Part shown: positions 1 to 43,211 of the stretch, in pieces
Position numbering within the stretch: the stretch's first letter is position 1
Layout: each line of letters starts with the position of its first letter
Source of the DNA: Terriglobales bacterium
GTDB lineage: Bacteria > Acidobacteriota > Terriglobia > Terriglobales > Acidobacteriaceae
DNA: 43,211 bases
Assembly (NCBI GenBank): GCA_035454605.1
Contig: DATIGQ010000137.1
Location: 1 to 43,211 of the forward strand
Direction of reading: 5' to 3'
Position numbers and translations under genes: made by a program
The notes under the pieces: generated by a model
Told to the model about the DNA's origin: nothing
The model's database searches: none
Seen by the model: only the letters and a program-made list of their open reading frames with translations

Positions 1-49
1 GGGGCCGCGCTCCTTTGTAATCGTGCGTTCGATTTCCGGAGGAGGAATC

Positions 50-922
50 ATGCGCATTGCATTCATTGGAATGGGCATCATGGGGCGACCCATGGCCGCC
101 AACCTGGTGAAGGCCGGGCACGAGGTGACGGTTTGGAACCGGACGCCGGGCAAAGCTCCTGCCGGGGCGCGCGAGGCAGCGTCAGCGCGGGAAGCGGCCC
201 GGGAGGCGGAAGTGGTGTGGATGTGCGTGCCGGACACCGCCGCAGTGGAGCAGGCGCTGTTGGGGCCGCAAGGCGTGGAGGCCTCCCTGAAACCGGGCAT
301 GGTGGTGGTGGACTCGAGCACCATCTCACCGGAAGCCACGCAGCGCTTCGCGGAGCGCGTGCGGGCGCGGGGCGCGGATTATCTGGACGCTCCGCTTACC
401 GGCTCCAAGGCGGCCGCCGAAGGCGGCACGCTGATCTTCATCGTGGGAGGGAGCGAGGCGGCGATCGAGAAGCTGCATCCGCTTTGGGGCGCCATGGGCA
501 AACAGGTGATCCGCATGGGCGGTACCGGCATGGGTCAGGGGGCCAAGCTGGGCCTGAACCTGATGATCGCGCTCATGTACGAAAGCTTTGCCGAGGCGCT
601 GACGCTGACGCGGCGGCTGGGTGTGGCTCCGGATTCGTTCCTGGACCTGCTGCGGTCGTCGATGGCGCGCTCCGGGGTGCTGGACTACAAGGCGCCGTTC
701 GTGGAGCGGCGCGATTTTTCCGCCAACTTCCCATTGCGGCTGATGCACAAAGACCTGCACCTGATCCTGGACGCGGCCAAGCAGCATGGCGTACGGCTGC
801 CGGGCGTGGAGGGCGTGGACACGGTGTACGAGGCGGCCAGCCAGGAAGGGCACGACGATCTGGACTACGCGGCTACGCTGCTGCTGATCGAGAAGTGGGC
901 GGGTATGGAGAAGGCGGCGTAG
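50..922 (+). CDS. NAD(P)-dependent beta-hydroxyacid dehydrogenase (3-hydroxyisobutyrate dehydrogenase / glyoxylate reductase-like)
   Basis: A 290-residue protein of the beta-hydroxyacid dehydrogenase family, which reversibly oxidises beta-hydroxyacids or reduces small semialdehydes with NAD(P) in the cytosol. The N-terminus carries the Rossmann glycine motif FIGMGIMG followed by RPMAANL. The substrate-binding signature is DAPLTGSKAAAEGGTL, and GQGAKLGLN contains the family's catalytic lysine and the conserved asparagine. The length is normal for the family. I start at the ATG at 50 because GGAGGAGG lies just before it and the Rossmann strand begins immediately. An in-frame upstream start at 23 would add nine residues without family features. 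The substrate cannot be read from sequence; the GSKAAAEGG form resembles succinic-semialdehyde/glyoxylate reductases. The gene stands alone, with a hairpin after it. Confidence 0.88.
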   Translation: MRIAFIGMGIMGRPMAANLVKAGHEVTVWNRTPGKAPAGAREAASAREAAREAEVVWMCVPDTAAVEQALLGPQGVEASLKPGMVVVDSSTISPEATQRFAERVRARGADYLDAPLTGSKAAAEGGTLIFIVGGSEAAIEKLHPLWGAMGKQVIRMGGTGMGQGAKLGLNLMIALMYESFAEALTLTRRLGVAPDSFLDLLRSSMARSGVLDYKAPFVERRDFSANFPLRLMHKDLHLILDAAKQHGVRLPGVEGVDTVYEAASQEGHDDLDYAATLLLIEKWAGMEKAA

Positions 923-936
923 GATCAGGGCTAGAG

Positions 937-971
937 CCCGTGTCGGGTGAGTTGTCGCCGACACGGGATTT
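937..971 (+). terminator. Hairpin after the dehydrogenase gene, probable weak terminator
   Basis: The arms CCCGTGTCGG (937-946) and CCGACACGGG (958-967) are perfectly complementary over 10 bp with an 11-base loop, and the run ATTTCCC follows. The stem is strong but the T tract is short, so the termination role is an inference. Confidence 0.5.
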
Positions 972-1053
972 CCCCGGCTCCACCCGGAACAGGATTTGTC
1001 CCGCTCTCCCAACCGAAACCCGACAAGCGGGTTATCCCGCACTCCACCAAGCA

Positions 1054-1124
1054 ATTACAGAAGTATTACAGTAGCGGCGGGTGCGAATTGGTAGGCTGGA
1101 AGCACTGTTACACGAGGAGTAACA
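1054..1124 (+). promoter_or_regulatory. Direct and inverted repeats upstream of the desaturase
   Basis: ATTACAG occurs at 1054-1060 and again at 1065-1071, exactly 11 bases apart (one helical turn). Downstream, TGTTAC (1106-1111) and GTAACA (1119-1124) form an inverted repeat that encloses the purine-rich ribosome-binding sequence of the desaturase gene. This looks like a regulator-binding region for membrane-lipid control, but no specific regulator can be named. Confidence 0.4.
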
Positions 1125-1132
1125 CGCGAAAA

Positions 1133-2017
1133 ATGGAACAGGAAACCGTAGCGCCAGAGAGAGTGAACCGGATCAACTGGGTGACCGCCGTCTTCATGAT
1201 GCTGTTCCACGTGGGGGCGGTGGCGGCGCTGTTTTACTTCAGTTGGTCGGCGCTGGCGGTGGCCGTCTTCCTTTACTGGGTGTCGGGCAGCCTGGGCATC
1301 GGGATGGGATATCACCGGCTGCTGACCCACCGGGGCTACAAGACGCCCAGGTGGGTGGAGTACTTCCTAACCACGTGCGGGGTGCTGGCCATGCAGGGGG
1401 GCCCCATCTTCTGGGTGGCGACGCACCGCATCCATCACCGCTTCAGTGACATCGAGGGCGACCCGCACTCGCCGCGCGACGGCGGGTGGTGGGCGCACAT
1501 GGGCTGGATCCTCACCGGGCGCGCGCTCCATCATGATGCTGACGTCCTGGCCAAGTACGCGCCCGACCTGGCGAGAGACCGCTTCCAGGTGTGGATCAGC
1601 AAGTACCACTACGTGCCACAGATCGTTCTGGGGATCGGATTGCTGGCGGCGGGAGGATGGCCGTGGCTGCTTTGGGGCACGTTCCTGCGCACGGTGTTCA
1701 TCCTGCACAGCACCTGGCTGGTGAATTCGGCGACGCACATGTGGGGCAGCCGCCGCTTTGAGACGCGCGACGACTCGACCAACAACTGGTGGGTAGCGCT
1801 GCTCAGCTTCGGCGAAGGATGGCATAACAACCACCACGCGCATCCCACCGCGGCACGACACGGTTTGGCCTGGTACGAGCTGGATACGAACTGGATCGGC
1901 ATCCGGACACTGCAAGCGCTCGGCTTGGCGCGCGACATCAAGCTGGTGAAGCTGAAAGATCCGGCGAGCGAAGAGAGCGCAACCGTTCCCGCGATGGCCG
2001 AAGCCGCGGGCGACTAG
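1133..2017 (+). CDS. Fatty acid (acyl-CoA / acyl-lipid delta-9 type) desaturase
   Basis: An integral-membrane di-iron desaturase of 294 residues that introduces a double bond into a saturated acyl chain, so acting on membrane fluidity. All three histidine clusters are present with standard spacing: HRLLTH (H61-H66), HRIHH (H98-H102) and HNNHH (H231-H235). Hydrophobic segments lie near residues 17-55 and 160-190. The frame is open from 947, but the extra 62 residues are not family-like. The ATG at 1133 fits the usual N-terminus and follows GAGGAG at 1114-1119. Repeats between 1054 and 1124 suggest transcriptional control. The electron donor (ferredoxin or a cytochrome b5-type protein) is not encoded nearby. 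The substrate form (acyl-CoA or acyl-lipid) is not decidable from sequence. Confidence 0.9.
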
Positions 2018-2039
2018 TCCCGCTATCACCCTTCCCGAG

Positions 2040-2075
2040 CCTGCAGGGTACAATCCTTGCAGGTTCTTTCTCTTC
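2040..2075 (+). terminator. Desaturase terminator overlapping the -10 box of the next gene
   Basis: CCTGCAgGG and CCtTGCAGG form an imperfect hairpin followed by TTCTTTCTCTTCT, as in an intrinsic terminator. The loop holds TACAAT (2049-2054), a good -10 hexamer for the histidine kinase gene that starts at 2089. The two signals therefore share DNA. Confidence 0.5.
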
Positions 2076-2088
2076 TGCGGTCCTGGCA

Positions 2089-2994
2089 ATGAACCTGCGC
2101 ACGCGCCGCAAGTCGGTGGTGTTCTTCGTCACCTTCGGGGTCTGCCTGATCGCGGCGGCCGTGGCCCTAAACGTGAGCTGGATCCTGCTGCACTGGCGCA
2201 CGCTGGGCTGGCTGCTGCTGGGCTCGATCCTGTCGCTGGCCATCATCGCGGGGCTGGCGCTGAACACCATCTTCCTGGTGCGGGAGATACGACGGAACGA
2301 GCAGCACGACAGCTTCCTCAACGCGGTGACGCACGAACTGAAGACGCCCATCGCCTCACTGCGGTTGTACCTGGAGACGCTGAAATCGCGCGACCTGGAC
2401 GAAGTGCAGCGGCGCGAGTTCTACGACGTGATGCTGGCGGATAGCGACCGCCTGCTGAGCACCGTGGAGCAGGTTCTGCTGGCGGCGCGCACCGGGCAGA
2501 CGGGTCGCAGCCTGGCCCGCACCGTGGTGGATGTGGCCGAAGTGGTACAGGAATCGGTGGCGCTGGCGCGGACGGCGCACCACCTCAGCCCGGAGGCGCT
2601 GCGGTTCCACGCGGCTGATGGGCATGGCGCTCCGGAAGTCCTCGGGGACCGCAATGAGCTCTACGCGGCGTTTGCCAACCTGATCGAGAACGCCATCAAG
2701 TACTCGCATGACGGCGTGCAGGTGGAGGTGGAAGTGGCCACGCCGAACGCCGAGAGCGTGACCGTACAGGTGCGGGACCGAGGCGTCGGCATTCCGCAGG
2801 ACGAGCTGAAGCGCATTTTCAAACGCTTCCACCGCGCTCCCGGGCGGCAGATGACGCGGGTGAAAGGCACCGGGCTGGGGCTGTTCATTGTGCGGTCGGT
2901 GATCGAGAAACACGGCGGGCGGGTGCGCGCGGAGAGCGCCGGCGAACAGCACGGCAGCACCTTCACCGTGCAGTTGCCGAGGGTGCAGCCATGA
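2089..2994 (+). CDS. Membrane sensor histidine kinase
   Basis: A 301-residue kinase that autophosphorylates and passes phosphate to the response regulator encoded next to it. Two membrane segments (about residues 10-32 and 40-66) are separated by only a few residues, so there is almost no extracytoplasmic sensor domain. The H-box THELKTP follows, with the phospho-acceptor at H82. The ATP-binding domain shows the N-box LIENAIKYS, the G1 box DRGVGIP and the G2 box GTGLGLFIV. The protein is shorter than most of its class because it lacks both HAMP and PAS domains. The stimulus is probably sensed in or at the membrane. Its stop overlaps the start of the regulator gene (ATGA), so the pair is translationally coupled. 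Confidence 0.92.
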   Translation: MNLRTRRKSVVFFVTFGVCLIAAAVALNVSWILLHWRTLGWLLLGSILSLAIIAGLALNTIFLVREIRRNEQHDSFLNAVTHELKTPIASLRLYLETLKSRDLDEVQRREFYDVMLADSDRLLSTVEQVLLAARTGQTGRSLARTVVDVAEVVQESVALARTAHHLSPEALRFHAADGHGAPEVLGDRNELYAAFANLIENAIKYSHDGVQVEVEVATPNAESVTVQVRDRGVGIPQDELKRIFKRFHRAPGRQMTRVKGTGLGLFIVRSVIEKHGGRVRAESAGEQHGSTFTVQLPRVQP

Positions 2995-3746
2995 GCGCCG
3001 TGCTGGTGGTGGAGGATGAGAAGCACCTGGCGAACGGATTGCGCTTCAACCTGGAAGCGGAAGGCTATCGCGTGGAGCTGGCGGGGGATGGGGAGCGCGC
3101 GCTCGAGCGGCTGAAGCGGCCGGAAGCGAACTACGACGCGGTGATCCTGGACGTGATGCTGCCGGGCGTCGACGGTTTCCAGGTGGCGTCGGAGCTGCGG
3201 CAAGCGGGCGTCTTTACGCCCATCCTCATGCTGACGGCTCGTGGGCGGCCGGAAGACGTGCTGCGCGGATTCGAGGCGGGCGCCGACGACTATCTGCCCA
3301 AGCCGTTCGACCTGACGATTTTGCTGGCCCGGTTGCGCGGCCTGCTGCGGCGGCATCGCTGGTCGCGGAAGAGCGGGGAAGGGGTATCCGCGAATGCCAC
3401 CGTGCAAGCCCGTCCGGGCAATGGGCCGGAGGCCGATGAGTTTGTCTTCGACGGCAAGCGGATCGACTTCGGAGCCCTGGAACTGCACGCAGGAAAGCAA
3501 GCCGTGCGGCTCACGGCGATGGAAGCCGAGCTGCTGCGCTACCTGGTGCAGCACGCCGGCAAGGCGGTGTCGCGCAAGGCGATGTTGCGCGACGTATGGG
3601 GCCTGAGCGAGGAGACCGACACGCGCGCCATCGACAACTTCATCGTGCGGCTGCGGCGGTATATCGAGAAGGAGCCCTCCCGTCCGCAGCACCTGCTGAC
3701 GGTGCGCGGCGTGGGATACCGGTTTGTAGCCGCGCCGGAGAAATAG
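2991..3746 (+). CDS. OmpR/PhoB-family response regulator
   Basis: A 251-residue DNA-binding response regulator, partner of the kinase encoded immediately upstream (4-base overlap). The receiver domain has the acidic pair E8/D9, the phospho-acceptor D54 in ILDVMLPG, a conserved threonine in MLTA and the lysine in LPKPFD. A linker of about 35 residues leads to a winged-helix effector domain: the segment LTAMEAELLRYL, the recognition-helix region, and the terminal wing ending in VRGVGYRF. Length and domain order are typical. Target genes cannot be deduced; autoregulation of the pair is likely by analogy only. Confidence 0.93.
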   Translation: MSAVLVVEDEKHLANGLRFNLEAEGYRVELAGDGERALERLKRPEANYDAVILDVMLPGVDGFQVASELRQAGVFTPILMLTARGRPEDVLRGFEAGADDYLPKPFDLTILLARLRGLLRRHRWSRKSGEGVSANATVQARPGNGPEADEFVFDGKRIDFGALELHAGKQAVRLTAMEAELLRYLVQHAGKAVSRKAMLRDVWGLSEETDTRAIDNFIVRLRRYIEKEPSRPQHLLTVRGVGYRFVAAPEK

Positions 3747-3816
3747 CCGAGATAACGCGCCGGTGAGTCACCGCATCTCAACCCGAGGCGCTGCGACCGG
3801 GGCTCACTTTTTCGGG

Positions 3817-3822
3817 TAGAAT
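3817..3822 (+). promoter_or_regulatory. Probable -10 box of the radical SAM gene
   Basis: TAGAAT lies 65 bases before the ATG at 3888. Unlike many genes in this window, this one would have a real leader, and GGAG is present near 3876. Confidence 0.4.
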
Positions 3823-3887
3823 TCGGTGCACGCCGTTGCCATCAGGTTCTGGGACCGGTCGCGTACCGGTGGAACGGAGAGCGTCCC

Positions 3888-5642
3888 ATGAACGCACCGC
3901 GAAACGGTAGTCCGCGCAACGGAGACGCCGTTAAGCTGAGCTCGCCACGCGGCAAGCTAATCGTGCTGGCCGCCAGCGATTCCGAATCCTCCGAATACCT
4001 GCGCAGCACGTGGCGGCAGATGCTGCTGGCCACGCTTCCGTACCGTTACGCCAAGTGGATGGGGACAGACTGGTCGCTGGCAAACGAGATTGCGGCCGAC
4101 GGCCAGGCCCGGTACGTCCCGCACGGGTTGCGCGTAGTGGAAGCGCTGCTGCTGAAGAAGTTCTCGCCGGAGCAGATCGCGGTCTGCTATCCGGACCAAC
4201 TGGAGCGGTTCGTGGGCCCGGAGACGCGGGTGATCGGCATCCATGCCCATAACCCGCTGGGCATCACGTTCGCCACCGACATCTACCCCATGCTGTACGG
4301 CGCAACCGCCGAACCCATCAACGCCTACGAGTTCCGGCGGATGATCCTGCACCCGGCGATCTGGCGGCACAAAGAGCACCTGAAGGTCATCGTGGGCGGA
4401 CCGGGCTCGTGGCAGATCGAGAAGAAGAACCTGCTGGACGAGTGGGGCGTGGATTGCCTGGTGGACGGCGAAGCGGAAGACGCCGTTCTGCCGTTGTTCG
4501 AGGCGGCAGTGCGGGGCGAGCCGCTGCCGCGCAAGGTGGAGTGCCACAGCCCGCGGCTGGAGCGAATTCCGCCCATTCACCACCGGTCGACCTTCGGAGT
4601 GGTGGAGATCACACGAGGCTGTGGGCGTGGCTGCCAATTCTGCTCGGTGGCACTGCGTGGCGGCAAAAGCATTCCGCTGGAACAGATCCTGCACAACGTG
4701 CGGGTGCAAGTGGCCGAGGGCGCCGACACCATCCTTTTCACGACCGAAGACCTGTTCCTGTACGAGCAGGGGCCGAAGTTCCAGACTAATCGCACGGCGC
4801 TGAAGAAGTTGTTCGAGTCGGTGGCCGCGGTGCCGGGCGTGAAGCACCTCATGCTGACGCACGGCACCATCGCGCCGGTGGTGCTGGAGCCGGAGGTGAT
4901 CGAAGAACTTTCGCCCATCGCCGTGAGCAAGGCGGTGGGGCAGCACAAGGCTTCCACGCATTCCGATCACCGCTATGCCAACCTGTTCGTCGGCCTCGAG
5001 ACCGGATCGCCCCGACTGTTCACCGAGTACATGAAGGGCAAGGGATACCCGTTCCGTCCGGAGCAGTGGCCGGACGTGGTGCTGAAGGGGATGGAAATCC
5101 TCAACCGGCACAACTGGTTCCCGTTCTGCACCTGGATCATCGGGCTGCCAGGCGAGACGCGCGAGGACACCAAGCAGACCCTCGACCTGCTCTATTGCCT
5201 GAAGGATGCCAAGTGGTGCGCCATCCCTACGCTATTCGTGCCCCTGGAAGACACGCGGCTCGAGAACAAGGAAAGCGCCAAGCTGGTGAAGATGACCGAC
5301 CTGCAGTGGGAGGTGTTCTTCACCTGCTGGCGCTACAACCTGGATTTTTACCGCAACACGCCCTCGGTGCAATGGAAGTTCAACCTGGGCGTGCCGATCT
5401 ACTACTACCTGATGGGGCGGCGGCTGTTCGGTCCGGAGATGAAGTATCCGTTGTTCCGCCTGGGACACTTTCCGGAGCGCTTCCTACGGCGCAGGCTCTA
5501 CCTGGACTTCAGCGGAGGAACAAAGCCACGCTATCGCGTTCCCGAGTTCGTGCCCGTGCCGGAGCACCATTCGCGGCCGGCCCTGCCGGACCTGGTGCAG
5601 CTCGGAGGAACGCTGGGGGCGCGAGCGAGCGCGGACGACTAG
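3888..5642 (+). CDS. Radical SAM protein with a B12-binding-like N-terminal domain
   Basis: A 584-residue radical SAM enzyme. The cluster motif CGRGCQFC gives CxxxCxxC at C245, C249 and C252, which binds the [4Fe-4S] cluster that cleaves S-adenosylmethionine. Residues 1-230 resemble the Rossmann-like cobalamin-binding module that precedes many radical SAM domains, including VIVGGPGSW and a DGEAED segment. I do not see the DxHxxG histidine of true B12 binders, so cobalamin may not be bound. After the radical SAM barrel, the tail (about 490-584) is proline-rich and ends in a likely disordered segment. Such proteins include methyltransferases and other modifying enzymes; the reaction is unknown. 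No partner gene is adjacent: a kinase pair lies upstream and a Ser/Thr kinase downstream. Confidence 0.85.
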   Translation: MNAPRNGSPRNGDAVKLSSPRGKLIVLAASDSESSEYLRSTWRQMLLATLPYRYAKWMGTDWSLANEIAADGQARYVPHGLRVVEALLLKKFSPEQIAVCYPDQLERFVGPETRVIGIHAHNPLGITFATDIYPMLYGATAEPINAYEFRRMILHPAIWRHKEHLKVIVGGPGSWQIEKKNLLDEWGVDCLVDGEAEDAVLPLFEAAVRGEPLPRKVECHSPRLERIPPIHHRSTFGVVEITRGCGRGCQFCSVALRGGKSIPLEQILHNVRVQVAEGADTILFTTEDLFLYEQGPKFQTNRTALKKLFESVAAVPGVKHLMLTHGTIAPVVLEPEVIEELSPIAVSKAVGQHKASTHSDHRYANLFVGLETGSPRLFTEYMKGKGYPFRPEQWPDVVLKGMEILNRHNWFPFCTWIIGLPGETREDTKQTLDLLYCLKDAKWCAIPTLFVPLEDTRLENKESAKLVKMTDLQWEVFFTCWRYNLDFYRNTPSVQWKFNLGVPIYYYLMGRRLFGPEMKYPLFRLGHFPERFLRRRLYLDFSGGTKPRYRVPEFVPVPEHHSRPALPDLVQLGGTLGARASADD

Positions 5643-5693
5643 GATTCCTCACTGAAGCTGCCCTCTGACTTCGACCTTTCCGTCGTGGTGAAG

Positions 5694-5699
5694 GATAAT
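5694..5699 (+). promoter_or_regulatory. -10 box 8 bases from the kinase start codon
   Basis: GATAAT ends 8 bases before the ATG at 5708. Transcription would start at or within a few bases of the ATG, implying a leaderless mRNA. Confidence 0.45.
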
Positions 5700-5707
5700 C
5701 GTCGCTC

Positions 5708-7726
5708 ATGATCGGCCAACAGCTCGGCCACTACCGCATTGAAGCGCAGATCGGCGCCGGCGGCATGGGTGTGGTGTATCGCGCGCAGGATGAGAGCCTG
5801 GGCCGCGCGGTAGCGCTCAAGCTGGTGAGCGAGCGCTTCATGGCGGATCGCAAGGCTCGTAAACGGTTGATTGACGAGGCGCGGAATGCTTCCGCCCTGA
5901 ACCATCCCAACATCTGCACCATCTTCGAGGTTGGGGAAGCCGACGGACACACCTACATCGCCATGGAGCATGTGGAAGGGCGCACGCTCAACGGCATAGT
6001 GCTGGGCCAGGGGCTGCCGCCGGAAACGCTGCTGCGCTACGCGGTGCAGATCGCGGACGCACTGGCGCATGCGCATCAGCGTGGAGTCATTCATCGCGAC
6101 CTGAAGAGCGCGAACGTGATGATCACGACCGAAGGGCGGGCCAAGGTGCTGGACTTCGGGCTGGCCACCCGGGAGCGGGAGCAGGAGATCGAGGATGCGA
6201 CGCGCTCGCGCATGTCGCTGACGGAAGCAAAGACAGTGGCGGGCACGTTGCACTACATGCCGCCGGAGGTGCTGCGCGGGCAGCCGGCGGATGAACGCTC
6301 GGACATCTGGTCGCTGGGCGTGATGCTCTATGAGATGGCCGCGGGCCGCTTGCCGTTCTCTGGAGCCACGACTTACGAGCTGAGTTCGGCCATTCTGCGC
6401 GAACCGATACCGGCACTTCCGGCGAACGCGGGAAGCGGCTTGCGAGCCGTGGTAGGGCGCTGTTTGAAGCGCGAACCCGGCGAGCGTTACCAGAAGGCCA
6501 GCGAGGTGCGGGCGGCGCTGGAGACGCTGGAGTCGAGCACGGAGGTGACCGTCCCGGTGCCGGCGGCGGGAGAGACGCAACGCGTATCACGGTGGGTGAT
6601 AGTTGGCGGGGCCGTACTCATTGCTGCGGTGATTATCGCGATAGGGATTCGCGGGACGCCGTTCGGCATCGGTATCACCTCCAGCGAAGGTCGTGAATCA
6701 CCCGCACGCCAGCCCGTCATGCAGTTGGAGTTTGAGGGCAAGCCCTCCGCGAATGCGGAAGCCAATGAATACTTCCAGAAAGGCGTACTGTTCCTGAACA
6801 CGCAGTTCAACGTGCCGCGGGCGCGCGAAATGTTCGAGCGGGCGCTTGAGATCGATCCCCGGTTCGGCAAAGCCCGAGGCGTTTATGCGTTTACCTACGT
6901 GCTGATGATCGAGGGCGGGTACTCCAATGACTCCGCTCTGCTTTACAAGGCAGAAGCAGAAGCGCGGCGCGCGCTGCAGGACGACCCCAGCTCACGCCAA
7001 AGCCGGATCGCCCTGGCCGGGGTCTATCTGCTGCAAGGGCGCAAAGAGCTGGTTTCCGGAGAGCTGGAGCAAGTGTCGAAAGGGGATCCGAACAGCGGGC
7101 TGCCGGCCACAATGTGGGAGCTGCTCTATCACAGGTTCAACGGGAACTACGGGCGAGCGGAGCAACTGGCCAACGAAATGTTAGCCGCCACGCCCACGTT
7201 TTTCCCGGCGCGCACCTACCGGGGAGAGATGTGGCGCGAGCAAGGCAAGCCGGCCGACGACATTCGGGAACAGGAGAAGGTATTAGAGCAGGATGCGACA
7301 AATATTCTTGCGCTCGGCCACCTGAGCCGCGCTTACCTCGACTTGGGAGATGTAGCCAAGGCGCGGGCCACGCTGGAACGTGTAAAGCCGGAAGACCGCC
7401 GGAACTACCGCATTCGCCTGGCGCGCGCCTTGGTCCTGGCGCGGGAAGGGAAGCGGGTGGAAGCGCTCAAGGAAATGGACTCCGAAGTGCAGAAGTATGC
7501 CGGATCGAGTGCGCCTTTAAATGTCCAAGCGGCGGCTTTTTACGCGACGCTGGGCGAGAAAGAAAAGGCGCTGGAATGGCTTGACCGTGCTGTGCGCAAT
7601 GGAGATGAACGCGCGGAGTATTTCCAGAGCGACCCGTTGTTGCGCAGCATTCGCGACGAAGCACGGTTCAAACAGGTTCTGGAGTCCATCGCCTACCGGC
7701 GGCAGCAGCGTACGCCGGGGATGTGA
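5708..7726 (+). CDS. Ser/Thr protein kinase with transmembrane segment and TPR tail
   Basis: A 672-residue eukaryotic-like (Hanks-type) protein kinase anchored in the membrane. The kinase domain (about 8-275) has the glycine loop GAGGMG, the ATP lysine K38 in VALK, the catalytic HRDLKSAN (D131), the DFG motif at D149 and an APE-equivalent PPE segment. A single membrane segment sits at about 297-315. The remainder (about 335-672) is helical with tetratricopeptide-like repeats, such as ANEYFQKGVLFL and AREMFERALEIDPRFG, probably for protein binding outside the membrane. It has the same architecture as the kinase encoded at 18912 but lacks that protein's TolB-like insert. The substrate is unknown. 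Only a hairpin separates it from the convergent gene downstream. Confidence 0.92.
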   Translation: MIGQQLGHYRIEAQIGAGGMGVVYRAQDESLGRAVALKLVSERFMADRKARKRLIDEARNASALNHPNICTIFEVGEADGHTYIAMEHVEGRTLNGIVLGQGLPPETLLRYAVQIADALAHAHQRGVIHRDLKSANVMITTEGRAKVLDFGLATREREQEIEDATRSRMSLTEAKTVAGTLHYMPPEVLRGQPADERSDIWSLGVMLYEMAAGRLPFSGATTYELSSAILREPIPALPANAGSGLRAVVGRCLKREPGERYQKASEVRAALETLESSTEVTVPVPAAGETQRVSRWVIVGGAVLIAAVIIAIGIRGTPFGIGITSSEGRESPARQPVMQLEFEGKPSANAEANEYFQKGVLFLNTQFNVPRAREMFERALEIDPRFGKARGVYAFTYVLMIEGGYSNDSALLYKAEAEARRALQDDPSSRQSRIALAGVYLLQGRKELVSGELEQVSKGDPNSGLPATMWELLYHRFNGNYGRAEQLANEMLAATPTFFPARTYRGEMWREQGKPADDIREQEKVLEQDATNILALGHLSRAYLDLGDVAKARATLERVKPEDRRNYRIRLARALVLAREGKRVEALKEMDSEVQKYAGSSAPLNVQAAAFYATLGEKEKALEWLDRAVRNGDERAEYFQSDPLLRSIRDEARFKQVLESIAYRRQQRTPGM

Positions 7727-7749
7727 AGACGATCTTCTAGGACGAATTT

Positions 7750-7785
7750 CCCATGTCTGCGCGGAAAGGCGTGCGCAGACATGGG
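7750..7785. terminator. Long perfect hairpin between convergent genes
   Basis: CCCATGTCTGCGC (7750-7762) and GCGCAGACATGGG (7773-7785) form a perfect 13-bp stem with a 10-base loop, midway between a + gene ending at 7726 and a - gene ending at 7801. No T run follows on either side. It could end transcription from both sides or act as an RNA-stability element. Confidence 0.55.
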
Positions 7786-7800
7786 GCCCAGCCGGCACGG

Positions 7801-9180
7801 CTAGATCTGAATCCAGCACCACTCCTTGGTAAGCGGCGTCTGGTTGAACTGTTCGCCGCCGGTCTTGGTTACTCTCACAAGGTTCGAGTGGTTGTAGCCA
7901 AAGCCGCCCGCCGGATTGTAGAGGCCGGGTTCGTTGGAGAAGGTCATGTTCTCTTCGAGCAGCATGGTGTCGCCGAGGGCAAGATAAGGCGCCTGGTGGC
8001 CCTCGCTGCCTTCGCCGTGGGCGGGGCGGTGATAGACGTACTTTTCCATGCCGCCGTCCTTTGCCACTTTGAGCACGCCTTCCGCCACGGCATTGCAGGG
8101 TGTGCCGGCCTGCATGAGCTTCTGCTGCTCGAGCGTCATGGCGGTGTGCACTTCCCACATCTTGCGATGGAGGTCGGTGACGGCGGGGCCGGCGATCTGC
8201 ATGGCGCGATAGCCTTCGCCCCCATAGCCGCCGATGCGCACGCCGGCGGCGATCTGGATGGCGTCGCCGCGCTCGATCTTCTTGTAGAAAAACTGGTTGG
8301 GATGGGGATAGGCGGTGGCCACGCCAGTGCGGCACTCGAACCCGACACCGACTCCGACCCCGGTGTGCGGGCGGCCATCGAGCTTGAGATATTTCACGAG
8401 TTCGGCGGCACCGAAAGCGCTGGTGGCGTGGCCGACTTCGAAGTCGGTGGCGTCGGTGCCGTAGCCCAGGATGTAGCTACGGGCGAAGTCCATCATGCGG
8501 TCATGGAGGGCGATGCCCACGCGGCAGAGCGCCAGCTCCTCTTCGGTCTTGACCTGGCGCATGCGCAGCAACGTCTCACCTACGGTCTTCCATTCCGGCT
8601 TCATCTGCGGCGTAGTCTTGCGCAGCGAGGCCGCCTCGTCGTCCGACAGAGGTTGCTCGAAGCCGATGCGGCCGGAAGCGTGGCCGCGCTTCTTCAGGCC
8701 TTCCAGCATCCAGGCGAACAGGTCGGCGGTGGGGCCGGCTGTCCACACCACCTGGTTGTAAGCACCGTGGTGGTGGTAGTCGAAATACCATTCGCCGTCC
8801 TTGATCCACCAGGTTTCCCACAGGTCGCGATCGAGGCCGGGATAGAAGATGGCCGGGTCGCCCTGGGCGGGCACGAACAGCCAGATGGCGCGCTCGGTGG
8901 TGGTGGCGAAGGCGCCGGTGAGGTACTGAATATTGTCGGAACCGGTGACGACAGCGCCATCGAGCTTCTTTTCCGCCAGCTTCTGCTGGAAGCGCCTCAT
9001 GGTCGCCTGGTGCCACTCGGCCGGCAGGCGGAAGGGACCGGTCAGCGGCGGATACTCCTTGGCGGGCAGCTTGGCAGCCTGGTCTTCGGCGCGCATCATG
9101 GCACGAGCGGCTTGGGGCGCGGCCAGCGCAGCGCCAGCCAGGGCAACCGACGATGACTTCAGGAACTTGCGACGTTGCAT
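7801..9180 (-). CDS. Tat-exported M24 (Xaa-Pro peptidase/creatinase-fold) protein with degenerate metal site
   Basis: A 459-residue protein with a twin-arginine signal (RRKFLK followed by a hydrophobic stretch ending in ARA near residue 27), so it is exported folded. The body has the two-domain creatinase/aminopeptidase P layout: an N-terminal creatinase-like domain to about residue 200, then a pita-bread domain. In active M24 peptidases the two metals are held by D, D, H, E and E. Here the first aspartate is alanine (A311 in IQIAAG), the second is glutamate (E322 in YGGEGYR), the NEPGLY glutamate is kept (E417), and the last glutamate position reads SNL. A metal-independent enzyme of the creatinase type, or a non-catalytic binder, is therefore more likely than a peptidase. 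The start at 9180 has a strong AGAGGAG site. Confidence 0.8.
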   Translation of the reverse strand: MQRRKFLKSSSVALAGAALAAPQAARAMMRAEDQAAKLPAKEYPPLTGPFRLPAEWHQATMRRFQQKLAEKKLDGAVVTGSDNIQYLTGAFATTTERAIWLFVPAQGDPAIFYPGLDRDLWETWWIKDGEWYFDYHHHGAYNQVVWTAGPTADLFAWMLEGLKKRGHASGRIGFEQPLSDDEAASLRKTTPQMKPEWKTVGETLLRMRQVKTEEELALCRVGIALHDRMMDFARSYILGYGTDATDFEVGHATSAFGAAELVKYLKLDGRPHTGVGVGVGFECRTGVATAYPHPNQFFYKKIERGDAIQIAAGVRIGGYGGEGYRAMQIAGPAVTDLHRKMWEVHTAMTLEQQKLMQAGTPCNAVAEGVLKVAKDGGMEKYVYHRPAHGEGSEGHQAPYLALGDTMLLEENMTFSNEPGLYNPAGGFGYNHSNLVRVTKTGGEQFNQTPLTKEWCWIQI

Positions 9181-9228
9181 CAGCGATTCTCCTCTCTCCT
9201 CGAGACTGAAACTAATTTCAATGCGACA

Positions 9229-10086
9229 TCAGGGTTGAGCCGCGGCCGTGGTCATGCCCTGCGGATAGTCGTGCATGCTGAGAATGCGCCAGGTTCCCGC
9301 GGTGCGCCGCATTACCATCATGCCGCGCCCGGGGTGGTCCACAGACGCGCTGGTGTGCCGGTACTCGTAGGCCGACCAGGCGGTATCTCCGACAATGCGG
9401 ATTTCGGTGTGATGGATGTCCAGATACAGTCCGCGCTCGCCAAAGTAACGTTGGCGGACATGAGCCAGGCATTCCTCGCGTCCGTGGAACTCGCCGGAAC
9501 CCAGGAACAGGCTGATGTGCGGATCGAAACACTGCGCCAGTGCAGCAGTGTCCTGGCGGTTGAAGGCTTCACGACAAGCTTTCATGGCGGAGTCCAGTTC
9601 TGCCAGTTCCGGGTCGGGACCGCTCTGCTGGCGGAATTGCAGGACGCGGCGCTGCAAGTCGAGCGTGGTGCCGAGCTGTTCCAGCAGGTCCACGCCGAAA
9701 ATGCCGTCGATGCGCCGGCCGCAGGCCTCGCCAATGGAACTGAGGTCGATGGCGGGCAGACGCAGGTTGCGCAGCACGCGGCTGCCTAGTTGCAGTTGCG
9801 GCACATGAACTTCGCGCGCGCGGGCGGAGGCGGTTCCGCTGTAAGAGGTGACGCTGATCTCGCGGGAGGCGCCTTCTGGAAACGACTTCAGATTCAGCAC
9901 CGAGGTGGCGCCTGTATCCACCAGGAAGCGCATCTTGGCGCGCTCCACCTGGACAGCGACTACCGGCAACCGGTCGCAGCGCTCGAGCGGAACCTCATCC
10001 GCAGCATTGTTTTGCGGTGTGGCCAGGGCAAGATGGGGCAATCCGAAAAGCAGGAGAGAGAGCGCTGCCCGGCGAGCACCGGTCAT
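9229..10086 (-). CDS. Retropepsin-like aspartic protease fused to a SnoaL/DUF4440-like domain
   Basis: A 285-residue protein with a hydrophobic N-terminal export signal (about residues 6-22). Residues 35-150 form a retropepsin-like aspartic protease domain. It has the catalytic motif FLVDTGATS (D57) and the downstream hydrophobic-hydrophobic-Gly element in GIFGVDLL. Only one DTG is present, so the protease would act as a homodimer. Residues about 160-280 match the small alpha+beta barrel of SnoaL/DUF4440 proteins: an N-terminal helix (CREAFNRQD), then a central FLGSGEFHGRE and a final GTWRILSMHDY. Such domains bind small ligands or dimerise. I start at the ATG at 10086; TAGAAT ends 9 bases before it. 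A TTG two codons upstream is the alternative. The substrate is unknown. Confidence 0.75.
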   Translation of the reverse strand: MTGARRAALSLLLFGLPHLALATPQNNAADEVPLERCDRLPVVAVQVERAKMRFLVDTGATSVLNLKSFPEGASREISVTSYSGTASARAREVHVPQLQLGSRVLRNLRLPAIDLSSIGEACGRRIDGIFGVDLLEQLGTTLDLQRRVLQFRQQSGPDPELAELDSAMKACREAFNRQDTAALAQCFDPHISLFLGSGEFHGREECLAHVRQRYFGERGLYLDIHHTEIRIVGDTAWSAYEYRHTSASVDHPGRGMMVMRRTAGTWRILSMHDYPQGMTTAAAQP

Positions 10087-10095
10087 AGGCAAGAC

Positions 10096-10101
10096 ATTCT
10101 A
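10096..10101 (-). promoter_or_regulatory. -10 box 9 bases from the retropepsin gene start
   Basis: On the minus strand TAGAAT is followed after 9 bases by the ATG at 10086, predicting a transcript with almost no 5' leader. The box lies inside the 3' end of the upstream membrane-protein gene. Confidence 0.45.
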
Positions 10102-10569
10102 CTCTGCACGAGGCACTGGCCGGTCTGCGGACTTGCCAAGCTGAATCAGCAGATAGACGGAAGCGACCAGGAGCAGGGGCGAGGAGTAGAAACCGGGCAT
10201 GGGGCGCGGAAACCGAATGGCCGGTAGTGTGTGCCCGAGTATGGTCCCAACGATGTGGCCGGTGCCATTCACGAGCATGAGAATGGCAAAAAAATAGGCC
10301 AGCGGCCGCAACCAGCGCGCCCCGCGGAACGCGAACGGCGACAGGGCAAACAACACCATCACACCGATCACGAGCCCAGTGAGCCACTCGTTGAACTCGA
10401 ACACGGGCATCGGGAACCACTCGTAACGTTCGCGCATTGCCAGAACCGTAGGGTTGTACACAGAGAGGAAGCCAGTCAGAGCCTCGTCGGCTACGTGGAA
10501 CGCGAGAGCAGCACATAACGCAACCCACGCGATGCCCAGACGGCGATATTCAATCCGATCGGACCGCAT
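10099..10569 (-). CDS. HXXEE-type integral membrane protein
   Basis: A 156-residue hydrophobic protein with about four membrane spans (near 12-32, 60-82, 88-112 and 128-146). The first span ends in HVADE, which resembles the H-x-x-(E/D)-E signature that names the HXXEE family. A second conserved-looking NGTGH sits in the third span. The function of this family is not established; the polar residues inside spans suggest metal, proton or substrate binding. The gene begins 2 bases after the SDR gene stop on the same strand, so the two are probably co-transcribed. Its end overlaps the promoter of the next gene. Family assignment is by motif only. Confidence 0.6.
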   Translation of the reverse strand: MRSDRIEYRRLGIAWVALCAALAFHVADEALTGFLSVYNPTVLAMRERYEWFPMPVFEFNEWLTGLVIGVMVLFALSPFAFRGARWLRPLAYFFAILMLVNGTGHIVGTILGHTLPAIRFPRPMPGFYSSPLLLVASVYLLIQLGKSADRPVPRAE

Positions 10570-10571
10570 GG

Positions 10572-11360
10572 TCAGAGGCCTTTGTAGCTTCCACCGTCGA
10601 CCAGCAGGGTCTGGCCGGTGATGTAGGAAGCCCGCTCGGAGGCCAGCCAGAGGATAGCGTCCGCGACCTCTTCCGGCCGGCCGATGCGGCGCAACGGTAC
10701 ATCCGCGGCCCAGCGGTCGTACATCTCCTGCACGCTGATGCCGGCGGCCAGCGCGCGGGTAGCCGCGAGTTCCTTCAGGCGGTCGGTGGCGGTGTAGCCA
10801 GGAGCGACGTTATTGACGGTAATGCCGTCCTTGCCGAACTCGTTGGCCAGACTCTTTACCAGTCCCACTACGGCGGCGCGAACGGCGTTGGAGAGCACGA
10901 GGTCGGGAATGGGCTGCTTGACCGAGACCGAGGTAATCGTGATGAGGCGTCCCCAGCGATTACGTTGCATGTGAGGAAGCACGGCGCGCGCGAAATGGAC
11001 CACGCTCAGGAAGTTCTGCGCCACGGCTTTCTGCCAGTCGTCGGGCGTGGTAGCGAGGAAGTTCTTGGCGGGCGGGCCGCCGGCGTTGGTGACGCAGACG
11101 TCGAGCCGTCCGAACTCGCGGACGACTGTTTCGACAAAGCCCGCTACCGCTTCGCCCTGCGTGACGTCGAGGGGCTGCGCCAACACGCGGACGCCGTGTT
11201 GGCGGCGGATCTCCTCCGCGGCGGAGGCCAACGTGCTCTCATTGCGGGCGCACAGGGCCACGCACGCACCCTCGGCGGCAAAGGCTCCGGCGGCGGCGCG
11301 GCCCATACCCTGGCTGGAGGCGGCAACGATGACGGCGCGGTCCTTCAGACCCGTGTCCAT
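10572..11360 (-). CDS. Short-chain dehydrogenase/reductase-fold protein lacking the YxxxK motif
   Basis: A 262-residue protein with the full SDR fold: a nucleotide-binding segment AASSQGMG, the NAG motif in TNAGGPP, the serine of the active site (S144 in TSVS) and a C-terminal LLVDGG. The first glycine of TGxxxGxG is replaced. The catalytic Tyr and Lys, expected 13 and 17 residues after the serine, read S157 and R161 in LSNAVR. A classical tyrosine-based hydride transfer is therefore not expected. Related SDR clades with this replacement are annotated as 3-oxoacyl-ACP reductases mostly by similarity. The start at 11360 follows CATAAT by 11 bases. The gene probably forms an operon with the downstream HXXEE-type gene. 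Confidence 0.85.
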   Translation of the reverse strand: MDTGLKDRAVIVAASSQGMGRAAAGAFAAEGACVALCARNESTLASAAEEIRRQHGVRVLAQPLDVTQGEAVAGFVETVVREFGRLDVCVTNAGGPPAKNFLATTPDDWQKAVAQNFLSVVHFARAVLPHMQRNRWGRLITITSVSVKQPIPDLVLSNAVRAAVVGLVKSLANEFGKDGITVNNVAPGYTATDRLKELAATRALAAGISVQEMYDRWAADVPLRRIGRPEEVADAILWLASERASYITGQTLLVDGGSYKGL

Positions 11361-11371
11361 AAAGAACGAAG

Positions 11372-11377
11372 ATTATG
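11372..11377 (-). promoter_or_regulatory. -10 box of the SDR operon
   Basis: CATAAT on the minus strand ends 11 bases before the ATG at 11360, with no Shine-Dalgarno sequence between them. A very short or absent leader is predicted. Confidence 0.4.
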
Positions 11378-11435
11378 ACAGAGTTGGGCCGTCAATCCGG
11401 CAGCACACCCCAGCTTCGCCGCGGCACACGCGCCG

Positions 11436-11441
11436 TATAAT
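11436..11441 (+). promoter_or_regulatory. Consensus -10 box (TATAAT) of the small secreted protein gene
   Basis: A perfect TATAAT lies 25 bases before the ATG at 11467. Its distance to the nearer in-frame ATG at 11446 is too short for that codon to be transcribed, which supports the downstream start. No good -35 is visible. Confidence 0.5.
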
Positions 11442-11466
11442 CGGAATGAGCATTCGTGAGGTTCTC

Positions 11467-11877
11467 ATGCGTTCGGAAGTACGTGCCGTAATCCTCCCCA
11501 TCCTCTTCCTTTTCATCTGGTCAGCGGCTTCCGCCCAGGAACCCGTGAGCCAACCGCCCGACGATCCAGCAACTGCGGCGGTGGCGGCCGGGCAGCCTGA
11601 GCCCCAGTTTGGGCGCCGACGGCGGGAGAAGACTCCCCAGGAGATCGAGATGGAGCGCCGGCAGGCCAAGGCGTTGAACAAGCAGCGGCACGAAGAACTG
11701 AAGCAAAGCACAGACAAGCTCCTGGAGCTGTCCGAACAACTGAAGGAATACGTGGATAAGACCGACGAGAACATGCTCTCGCTGGACGTCATCAAGAAAG
11801 CGGAGGAGATCGAGAAGCTGGCCAAGCGGGTGAGAGAAAAGATGAAGGGTTACTACGGGCCGCCCATCAAGCCCTGA
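11467..11877 (+). CDS. Small secreted or periplasmic coiled-coil protein, function unknown
   Basis: A 136-residue protein I cannot assign to a named family. Residues 1-23 are a signal peptide (hydrophobic run ILPILFLFIW, cleavage likely after ASA). A proline/alanine-rich linker follows to about residue 55. The rest is strongly charged and helical, with heptad-like spacing in ELSEQLKEYVDKT and AEEIEKLAKRVREKM, so a coiled coil is likely. I chose the ATG at 11467 rather than 11446 because TATAAT at 11436-11441 would start transcription after the upstream ATG and GTGAGG precedes the downstream one. It is divergent from the SDR operon. Periplasmic scaffold or chaperone-like roles are possible but not shown. 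Confidence 0.7.
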   Translation: MRSEVRAVILPILFLFIWSAASAQEPVSQPPDDPATAAVAAGQPEPQFGRRRREKTPQEIEMERRQAKALNKQRHEELKQSTDKLLELSEQLKEYVDKTDENMLSLDVIKKAEEIEKLAKRVREKMKGYYGPPIKP

Positions 11878-11968
11878 CCCTTATGCGTGGTGGAAGAGTC
11901 GATGCGAGGGCGCGTGGAGGCGCCCTCGCGGCTTCTGGGCCCTATGCCGGATCCGATATCTCGGTCGC

Positions 11969-12397
11969 TCAGGCAGCGGGTGTGAGGCGAAGGTGGGCCG
12001 TTTGCCGAACGGCGACCGTCTCTTCTCTAACCTCGGCCAGGCGCGCCAGTGCGAAAGCGCCGAGTGCGATTTCCAGGTCGCGGACGGCCACGTCGAAGAA
12101 GCCTCCGGTCATGACCAGGTTGACCGCGATCGCGGCCAGCCACGCGGCGGCAATGTAGCTGCCCAAGCGCGTCCAACGCGTCAGGATGGCGAGCCCGACC
12201 ATCATCTCAACCACGCCGACGGTCCGCATGAAGGTAGAGGCGCTTACCGGAATCACTTCCAGCACCAAGGGGTTGAGGTACATGGTCCAGTTAGTCAGCA
12301 GGTTAAAGAACTTATCGAGGCCGGCCAGGAACGGGCCGAGGCCGAGTCCGACGCGCAGCGCCCAGAAGGCGGGATTCAATCGCTTGTCGAATGCCAT
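11969..12397 (-). CDS. DoxX-like small integral membrane protein
   Basis: A 142-residue protein with four predicted membrane spans (about 10-28, 52-72, 77-97 and 102-122). It has the early glycine-rich segment RVGLGLGPFLAGLDKF seen in DoxX/DoxD-related proteins. DoxX-type proteins are linked to thiol/thiosulfate oxidation or oxidative stress, but the chemistry is not established for most members. The ATG at 12397 is preceded by GGAGGAG. The gene is divergent from the ECF sigma factor gene, and the shared intergenic region carries mirrored CTGTAACC elements. That suggests this gene belongs to that sigma factor's regulon. Confidence 0.75.
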   Translation of the reverse strand: MAFDKRLNPAFWALRVGLGLGPFLAGLDKFFNLLTNWTMYLNPLVLEVIPVSASTFMRTVGVVEMMVGLAILTRWTRLGSYIAAAWLAAIAVNLVMTGGFFDVAVRDLEIALGAFALARLAEVREETVAVRQTAHLRLTPAA

Positions 12398-12436
12398 AAC
12401 TCCTCCCGTACGCACCGAGTGGCGAGCCAAGGGAGT

Positions 12437-12496
12437 GGTTACAGCCCTTTCGCCAGCAAACATTCTGTAACCGCGGGAGGTGCCGGCCGCTCTATT
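12437..12496. promoter_or_regulatory. Divergent ECF-type promoters with mirrored -35 elements
   Basis: GGTTACAG (12437-12444) and CTGTAACC (12465-12472) are perfect 8-bp mirror images. Read outward, each strand has CTGTAACC, then an 18-base spacer, then TC (TCTATT at 12491-12496 on +, TCGGTG on -). This is the layout of extracytoplasmic-function sigma promoters (GTAAC-type -35) firing toward both the sigma gene and the DoxX-like gene. Confidence 0.6.
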
Positions 12497-12512
12497 CGGT
12501 AGGAGCAGAAGC

Positions 12513-13211
12513 ATGATCGAGAATCCGACGGTGCAGGTTGGGGCCGCCTCCCAGATGAGCGATGAAGAGGTGGTGAGGCGCGTGTTGGCGGGCGATCGGG
12601 CATTGTTCGAGATCCTGATGCGGCGTTACAACCAGCGCCTGTATCGCGTGGCACGCGCCATCCTGCGCGAAGACGCGGAGGCGGAGGACGTCATGCAGGA
12701 AGCGTACGTCCGCGCCTATGAGCACCTCGATCAATTCGCCGGCCGCGCCAAGTTCTCCACCTGGCTGACCAAGATCGCCGTGCACGAGGCGCTGGCCCGG
12801 GCGCAAAAGCGCGGCCGCTTCGACCCACTGGAGTCCGTCGCGGATTTCGAAGGAGACATCATGGCGAGCCTGAGCAAGCCCGAGCCGACACCGGAACGAG
12901 CGGCCGCCCAAGAGGAGACGGCACGGATGCTGGAGCAGTCCATCGAGGCGCTGCCTGCGGCCTATCGATCGGTTCTGGTGCTGCGCGAACTGGAAGAGAT
13001 GAGCACGGCGGAGACCGCGGAAGCGCTGGGCCTGACCGAATCCAACGTCAAAATACGGCTGCACCGGGCACATGCCCTGCTGCGGAGAGAACTCTACGCG
13101 CGGGCCGGAGCGAAGAGCGCGGATGCGTTCCAGTTCCAAGCCCCGCGCTGCGACCGGGTCGTGGAGAACGTGATGGCCCGCATCACGGTGCAACCGGCAG
13201 GAAGCGCATAG
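12513..13211 (+). CDS. ECF-subfamily RNA polymerase sigma factor
   Basis: A 232-residue group 4 (ECF) sigma factor that directs RNA polymerase to a small regulon. Region 2 is clear (LFEILMRRYNQRLYRVAR, then EDAEDVMQEAYVRAYEHL and FSTWLTKIA). Region 4 follows (LPAAYRSVLVLRELEEMS, then the helix-turn-helix around TAETAEALGLTESNVKIRL). A C-terminal extension of about 35 residues ends near RCDRVVENVMARI with a lone cysteine, which might sense redox state. No anti-sigma gene follows; the next gene is convergent. I start at the ATG at 12513, preceded by AGGAG. The mirrored promoter elements upstream suggest positive autoregulation and shared control of the divergent DoxX-like gene. Confidence 0.9.
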   Translation: MIENPTVQVGAASQMSDEEVVRRVLAGDRALFEILMRRYNQRLYRVARAILREDAEAEDVMQEAYVRAYEHLDQFAGRAKFSTWLTKIAVHEALARAQKRGRFDPLESVADFEGDIMASLSKPEPTPERAAAQEETARMLEQSIEALPAAYRSVLVLRELEEMSTAETAEALGLTESNVKIRLHRAHALLRRELYARAGAKSADAFQFQAPRCDRVVENVMARITVQPAGSA

Positions 13212-13213
13212 CC

Positions 13214-15706
13214 CTAGGGCACGCCCGGGGTGGTCCCGATGAGCTCGGGTTTCGCCGCGCCGCCGGCGGCGGTGATGCGCATCCCGTAGAACGACCGGTA
13301 GACAAAGAAGACCGAAACCGCAAAGAAGCCGGCGGCCAGCAGATGGCTGGCGGTGGCTCCCGCCTCGTAGGTGAGCTTCACGGCCAACTCTACCGCGAGC
13401 AATCCAAAGAGCGTGGTGAACTTGATGACCGGGTTCATGGCTACCGACGAGGTGTCCTTGAAGGGATCGCCCACGGTATCGCCCACCACGGTGGCGTCAT
13501 GCAGGGGAGTGCCTTTCTGCTTCAGTTCGACCTCGACGATCTTCTTGGCGTTATCCCAGGCGCCGCCGGCGTTGGCCATAAAGATGGCCTGGTAGAGGCC
13601 GAAGATGGCGATGGAAATGAGATAGCCGATGAAGAAGAAGGGCTCCACAAAGGCGAACGCCAGAGTGCCAAAAAATACTGCCAGGAAGATGTTGAACATG
13701 CCTCGCTGGGCGTACTGCGTGCAGATGTGGACCACCTTCTTGCTGTCCTCGACCGAGGCTTTCTCCACGCCCTCCAGCTTGATGTTGGCCTTGATGAACT
13801 CCACGGCGCGGTAGGCGCCGGTGGTGACCGCCTGCGTGGAGGCGCCGGTGAACCAGTAAATCATGGCGCCGCCGGTGATCAGGCCGAGCAGGAAGGGGGC
13901 ATGCAGCAGCGACAGCAGTTCCTTGTTCACGGTTAAGCCTTGAGTCAGGGCCATGATGATGGAGAAGATCATGGTGGTGGCGCCGACGACGGCCGTTCCG
14001 ATCAGCACCGGTTTGGCGGTCGCCTTGAAGGTATTGCCGGCGCCGTCATTCTCTTCCAGCATGTGCTTGGCACGCTCGAAGTTGACCTCGAAGCCGTGTT
14101 CCTTGCGAATCTCATCCTTCACGCCGGGAATCAGTTCGATCAGCGACAGCTCGTAGATAGACTGCGCGTTATCGGTGACGGGGCCGTAGGAGTCCACGGC
14201 GATGGTCACCGGTCCCATGCCCAGGAAGCCGAAGGCGACCAAGCCGAAAGCGAAGACGGACGCGGCCACCATCACGTTCTCCAGCCCCTGGGAGGCGATC
14301 AGGTAGGAGATGGCCATGAGCGTGACCATGGAGAGGCCGAGCCAGTAGGCGGAGAAGTTGCCGGCCACGAAACCCGACAGGATATTCAGCGAGGCGCCAC
14401 CTTCGCGCGCCGAGGTCACGATCTCCCGGACGTGCCGCGACTTCGTGGAGGTGAATACCTTGACCAGCTCCGGAATGAGGGCCCCGGCCAGCGTTCCGCA
14501 GGAGATGATGCTGGCGAGCTTCCACCACAGGCTGCTGTCCCCCGCGAGCTCCGGAATCATGAAGTAGGAGACGACATAGGTGAGGGCGATGGAGACGAAG
14601 GAAGTCAGCCAGACCAGGGTGGTAAGCGGCGCTTCGAAGTTCATCTCCGTGGCGTGGCCGTAGCGGGCACGGGCCATGACGTCGTTCAGGAAATAGGCGG
14701 CGGCGCTGGCTACCAGCATCATGATGCGCATGGCGAAGATCCACACCAGCAACTGCACCTGGATGACGGGATCCTTGATGGCCAGCAGGATGAAGGTGAT
14801 GAGCGCGACCCCGGTGACGCCGTAGGTCTCGAAGCCATCGGCGCTGGGGCCGACGGAGTCGCCGGCATTGTCGCCGGTGCAATCGGCGATGACGCCGGGG
14901 TTGCGGGCGTCGTCTTCCTTGATCTTGAAGACGATCTTCATCAGGTCGGAGCCGATGTCGGCGATCTTGGTGAAAATGCCGCCGGCGATGCGCAGCGCCG
15001 CCGCGCCCAGCGATTCGCCGATGGCGAAGCCGATGAAACAGGGGCCGGCGTAATCCCCCGGGACGAACAGCAGGATGAACAGCATGATGAGCAGCTCGAC
15101 ACTGATCAGGAGCATGCCGATGCTCATGCCCGCCTTCAGCGGGATGGCATAGATGGGGAACGGCTTGCCGCCCAGGCTGGCGAACGCAGTGCGCGAGTTG
15201 GCGAACGTGTTCACGCGAATGCCGAACCAGGCCACACCGTAGCTTCCGGCGATGCCCACCAGGCTGAACAGCAGAATGATCACCACGCGGAGGGCTTCGA
15301 ACTTCAGCAGCACGCCGAAGTAGAGCACGATGACGGAGGCGATGAAGGCCTCCAGAACCAGGATGAATTTGCCTTGGGTGATGAGATAGGTCTTGCAAGT
15401 TTCGTAGATGAGCTCGGAAATCTCCCGCATGGAGCGGTGCACGGGCAGGTTCTTGAGATGCATGTAGATGGCCAGTCCGAACATCAGGCCAAAGAAGCAG
15501 AAGAGGATGCCCACCAGCAGCAAGCGGTGGCCGTCAACGCCCAGGAAGGTGACCTGGGAGACGTCGGGGAGAATCAGCGAAGCTTCGCCGCCGGGCTGGT
15601 GCTCCTGCGCCTGGGCGAAGGTGGGCGCCGCCAGGACCGCCAGCAGGGCGAGCACCGTCATAAGGGTCTTCGCGGGACGGTCGAGCGCCGCCGGAACGAT
15701 GCGCAT
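13214..15706 (-). CDS. hppA: Membrane-bound proton-translocating pyrophosphatase (divergent type)
   Basis: An 830-residue ion-pumping pyrophosphatase that couples PPi hydrolysis to ion transport across the cytoplasmic membrane. It has about 15-16 membrane spans. The substrate-binding motifs are recognisable: GGIFTKIADIGSDL, then EDDARNP, then IADCTGDNAGDSVG in place of the usual IADNVGDNVGDCAG, and the C-terminal GDTVGDPFKDT. In the segment GNTFKAT a lysine occupies the site that marks potassium-independent enzymes. The protein is longer than usual (about 700 residues) because of an N-terminal signal-like helix (residues 13-35) and inserted loops. The ATG at 15706 follows GGAGG; the upstream open frame is not family-like. 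Ion specificity is probably H+, but divergent clades can differ. Confidence 0.93.
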   Translation of the reverse strand: MRIVPAALDRPAKTLMTVLALLAVLAAPTFAQAQEHQPGGEASLILPDVSQVTFLGVDGHRLLLVGILFCFFGLMFGLAIYMHLKNLPVHRSMREISELIYETCKTYLITQGKFILVLEAFIASVIVLYFGVLLKFEALRVVIILLFSLVGIAGSYGVAWFGIRVNTFANSRTAFASLGGKPFPIYAIPLKAGMSIGMLLISVELLIMLFILLFVPGDYAGPCFIGFAIGESLGAAALRIAGGIFTKIADIGSDLMKIVFKIKEDDARNPGVIADCTGDNAGDSVGPSADGFETYGVTGVALITFILLAIKDPVIQVQLLVWIFAMRIMMLVASAAAYFLNDVMARARYGHATEMNFEAPLTTLVWLTSFVSIALTYVVSYFMIPELAGDSSLWWKLASIISCGTLAGALIPELVKVFTSTKSRHVREIVTSAREGGASLNILSGFVAGNFSAYWLGLSMVTLMAISYLIASQGLENVMVAASVFAFGLVAFGFLGMGPVTIAVDSYGPVTDNAQSIYELSLIELIPGVKDEIRKEHGFEVNFERAKHMLEENDGAGNTFKATAKPVLIGTAVVGATTMIFSIIMALTQGLTVNKELLSLLHAPFLLGLITGGAMIYWFTGASTQAVTTGAYRAVEFIKANIKLEGVEKASVEDSKKVVHICTQYAQRGMFNIFLAVFFGTLAFAFVEPFFFIGYLISIAIFGLYQAIFMANAGGAWDNAKKIVEVELKQKGTPLHDATVVGDTVGDPFKDTSSVAMNPVIKFTTLFGLLAVELAVKLTYEAGATASHLLAAGFFAVSVFFVYRSFYGMRITAAGGAAKPELIGTTPGVP

Positions 15707-15954
15707 AGTACCTCCGAGATCCAACCTCAATGTAGGGGTGTGACGCGCTTCCACTAGAAGGGAACCGAGGTTAGCTTGGCCGCGCCGCGCGTCCCGCCTG
15801 GGCAGACCGCACAGACTGGACGAAGGGTTTTTATAACACCGGGCTCGCCGATGGGTCAACGCAGAAGGGTGCGGCGTAAGGAGCATTCTGAACCTAGAAG
15901 CTGTGAAACAATTTCGGCACCGCGAGTGCGGATTTCCAGCTTACAACTGTCGGC

Positions 15955-16839
15955 CTAGCCATTGTTGCGCTTGCGCATCCTACTAAGCCTCGCTGGAGAT
16001 TGAAAATGGAGAGGATCTCTGAGGTTTTGCAGTTCACGGTAATAATAGAGCGCCGTGGGTCGCTTTCCCTGGATTCTCAGTTTCTTTAGAAACTCGATTT
16101 CCTCTTCCGACGCATCAGCACTGAGCGCGCGATTGCGAAGGAATTCTTTGAGGCCCGGCTCCTCTAAGGGCTGGACTTCCTGCTCAACAAACTCGAGTTT
16201 CTTGAAATTCGCTGGCACTAGCCTCCGGTTCAGGACAACCTCCATACGAAAAGTCAAAAGGTCGATGTCCCAGGATTCAATGAGCGGATCCAGGAAAGAT
16301 GTGCAGTTTTCAACGGAGAGATTGGAGATATCGGCATCCAGGAACTCAAGGGTGCTGGCGCGCATCTGTTGGCGGCTTCGGTGGCTCAGGCGAGCCACCA
16401 GGCGAAGCCAGGGTTCGCTTGCCAGTTTTTCGCGGGCGACATTCTTGGCCACTTCCAGGAGCTTTTGTGTGACCAGACGTTCGAGTTCGCCGAAGGGCTG
16501 CTTCTCAAAGATGGCACGTGCCTGGTTTCTCTTGGCAGGAACGCACTTTCGCAGAATCAGCTCCCGCACTTCCCTAAACAACGGGTCGGTGGGACCGAGT
16601 TTCTTCTTGATTTCCTCTGTGCGCTGCAGTTCGGCCATCCTAGAGAGCTCACCCTTGGGAAGCCTCAAGAAAGCTCCGATTCTTTCGTAGAGCTTTGTCC
16701 GTTCGGGCGCCGGGGGCGCCTTTTTCCCTGTCAACAACTGAGAGATGTAGGACTCGGTAACGTGGGCGGCGATCGCCAAATCCCGTTGCTCGAGGCCGAG
16801 CTTGCGAAGCCGGCGCCGGATCACCAAGGTCACATCCAC
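15955..16839 (-). CDS. HTH (XRE-like) transcriptional regulator with a long helical C-terminal domain
   Basis: A 294-residue protein with an N-terminal helix-turn-helix at about residues 14-45: LEQRDLAIAAHVTESYISQL, then LTGKKAPP. This is the Cro/C1 type. The remaining 240 residues are mostly helical and charged, with no domain I recognise; they may sense a ligand or oligomerise. I start at the GTG at 16839, which has GGAG seven bases upstream. The frame extends to an ATG at 16896, but that start has no ribosome-binding site and would put a palindrome inside the gene. Two palindromes (16866-16883 and 16922-16944) lie between it and the divergent genes and are natural operators for it. Base composition is more A+T-rich than its neighbours, consistent with acquired DNA. 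Confidence 0.7.
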   Translation of the reverse strand: MDVTLVIRRRLRKLGLEQRDLAIAAHVTESYISQLLTGKKAPPAPERTKLYERIGAFLRLPKGELSRMAELQRTEEIKKKLGPTDPLFREVRELILRKCVPAKRNQARAIFEKQPFGELERLVTQKLLEVAKNVAREKLASEPWLRLVARLSHRSRQQMRASTLEFLDADISNLSVENCTSFLDPLIESWDIDLLTFRMEVVLNRRLVPANFKKLEFVEQEVQPLEEPGLKEFLRNRALSADASEEEIEFLKKLRIQGKRPTALYYYRELQNLRDPLHFQSPARLSRMRKRNNG

Positions 16840-16865
16840 GGCGGTTCTCCGATTGAAGCGGTGGG

Positions 16866-16883
16866 TTAACCAAATATGGTTAA
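16866..16883. promoter_or_regulatory. Perfect palindrome upstream of the HTH gene, candidate operator
   Basis: TTAACCA-AATA-TGGTTAA has two perfect 7-base arms around a 4-base centre. It lies 27 bases before the GTG at 16839, downstream of a possible minus-strand promoter (TTGCTT, 16 bases, TATATG). The position fits autorepression by the HTH protein. Confidence 0.55.
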
Positions 16884-16909
16884 GCAAATCAAACATATAC
16901 TGAAATAGA

Positions 16910-16944
16910 TTGACAAAGCAAGTAAATCCAGGTAGGCTATTTAC
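16910..16944 (+). promoter_or_regulatory. Sigma-70-like promoter overlapped by an inverted repeat
   Basis: TTGACA (16910-16915) is followed after 17 bases by TAGGCT (16933-16938), the best housekeeping promoter in the window. The inverted repeat GTAAAT (16922-16927) / ATTTAC (16939-16944), with 11 bases between, covers the -10 box. A protein bound there would block transcription of the rightward genes. Confidence 0.6.
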
Positions 16945-16983
16945 ATGGGCGAGCGCCTCTGCTCACTCCTTCAGGTCTTCTGA
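16945..16983 (+). CDS. Possible 12-codon leader peptide at the transcription start
   Basis: An ATG at 16945 opens a 12-codon frame (MGERLCSLLQVF) ending in TGA at 16981-16983. It begins 7 bases after the -10 box TAGGCT, where transcription should start, so it could be translated without a leader. It precedes the 17042 gene by about 60 bases. This is a weak call from position alone; the codons show no attenuation pattern. Confidence 0.25.
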   Translation: MGERLCSLLQVF

Positions 16984-17041
16984 GCTAAGTCAGTTCATCT
17001 GAGTGCTTCCCCTTAGCCAATAGACAACCTAGGAGGTTGAC

Positions 17042-17362
17042 ATGTTTGCTCGCAACGTCTCCATGCATCTGAAGCCCAACACTCTCGCCGAGTTCACGCA
17101 GACCGTCGAAAAGGACGTCATCCCGTTTCTTCGCAAGCAGAAGGGCTTCCAGGACGAGATCACCTTCGGCATCCCTGGTGGAACCGATGTCATCTCGATC
17201 AGTCTGTGGGACAACAAAGAGAACGCGGATGCCTACAACGTCGCAGGCTACCCGGAAGTGCTGAAGAGCCTGGCCAGGGTACTGGACGGAACTCCCAAGG
17301 TTCGAGTTTCTGACGTCCTCAACTCGACCTCGCACAGAATCGCCGCTCCAGCCGGAGCCTGA
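17042..17362 (+). CDS. Small ABM-like (dimeric alpha+beta barrel) protein
   Basis: A 106-residue protein with the pattern of antibiotic-biosynthesis-monooxygenase-like domains. It has a first strand ARNVSMHLKP, a helix FTQTVEKDVIPFLRKQKGF, a strand ITFGIPGG, a strand DVISISLWDNKE, and a helix with a final strand PKVRVSDVLN. Such proteins form dimeric barrels; some oxidise aromatic substrates or degrade haem, others only bind ligands. No catalytic residue can be named. AGGAGG lies 6 bases before the ATG, and the gene follows a strong promoter overlapped by an inverted repeat. It is the first of four small rightward genes divergent from the HTH regulator. Confidence 0.65.
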   Translation: MFARNVSMHLKPNTLAEFTQTVEKDVIPFLRKQKGFQDEITFGIPGGTDVISISLWDNKENADAYNVAGYPEVLKSLARVLDGTPKVRVSDVLNSTSHRIAAPAGA

Positions 17363-17436
17363 GCCATAAGGCTTTCGGTGTTCAGATCGGGGGCGGGCAG
17401 GTTCCGCCCTCTCTTCCCTGAAACCAGGAGGTTTCA

Positions 17437-17793
17437 ATGCGTACGAAAGTGGTGAAATGGATTTGCATCGCGGCATTGCTCGTTCTCGCGATCCTGTGGC
17501 GCTCATCTTCCAACAGCTGGACTTTTGCGGCGGCCTGGTTGGTCTGGGCGGGTGCCGCCGTCGTTTCTGTGCAGGCGGCGCGAGTACATAGATCCGTGTG
17601 GGCTGGCGTCTTCTTGGCAATGTGCTTGCTTTTCAACCCTTTCGTACCCGTTTCCGCTTCCCCTAGTTCGTTCTTGGTGCTGTATTCAGTATGCCTCGCG
17701 ATGTTCCTCATCTCTCTGAGTGCATTGAACACCAGCCCAAGACTTTCCATTGCTTCGATCACCGATCGGACTCCGGGAAGCGAGTCGCTGTAG
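17437..17793 (+). CDS. Small membrane protein (DUF6804-like)
   Basis: A 118-residue protein with about four hydrophobic segments (near 6-22, 27-46, 54-74 and 78-98). A central LFNPFVPV motif resembles the conserved FNP-(x)-PV segment of small DUF6804-type membrane proteins. It has no known function. AGGAGG precedes the ATG by about 6 bases. It lies 74 bases after the ABM-like gene in the same direction and a few bases before the next one, so joint transcription is likely. Its role in this accessory block is unknown. Confidence 0.6.
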   Translation: MRTKVVKWICIAALLVLAILWRSSSNSWTFAAAWLVWAGAAVVSVQAARVHRSVWAGVFLAMCLLFNPFVPVSASPSSFLVLYSVCLAMFLISLSALNTSPRLSIASITDRTPGSESL

Positions 17794-17800
17794 TGGGGTC

Positions 17801-18292
17801 ATGATGGACCCAGCGAGTACACCTCGTCCTCCAGCCACCACTCAGGCTGGACTCTTCCGAATGTTGGAGTGCGCTGTAATCCTGAACTGGGAAGACTTGA
17901 TGCAGGCCGCTGCCAACTCAGGTTTGATTCAGATTGAATACCCAACTGGGCCTAGTGATTCGCTCGAGTATCTAAAAATCTGGTCCTCCGGAACCAGAGG
18001 CTACTGGAAACTCGTCTGTGAATACCAGATGTGTGCCCTTCCTTTGCATGCCAGGGGCTTGAGTTTTAGCAACGGCTACTACTCTGGGGATTTGGCCCAG
18101 ATGCTGGAAGTGGTCATGCAACATCAGGATACATTCGTGCGTCAGCCCAGGGGGCATGGCTTGATTCAAATCCATACGCCCACTGCAGGAGAAAGAGTGG
18201 CAGCCGACACGTCGATGGGCGACGTTTTGGACCTGGTCGCGTCCGACCGGCAGGATTGCGGTCGCCTTGAATACGAGGGGAGACTCGGATGA
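17801..18292 (+). CDS. Protein of unknown function in the accessory block
   Basis: A 163-residue protein that I do not recognise. It has no signal peptide or membrane segment. The N-terminal 20 residues are proline/threonine-rich. The central part alternates strands and short helices (LIQIEYPTG, then EYLKIWSSG, then YWKLVCEYQM), and later LSFSNGYYSGDLAQMLE precedes a second LIQIHTPT. The two LIQI segments (near residues 43 and 124) are an internal similarity worth noting. I start at the ATG at 17801 because the frame before it overlaps the upstream gene and GGGG lies just before. Its stop overlaps the start of the next gene (ATGA), so the two proteins are probably made together and may interact. 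Confidence 0.55.
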   Translation: MMDPASTPRPPATTQAGLFRMLECAVILNWEDLMQAAANSGLIQIEYPTGPSDSLEYLKIWSSGTRGYWKLVCEYQMCALPLHARGLSFSNGYYSGDLAQMLEVVMQHQDTFVRQPRGHGLIQIHTPTAGERVAADTSMGDVLDLVASDRQDCGRLEYEGRLG

Positions 18293-18720
18293 CAGACACC
18301 TTAAGAGCGGGAACTATCATGATGCGGGCTGGCACACTCATGCCGGAATCCTTGCGAGTAGAGGCCGAAGCCTACTGCCCCGCTTGGGACACGATGAAGG
18401 ACTCGGATGGCGATCTGCTTGATCGCAACCTTCGAGGCGTGGGCTGGAGCTTCTTCTTCCTCGCGGCACGCATTGAAGCGATGGGCTGGGGTTCCTGGAA
18501 AGAAAGAACTGTACGGCGAGCAATGAAGCGGGTGCTCGAGCAAGTGAAATTCTCGAATTTCAATTGCCTGGAGATAACGAGAATCACCGCCAAACGATTC
18601 TTGGGTCTTCCCTACGTGCACGTCTCGGCTCACTCCAGGCATATCCAGAAAGGTCACGTCTTGCAAGCGCATGCGGAACGAGGCCGAGCCGAAGTGGCTG
18701 CCGACTGGGCTCTAGGGTGA
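18289..18720 (+). CDS. Protein of unknown function, translationally coupled to the upstream unknown
   Basis: A 143-residue soluble protein of no family I can name. A second possible start (ATG at 18319, MMRAGTLMPES or the methionine after it) fits the N-terminus as well as the ATG at 18289; the latter is preferred for its 4-base overlap with the preceding gene. The central region is helical and basic (KERTVRRAMKRVLEQVK), and the final third has the ordered-looking ITAKRFLGLPYVHVSAHSRH. Several conserved-type aromatic and histidine residues suggest an enzyme or nucleic-acid binder, but nothing specific. It is the last gene of the block; 190 non-coding bases follow. Confidence 0.55.
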   Translation: MTDTLRAGTIMMRAGTLMPESLRVEAEAYCPAWDTMKDSDGDLLDRNLRGVGWSFFFLAARIEAMGWGSWKERTVRRAMKRVLEQVKFSNFNCLEITRITAKRFLGLPYVHVSAHSRHIQKGHVLQAHAERGRAEVAADWALG

Positions 18721-18895
18721 ATCCTCCCTGGGAGCCGCCGATGCGGATCTGTTTAGGTGGGCTGGCGTCGAGTTGACCGTGTAGTGGGATTCCCGGAAAC
18801 TGCCCCAGGAAATAGGCCCTCAAACTTCCGCGCCCGCCAATCGCCTGAGGAAGCTATCCCCTTGGTTCGCCATTGATTCCACTTGCGCCCCCGAC

Positions 18896-18901
18896 TAGCA
18901 T
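18896..18901 (+). promoter_or_regulatory. -10 box 10 bases from the second kinase start
   Basis: TAGCAT ends 10 bases before the ATG at 18912. No Shine-Dalgarno sequence intervenes, so a leaderless or nearly leaderless transcript is predicted. Confidence 0.35.
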
Positions 18902-18911
18902 CTCTGCCAAC

Positions 18912-21287
18912 ATGGCCGCCGCGGAGCCCATGATCGGCCGGACGCTGGGCCACTACCTTGTCCTGGAGCAGATTGGTGCCGGGGGCATGGGCGTGGTGTT
19001 CCGTGCCCACGACCAGCGCCTGGAACGCGACGTTGCGCTCAAGGTGCTGCCGCCGGGCATGCTGCACGACGATAGCGCTCGCAAGAGGTTTCGCGAGGAA
19101 GCGCTTTCCCTCTCGAGGCTGAACCATCCCAACATTGAGACCGTCCACGACTTCGACACCGAGGACGGAGTGGACTTCCTGGTGATGGAGCTGATTCCGG
19201 GCACCGGCCTGGACCAGAGGCTGCTTGCCGGGCCGCTGCCGGAGAAGGAAGTGCTGAAGTTGGGTCAGCAGTTGGCCGAGGCCTTGGCCGCGGCGCACTC
19301 GGAAAGCATCATCCATCGCGACTTGAAGCCGGGGAACCTGCGGGTGACGCCGGACGGCCGCCTGAAGGTTATGGACTTCGGCTTGGCCAGATTGTTCCGT
19401 GAGGTGGCCGAGACCGACATCACGGCCTCCGTGACCGCCAGTCAGGGCGCCACGGGCACGCTGCCCTACATGGCGCCCGAGCAGTTGCGCGGGGAGAAGG
19501 TGGACGCGCGCAGCGACGTCTGGGCGGCGGGAGCGGTGCTCTACGAGATGGCCACCGGTAAGCGTCCGTTTCCGGGCGAGCACGGGCCGCTGCTCATTGA
19601 TGCCATCCTGAACCGCGAGCCGAAGCCGCCCAGTGCGGTCACGGGAAAGGTCTCCGCCAATCTGGAGAACATTCTCCTGAAGGCGCTGGACAAGGACCCC
19701 AACCGGCGATACCAGTCGGCGAACGAACTGCGCGTGGACCTGGAGCGACTGAGCGCCAGCGCTCCGCTCACCATGCGGACGCGCCTGAGCGCACTGCGTC
19801 GCCGCCGGATGCTGGCCGTAGCTGCGCTCTTGATTCTGGTGGCTGCCATCGGGGTGGGAGCGAACCTCGGCGGCGTGCGTGACCGGCTGCTGGGGCGACC
19901 TGCAGCGGCGCTCAAAATCGAGTCAGTAGCCGTGTTACCGCTGGAGAATCTCTCCGGCGATGCGCAACAAGCCTACTTCGCCGACGGCATGACTGAAGCG
20001 CTGATCAACGATCTGGCCAGGACCGGCGCGCTGAGGGTGATTGCACGCAACTCGGTGATGCGCTACCAGGGTTCGAAGAAGCCGCTGTCGGAGATAGCCC
20101 GCGAGCTGGGCGTGGATGCCGTGGTTACGGGCTCTATAGTCCGAGCCGGCTCGCGTGTCCGCGTCACCGCGCAACTGACCGAAGCCCGGAGTGAGCACTC
20201 GCTGTGGGCGGACCGCTACGAGCGCGAGCTGCACGACGTCATCTCCATCCAGGACGAGTTTACGCGGGCGATTGTGCGGGAGATCAATGCGAATCTGAGC
20301 CCGCAGCAGCAAGAGCGGCTGGCGCGCGTCCCTGCCAAGGTCGATCCCGAAGTTTACGACCTGTACCTGAAGGGACGCGACGCGTTCAACAAGCGGGAAG
20401 GAGAAAAAGACGTTCAGCAGGCGCTTGCCTACTACGAACAAGCGATTTCGAAAGACCCAGCTTACGCTCCCGCTCATGCCAGCCTCGCCGAGGCTTTGAC
20501 CGCGGGGGTAGGGCGCGGCATGATCACGCCCCGTGCGGAGGGGTACGCACGCGCACGCGTGGCCGCCAGCCGTGCCCTGGAACTGGACGACTCACTGGCA
20601 GAGGCCCACTTGGCGCTGGCCGGAGTGAAAGGGGAGTGGGACTGGGACTGGGAAGGAGGCTTGCGCGAGTTCAAACGTGCTCTGGAGTTGAACCCCAACT
20701 ATGCCAACGGGCACTGTTGGTACTCGTCACACCTGAGCCAGATGGGACGCCACGCGGAAGCCATTGCCGAGGCTCGGCTGGGAGAGCGCCTGGACCCCTT
20801 CAGCCAGGTCTGTGGTAGCACTGTCGCCGACGCGTTGTTCTACGCCCGCCGCTACGATGAATGCATCGCGCAGGCACGCAAGCTGATCCAGGCCCGCCCG
20901 AACGCAGTAGGGGAGTATTTTGTTCTACGTGACTGCTATGCTGCAAAAGGGATGTTTGACGAAGCTGTGGCGGCCCTTGTAAAGGTCGCCCCCGTGGCTG
21001 GGACTCGGAAGGAGGACATAGCCGGCTACGAACGGGCCTACAAGACAGGAGGCTGGAAGGGCGCGACTGCCTACGATATCGAGTGGCGAAAGCGAGAGGG
21101 CTACCTCCTTAGCCCAAGCCACTACATCATCCTGGGTAAGTATGATAAAGCGCTCGAGCAGCTTGAGAAGGCGGTGGACGAGCACCGCCTTGGCGCAATA
21201 ACCCTGAAAGTCGATCCATTCTACGATCCCGTCCGCTCACATCCGCGCTTCCAAGCGCTACTAAGGCGCATGAACTTCCCGCCCTAG
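18912..21287 (+). CDS. Ser/Thr protein kinase with TolB-like and TPR domains
   Basis: A 791-residue membrane-anchored Hanks-type kinase. The kinase domain (about 14-280) has the glycine loop GAGGMG, the VALK lysine, the catalytic HRDLKPGN (D137), DFG at D155 and the APE motif in MAPEQL. A membrane span lies at about 299-318. Residues about 337-450 form a TolB/FlgO-like domain (VAVLPLENLSGD, then YFADGMTEALINDLA), and TPR-type repeats follow to the end (AYEQ-like ALAYYEQAISKDPAYAPA; FKRALELNPNYA). Proteins with this layout are common in Acidobacteriota and are thought to be signalling hubs; the ligand is unknown. The start is uncertain: TTG 18873, ATG 18912 or ATG 18930. I chose 18912 for the adjacent -10 box. 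Confidence 0.9.
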   Translation: MAAAEPMIGRTLGHYLVLEQIGAGGMGVVFRAHDQRLERDVALKVLPPGMLHDDSARKRFREEALSLSRLNHPNIETVHDFDTEDGVDFLVMELIPGTGLDQRLLAGPLPEKEVLKLGQQLAEALAAAHSESIIHRDLKPGNLRVTPDGRLKVMDFGLARLFREVAETDITASVTASQGATGTLPYMAPEQLRGEKVDARSDVWAAGAVLYEMATGKRPFPGEHGPLLIDAILNREPKPPSAVTGKVSANLENILLKALDKDPNRRYQSANELRVDLERLSASAPLTMRTRLSALRRRRMLAVAALLILVAAIGVGANLGGVRDRLLGRPAAALKIESVAVLPLENLSGDAQQAYFADGMTEALINDLARTGALRVIARNSVMRYQGSKKPLSEIARELGVDAVVTGSIVRAGSRVRVTAQLTEARSEHSLWADRYERELHDVISIQDEFTRAIVREINANLSPQQQERLARVPAKVDPEVYDLYLKGRDAFNKREGEKDVQQALAYYEQAISKDPAYAPAHASLAEALTAGVGRGMITPRAEGYARARVAASRALELDDSLAEAHLALAGVKGEWDWDWEGGLREFKRALELNPNYANGHCWYSSHLSQMGRHAEAIAEARLGERLDPFSQVCGSTVADALFYARRYDECIAQARKLIQARPNAVGEYFVLRDCYAAKGMFDEAVAALVKVAPVAGTRKEDIAGYERAYKTGGWKGATAYDIEWRKREGYLLSPSHYIILGKYDKALEQLEKAVDEHRLGAITLKVDPFYDPVRSHPRFQALLRRMNFPP

Positions 21288-21324
21288 GGGCGCCCTCGCT
21301 GTTCCTCGTTGTGGAGACCCTTCC

Positions 21325-22581
21325 TCACTCGTACCGCAGCGCCTCAATCGGGTCCAATCTTGCTGCCTTGAGGGCCGGCCAGAAGCCGGAGACTACGCCC
21401 ACCAGCGAGAGGATAACGAAGGAAATGGCCATGACGGAGCCGGAGGCGCGCAGGATGATGTCGCCTTCGTTGTTGGCGGTCTTGTAGAACTCGCTGTAGA
21501 GCGGCATGGGCGGGATGATGTAGGTCAGAGCGATGGCCAGCAGCATGCCAATCACGCCGCCGGCGAAGGTCAGCACCAGGGACTCGATGAGGAACTGCAT
21601 CAGGATGTGGCGCGGGCGGGCGCCGATGGCCTTGCGCAGTCCGATCTCGCGCGTGCGCTCGGTCACCGAAACCAGCATGATGTTCATCACCCCCACACCG
21701 CCCACGCCCAGAGTCATGGCGCCGATCAGTCCCATCAGTACTTCCAGGGCGATGGCGAACTGGCGCATCTCGATGTTGTTTTCCACCGAATTCCAGACCG
21801 GCGTGGCCTTTTCGTCGTTGGGGTGGAAATGGTGGCGGCGCGCCAGGACGGCGCGCGTGGCCGCAATCGCCCTCAAGTGCAGGGCCTCGTCCACCGGCTG
21901 GATGAGGATCATATCGGGGTCGCGGATGCTCATCAGGCCGCGCAGGGTCACGTAGGGGACGAAGGCGCAATCGTTGTCCTGACAGTTGTTGGAGCTGTCC
22001 TGGATCTTCAAGCGCAGCATGCCGATGACCTCGAACTGGCTGCCGTTGATGCTCACGAACTCACCCACGGGGATCCGGTTGCCGAAGACCTTCTTGGCGG
22101 CATCGGGGCCGAAGATGACCACGCGGCGCTGTTCGATGAAGTCGCTTTCCTGAAAGTAGCGGCCGTACTCTACGTCGAGCTTGCGCATCTCGCCGTAGGG
22201 AAATTCGACGGCCTTCACCATCACCGAAACGACGCGATTGTTGAACTTGAAGCCGAAGTTGTCGTCATATTCGGCGCTGGCGTTCTTGACCAGCGGTACT
22301 TCTTCCCGGATGGCCTGCACGTCCTCGAACTTGAAGCGGATGCGCTTGCCGGCGCGCTGGCCTCCAGCCTGCATGCTGGTCTGCCCGCCCCAGAAGTGGA
22401 CCACGTTGTTGCCGATGCCCAGCATGGCGTTGATGACGCTATCGCCCAGCCCCCGGCCGTAGGCCAGCAGGATGACCACCGAAGCCAGTCCCCAGACGAT
22501 GCCCAGCATGGTCAGCGCGGAACGCAGGCGGTTGCGCATCAGCGAGTGCCAGCCTTGCAGGATGGTTTCTCTCAGCAGCAT
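21325..22581 (-). CDS. MacB-type ABC transporter permease (second of a pair)
   Basis: A 418-residue permease of the type VII (MacB/LolCE) ABC class. One N-terminal membrane helix (about 20-45) is followed by a long periplasmic domain (about 50-285), then three C-terminal helices (FtsX-like, about 290-410). The FtsX-domain signature VGGVGVMNIMLVSVTERT followed by REIGLRKAIGA is present, and the protein ends in the usual PIEALRYE. There is no nucleotide-binding domain, so an ATPase must come from elsewhere. These transporters act as mechanotransducers that drive export through an adaptor and outer-membrane channel rather than moving substrate through the membrane. It starts 4 bases after the paralogous permease gene and ends the operon. 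Confidence 0.9.
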   Translation of the reverse strand: MLLRETILQGWHSLMRNRLRSALTMLGIVWGLASVVILLAYGRGLGDSVINAMLGIGNNVVHFWGGQTSMQAGGQRAGKRIRFKFEDVQAIREEVPLVKNASAEYDDNFGFKFNNRVVSVMVKAVEFPYGEMRKLDVEYGRYFQESDFIEQRRVVIFGPDAAKKVFGNRIPVGEFVSINGSQFEVIGMLRLKIQDSSNNCQDNDCAFVPYVTLRGLMSIRDPDMILIQPVDEALHLRAIAATRAVLARRHHFHPNDEKATPVWNSVENNIEMRQFAIALEVLMGLIGAMTLGVGGVGVMNIMLVSVTERTREIGLRKAIGARPRHILMQFLIESLVLTFAGGVIGMLLAIALTYIIPPMPLYSEFYKTANNEGDIILRASGSVMAISFVILSLVGVVSGFWPALKAARLDPIEALRYE

Positions 22582-22585
22582 AGGC

Positions 22586-23839
22586 TCACTCGTAGCGCAG
22601 CGCCTCCACGGGGGTCATCTCGGCAGCGCGGTTCGCCGGATACATGCCGGCCGCGACGGTGATGACCGAGAGGGTCAGGAACGAGACCACCAGCGCCCAG
22701 GCCGAGATGACCGGGGCGGGAATGAATTCGGGGCGCGGCATCTCCTGCATGGCGATGCATATGCCCAGGCCGAACAGGAGACCGCCTAGGCCGCTGGCCA
22801 GGGTGATGACCGCAGATTCGGCGAAGAACTGCCGGGCGATGTCGTTCTTGGTGGCGCCCAAGGCCTTGCGCACGCCGATCTCTCTGGTGCGCTCGGTCAC
22901 CGAGACCAGCATGATGTTCATGACGCCGATGCCGCCCAGACACAAGGTGGTCACGGCGATGGCGCCAAAGAAAATGGTCATCACATCGAAGATGCGCTGC
23001 ACCAGCTTCGAGCCCTGCATGGTGTTCCAGATAAAGAGAGCGTCCTTGTCGTTGCCATCGAAGTGGTGCATGCGTCCCAGCACGCGACGCACCTGCATCT
23101 CCGCATCCTCGTGATTTTCGGGATCGGCCACCTCGAACACCAGATTGTTGATCCAGCCGGGGAAGGTACCGGGGAAGCGCGGCGGAAAATCGCGCGCCAT
23201 GGCAGAAAAGGGAACGAAGAGCTGGGTGTTGTCTGGCCCGCTGCCATAGCTGGAATTCTGGTTCTTCTTCTCCAGGACGCCGATGACGATGTAGGGAAAG
23301 CCATTCATGGAGAGCGAGGCGCCCACGGCGGGTTTTCCGGGAAAAAGCTGGTTGCGAGCTTCCACGCCCAGCAGGACCACGCGCCGGGCCTGCTCTTCGT
23401 CTTCCTGGTTGATGAGGCGTCCTTCGGAGGGACGCAGCGAGCGGAAATTCTGAAACTCGGGCCAAACCCCGCGTACCGGCCGATTGGCGGAATTGAATTC
23501 GCTTACCTGGAAAACTGCGCGACGAAGTTCGGGGCTGACGTTCTTCACCAGGTAGCACTCGTCGCGGATGATCTTGGCATCGCGCACCTGGAGCTGAATC
23601 TCGCGTCCAGCGGCGTAGCCTCCGGCCTGCTGGCTGGTGCGGCCGCCCCACACGATCACCAGGTCGGTGCCCAGAGTCTTCATACGCTCTTTCTGATCAC
23701 GGCTGAAGCCTTTTCCCAGGCCCACCATCAGGATGACCGAAGCAATGCCCCAGACGATCCCGAACATGGTCAGGAAGCTGCGCATCTTGTGAGCGCGCAG
23801 CGTGGAGAACGTCTGTCGCAAGATCTCGTACAGGTTCAT
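22586..23839 (-). CDS. MacB-type ABC transporter permease (first of a pair)
   Basis: A 417-residue paralogue of the downstream permease, with the same layout: helix at about 20-42, periplasmic core domain, three C-terminal helices. Recognisable segments are LTMFGIVWGIASVILMVGLG near the start, LGGIGVMNIMLVSVTERT with REIGVRKALGA, and the C-terminal PVEALRYE. The two permeases probably form a heterodimer. No ATP-binding domain is fused and none is encoded nearby. The gene follows the DUF4097 gene by 54 bases on the same strand, behind the adaptor gene, so the four are likely one export operon. The substrate is unknown; macrolides, peptides and lipoproteins are known for relatives. Confidence 0.9.
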   Translation of the reverse strand: MNLYEILRQTFSTLRAHKMRSFLTMFGIVWGIASVILMVGLGKGFSRDQKERMKTLGTDLVIVWGGRTSQQAGGYAAGREIQLQVRDAKIIRDECYLVKNVSPELRRAVFQVSEFNSANRPVRGVWPEFQNFRSLRPSEGRLINQEDEEQARRVVLLGVEARNQLFPGKPAVGASLSMNGFPYIVIGVLEKKNQNSSYGSGPDNTQLFVPFSAMARDFPPRFPGTFPGWINNLVFEVADPENHEDAEMQVRRVLGRMHHFDGNDKDALFIWNTMQGSKLVQRIFDVMTIFFGAIAVTTLCLGGIGVMNIMLVSVTERTREIGVRKALGATKNDIARQFFAESAVITLASGLGGLLFGLGICIAMQEMPRPEFIPAPVISAWALVVSFLTLSVITVAAGMYPANRAAEMTPVEALRYE

Positions 23840-23893
23840 GGCCGCCTGCTGACCTGTGAGATTGGACGGAGCGCAGAAGGCTTGGTAATCGGC

Positions 23894-24877
23894 CTAGCGA
23901 ATGTCAATGTCGCCGGAGCCGGTTTCCAGCCGAATGAGCGAGCCGCCGCCACCCACCGTGCCCCGCACCAGGTCTCGCCGCAGCGCACCCTGCATGGTGA
24001 TGGGGCGGGCGATGCGCACCGTGCCCGAGCCCGTCTCCGCGTAGAGGTCGAAGCCGGTGCTCTCGGGGATGTGTAGTGTGATGTCGCCGGAGCCCGCGCT
24101 CAGCTTCCAGGAAGCTTTGGGCGTGCCTTCCGCCTCGACGTCGCCGCTCCCGGTCTCCACGGAGAGCGCACCGTGAACACCACGGACGCGCGCGTTGCCG
24201 GAGCCCGTTTGCACACGCGCTTGCGACGATTCGATCAACTCCAGGGTAACGTCGCCCGACCCGGTCTCCGCCGAGGTCCGGCCGGAAATGGCGGAGGCGC
24301 GGATGTTGCCGCTGCCGGTGGTGGCGCGCAGCCCGCCGGCCAACGAGGTCAGCTCCAGATCGCCGGAGCCGCTTTCCGCGAAAACCTCCTGGCGCACGGA
24401 TGCGATGCGCACGCTGCCGGAGCCGGTCGAAGCCCGCACCGGGCCGTCCACGCCTTCCACGGACTGCTCGCCCGATCCGGTTTCCGAGCGCAGCTTGGTG
24501 GCCGCCGGTGTCACCACTTCGTAGCTGACGGACACATTGCGGCGCAGCTCTTCGTCGCGAATCTTACCGATGCGGATGATGTTGCCCACCTGTTCGATGG
24601 GTGGATTCGCCTGGATACGCTGCACCTTCTCGGCTGCGCTAAGGCCTTCGAACAGCTTGCTGCGCGCGCGGATCCGTGCCTTGACCTGTACCGTGCCCGT
24701 CGCTCCCGAGCGCACGGCGATGTCGCCGGAGCCGGTTTCGACGCTCAGGTCAACCGAGCCCGTGACCTGCAAAGTGCGCTCAAACTGACCCTGGGCCTCA
24801 TCGGCCAGAGCCGGCATGGAGCTCAAAAACAAAAGGGCCAGCAAAGCGGCTGGCCCGAAAAACCGGCGGTCTTTCAT
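23894..24877 (-). CDS. Exported DUF4097-type repeat protein (predicted beta-solenoid)
   Basis: A 327-residue protein with a signal peptide (about residues 1-25, cleavage after ALA). The mature part is a series of short repeats centred on (E/T)GSGD or a close variant, recurring about every 19-22 residues: VETGSGDI, SETGSGEQ, ASTGSGSV, AESGSGDL, ATTGSGNI, AETGSGDV, VQTGSGNA, VETGSGDV, LSAGSGDI, AETGSGTV and LETGSGDI. Such repeats predict a right-handed beta-solenoid, as in the DUF4097 putative-adhesin family. It lies inside the MacA/permease operon, between adaptor and permeases, which suggests it is an extracytoplasmic partner of that exporter or a sensor of its substrate. That link is contextual only. 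Confidence 0.8.
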   Translation of the reverse strand: MKDRRFFGPAALLALLFLSSMPALADEAQGQFERTLQVTGSVDLSVETGSGDIAVRSGATGTVQVKARIRARSKLFEGLSAAEKVQRIQANPPIEQVGNIIRIGKIRDEELRRNVSVSYEVVTPAATKLRSETGSGEQSVEGVDGPVRASTGSGSVRIASVRQEVFAESGSGDLELTSLAGGLRATTGSGNIRASAISGRTSAETGSGDVTLELIESSQARVQTGSGNARVRGVHGALSVETGSGDVEAEGTPKASWKLSAGSGDITLHIPESTGFDLYAETGSGTVRIARPITMQGALRRDLVRGTVGGGGSLIRLETGSGDIDIR

Positions 24878-24932
24878 ACGCGCCCCCTGCCCGGCAACGC
24901 GGAGGTCGCCGGGCCTCGGCTGGATTCATCGC

Positions 24933-26147
24933 CTACTGCAGGACTACCTGGTCGTTCTCCTTGAGGCCTTCCAGGACCTCAGTCTTGGCACCGTTGGAGA
25001 TACCGATCTTCACGGCCAGCTTGCGCTTGCCGTCTTTGGCTTTCTTATCCGGCACTTCGACGGAGGCGTTGCGATCCTTGTCGTACATGATGGCGCCCTC
25101 GGGAATCATGAGCACGCCCTTGTGCTCCTCGAGGAGGATTTCCGCGTTGGCGGTCATGGCGGCTTTCAATTCGCCGGTGGCGTTGTCGATGGACACTCGC
25201 ACCTCGAACGTGGTCACGTTGTCTTTCTCCACGCCCAGCGGGGAGATCTTGGTGACCTTGCCGTTGAAGGTCTTGTCCTTAAACGACTCCACCTTGATGC
25301 GGGCCGGCTGATCCATGAACACCTTGCCGATGTCGCTCTCGTCCACCTTGCCCTTCACGTAGACTTCGCGGGTGTCTCCGATAGTCATCACCAGGGTGGC
25401 CGAGGAGCCCAGCACCAGGATGGAGCTGACTGCGTCACCCACTTCCACGTTGCGGGAGAGCACGGTGCCGTCCATGGGAGCGGTCAGGGTGGAATTGCGG
25501 AACTCTTCCTCGTCGCGCTCCAGGTTGGCGCGGGCCTGTTGGACCTGGGCCTGCGCCTGGGCTACCTTGGCGCGGGCCACTACGAACTGAGCGCGCGCCA
25601 TGTCCCGCTTGTTCACGGCCAGCTCGTAAGCTTTCTGGGCATCATCCAGGTTGGCCTGCGAGACCACGCCTTCGCGCGCCATTTCCTGGGCGCGCTCATA
25701 AGCTTTCAGCAGGAGGGGAACATCGGGGCCCTGGGCGTCCACGCGGGCGCGTTCCATGTCGGCGTCAGCGGCACGGCGGTTGGCTTCAGCGGCTTCCAGC
25801 GCGGCCCGGGCTTCGCGTACACGGGCCTGAATCTCTTCCTTGTCCAGCTCGGCCAGGATCTGGCCGGTCTTCACCGAGTCTCCGGCGTCGACCATCAGCT
25901 TCTTCACCAGGCCGCTGGCCTTGGACTTGATCTCCACTTTGGTGATGGGCTCGATCTTGCCGGTGGCCACCACGCTCTTGGCCAGGTCGCCCTTTTCCAC
26001 CTTGGCTAGCTTGCTGGGATCGATGGTGCCGCCGCCACGGGTGAAGGCGACCAGGACCACGGTGCCCAGCAGAATGGCGGCAAGGACGCCGCCGATAATG
26101 AATATTTTTTTCCGTTTCTTTTTCTTGTTGCCGTTACCGTTGGCCAC
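24933..26147 (-). CDS. MacA/HlyD-family periplasmic adaptor subunit
   Basis: A 404-residue membrane-fusion protein that bridges an inner-membrane transporter to an outer-membrane channel. A lysine-rich cytoplasmic start (KKKKRKK) leads into a membrane anchor at about 14-36. Then come a lipoyl half-motif (VATGKIEPITKVEIKSKASG), a long alpha-hairpin (about 110-225, rich in Ala/Glu/Arg heptads), the second lipoyl half (STLTAPMDGTVLSRNVEVGD), a beta-barrel domain and a membrane-proximal domain. The start is a GTG at 26147 with AGGAGG 6 bases upstream. It heads the minus-strand operon with the DUF4097 protein and the two permeases. The outer-membrane channel and ATPase are not in the window. Confidence 0.9.
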   Translation of the reverse strand: MANGNGNKKKKRKKIFIIGGVLAAILLGTVVLVAFTRGGGTIDPSKLAKVEKGDLAKSVVATGKIEPITKVEIKSKASGLVKKLMVDAGDSVKTGQILAELDKEEIQARVREARAALEAAEANRRAADADMERARVDAQGPDVPLLLKAYERAQEMAREGVVSQANLDDAQKAYELAVNKRDMARAQFVVARAKVAQAQAQVQQARANLERDEEEFRNSTLTAPMDGTVLSRNVEVGDAVSSILVLGSSATLVMTIGDTREVYVKGKVDESDIGKVFMDQPARIKVESFKDKTFNGKVTKISPLGVEKDNVTTFEVRVSIDNATGELKAAMTANAEILLEEHKGVLMIPEGAIMYDKDRNASVEVPDKKAKDGKRKLAVKIGISNGAKTEVLEGLKENDQVVLQ

Positions 26148-26317
26148 GGCTGCCTCCTGGCATTGCCTTCCGGGTATGAGCGCTGCAAGCTGCTAATCGT
26201 ATGGTACGGCGGGCCTTGCCAATTAGTTCCGTTCCTCCCGGCGCCGTTTTGGGGTTCTGCGGAAACCACTTGTCCCAAGCTGACAGCGGCTCACCCCACG
26301 CACTCTTAGACCCCGAG

Positions 26318-26358
26318 CCCCAAGAAAGGGAAGCAGCAACTTCCGCTTTTTCTTGGGG
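26318..26358. repeat. Strong two-part hairpin upstream of the CBS-domain membrane protein
   Basis: CCCCAAGAAA (26318-26327) pairs perfectly with TTTCTTGGGG (26349-26358), and inside it GGAAG (26329-26333) pairs with CTTCC (26340-26344). No T run follows on either strand, so a normal terminator is unlikely. It may be a regulatory RNA structure or a divergent-promoter element between the adaptor operon and the + gene. Confidence 0.5.
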
Positions 26359-26396
26359 ATGGGAGTGTGGGTAGGACCGGCCTGCCCGGGGTGCTA

Positions 26397-26402
26397 TAGA
26401 AT
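26397..26402 (+). promoter_or_regulatory. -10 box 12 bases from the CNNM-type gene start
   Basis: TAGAAT (inside TATAGAAT) ends 12 bases before the ATG at 26415, with no Shine-Dalgarno sequence between. The transcript would have a 5' leader of only a few bases. Confidence 0.45.
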
Positions 26403-26414
26403 CATCATCTTCCC

Positions 26415-27785
26415 ATGATTACCTACGTGCTGCTGCGGGTGTTCTTGGTGCTCCTGCTGGTAGCGCTGAACGCCTTCTTCGTAGCGGCGGAGTTCGCCCT
26501 GGTCAGCGTGCGTGACACCCGCATTCAGCAGCTCATCGAGCAGCGGCGCATCGGCGCCCGGACGGTGCAGAAGCTGCACCACAACCTGGACGAGGTGCTC
26601 AACGCCGTGCAGCTGGGCATCACCATCGCCAGCCTGGCGCTGGGCTGGATCGGCGAAGCCACCATGGCGGCGGTGATCGAGCCCCTGTTTCACAACGTGC
26701 CCTATGCCGCGGTGTACGCGCACGCCATCGCCATCGGCGTGGCCTTCACCCTGATTACCTACCTGCACGTGATCCTGGGAGAAGTAGTGCCGAAGTCGCT
26801 GGCGCTGCAGCGCGCCGAGCGCATCGCGCTGGCCATTTCCGGACCCATGGACGTCATCATGACCATCTTCCGGCCCTTCCTGGCCATCATGAACAGCTCG
26901 TCGCGCGTGGTGTTGCGGCTGTTCGGGACACGGCAGGTGCGCGAGGGCGGCGTCCATTCGCCGGACGAGCTCAAGCTCATCGTGACCGCCAGCCGGCGCG
27001 TGGGCCTGCTGCCGCCTTTGCAGGAGGAGATGCTGCACCGCGCCCTGGAACTGGGCGACGTGACGGTACGCGAGATCATGACCCCGCGCCCGGACATTTT
27101 CTCTCTGCCGGCGGACATGGCGGTGGAAGAGGCCATGACGCGGGTCGTCGAGAAGCAGCGCTCGCGCGTCCCGGTGTATGACCCCAAGCTCGGTCCGGAG
27201 TACATCGTGGGCGTGCTCTACGCCAAGGACCTGGCGCGCCTGCTGCATCAGAAGCTGGTGAAGTTCCGCGGCGGCGTGGTGCCGGACTCACCCAGTGTTC
27301 AAGCGCCCATCCGGCAGGTGATGCGGGATGTGCTGGTAGTGCCCGACACCAAACCGGTCGCCGACCTGCTGACGGAGTTTCAGAGCCGCAAGCGCCACCT
27401 GGCGGTGGTGGTGGACGAGTTCGGTTCCACTGCCGGCGTGGTAACTGTGGAAGATGCCCTGGAAGCGGTCGTGGGTGAGATCGAAGACGAATATGACGTG
27501 GCCGAACAGCCGCCGCTTCCCCTAGGCTCGACGACCCTGATCCTGGACGGAGGCGAGAACATCCGCGACCTGGAGGCGCGATACCGGCTGGTCCTGCCCC
27601 GGGACCAGGGTTTTGAGACGCTGGCCGGCTTCGTCCTGGCGCGCCTGGGCAGGATCCCGACACCCGGCGATGGGTTCGACTTCGACGGCCATCGCTACAC
27701 GGTGCTGCAGATGGAAAACCGCCGCGTCTCACGCGTAAAGGTGGAGAGCTCGCGGCCTGCTCCCATCGAGCGCGCCGGCGACTAG
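26415..27785 (+). CDS. CNNM/CorC-family membrane protein with CBS domains
   Basis: A 456-residue protein of the family often called haemolysin-like, related to magnesium/cobalt efflux proteins (CorC, CNNM, MpfA). Residues 1-185 form the DUF21 membrane domain with about four spans, starting VLLLVALNAFFVAAEFALVS. Two CBS domains follow (about 215-275, from REIMTPRPDIFSLPADM; about 285-340, from VLVVPDTKPVADLL). A C-terminal transporter-associated domain (about 365-440) contains GFETLAGFVLARLGRIP. CBS domains bind adenine nucleotides and gate transport. Length and order are normal. It lies 11 bases before a DppB-type permease gene on the same strand, an unusual pairing. Metal transport is likely from the family, but not proven. 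Confidence 0.88.
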   Translation: MITYVLLRVFLVLLLVALNAFFVAAEFALVSVRDTRIQQLIEQRRIGARTVQKLHHNLDEVLNAVQLGITIASLALGWIGEATMAAVIEPLFHNVPYAAVYAHAIAIGVAFTLITYLHVILGEVVPKSLALQRAERIALAISGPMDVIMTIFRPFLAIMNSSSRVVLRLFGTRQVREGGVHSPDELKLIVTASRRVGLLPPLQEEMLHRALELGDVTVREIMTPRPDIFSLPADMAVEEAMTRVVEKQRSRVPVYDPKLGPEYIVGVLYAKDLARLLHQKLVKFRGGVVPDSPSVQAPIRQVMRDVLVVPDTKPVADLLTEFQSRKRHLAVVVDEFGSTAGVVTVEDALEAVVGEIEDEYDVAEQPPLPLGSTTLILDGGENIRDLEARYRLVLPRDQGFETLAGFVLARLGRIPTPGDGFDFDGHRYTVLQMENRRVSRVKVESSRPAPIERAGD

Positions 27786-27796
27786 CGCCAACGCAC

Positions 27797-28714
27797 GTGA
27801 CCCGTTATCTTGCAAGCCGCCTGCTCTACACCCTGCCGGTGCTTTGGCTGGTCGTGTCGGTAGTCTTCCTGCTCATCCACCTGGTGCCGGGCGATCCCAT
27901 CCAGCAGATGCTGGGCGAGGGAGCGGCCAGCGCCGACATCGAAAAGGCGCGCCACGACTACGGCCTGGATGTTCCCCTGGGCCGGCAATACGTCAATTAC
28001 TGGAAAGGAGTGTTGCGGGGCGATTTGGGGAAATCCCTGCGCTTCGACCGGCCGGTGGGCGAGCTGATCCGGGAGCGCTATCCCTACACGCTGCTGCTGA
28101 CCCTGGCGGCGCTGGCGGTGGCCATTGCCTTGGCCGTTCCCGCGGGCGTGCGCTCCGCTCGCCGGCGCAATCGCTGGGATGACCGGCTCATCGGCTTCGT
28201 GAGCCTGCTGGGACTGTCATTCCCCAACTTCGCCCTGGGCCCGGTCCTGATCCTGATCTTTTCCATCGGGCTGGGACTGCTGCCGGTGTCGGGTTCGGGC
28301 ACGGCGGCGCATCTCGTTCTGCCCGCCATCACCATGGGGGGAGCGCTGGCGGCCATCCTGACGCGCATGATGCGCACCGCCATGCTGGAGGAGCTCACTC
28401 AGGACTACGTGCGCACCGCTCGCGCCAAGGGACTGCCGGAGCGCGCCGTGGTCTACCGGCACGCGTTGCGCAACGCGCTGATTCCCGTGCTCACGGTTGT
28501 GGGCCTGCAATTCGGCGCGCTGCTGGCCGGCGCGATCGTGACCGAGACCATCTTTTCCTGGCCCGGCATCGGACGCCTCACCGTCCAGGCCATCGGGAAC
28601 CGCGACTACTACCTGGTGCAGGGATGCATCCTGGCCATCGGACTGACGTACGTGGCGGTGAACTTCCTGACCGATTTGATGTACTCGGTGGTCAATCCCA
28701 GGATTCGCGAATGA
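27797..28714 (+). CDS. DppB-type ABC permease (oligopeptide/nickel class)
   Basis: A 305-residue inner-membrane permease of the binding-protein-dependent peptide/nickel importer class. It has six membrane spans, the N-terminal family signature (RLLYTLPVLWLVVSVVFLL, then HLVPGDP), and the EAA loop that contacts the ATPase (DYVRTARAKGLPERAVVYRH). It starts with GTG at 27797, 11 bases after the CBS-protein gene, and its stop overlaps the start of the DppC-type gene (ATGA). The substrate-binding protein and the two ATPases are not in the window. The peptide or metal substrate cannot be inferred. Confidence 0.9.
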   Translation: MTRYLASRLLYTLPVLWLVVSVVFLLIHLVPGDPIQQMLGEGAASADIEKARHDYGLDVPLGRQYVNYWKGVLRGDLGKSLRFDRPVGELIRERYPYTLLLTLAALAVAIALAVPAGVRSARRRNRWDDRLIGFVSLLGLSFPNFALGPVLILIFSIGLGLLPVSGSGTAAHLVLPAITMGGALAAILTRMMRTAMLEELTQDYVRTARAKGLPERAVVYRHALRNALIPVLTVVGLQFGALLAGAIVTETIFSWPGIGRLTVQAIGNRDYYLVQGCILAIGLTYVAVNFLTDLMYSVVNPRIRE

Positions 28715-29544
28715 ATCAGGTCCGTAACAATCCGCTGGCTGTCGCCGGGGCCGCGCTCATCGTGCTCTTCACCCTGTGTGCCCTGCTGGCGCCCTGGCTG
28801 GCGCCGCGCGATCCTGCCCACATCGAACTGCCTGCTCGTCTGGCCGGTCCTTCGGCTGCGCATTGGTTCGGCACCGACGAACTGGGCCGCGACATCCTCT
28901 CCCGGCTGGTGTATGGCGCGCGTATCTCCATGGCGGTGGGCGCCAGCGTGGTGCTGGTCTCGCTCACCCTGGGCCTTATTGTGGGCTCGGTTGCCGGTTT
29001 CTATGGCGGGCGCATCGACCGTTTCTTCAACGTGATCGTGATGAATGCCTTCATGTCTTTTCCGGGACTGCTGCTGGCCATCGCGTTTGTGGCCTTTCTG
29101 GGGCCGGGTATGTTCAACCTGGTGTTGGCGCTCTCCCTGGGAGGATGGGTGGGCTATGCGCGCCTGGTTCGGGGTCAGGTTCTGGCCGTGCGCGAGCGCG
29201 AGTTCGTGGAAGCGGCGCGCGCGCTGGGCGCCAGCGACTTGCGCATCATCGCGCGGCACATCCTGCCCAACATCATCCAGCCGGTCATCGTGCAGGCGGC
29301 CATCGGAATGGCGGGCGCGGTGCTGGCCGAGGCGACGATGAGCTTTCTTGGCCTGGGGGCGCCGCCGCCCACGGCCACCTGGGGCTCCATGCTGAACGAC
29401 GGCCGCTCGCACCTGTTCGACGCGCCCCACCTGGTGCTGTTTCCGGCTGCCGCGCTGATGCTGGCCGTGCTTTCCTTCAACTTTTTGGGCGACGCCTTGC
29501 GCGATTCTCTGGATCCGCGCGCCCGCATCGAAGCCGGCTTGTAA
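28711..29544 (+). CDS. DppC-type ABC permease (oligopeptide/nickel class)
   Basis: A 277-residue permease that pairs with the preceding DppB-type protein. The N-terminus lacks a long cytoplasmic extension and begins with one membrane span. The conserved HWFGTDELGRDILSRLVYGA precedes the permease core, and the EAA loop reads EFVEAARALGASDLRIIARH, followed by LPNIIQPVIVQ. The ATG at 28711 overlaps the upstream stop by 4 bases. Upstream in-frame sequence belongs to the other gene. No ATPase or solute-binding protein gene follows; the next gene, a histidine kinase, has its own promoter. Confidence 0.9.
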   Translation: MNQVRNNPLAVAGAALIVLFTLCALLAPWLAPRDPAHIELPARLAGPSAAHWFGTDELGRDILSRLVYGARISMAVGASVVLVSLTLGLIVGSVAGFYGGRIDRFFNVIVMNAFMSFPGLLLAIAFVAFLGPGMFNLVLALSLGGWVGYARLVRGQVLAVREREFVEAARALGASDLRIIARHILPNIIQPVIVQAAIGMAGAVLAEATMSFLGLGAPPPTATWGSMLNDGRSHLFDAPHLVLFPAAALMLAVLSFNFLGDALRDSLDPRARIEAGL

Positions 29545-29577
29545 ACAGCCTTCCTTGCTCCAGCTTTCTGCATCGGG

Positions 29578-29583
29578 GATAAT
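29578..29583 (+). promoter_or_regulatory. Probable -10 box of the NarL-type two-component operon
   Basis: GATAAT sits 27 bases before the TTG at 29611, in the 66-base gap after the permease genes. No clear -35 is visible. Confidence 0.35.
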
Positions 29584-29610
29584 GCGCCCCAGGACGTACT
29601 CGGCACTTCC

Positions 29611-31386
29611 TTGTTACCTCTAGGTGGTCTGAATCGCTGGCTTACGCGGCTGGGCGTACCGGAATCTCCGGGCGAGAGCCTGCGGGTGGAGCGCGTCTTG
29701 GCCACCGGGCGCGGGTTTCTTGCCGTCACGGCGCTGGTGGCCATCTACCTGGATCCCACCGAGCCCAGCCGTTTCGCCTTCCTCGCCTACTTCCTGCTGC
29801 TCACCTACGTGGTCTACAGCACCGCGGTGCTGGCCATGTTGCGGACCCACGCCGAGTGGGAGCCGAAGCTGCGGATGTGGATCCACGCCGCGGACATACT
29901 CTGGCCTACCGTCCTGATGATTTTCACCGAGGGCCCCAACAGCCCCTTCTTTCTGTTTTTCACCTTCGTGCTGTTGTCGGCCGCCTATCGCTGGGGCTTC
30001 GTGGAGACGGTCATCACCGCCGCCCTGGCCGTCACGTTGATGCTGCTGGAAGCGCTGCTGGTCAGGGTGGAGCCGTTCATGACGTACGTGGACGAAGCGT
30101 TGGTCCTGAACCGTTTCATCATGCGCTCCACCTACCTGCTCATCCTGGGTTTCCTGCTTGGCTACCTGGCGGAAGCGGAGAAGCGCCTGCGCGCGGAGAT
30201 CGCAACCATACCCCGCCTGTTAGGGAAGGCGCGGGTCCAGGTGGGATTACGTGGGACGCTGCAAGGAGTCCTGTTCGAGCTGATGCGAATCTTCGATTCG
30301 CACCAGGCGCTGTTCGCCATCCGCGAGACCGCCACCGGCCGTGCGTTCCTATGGCAGGCCCACCGTGGGTCCGGTAGCGAACCGAACATCCAGAACAAAG
30401 AGCTGATGGGAGAAGATCGCGAGACCTATCTGTTCACGACCCCGGCGCACGGCTGGTATGCGACACGCCGTCGGCGCGGGCGCTTTGACTTCGTGGCTTT
30501 CGATGCCGAAGGACGCAGGATGCATCGCCCACTCCCCGGAATACCGGAAAAACTGATACGGCCGCACACGGTTCAATCCATGCTGGTTTCCACGTTCCAA
30601 TTCGGCCAAGAGTGGGTGGGGCGCCTGTACCTGGTGAATCCCCACCTGGCCGGCCATCCGGAGCCGCGCCTGCGTTTCCTCGAAAGCCTGGTGCGCCAGG
30701 TGAGTCCGGCCATCTACAACGTATACCTGTTGCGCCGGATGCGTTCGCGCGCCGGCGCAGTGGAACGCGGCCGGGTGGCGCGCGAGCTGCACGACGGCAC
30801 CATCCAGTCGCTGATCGCCGCCGAGATGCGGCTCGACGTGCTTCGCCGCAAGAACCTGGGTGAGACCGAGCGCGTGGCCGAGGAGCTCACTACCGTGCAG
30901 AAGATTCTGCACAATGAAGTGCTCAACCTGCGCGAACTGATGCACCAGCTCCGTCCGACGGAAGTGGATCCGCGCAAGCTGCTGGAGTTCATGACCGACC
31001 TGGTGGATAAGTTCCGCCGGGAGACGGGCATCGCGGTGCGCTTCGATACCGACCTGCAGGAACTGGCGCTGCCGCCGAGCGTGAGCCGCGACCTGGCCCG
31101 CATCGTGCAGGAAGCGCTGGTCAACGTGCTGAAACACAGCGACGCCCGCAGCGTCATCCTGCGGCTGACCGCACACGACGGCTCCTATCGCCTGATTATC
31201 AGCGACGACGGCCGCGGATTCGACTTTGTAGGGCGAGTCTCACAGACGGAACTGGAGTCGCTGCGTAAAGGCCCCCGCGTCATCCGCGAACGTGTGCGCG
31301 CCATCGGAGGCGAACTCACGATAGAATCTTTTCCGGGGCGGGGCGCGCGGCTGGAAATCTCGTTCCCGCAGAGGATCCAGGGATAA
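29611..31386 (+). CDS. NarX/DegS-type membrane sensor histidine kinase with GAF-like domain
   Basis: A 591-residue kinase of the HisKA_3 class. Residues about 35-195 hold five or six membrane spans, with no large outside loop. A GAF-like sensor region follows (about 215-370). The dimerisation/phospho-transfer box is RVARELHDGTIQSL with H394. The ATPase domain shows ARIVQEALVNVLKHS (N-box) and ISDDGRGFD (G1), and ends in GRGARLEISFP. The start is uncertain: the frame opens with a TTG at 29611, with no better ATG before the first domain. The response-regulator gene begins directly after its stop. The signal is probably sensed within the membrane or by the GAF-like domain. Confidence 0.88.
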   Translation: MLPLGGLNRWLTRLGVPESPGESLRVERVLATGRGFLAVTALVAIYLDPTEPSRFAFLAYFLLLTYVVYSTAVLAMLRTHAEWEPKLRMWIHAADILWPTVLMIFTEGPNSPFFLFFTFVLLSAAYRWGFVETVITAALAVTLMLLEALLVRVEPFMTYVDEALVLNRFIMRSTYLLILGFLLGYLAEAEKRLRAEIATIPRLLGKARVQVGLRGTLQGVLFELMRIFDSHQALFAIRETATGRAFLWQAHRGSGSEPNIQNKELMGEDRETYLFTTPAHGWYATRRRRGRFDFVAFDAEGRRMHRPLPGIPEKLIRPHTVQSMLVSTFQFGQEWVGRLYLVNPHLAGHPEPRLRFLESLVRQVSPAIYNVYLLRRMRSRAGAVERGRVARELHDGTIQSLIAAEMRLDVLRRKNLGETERVAEELTTVQKILHNEVLNLRELMHQLRPTEVDPRKLLEFMTDLVDKFRRETGIAVRFDTDLQELALPPSVSRDLARIVQEALVNVLKHSDARSVILRLTAHDGSYRLIISDDGRGFDFVGRVSQTELESLRKGPRVIRERVRAIGGELTIESFPGRGARLEISFPQRIQG

Positions 31387-32055
31387 ATGGACAAAAGCCA
31401 AAAGATCCGTATCTTGCTCGCCGACGACCACGCCATCTTCCGCGACGGGTTGAAGAGACTGCTGGAGGCCGAACCGGACATGCAGGTGATCGGCGAGGCG
31501 GCTGACGGCGCCGAGGCGTTGAAGCTGGCCAAACAGCTCAAGCCGGATGTCTTGCTGCTCGACCTGGCCATGCCTCGCATGCCGGGGATGACGACCCTGC
31601 GCCAGTTGGCCGACAGCGCAGTGCCGGTGCGCACCATGGTGCTGGCGGCGGCGGTGGGCAAGGAACAGATTGTCGAGGCCCTGCAACTCGGGGCCCGGGG
31701 CGTGGTGCTGAAGGAGTCCGCGACCGAGCTGCTGTTGAAGAGCATCCGGACGGTGATGTCCGGACAGTTCTGGGTGGGCCGGGAGAGCGTCAACGACCTG
31801 GTTCAGTATTTGCGCGCCGCCCTGGCGCCCGGCGCCGAGGGACGCAAGAAGAACTTCGGCCTCACCCGCCGTGAGCTGGAGATCGTGGCCACGATCGTGG
31901 CCGGCCTCACCAACAAGGACATCGCGCAGAAATTCACCATCTCCGAAGACACCGTGAAGCACCACCTCACCAACATCTTCGACAAGCTGGGTGTCTCCAC
32001 GCGCCTGGAGCTGGCGCTGTTCGCCATCAATCACAACCTGGTGGATGTGGGATAA
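31387..32055 (+). CDS. NarL/FixJ-family response regulator
   Basis: A 222-residue response regulator, partner of the kinase encoded just upstream. The receiver has the acidic pair D13/D14, the phospho-acceptor D59 in LLLDLAMPRMPG and the lysine in VVLKES. A LuxR-type helix-turn-helix lies at the C-terminus (LTRRELEIVATIVAGLTNKD, then SEDTVKHHLTNIFDKLGV). In the receiver, the segment after the acceptor reads LAAAVG where a conserved T/S is usual (LTA/LSA), so the switch residue may be changed. The ATG directly follows the kinase stop codon TAA. Target genes are not identifiable. Confidence 0.92.
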   Translation: MDKSQKIRILLADDHAIFRDGLKRLLEAEPDMQVIGEAADGAEALKLAKQLKPDVLLLDLAMPRMPGMTTLRQLADSAVPVRTMVLAAAVGKEQIVEALQLGARGVVLKESATELLLKSIRTVMSGQFWVGRESVNDLVQYLRAALAPGAEGRKKNFGLTRRELEIVATIVAGLTNKDIAQKFTISEDTVKHHLTNIFDKLGVSTRLELALFAINHNLVDVG

Positions 32056-32118
32056 GGGAGATGGCCTCGACCAGCGGCCCGCCGGTCGCCTAGCAGCAAG
32101 TCGTGAGCGACCAAGCCC

Positions 32119-32577
32119 TCAGCACTCAGCAGACACATGCTGAAGGCGCAGAGCGGCGGGCCGGCGACCGTCCGGCGGGATCTCACGAATCTCGCGGATG
32201 CGTGAGGTCACGATGGGGACGCGATAGTCCGGGTGGCGAAATTCCAGCCGCATGCCGCGGCCGATGAACGCCACCTTCAGCATCGACCCGCCCCAGTTCG
32301 AGCCCAGGATGCGCACCGGCACCGGAGCCGGACAGAAGTCCGGGTGCCCGGAAATCCACATCTCGGTTTCTTCCTGCCCGCGCCTCTGGACGGTGTAGAA
32401 GTGGTTCTGCGTGGTGATTTCGAGCCCGCTTTCCGGGGGAAGATCCGCTAAGTAGACGCCGCCCTCCACCTCCGACCGAATGATGTTGCGGTTGATGGCA
32501 TCGCTCAGGTTGGGATGCGGCGAGAACAAGTCGGACGACGGCGGAACCGGAGCCTGGGTGCGCACGGACCCTCCCAT
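32119..32577 (-). CDS. Small protein of unknown function
   Basis: A 152-residue soluble protein I cannot assign to a named family. The N-terminal 25 residues are low in complexity ([10 protein letters not shown]). The rest is rich in strands, with a compact motif-rich core: [19 protein letters not shown], then [20 protein letters not shown], then [20 protein letters not shown]. The density of Gly, Pro and aromatic residues suggests a folded beta domain. I start at the ATG at 32577, because CATAAT (32592-32597, minus strand) lies 14 bases upstream and the frame before it has no features. It is convergent with the NarL-type regulator gene. Confidence 0.6.
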
Positions 32578-32591
32578 AGCGGGACTCTCGA

Positions 32592-32597
32592 TTATGA
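32592..32597 (-). promoter_or_regulatory. -10 box of the small unknown gene
   Basis: CATAAT on the minus strand ends 14 bases before the ATG at 32577, giving a leader of roughly 7 bases. Confidence 0.35.
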
Positions 32598-32987
32598 TGC
32601 GGTGAGCCGGCTTCAGGCAACCGGCGGCGCGGGAACTAACCCTGCCAAACGAAGGCAGCCCTGCCGAGCATTCAGCGCCCCACAATCAACATGCGCCGGC
32701 GGGTAATAGCAACGGCTTGGAAGGCCCGCCCAAGGGAATCATGGTCGCGGGCAGTATGGTGTCAACGGAATGGCCCGAGTCCATCGCAAGCCTCTTGGGG
32801 CGACCACAACCAGTAACAGAAGTAATTGGCTGCTTGCATCTTGCTGAAACTAAATAGGTTATCTGTCCCACCTCCGTGCCATGGGTAACCAGACCGGTGG
32901 GCGATTTTCGAATCTCCCAGGGTGCCTCATCCTCTGTGCATCCCCAGCAAGGCTTGGCCTCTACCCCTAGGAGCCAGCCCCAGAAAC

Positions 32988-33036
32988 GGGCTTCGGCCCC
33001 GGGGTTAGTTCAGAGCCGGCTGATCCGGCTGAGGAG
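32988..33036 (+). promoter_or_regulatory. Structured leader before the secreted protein gene
   Basis: GGGC-TTCG-GCCC (32988-32999) is a hairpin with a UUCG tetraloop. AGCCGG (33014-33019) pairs with CCGGCT (33025-33030), ending directly before the GAGGAGG ribosome-binding site (33031-33037). The two stems would shape the 5' leader and could affect translation. Confidence 0.45.
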
Positions 33037-33046
33037 GAAGTAGGCA

Positions 33047-34129
33047 ATGAGAAACAGAGTGAAATTCACAGTCCTGGCGCTGGCGCTCCTGCTGGCCGTG
33101 GCGAGTAGAACAGCTGGGGCGAAGGATTCGATTTCGGTCACAGTGGAGAACGCGAGTGGCTCGCCGGTGATCGTGAACAATGGCCAGGCGGTGGGAACGA
33201 TCCAGCTCTTCTACACCGTGAATGCTTATCAGTTCCCGGTCGGGGAGTTTGCCACCTTCGACGTGAACTGGATGAATAACGTGGGTTCACCGGCGACCAA
33301 CTATGGCTCGGGTGTCGCTTTCAACCTGCTCCAGAGTCAGCAGGGCGGGAACGTGGAGCTTTCTCCTGATCCCGCCAGCTTTACGCTGACGGCGGCGGGA
33401 CAGAGTGGCGTCTCGACGGTGACCGTGTCCATTACCAACGACAACGAGGGCAACCCGCCTCCTAGCGCCGACGGCACCGACCTGGTGGGCAACCTGAAGC
33501 TGGACGCCGGCTCGAAAGTGGGGACGGTCACCAACATTCAGGTGCACATTCTCCTGGCGCATCCCACGAACTGTTTGAAGGTTTACAACTTCGTGACCGA
33601 TCAGGATTTCAGCGTGGGTATGCTCAGCACCACGAACATGACCGTGCCCTCGCATGGCATGAACGCAGGAAAGGTAACGGGCACTCAACCCGGACAGTAC
33701 TCGGACAACGTGTTGATTGCCAACACGTGTGCGACCGACCAGTCGTTTGACTTGGGGATTGTGCTCGATTCCAGTTTCACAACCAATCCTGGTCCCCCGT
33801 CACAGGGCAATGCGGTGCTGAGCTACTCTGCGACTGGGGAGTTCGACACATCGACCTTCGACATTCTGGCCTTTGGCACGGGGACTGAAAACCAGCAGAA
33901 CCTTTGCCTGCAGAACGTAACCGTCGCCGCGGGCGACAGCTTCCTGGTCACGGTGCATTCCAAGGTGAAAAACAGCTGGCCACAGAGTTCGCTGCCCGGC
34001 GACAGGAGCTTCGACTTCTCCGCCAGCCTGTATCAGAACGTGAACTCGGGCTGCACGGGACAGCTGGATTCCCTGGCTTCCCCGAACCCGGCCACGTTCA
34101 CGTTACCTTTCACCATAAACGGCAACTAA
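33047..34129 (+). CDS. Secreted beta-rich protein of unknown function
   Basis: A 360-residue protein with a clear signal peptide (residues 1-25, hydrophobic VLALALLLAVA, cleavage after AGA). The mature part is rich in Thr, Ser, Asn and Gly, with many short strands (ISVTVENASGSPVIVNNGQ; TVTVSITNDNEG; VQVH-like NIQVHILLAHP). This suggests immunoglobulin-like or cupredoxin-like surface domains. Three or four cysteines (in PTNCLKVY, NTCATDQ, NLCLQN and NSGCTGQ) could form disulphides. I do not recognise the family. It has its own terminator downstream and a structured leader upstream, so it is probably a separate, perhaps abundant, transcript. Confidence 0.65.
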   Translation: MRNRVKFTVLALALLLAVASRTAGAKDSISVTVENASGSPVIVNNGQAVGTIQLFYTVNAYQFPVGEFATFDVNWMNNVGSPATNYGSGVAFNLLQSQQGGNVELSPDPASFTLTAAGQSGVSTVTVSITNDNEGNPPPSADGTDLVGNLKLDAGSKVGTVTNIQVHILLAHPTNCLKVYNFVTDQDFSVGMLSTTNMTVPSHGMNAGKVTGTQPGQYSDNVLIANTCATDQSFDLGIVLDSSFTTNPGPPSQGNAVLSYSATGEFDTSTFDILAFGTGTENQQNLCLQNVTVAAGDSFLVTVHSKVKNSWPQSSLPGDRSFDFSASLYQNVNSGCTGQLDSLASPNPATFTLPFTINGN

Positions 34130-34152
34130 GACAGCGAGAATCATCTCGTATC

Positions 34153-34188
34153 CCGGCCGTCCCATCACGTGGGACGGCCGGCTTTTCT
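34153..34188 (+). terminator. Intrinsic terminator of the secreted protein gene
   Basis: CCGGCCGTCCCA (34153-34164) and TGGGACGGCCGG (34170-34181) form a perfect 12-bp stem with a 5-base loop, followed by CTTTTCTT. This is a textbook rho-independent terminator. Confidence 0.9.
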
Positions 34189-34241
34189 TGGCCACGGGCG
34201 GCACGCACGGTTGAGCATCTTGGTTCATAGCACGTTAGTGC

Positions 34242-34269
34242 CAATCGGAGTTCCACTCCCGTCCGATTG
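34242..34269. repeat. Inverted repeat upstream of the first PilZ gene
   Basis: CAATCGGA (34242-34249) and TCCGATTG (34262-34269) are perfect 8-base arms with a 12-base spacer, about 70 bases before the ATG at 34337. It may be an operator or an RNA hairpin; no function is evident. Confidence 0.4.
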
Positions 34270-34336
34270 ACCCACGCCCAAGTCGCTTCTAATCTCGAAA
34301 TAACACTCCGCTCCGGGCGAGCCGGTTTCCCCCAGG

Positions 34337-34708
34337 ATGCGGCCGGAGGGCATTTTGGAACTGAAACAGGAGTGGGAGCGCGGACAACCTCGTGCCCGCC
34401 GCTTTATGCTGGACCTCCCGGTGCGCTACCGGGCGGTGGGCGAGGCCGATTGGCATCATGCCCGCAGCGAGAACATCAGTTGCTCCGGCATCCTGTTCCG
34501 CGCACCGCAACTGGTGGAGCCCAGCACCCTGGTCGAAATCATCTTCCGCCTGGAGGTGGATGTGGTGGAGGAGAGTTCCCCCGAGGTGTATTGCATGGGC
34601 GAGGTCGTCCGAAAAGTCAGTCCCCACGCCGGGGATCCCATGCCGGGCCTGGCCGTTCGCATCAACGATTACCAATTTCCGAACGATTTACAGGTCGGCC
34701 GGGCGTAA
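34337..34708 (+). CDS. PilZ-domain protein (first of a tandem pair)
   Basis: A 123-residue single-domain PilZ protein. PilZ domains bind cyclic di-GMP and relay it to motility, exopolysaccharide or transcription machinery. The domain spans about residues 18-115, beginning RARRFMLDLPVRYR and containing SENISCSGILFR, the (D/N)xSxxG element. The RxxxR element is represented by the arginines in RARR/VRYR. A later strand reads VYCMGEVVRKVSP. No output domain is attached. A gene of nearly the same design begins 137 bases downstream. The intervening DNA shows no promoter I can identify. Confidence 0.85.
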   Translation: MRPEGILELKQEWERGQPRARRFMLDLPVRYRAVGEADWHHARSENISCSGILFRAPQLVEPSTLVEIIFRLEVDVVEESSPEVYCMGEVVRKVSPHAGDPMPGLAVRINDYQFPNDLQVGRA

Positions 34709-34845
34709 CGCCACCTTCGTGCCATCCTACCCCACCATTTGGGCCATTTGCAGCCGCCGCCTTAGGCCGTATTCTCGATGGTGCTGAGGCAATCGTTGTG
34801 GGCACGCCCCCAAGTGCTATTCGATGGCAGTTCAGGGACGGTCCA

Positions 34846-35199
34846 ATGCAAGCAATGGAAAACAGTGCTCAAGTAAGGGACAGGGCGCGGCGGTTCGCGC
34901 TCCAGTTGCCGGTGCGTTACCGTGCGCCGGGAAACGGGGGTTGGCAAACGGCGCGCACAGAAAACGTGAGTTGCACCGGCATGCTGCTTCGCGGCGCCGA
35001 GGCGTTGGAGCCGACGGTCCCGGTCGAAGTGGTTCTGGTGCTCGAGATGGACGCCATCGGCACCGTGTCCACCGAGGTCCTGTGCGTGGGCAAGGTCGTC
35101 CGCAAGGTGCAACCCGGTGGCCGGACAGACATGCCGGGCGTCGCGGTCCACATTGACGATTACCGTTTTCCCGGCGAATGGCCGGTGGCTCAGGCATAA
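34846..35199 (+). CDS. PilZ-domain protein (second of a tandem pair)
   Basis: A 117-residue PilZ protein, clearly a duplicate of the gene at 34337. Both share RARRF, LPVRYRA, a W..AR.ENxSCxG element, EV.C.G.VVRKV and MPG.AV.I.DY.FP. The c-di-GMP contact elements are ARRF/VRYR and ENVSCTGML. I start at the ATG at 34846; an ATG at 34855 is also possible. The frame is open for about 190 codons before it, but that stretch overlaps the first PilZ gene in another frame and is not conserved-looking. A strong terminator follows the stop by 37 bases. The pair may bind c-di-GMP with different affinity or partners. Confidence 0.82.
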   Translation: MQAMENSAQVRDRARRFALQLPVRYRAPGNGGWQTARTENVSCTGMLLRGAEALEPTVPVEVVLVLEMDAIGTVSTEVLCVGKVVRKVQPGGRTDMPGVAVHIDDYRFPGEWPVAQA

Positions 35200-35235
35200 A
35201 GGCATCGCTCCTCTCCAGGCTGGCTTCCTTCGGAT

Positions 35236-35264
35236 GGGGCCCCAAGTCGGGGCCCCTTTTTCTT
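35236..35264 (+). terminator. Intrinsic terminator after the PilZ pair
   Basis: GGGGCCCC (35236-35243), loop AAGTC, and GGGGCCCC (35249-35256) form a perfect 8-bp stem followed by TTTTTCTT. Rho-independent terminator. Confidence 0.9.
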
Positions 35265-35312
35265 GCGCATGAGCCCGGAGACCGGTTTCACCCTGCACTC
35301 GTGGCACGCGGC

Positions 35313-35318
35313 TAGAAT
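35313..35318 (+). promoter_or_regulatory. -10 box 7 bases from the DUF72 gene start
   Basis: TAGAAT ends 7 bases before the ATG at 35326. Transcription should begin at or next to the start codon, which favours this start over the open frame from 35263. Confidence 0.45.
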
Positions 35319-35325
35319 GCAAGGC

Positions 35326-36279
35326 ATGGGTTCGCTGCCAGACGCAACCGGCGAGTCGCGTGCTCGCGTCTTCATTGGCCCTGCGGGCTGGTCCTATAAG
35401 GACTGGGAAGGCATTGTCTACCCGCCGGGCCTCAAGAAGCGCGAACATCCCGCCGCCTACCTGGCGCACTACTTCGATACCATCGAGATCAACACTTCGT
35501 TCTACGGCCACATCCGCCCCGAGTGGGGCAAACTGTGGTGCCGCAAGGTGAGCGAAGTCAATCCGGACTTCCTATTTACCGCCAAGCTGCACCGCTCCTT
35601 CACGCACTCGCCGCATGCCGAAGTGGAGTCCACGACCGCAGCCACCATCGCACCCGGCGTCGACGATGAAGCCCTTGCGCGGCAGGGCCTGGACGCCATT
35701 GCAGCAGCAGGGCGCCTGGGCGCGCTGCTGATCCAATTCCCGTTCTCGTTCAAGAACACCAACCAGAACCGGGAGTATGTGGAACAGTTGCTGGCGCGCT
35801 TCCACGAATACCCCCAGGTCGCGGAGGTGCGCCACTCAAGCTGGAACAACGAGGGGATCCTGCGCTACTTCGCCGAAAAAGGCGTGGCTTTCTGCAACAT
35901 CGACCAGCCGCTCATTGGGCGCTCGCTCCAACCTACCGCCTACGCCACCTCACGCCTGGGTTATGTGCGGCTGCATGGACGCAACTACGACCAGTGGTTC
36001 GACAGTCCCACGGGCGCCGATCGCTACAACTACCTCTACACCGCGCAGGAACTGGCGGGATGGGAAAAGAAAATCCGCTCGGTGGCGGGAAAGACCGACC
36101 GGGTCTTCGTGATCGCCAACAATCACTTCGAGGGCAAGGCGACCGTCAACGCGCTGCAGTTGAAGCACTCCCTGGGCGGCCAGCGGGTCGCGGCGCCGGA
36201 AACGCTGGTACAGCACTATCCCGAGCTGGAGGCGATCGCCCAACCGCAGCCCGGTTGGCTCTTTGGCACCCACGCCTGA
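35326..36279 (+). CDS. DUF72-family (TIM-barrel) protein
   Basis: A 317-residue protein of the DUF72 family, a TIM-barrel fold of unknown biochemical role found widely in bacteria. Recognisable blocks are FIGPAGWSYKDWEG near the start, TIEINTSFYG, FLFTAKLHRSFTH, ALLIQFPFSF, EVRHSSW and the YVRLHGRN segment, ending with VIANNHFEGKA. The conserved His, Glu and Asn residues suggest an active site, possibly for sugar or nucleic-acid chemistry. The frame opens at 35263, but the ATG at 35326 sits 7 bases after a -10 box and begins closest to the family start. It stands alone after the PilZ terminator. Confidence 0.88.
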   Translation: MGSLPDATGESRARVFIGPAGWSYKDWEGIVYPPGLKKREHPAAYLAHYFDTIEINTSFYGHIRPEWGKLWCRKVSEVNPDFLFTAKLHRSFTHSPHAEVESTTAATIAPGVDDEALARQGLDAIAAAGRLGALLIQFPFSFKNTNQNREYVEQLLARFHEYPQVAEVRHSSWNNEGILRYFAEKGVAFCNIDQPLIGRSLQPTAYATSRLGYVRLHGRNYDQWFDSPTGADRYNYLYTAQELAGWEKKIRSVAGKTDRVFVIANNHFEGKATVNALQLKHSLGGQRVAAPETLVQHYPELEAIAQPQPGWLFGTHA

Positions 36280-36386
36280 CCGCTTCGTCCCAGCCAACGG
36301 AGCCGGCGGGGAACCCGCCTCACCTTCCGCGCGTATTCCCGTCTAAGAAGGGCAGAGGGACGGGGAGCAAAGGAAGGTTCAAGGCA

Positions 36387-36503
36387 ATGAGCGGCGAATA
36401 TAACCAGATCATCGACAACATGGCCGTGCGGCTCACGCTGATCGTAGTTGGCTTTGCGCTGTGGGCAGCGGCGTCAGTGGGACTCCTCGCCCTGGCGGTA
36501 TAG
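36387..36503 (+). CDS. 38-residue single-span membrane peptide
   Basis: A short gene of 38 codons: a polar start (SGEYNQIIDNMAVR) followed by one hydrophobic helix (LTLIVVGFALWAAASVGLLA) and almost no tail. AAGGAAGG lies about 9 bases before the ATG at 36387. Its stop ends 3 bases before the convergent ispG stop. Small hydrophobic proteins of this form often tune larger membrane complexes, but no partner is evident. The call rests on the ribosome-binding site and the clean single-helix pattern. Confidence 0.5.
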   Translation: MSGEYNQIIDNMAVRLTLIVVGFALWAAASVGLLALAV

Positions 36504-36505
36504 CG

Positions 36506-37747
<1,242 letters not shown>

Positions 37748-37754
37748 GTACTTA

Positions 37755-37760
37755 AGTTTA
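37755..37760 (-). promoter_or_regulatory. -10 box 7 bases from the ispG start
   Basis: TAAACT on the minus strand ends 7 bases before the ATG at 37747. A leaderless ispG transcript is predicted. Confidence 0.35.
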
Positions 37761-37831
37761 GCATGTGGCTTTGCACCGCTTGTTTCGGGGCAACCCACGG
37801 ATATCCTGCTGAATCCTAGAGTGTTATGCCA

Positions 37832-37863
37832 CAGCGTTCATCCTGTTGATGGCTGGAACGCTG
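37832..37863. repeat. Inverted repeat in the ispG / lipoprotein divergent region
   Basis: CAGCGTTC (37832-37839) and GAACGCTG (37856-37863) are perfect 8-base arms with a 16-base spacer, about midway between the two divergent genes. It is an operator or hairpin candidate. Confidence 0.4.
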
Positions 37864-37947
37864 GGTCGCAATACTAGAGGACGCTGGGAACAGGTTCGAT
37901 GCTTCAGTCCGCTTTCATAGACTTTTCTCCCGTGATAGGCTCAAGGA

Positions 37948-38027
37948 CGGCTTTTCGATTCTCTCCGGGAACGTTCCCCGCCTCCTCCTCGAAAACCGCC
38001 GCGCGAAGACCGCGACCAAGGAGGTCG
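37948..38027 (+). promoter_or_regulatory. Nested hairpins and SD-containing stem-loop in the DUF4382 gene leader
   Basis: CGG.TTTTCGA (37948-37958) pairs with TCGAAAACCG (37989-37998). Inside this lies the 12-base palindrome GGGAACGTTCCC (37967-37978). Then CGACC (38013-38017) pairs with GGTCG (38023-38027), with AAGGA of the Shine-Dalgarno sequence in the loop, 4 bases before the ATG at 38032. Translation could be controlled by this structure. Confidence 0.5.
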
Positions 38028-38031
38028 TTTC

Positions 38032-39462
38032 ATGAAACAGGAAAAACACGCATTCATTGTCATTCTGGCTTTGATCTCGCTGGTGGCTGCGGGCACAATC
38101 CTGCTGGCCTGCAGCAGCAAGGGCGAAATCACCATCGACCCCAACAAGACAGGGACCGTAACCACGAACGTGAGCGATCCCGCCACCTGCGAGGCGCCCC
38201 AAGGTCCCTATAGCCACGTTTGGGTGACCATCAAGGACGTCAAGATCCACTCCAGTTCGACCGCCGATGCCAGTGCCTCGGACTGGATCGACTTGACTCC
38301 CGACCTTCCCGCCAACCCGAAGCAAGTCGACCTGCTCGCGGCAGGCAACGCGCAGTGCTTCCTGGCCACGCTGGCGCCCGGCACCGTGATTACGGCCGGC
38401 ACCTACCAGCAGATCCGGGTGATTCTGCTGGACAACACTTCCGGAGCCACGGTCCCCGGAAACCAGTGCACGGGCAGCGCCGCCAACTGCGTGGTGCTCG
38501 CCGCCGATGGCAGTGTGCACACCCTGCAGCTTTCCAGCGAGGCCCAGACCGGCATCAAGATCCCTTCCGGCCAGCTCGCCGGCGGCAGTTTCGTGGTCGA
38601 GGAAAACCAGACTTCTACCCTGAACATCGACTTCAATGCCTGCTCCTCGATTGTGATCCAGGGCAACGGGCAGTTCCGCCTCAAGCCCGTGTTGCATGCG
38701 GGTGAGGTCAACACCACCAACAACGCCATCAGCGGGACGGTGGTGGACTCCGCGACCGGCCTGCCCATCTCGGGCGGCAACATTGTGGTGGCGCTGGAAC
38801 AGAACGTGAGCGGGATAGACCGCGTAATCATGCAGACGACGGCAGATTCCAACGGCGCCTTCACTTTCTGTCCGGTCCTGCCTGGCACCTATGACGTCGT
38901 GGTGGCCGCGGTCGATGGCTCTAACAACGCCTTCGCAGCCACAGTGACCACCGGCGTCCAGCCAGGCAACAGCCTGGGTAATGTTCCCCTGGTTACCACG
39001 GCGGGAGCTGCGGCCTCCATCGCAGGCCAAGTGACGACGACCACGGGGGCTGCCGGGACGGCCGCGGACATTCAGCTCTCCGCGTTGCAGCCTATCCCGG
39101 GCCAGGCGCTCAGCATTACGGTGCCGCTGCCGGCGCAGTCGGCCACCATGCTGAGCTTCCCCACGGCCTCCGATGCCGCCTGCCCCGTGAACACCTTCTG
39201 CGCCAGCTACACGGTGATGGTCCCCGGCGCGCACCCCAATGTGGGCGCCTTCAGCTCCGGTGGCACTACCTATACGCAGAACACGGTGGACCCGGTGGTA
39301 TTCACGGTGGAAGGGAAGGCGTTCTTGCCGATGTCCGGCGGAACCGAGAGCTGTAGTCCCTCGACTCTATCCACCAGCAACCAATCCGGCGGCGGTTCGC
39401 TCACCGTGACGCCCGCGGTCTCGCTGACTGCGGAAACGCTGGGCTTCACGGGTTGCACGTAG
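38032..39462 (+). CDS. DUF4382-type lipoprotein with carboxypeptidase-regulatory-like domain
   Basis: A 476-residue exported lipoprotein. The N-terminus has a positively charged start, a hydrophobic stretch and the lipobox LLAC (cysteine at about residue 27), then a short flexible segment. Residues about 40-225 match the DUF4382 domain (VWVTIKDVKIHSS, DWIDLTP, then LLAAGNAQCFLATL and YQQIRVILLD). A carboxypeptidase-regulatory-like beta-sandwich follows (about 235-320: ISGTVVDSATGLPISGGNI, NGAFTFCPVLPGTYDVVV), then a Thr/Ser/Ala-rich tail. Proteins of this kind sit on the outer surface in Acidobacteriota and relatives; their ligand is unknown. A bidirectional terminator follows. AAGGAGG precedes the ATG inside a small hairpin. 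Confidence 0.82.
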   Translation: MKQEKHAFIVILALISLVAAGTILLACSSKGEITIDPNKTGTVTTNVSDPATCEAPQGPYSHVWVTIKDVKIHSSSTADASASDWIDLTPDLPANPKQVDLLAAGNAQCFLATLAPGTVITAGTYQQIRVILLDNTSGATVPGNQCTGSAANCVVLAADGSVHTLQLSSEAQTGIKIPSGQLAGGSFVVEENQTSTLNIDFNACSSIVIQGNGQFRLKPVLHAGEVNTTNNAISGTVVDSATGLPISGGNIVVALEQNVSGIDRVIMQTTADSNGAFTFCPVLPGTYDVVVAAVDGSNNAFAATVTTGVQPGNSLGNVPLVTTAGAAASIAGQVTTTTGAAGTAADIQLSALQPIPGQALSITVPLPAQSATMLSFPTASDAACPVNTFCASYTVMVPGAHPNVGAFSSGGTTYTQNTVDPVVFTVEGKAFLPMSGGTESCSPSTLSTSNQSGGGSLTVTPAVSLTAETLGFTGCT

Positions 39463-39518
39463 TTGGGAGATTGATGATCGGGTGACTTGATGTCGTGATT
39501 GCCAGTCGGCAGGCATGA

Positions 39519-39548
39519 AAAAGGGCCGCAGGTTTCTGCGGCCCTTTT
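39519..39548. terminator. Bidirectional intrinsic terminator
   Basis: AAAAGGGCCGCAG (39519-39531) pairs perfectly with CTGCGGCCCTTTT (39536-39548) across a 4-base loop. The A run on one side and the T run on the other give a usable terminator in both directions, serving the + lipoprotein gene and the - rseP operon that converge here. Confidence 0.9.
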
Positions 39549-39581
39549 CACCCATCAAAAATCACGAAACCGCCACATCTC

Positions 39582-40922
39582 TTACGGCACGTACTTGGTG
39601 AGCCCGGGCAGGGTCTTGGCGATGTCGTTGTAGATCACGATGGCGGCGAACAGCACCAGGAAGACGAACGCCGCCTGGTAGATGCGTTCCTTGATGTTGA
39701 TACTGATGTCGCGCCGCATGGCGCTCTCGATCAGCAACATGAGGATGACGCCCCCGTCCAGAATGGGGATGGGGAACAGGTTGAACACGCCCAGGTTGAG
39801 GCTAATCATGGCCATCAGCGTGAGCAGCGGCATCCAGCCCTTTTGACGCGCCGCCGCACCCGCGGCGCCCGCGATGCCGATGGGTCCGTCAATCTGCCGC
39901 AGCGATACCCGGCGCTGCACCAGCCGCTGTGCCAGTTCCACGATCAGCAGGGAGTATTTCTTGTTCTGCTCAAGTGACTTTCCCAACGCCGCCAGGAACG
40001 GCAATTGGTGGACTTCCTGCGGGTCCGAATAGATGCCGATACGATAGAACTGCTCGCCTTCCAGCTCCGCCTTCACCGGCGTCAGCGAGATGTCAAGCTG
40101 ATCCTGCTGGCGCACCAGGTTGACCACCACGGGCTTCTCGCCATTCTGCTGCAAATAGCGCTGCAGGGCCGGCATGGAGCGCATGGGGACGCCATTCAGC
40201 CCTACGATCTCGTCACCCGGCTGAATGCCGGCTTTTTCGGCGGGCAGTCCCGGCTCCAGGGCGGTCACGGTATTGGGCTTGTCCGGCAGCAGGCCCAGGC
40301 TGCCGACTTCCGAGGGGCCAACGGCGTCCGGGCGGATGGTCTTCACCAGTAGCTGGTCGCCGCGCTTCAGGGTGACCTCGATGGGCTGGTTGGGGCTGAG
40401 CATCACCTGCGGGAACACCTGCTCCCACGTCGGGTTCTCGATGCCATCGATCTTGACGATGAGGTCACCCGCCTCGAACCCGGCCTTGGCGGCGGCGGAG
40501 TCTTCCAGCACCCAACCGATGAGGGCGGGCTTGTCCAGGAAGACCGGGTGCTCGTAGCGCACCATGAAGACGCCCGTAAGCAGGGCTACGGACAACACGA
40601 TGTTCATGCACGGCCCGGCCAGTGCGATGAGCAACCGCTGCCAGCGCGGATGCGACATGAACTCGTAGGGCGCCCCGCTGACTTGATCCATGGGGTTCTC
40701 GCCCGCCATCTTGACGTAGCCGCCCAGCGGGATAGCGCTGATGCGGTAGTCGGTATCGCCGCGCTTCACGCCCCACAGCCTCTTGCCGAATCCGACCGAG
40801 AACACTTCCACCCGCACGCCAAACAGCTTGGCGACCGCGAAGTGGCCCCACTCGTGCACCAGGATCATGACCCCGAGCACGACCGCCACCGAGACGATGT
40901 TGCTGAAAAGGATTTCGATCAC
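39582..40922 (-). CDS. rseP: RseP-type site-2 intramembrane metalloprotease
   Basis: A 446-residue membrane-embedded zinc protease that cleaves single-span substrates such as anti-sigma factors during envelope stress. The zinc motif HEWGH (H23, E24, H27) is in the first membrane helix, and the third zinc ligand is in NLFPIPILDGG of the C-terminal membrane block. Two PDZ domains lie between (about 115-190 and 205-290; GFEAGDLIVKIDGI and GIQPGDEIVGLNGVP). The start is the GTG at 40922. It ends the uppS-cdsA-dxr-rseP run, 53 bases after dxr. That gap contains two TACAAT boxes in a tandem duplication, so it may also have its own promoter. Confidence 0.95.
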   Translation of the reverse strand: MIEILFSNIVSVAVVLGVMILVHEWGHFAVAKLFGVRVEVFSVGFGKRLWGVKRGDTDYRISAIPLGGYVKMAGENPMDQVSGAPYEFMSHPRWQRLLIALAGPCMNIVLSVALLTGVFMVRYEHPVFLDKPALIGWVLEDSAAAKAGFEAGDLIVKIDGIENPTWEQVFPQVMLSPNQPIEVTLKRGDQLLVKTIRPDAVGPSEVGSLGLLPDKPNTVTALEPGLPAEKAGIQPGDEIVGLNGVPMRSMPALQRYLQQNGEKPVVVNLVRQQDQLDISLTPVKAELEGEQFYRIGIYSDPQEVHQLPFLAALGKSLEQNKKYSLLIVELAQRLVQRRVSLRQIDGPIGIAGAAGAAARQKGWMPLLTLMAMISLNLGVFNLFPIPILDGGVILMLLIESAMRRDISINIKERIYQAAFVFLVLFAAIVIYNDIAKTLPGLTKYVP

Positions 40923-40929
40923 GGAATCA

Positions 40930-40980
40930 GTTCGCTACCTCTATTGTACCGATATTGTACCGAAGTTCCCGTTCGCTACC
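40930..40980. repeat. Nested direct repeats between dxr and rseP
   Basis: TATTGTACCGA is duplicated in tandem (40942-40952 and 40953-40963), and GTTCGCTACC flanks the region at 40930-40939 and 40971-40980. On the minus strand the duplication gives two TACAAT boxes 11 bases apart; the nearer ends 20 bases before the rseP GTG. The outer copy overlaps the dxr stop codon. Confidence 0.6.
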
Positions 40981-42175
40981 TTGCGGCGCGGGAGGCCGCG
41001 GCACGGCCGCCGGCCCGGCCGGCCACCTGCTCCCGGGCTTGCCTGCGGGCCTCGGCGTCCATGGCCAGAACCTGCTTAATAGATTCCGGAGGGACCGCCT
41101 TTGTTGCATCCAGGACCCTCTCAATCGTACGGGGGATCTCGTCAAAGCGGATGTCGCCGTCCAGAAACGCGGCCACCGCCACCTCGTCAGCGGCATTCAG
41201 GGCTACCGTTTTGGCCCCTCCGGCCTCCGCCGCCTGGTAGGCCAGGGCCAGACAAGGGAACTTTGCCATGTCCGGGGGGCGAAAATCCAGATGACGAAGG
41301 TCACCCAGGGGCATCTGCAGGTCACTCTCCACGCGCTCCGGGTACGTGAGTGCATAAAGAATGGGCAGGCGCATGTCGGTCACCGAAAGCTGCGCCAGGA
41401 TGCTGCCATCCACGAACTCCACCATGGAATGCACCGTGCTTTGCGGATGCACCAGGACTTCCACGTGAGCAGGCGGCAAGCCGAACAACCGGCAGGCCTC
41501 GATCACCTCGAAGCCCTTGTTCATCAGCGTGGCCGAGTCAATGGTGATGCGCCGGCCCATCTTCCAGGTGGGATGGTTCAAGGCTTGCTCCACCGTGATG
41601 CCGGGAAACTCGCTGAGGGGAACGTCCAGGAACGGTCCCCCGGAAGCCGTGAGCCACACGCGCCGGACCTCGGCCAGCCGGCCGCCGCGCATGCACTGGT
41701 GGACCGCATTGTGTTCGCTGTCGATGGGCAGCAGCGGCTTGCCTTGCTTCTTCGCCTCAGCCGTAAGCAGTTCGCCGGCCGCCACCAGACACTCCTTGTT
41801 GGCCAGTCCGACCTGCTTGCCTGCCTTCACCGCCTCATAGGTTGCTTCCAGGCCCGCCACGCCCACGATGGCACTGACTACAAAATCGGCTTCGGGGTGG
41901 GTTGCGACCCGGACTGCGCCCTCCGGTCCGCTGGCGACTTCGATAGCCTGCAAGCCCTCGGTTGCCAGCTTGTTGGCCAGCTTCTCCGCGGCTTCGGCCG
42001 TGGCCATCGAAACCATGCGCGGCTTCCACCGCTTGGCTTGGGCGAACGCCGCTTCGACGTTACCTCCCGCAGCCAGCGACACCACGGCGAACCGCTCGGG
42101 ATAGCGTTCGACAATGCTGAGCGTGCTGTTCCCGATGGAGCCGGTCGAGCCCAAGATGGCGATGCGCTTGGTCAA
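40976..42175 (-). CDS. dxr: 1-deoxy-D-xylulose 5-phosphate reductoisomerase (MEP pathway)
   Basis: A 399-residue NADPH- and metal-dependent enzyme that converts DXP to MEP, the first committed step of the MEP pathway and the target of fosmidomycin. The N-terminal nucleotide motif GSTGSIG is present. The metal/substrate block is LPIDSEHNAVHQ, followed by LTASGGPF, and HPTWKMGRRITIDSATLMNK carries the DXP-binding residues. Length is typical. The C-terminus ends in a short Ala/Arg-rich tail (AGRAGGRAAASRAAR), which is unusual and may be an extension. It follows cdsA by 16 bases and precedes rseP by 53, the classical bacterial order. Confidence 0.96.
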   Translation of the reverse strand: MTKRIAILGSTGSIGNSTLSIVERYPERFAVVSLAAGGNVEAAFAQAKRWKPRMVSMATAEAAEKLANKLATEGLQAIEVASGPEGAVRVATHPEADFVVSAIVGVAGLEATYEAVKAGKQVGLANKECLVAAGELLTAEAKKQGKPLLPIDSEHNAVHQCMRGGRLAEVRRVWLTASGGPFLDVPLSEFPGITVEQALNHPTWKMGRRITIDSATLMNKGFEVIEACRLFGLPPAHVEVLVHPQSTVHSMVEFVDGSILAQLSVTDMRLPILYALTYPERVESDLQMPLGDLRHLDFRPPDMAKFPCLALAYQAAEAGGAKTVALNAADEVAVAAFLDGDIRFDEIPRTIERVLDATKAVPPESIKQVLAMDAEARRQAREQVAGRAGGRAAASRAAR

Positions 42176-42191
42176 AGCTGGCCGCTCACCG

Positions 42192-43097
42192 CTAGGACGG
42201 AGGAATGAAGTAGCTGTAGGTGAAAACGAATACTACCATGGCCACCGGGGCAGCGAAGAGCAGCGCATCGATACGGTCCAGCATGCCACCGTGTCCGGGC
42301 AGCGAGCCGCCGGAATCCTTTACGCCTGCGCCCCGCTTGAGAACTGATTCCGCAAGGTCTCCCAGTTGCGCGGCAACATTGATTGCAACAGCAAGCACCA
42401 GCGGGACCCAACTGGGTGGCGCCAGCAGCCCTTGGGAAAGGAAGCCCTGCACCAGGGCCCATTGACTCAACCACTGGCCGATGCGAGGTGCAGACTGGGC
42501 CAGCCCTATGGCCAGGGCGATCGAAGCAATGATCGAAGCGGCCGCCCCTTCCCATGTCTTTTTCGGACTGATACGCGGCGCCATCAGGTGCCTGCCGAAA
42601 GTCCGGCCCACGTAATAGGCGGCGATGTCTCCCGCCCACACCAGGATCAGCAACAGGGCCAGGAAAAACGCGCCCGCCGGTAGCAGCCGGATGAACACAA
42701 TCGAGAGCAACGGAAGCGCGACATAGGGCAAGGCGAAAAGCGAAAGCGCCGCCGCGGGCAGGGTACCCGCCAAGCTCTCGCGTCGGAACCCGGCAATCAG
42801 AAAGAGGAAGGGCGCGCCGTACAGGGCCACCATGGCCACCGCCGCTGGCGCCGCAAGCCAGTTCGAACTGACGCTGCTGCCCTCCAGCCCTAAAGGAACC
42901 AGAAAACACGTCGCAACCAGAAGCAGCGTGAGCCAGCGAAACGGCAGAACCCCATAGTGCGGTAGCAGGTTCAGATATTCCTGGGCGGTCCACAGAGCGA
43001 TCAGCCCGACCAGAATGGCAAAGGTCCACAGCGGCGCGCGAAACACGGCCACGAGCACCAGCGGAATGAGCACCACCGCGGTGGCGACGCGCTTCAT
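42192..43097 (-). CDS. cdsA: Phosphatidate cytidylyltransferase
   Basis: A 301-residue integral-membrane enzyme that makes CDP-diacylglycerol from CTP and phosphatidate, the branch point for phospholipids. It has about eight membrane spans. The CDP-alcohol/CTP motif region reads SPKKTWEGAAAS, and the C-terminal signature is GDLAESVLKRGAGVKDSGG, then LPGHGGMLDRID. The ATG at 43097 lies 3 bases after the uppS stop, so the genes are one transcript. Length is slightly above the E. coli enzyme. Confidence 0.95.
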   Translation of the reverse strand: MKRVATAVVLIPLVLVAVFRAPLWTFAILVGLIALWTAQEYLNLLPHYGVLPFRWLTLLLVATCFLVPLGLEGSSVSSNWLAAPAAVAMVALYGAPFLFLIAGFRRESLAGTLPAAALSLFALPYVALPLLSIVFIRLLPAGAFFLALLLILVWAGDIAAYYVGRTFGRHLMAPRISPKKTWEGAAASIIASIALAIGLAQSAPRIGQWLSQWALVQGFLSQGLLAPPSWVPLVLAVAINVAAQLGDLAESVLKRGAGVKDSGGSLPGHGGMLDRIDALLFAAPVAMVVFVFTYSYFIPPS

Positions 43098-43100
43098 CGC

Positions 43101-43211
43101 TCAGTGCTTGCCGTTGGAAGAGACCAGGCCGCCGTAACGCCGCTCGCGCTTCTGGAACTCGGCGATGGCTTCCAGCAGGTGCCGGCCGCGGAAGTCGGGC
43201 CACAGCGTCTC
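43101..43211 (-). CDS. uppS: Isoprenyl transferase (undecaprenyl diphosphate synthase), C-terminal fragment at window edge
   Basis: The last 36 codons of a minus-strand gene run off the right edge of the window. The visible sequence begins TLWPDFRGRHLLEA and contains FQKRERRYGG, the conserved C-terminal block of cis-prenyltransferases (WPDF, then RRFGG/RRYGG). The enzyme extends isopentenyl units to make the undecaprenyl carrier for cell-wall synthesis. The stop at 43101-43103 is 3 bases from the cdsA start. The rest of the gene, including the catalytic N-terminus, lies outside the window. Confidence 0.88.
   Translation of the reverse strand, partial: ETLWPDFRGRHLLEAIAEFQKRERRYGGLVSSNGKH

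What the first reader, a model, noticed from the sequence alone, without database searches (positions are those of the whole stretch)
15955..18720. Accessory block: HTH regulator divergent from four small genes of unknown role
Seen directly: a more A+T-rich segment lies between G+C-rich housekeeping genes. It has an HTH gene facing left and four small rightward genes (ABM-like fold, small membrane protein, two overlapping unknowns), with the best sigma-70 promoter of the window and two palindromes between them. Known: divergent regulator-plus-operon layouts are typical of self-regulated accessory systems, and XRE-type regulators often control mobile or defence cassettes. Inference: this may be a compact, regulated functional unit not yet described. 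The best candidate in the window.
Basis: partly seen in the sequence, partly recalled or inferred. Interest (0 to 1): 0.6.

Follow-up and report, generated by a model that had tools for sequence, protein, structure and literature searches.

The report
Shared RNA leader of acidobacterial genes
The small operon found here begins with a folded stretch of messenger RNA that also stands in front of many other, often stress-type, genes in acidobacteria; it matched no catalogued RNA family and probably helps to switch those genes on and off.

Summary
The five genes are as described: an XRE-type regulator divergent from ABM-fold, DUF6804 and two unknown genes in an A+T-richer patch. The notable feature lies between them. 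The ABM gene has a ~95-nt leader starting about 8 nt after its -10 box: a variable stem, a near-invariant hairpin with loop (A/G)CUAAG, and a downstream CUUAG complementary to that loop (probable pseudoknot), then the Shine-Dalgarno site. A covariance model finds it in 72 of 150 genomes of the family, up to 10 per genome, before ABM, HSP20, Ysc84/SYLF, DUF2934, DUF4440 and other genes. No Rfam family reached its cut-off. The regulator-ABM pair is conserved too: ABM lies divergently near the regulator in 14 of 19 loci, from eight families; the exact operator pattern occurs once in the genome. Best reading: a new cis-regulatory RNA class shared by a stress-type gene set, plus a local repressor here. 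Signal and mechanism are unproven.

The parts
15955..16839 (-). XRE-type regulator with a conserved C-terminal region; probable start GTG 16839 (annotated ORF reaches 16896)
   Evidence: HTH_31/HTH_3; 18 homologues aligned, 54-73% identity to the window protein, conservation starts at MDV-LVIRRR
16866..16883 (.). Operator O1, TTAACCAAATATGGTTAA
   Evidence: Exact pattern TTAACYN6RGTTAA occurs at this one place in the genome; sites with at most 1 mismatch in 8 of 9 regulator-linked intergenic regions
16910..16938 (+). Promoter TTGACA-N17-TAGGCT of the ABM operon
   Evidence: phased TTGAC-N16-18-TANNNT in 82 of 135 leader copies, spacer 17 in 76
16922..16944 (.). Second palindrome, GTAAAT-N11-ATTTAC, over the -10 box; candidate second operator (inferred)
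   Evidence: regulator-linked relatives carry TTAACC/GGTTAA sites at this place
16947..17041 (+). Leader RNA: P1 16947-16953/16962-16968; hairpin 16970-16976/16997-17003 and 16980-16983/16990-16993; loop GCTAAG 16984-16989; pseudoknot strand CTTAG 17012-17016; SD 17031-17036 in a CAACC/GGTTG hairpin 17025-17039
   Evidence: Covariance model hit 16937-17044, 82.4 bits (the window is in the model's training set); coordinates; pair counts
17042..17362 (+). ABM-fold protein (dimeric alpha+beta barrel type), 106 aa
   Evidence: pLDDT 90.9; Foldseek best E 3.5e-7, among the matches LsrG, YgiN, SnoaB; PF03992 in 13 of 25 relatives
17437..17793 (+). DUF6804 small membrane protein
   Evidence: PF20619 E 9.3e-10
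17801..18292 (+). U4, unknown 163-aa protein
   Evidence: No Pfam, NCBIfam, PADLOC or PHROGs match; relatives near ABM, U5 or DUF6804
18289..18720 (+). U5, unknown 143-aa protein
   Evidence: Matches in 48 of 150 family genomes; three relatives stand directly behind their own leader copy

Best explanation
The ABM operon starts with a cis-acting leader RNA of a class that is not in Rfam. Shown by comparison: the leader lies just after a phased promoter; it holds a variable stem (P1), a near-invariant hairpin with loop (A/G)CUAAG and a downstream CUUAG complementary to that loop; it stands before many unrelated genes, often stress-type, and all copies seen in named genomes are in Acidobacteriota. 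Inferred: the loop and CUUAG form a pseudoknot that competes with pairing of the pyrimidine tract plus CUUAG to the Shine-Dalgarno site, so that a signal (small molecule, ion or protein) recognised by the invariant hairpin sets translation. Shown for this locus: a divergent XRE regulator that is conserved with ABM in several families, and an exact palindromic operator found at one place in the genome. Inferred: that protein represses its own gene and the ABM operon, so that the local repressor gates transcription and the leader gates translation.
For: Conserved leader before 52 of 71 ABM places, plus one cut copy. Model R1: 72 of 150 family genomes. Same core before unrelated genes. 118 of 118 named stretches in Acidobacteriota. 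Both-side-changed cells: 38 against 21.1 +/- 3.3 in shuffles on the MAFFT alignment of 52 ABM leaders, 198 against 68.9 +/- 10.8 on 119 copies fitted to the model, 29 against 17.5 and 102 against 39.6 for the pseudoknot version. Without alignment: CTTAG follows in 134 of 139 CTAAG copies; 7 of 10 readable variants keep a partner, 4 by compensating change. Loop-to-tail spacing 21-27 nt. Nested hairpin is the lowest-energy fold in 133 of 135 cores. P1 starts 7 nt after the -10 box in 58 of 135 copies. Regulator: ABM divergent in 4 of 4 family loci and 10 of 15 loci outside the family; operator at one place in the genome.
Against: No transcript, probing or expression data; the start site is inferred. 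The core hardly varies, so its own covariation is thin: the conserved hairpin has no both-side change on A1 and one cell on A4, and pair-type counts on A1 do not exceed shuffles (127/500 and 255/500). R1 was built with a tandem-hairpin fold, so A4 leans towards that fold. Whole-leader folding is ordinary (z -0.2 to -2.7, window -0.83). The predicted TAAG:CTTA pairing without pseudoknot modelling is low (0-0.18). SD occlusion by the pyrimidine tract plus CUUAG is 0.58 for HSP20 but 0.15 for ABM, and shuffling the tract changes SD accessibility little (0.18 to 0.23; 0.27 to 0.26). P1 folds better than shuffles (mean z -0.98, n 124), but its antisense control does so more (-1.55). G078's two regulator-linked ABM genes lack a recognisable leader, and 18 of 71 ABM places lack it.
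Confidence: 0.6

Rival explanations
1. The leader is a DNA cassette: two TCAG-N5-CTGA palindromes just downstream of the start site bind a dimeric transcription factor; in regulator-linked loci this may be the XRE protein itself.
For: Both hairpin halves read as TCAG-N5-CTGA palindromes. In regulator-linked leaders the base after TCAG is G (GTTA, GTCA, GTTG) in 6 of 7, in unlinked ones in 0 of 135, giving an operator-like stretch within the leader in some loci. Promoter and leader travel together. P1 shows no excess of G-U over A-C (68 against 62).
Against: Compensating changes at CTAAG/CTTAG with spacing from 21 to 27 nt. Position 45 is a purine in 118 of 119 copies opposite a U present in 117 of 119, as G-U/A-U pairing allows. 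Most leader-bearing genomes of the family have no full-length regulator homologue (3 of 150 do, against 72 of 150 with the leader).
Confidence: 0.14
2. The leader is an RNA thermometer that melts on warming.
For: HSP20 is the second largest group behind the leader (20 of 143; 23 of 127). ROSE elements are always tied to small heat-shock genes (passages of PMC4166951).
Against: Predicted SD accessibility hardly moves between 20 and 45 C (0.12-0.32 against 0.13-0.32 by group; DUF4440 falls, 3 copies). The conserved part is not the SD region, whereas thermometers are said to show little sequence conservation (passage of PMC4166951). Most of its genes are not heat-shock genes.
Confidence: 0.12
3. 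The conserved core is a landing site for a trans-acting small RNA or RNA-binding protein, or stabilises or processes the 5' end, rather than an aptamer for a small ligand.
For: Invariant unpaired loop ACUAAG and a position at the very 5' end. No shared metabolic pathway among the genes.
Against: No candidate partner was looked for or found; complementarity inside the leader itself explains the loop.
Confidence: 0.1
4. It is an ordinary self-regulated accessory operon (toxin-antitoxin-like or defence-like) and the leader is incidental.
For: XRE regulator and divergent layout; weak couple_hipB match (E 0.0013, below cut-off) at the HTH.
Against: The leader stands before many unrelated families and with ABM outside the family too. 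No toxin or defence model matches the rightward genes.
Confidence: 0.04

Closest known systems
Pseudoknotted translational riboswitches (such as preQ1-II and SAM-II; recalled, no call)
   Same: 5' leader, invariant core, loop-to-tail pairing beside the ribosome-binding site
   Different: No ligand known; gene set is not one metabolic pathway; no Rfam match
ROSE and FourU RNA thermometers (passages of PMC4166951)
   Same: Leaders of small heat-shock genes, control at the SD site
   Different: Here the conserved part lies upstream of the SD and spans many gene families; no predicted heat opening
Acido-1 and Acido-Lenti-1 RNAs (RF01686, RF01687; passages of PMC2864571)
   Same: Found in Acidobacteria
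   Different: Listed there as not cis-regulatory; no match here at E <= 5
DdrO, XRE repressor of Deinococcus
   Same: HTH plus a short C-terminal motif (GL..FL.D..L, E 0.0098); VIA-align Z 8.4 over the whole length but rmsd 12.5
   Different: About twice as long (DdrO chains 129-132 aa); no Peptidase_M78 partner found in the genome
ABM-fold proteins (PF03992; LsrG, YgiN, SnoaB)
   Same: Fold and size
   Different: Window protein below the Pfam cut-off; substrate unknown

Membership tests
Any Rfam 15 family | Score above the family's gathering threshold | tested here: not met
   No match at E <= 5 in the window stretch and in five loci; at E <= 10 in two single leaders only five sub-threshold matches, all on the opposite strand
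Riboswitch | Conserved structured 5' leader upstream of the regulated genes | tested here: met
Riboswitch | Binds a specific small ligand without protein | not testable with these tools
   Needs probing
Riboswitch | Ligand-dependent expression platform (terminator or SD masking) | tested here: inconclusive
   SD mostly occluded in predicted folds, partner differs by gene family
ROSE/FourU RNA thermometer | Conserved heat-labile pairing with the SD (four U with AGGA for FourU) | tested here: not met
   The SD region is not conserved between gene families; no predicted opening from 20 to 45 C. By prediction only
PF03992 ABM | Pfam score above cut-off | tested here: inconclusive
   Window protein 15.0 against 23.1 bits; 13 of 25 relatives match at E <= 0.01
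PF03992 ABM | ABM fold | tested here: met
   Model pLDDT 90.9, Foldseek E 3.5e-7 to ABM-fold proteins
DdrO/IrrE-type system | HTH plus DdrO-type C-terminal domain | tested here: inconclusive
   Short motif, E 0.0098; middle of the model of low confidence
DdrO/IrrE-type system | Peptidase_M78 (IrrE-like) partner in the genome | tested here: not met
   0 matches at E <= 0.001 in a genome given as 98% complete; control genomes ring in 7 of 14
Defence system | Match of the operon genes to PADLOC models | tested here: not met
   No hit for ABM, DUF6804, U4, U5; three HTH-type hits (E 5e-4 to 0.06) for the regulator

The most novel reading that the evidence does not exclude
A new pseudoknotted riboswitch class, restricted to Acidobacteriota, that senses one stress-linked small molecule or ion and sets translation of a scattered stress gene set (small heat-shock protein, SYLF lipid-binding protein, ABM enzyme, DUF2934 and others). 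It would have arisen inside an ancient XRE-ABM divergent promoter, whose third operator became part of the RNA loop, and then spread as a promoter-leader cassette to unrelated genes while the repressor was lost.
Probability: 0.28. Interest if true: 0.85.

Novelty: new variant of a known kind. Interest (0 to 1): 0.7.

Why it matters
Acidobacteria are common soil bacteria whose stress control is little known (general knowledge, no call). One RNA element before so many unrelated genes would give a direct handle on a gene set run at the RNA level. It occurs in named strains (Acidobacteriaceae bacterium KBS 83 before ABM and HSP20; Edaphobacter aggregans DSM 19364 before HSP20), so it can be tested. 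The loci also suggest how an RNA element may grow out of a DNA operator region and be moved to new genes.

Tried and rejected
Defence or mobile-element reading: PADLOC, PHROGs and NCBIfam gave only HTH-type matches and weak ones. Conserved upstream ORF: the conserved CTGAACTAAG..TCTGA carries stops in all three frames (read from the alignments). Tandem-hairpin fold, used first for model R1: its apical pair is not beyond chance (708 of 10,000 permutations), and isolated cores prefer the nested hairpin. CUCUUU after P1 as the main anti-Shine-Dalgarno: low predicted pairing (0.01-0.17). DdrO-like cleavage of the regulator: no Peptidase_M78 found. Heat opening: not predicted. GAACU/AGUUC stem: 60.8% of cells paired. 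U4 in named genomes: the scan found no relative. Solved relatives of ABM by sequence: none at E <= 0.01. VIA-align tests little beyond residues 1-95 of the regulator. The antisense control for P1 folds even better, so that test shows an inverted repeat but not its strand. The G-U against A-C counts (P2 70 to 18, P3b 10 to 1, P3 5 to 3, P1 68 to 62) are close to what independent columns give, so I do not lean on them. GC3 of the H-PPase gene is out of frame and not used.

Rows dropped: of 156 model hits were carried into (three cut copies, one of which is the same place as another hit, and one hit of 27 bits left out). In one search, 17 of the 152 were missed by a regular expression and one was a duplicate; five weak hits were left out. 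In one search two rows could not be read and one (L055) was anchored wrongly. In one search, 19 of the 150 listed matches had not been fetched. In one search three rows without a full regulator (L361-L363) are not counted.
Full report
Check of the observation. The five genes are present at the stated coordinates. Their G+C is 0.547-0.573 against 0.616-0.654 for five flanking genes, and the profile dips to 53-56%. The left gene is an XRE-type regulator; the right genes are an ABM-fold protein, a DUF6804 membrane protein and two unknowns that overlap by 4 bases. The claim that the promoter is the best of the window is not borne out by the scan, although comparison supports the promoter.

How the leader came to light. 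A search of the window's own genome with the block's DNA returned a second place, contig C135, where 72% identity covers the start of a second ABM gene and about 75 bases upstream of it. ABM relatives occur in 71 of 150 family genomes. Their upstream regions showed the same block between promoter and start codon: of 71 ABM places in the fetched loci 52 carry it, one more is cut by a contig end, 18 lack it.

What the leader looks like. Window coordinates: P1 16947-16953 with 16962-16968; hairpin 16970-16976 with 16997-17003 and 16980-16983 with 16990-16993; loop GCTAAG 16984-16989; CTTAG 17012-17016; Shine-Dalgarno 17031-17036 inside a CAACC/GGTTG hairpin; ATG 17042. That last hairpin belongs to the ABM genes; other gene families have other sequences there. 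Across 135 distinct upstream regions TTGAC-N16-18-TANNNT is present in 82, 76 of them with a 17-nt spacer, and GAG of P1 starts exactly 7 nt after the -10 box in 58; in the window the distance is 8. Transcription therefore probably starts at the leader (inference).

Evidence that it is RNA. On the MAFFT alignment of 52 ABM leaders the tandem five-helix structure has 38 both-side-changed cells against 21.1 +/- 3.3 in shuffles and 7-16 in slid versions. On 119 copies fitted to the model the figure is 198 against 68.9 +/- 10.8, slid 15-58. The nested-hairpin-plus-pseudoknot version has 29 against 17.5 and 102 against 39.6. Most of these cells lie in P1 and, on A1, in the SD hairpin. Without any alignment, CTTAG follows in 134 of 139 CTAAG copies. 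Of ten variant copies with a readable 5-mer, seven have a complementary partner, four of them by a compensating change (ATAAG/CTTAT three times, two of these from one genome; GTAAG/CTTAC once) and three by G-U; three do not (L086, L052, L193). Spacing between the two strands runs from 21 to 27 nt. Isolated cores fold into one long hairpin with the CUAAG loop in 133 of 135 cases, which makes the loop-CUUAG pairing a pseudoknot. Against this: the core varies little, so its own covariation is thin; pair-type counts on A1 do not exceed shuffles; whole-leader folding energies are ordinary; the P1 test is not strand-specific.

Which genes it precedes. Of 152 copies in fetched loci 143 have a first gene directly behind. 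Clusters: ABM 59, HSP20 20, Ysc84/SYLF 16, DUF2934 10, a 67-aa unknown 6, DUF4440 4, a 71-aa unknown 3, U5-like 3, RRM 3 (weak matches in family f26), DUF6804 2, a 131-aa unknown 2, a further unknown 2, and 13 single genes, among them a Crp/Fnr regulator, a carboxylesterase and an ice-binding protein. ABM is over-represented because many loci were fetched for it. Among the 131 fetched of 150 listed family-wide model matches ABM is 52 (plus one truncated), HSP20 20, Ysc84/SYLF 14 (plus one fragment) and DUF2934 10. A pattern scan not tied to any protein gives a similar picture in 127 matches: ABM 40, HSP20 23, 67-aa 13, Ysc84/SYLF 12, DUF2934 9, DUF4440 5, no recognised gene 11, no ORF 6, eight others. 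All 118 stretches returned from a collection of 84,980 species are Acidobacteriota, 87 assigned to Terriglobia and 31 without class (the scan stopped at its limit). One viral contig has a copy. In 396 genomes of the phylum 19 match, ten of them outside the family, five of these only weakly (37-50 bits, f26). 'Stress-type' is my reading of HSP20 and some of the other families, not a tested property.

The divergent regulator. Full-length homologues occur in 3 of 150 family genomes, four loci, and in 15 loci outside the family in the phylum sample, one of them cut by its contig end. ABM lies divergently near it in 4 of 4 and 10 of 15: directly beside it in 13, and 1.4 kb away in L346. Together 14 of 19, from eight families (f1, f19, f23, f29, f40, f49, f51, f59). 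R1 finds the leader in 7 of these loci: window, G059 and five outside the family. The two copies in G078 and several others have a diverged leader or none. A site TTAACY-N6-RGTTAA with at most one mismatch lies in 8 of 9 regulator-linked intergenic regions, with 0-4 of 1000 shuffles as good; in the ninth my boundary cut the site that one search prints. In the window's genome the exact pattern occurs at one place, 16866-16883. A local, self-regulating repressor is the natural reading (inference). Its C-terminal part carries a short DdrO-like motif, but no DdrO-type protease was found in the genome.

A link between operator and RNA. In regulator-linked leaders the base after TCAG is G in 6 of 7 (GTTA, GTCA or GTTG), in unlinked leaders in 0 of 135 (p = 7e-10; copies share ancestry, so the p-value overstates). 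With the bases before it this forms an operator-like stretch inside the leader, with 2-3 mismatches, in several loci. It suggests either that the XRE protein also binds there, or that the RNA core grew out of an operator. The window itself has TTCA.

How it may work. In predicted folds the SD is mostly occluded. In HSP20 leaders its main partner is the pyrimidine tract plus CUUAG (0.58), in ABM leaders less so (0.15, with 0.25 to the linker and 0.16 to the first tract). The same CUUAG pairs with the hairpin loop in the pseudoknot. I therefore propose that pseudoknot formation, stabilised by a signal at the invariant hairpin, frees the SD. The competition is inferred; shuffling the tract changed predicted SD accessibility little, and the energy model cannot score the pseudoknot. 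Heat alone is not predicted to open the SD.

The ABM operon. DUF6804, U5 and U4 recur near ABM or near each other in changing order, and DUF6804 and U5 have their own leader copies elsewhere, so they look like members of the same gene set rather than of one fixed operon. The ABM model is confident (pLDDT 90.9) and matches LsrG, YgiN and other ABM-fold proteins; the substrate is unknown.

Literature. No description was found in searches of open-access papers (search listings only, except passages of PMC2864571 and of PMC4166951). Subscription journals and preprints are not covered.

Noticed in passing
L228, L235 (named MAG contigs): Leader plus the first ~11 codons of an ABM gene run into an unrelated, signal-peptide-like Pro/Ala-rich ORF: a sign of leader capture by a new gene.
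   Followed up: no
L345 (IMG/VR contig of 66.8 kb), from about 475: A leader copy on a viral contig precedes an ORF whose HSP20-like first half runs into CxxCxG zinc-finger-like repeats.
   Followed up: no
L215 (G108) and L216 (G104): Identical leader and at least 300 identical bases downstream in genomes placed in two genera: recent transfer or bin contamination.
   Followed up: no
L070 (G078 contig C125): Two regulator-ABM pairs about 12.5 kb apart, both with diverged leaders; one carries TTAACC-ATAGG-GGTTAA within the former leader region.
   Followed up: partly
L091 (G000 contig C135): The window's genome has a second leader-ABM copy, without the regulator beside it in the stretch read.
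   Followed up: partly
L053 6582-6692; L167 4742-4848: Leaders in front of a broken HSP20 frame and of a truncated ABM frame followed by U5: leaders outlast their genes.
   Followed up: no
window 18873-21287: A serine/threonine kinase with a TolB_N-like stretch and TPR repeats follows the operon; no link to it was tested.
   Followed up: no
L144-L148: Outside the family the clear leader matches all lie between ABM and the divergent regulator (5 of 5), as if this were the older arrangement.
   Followed up: partly
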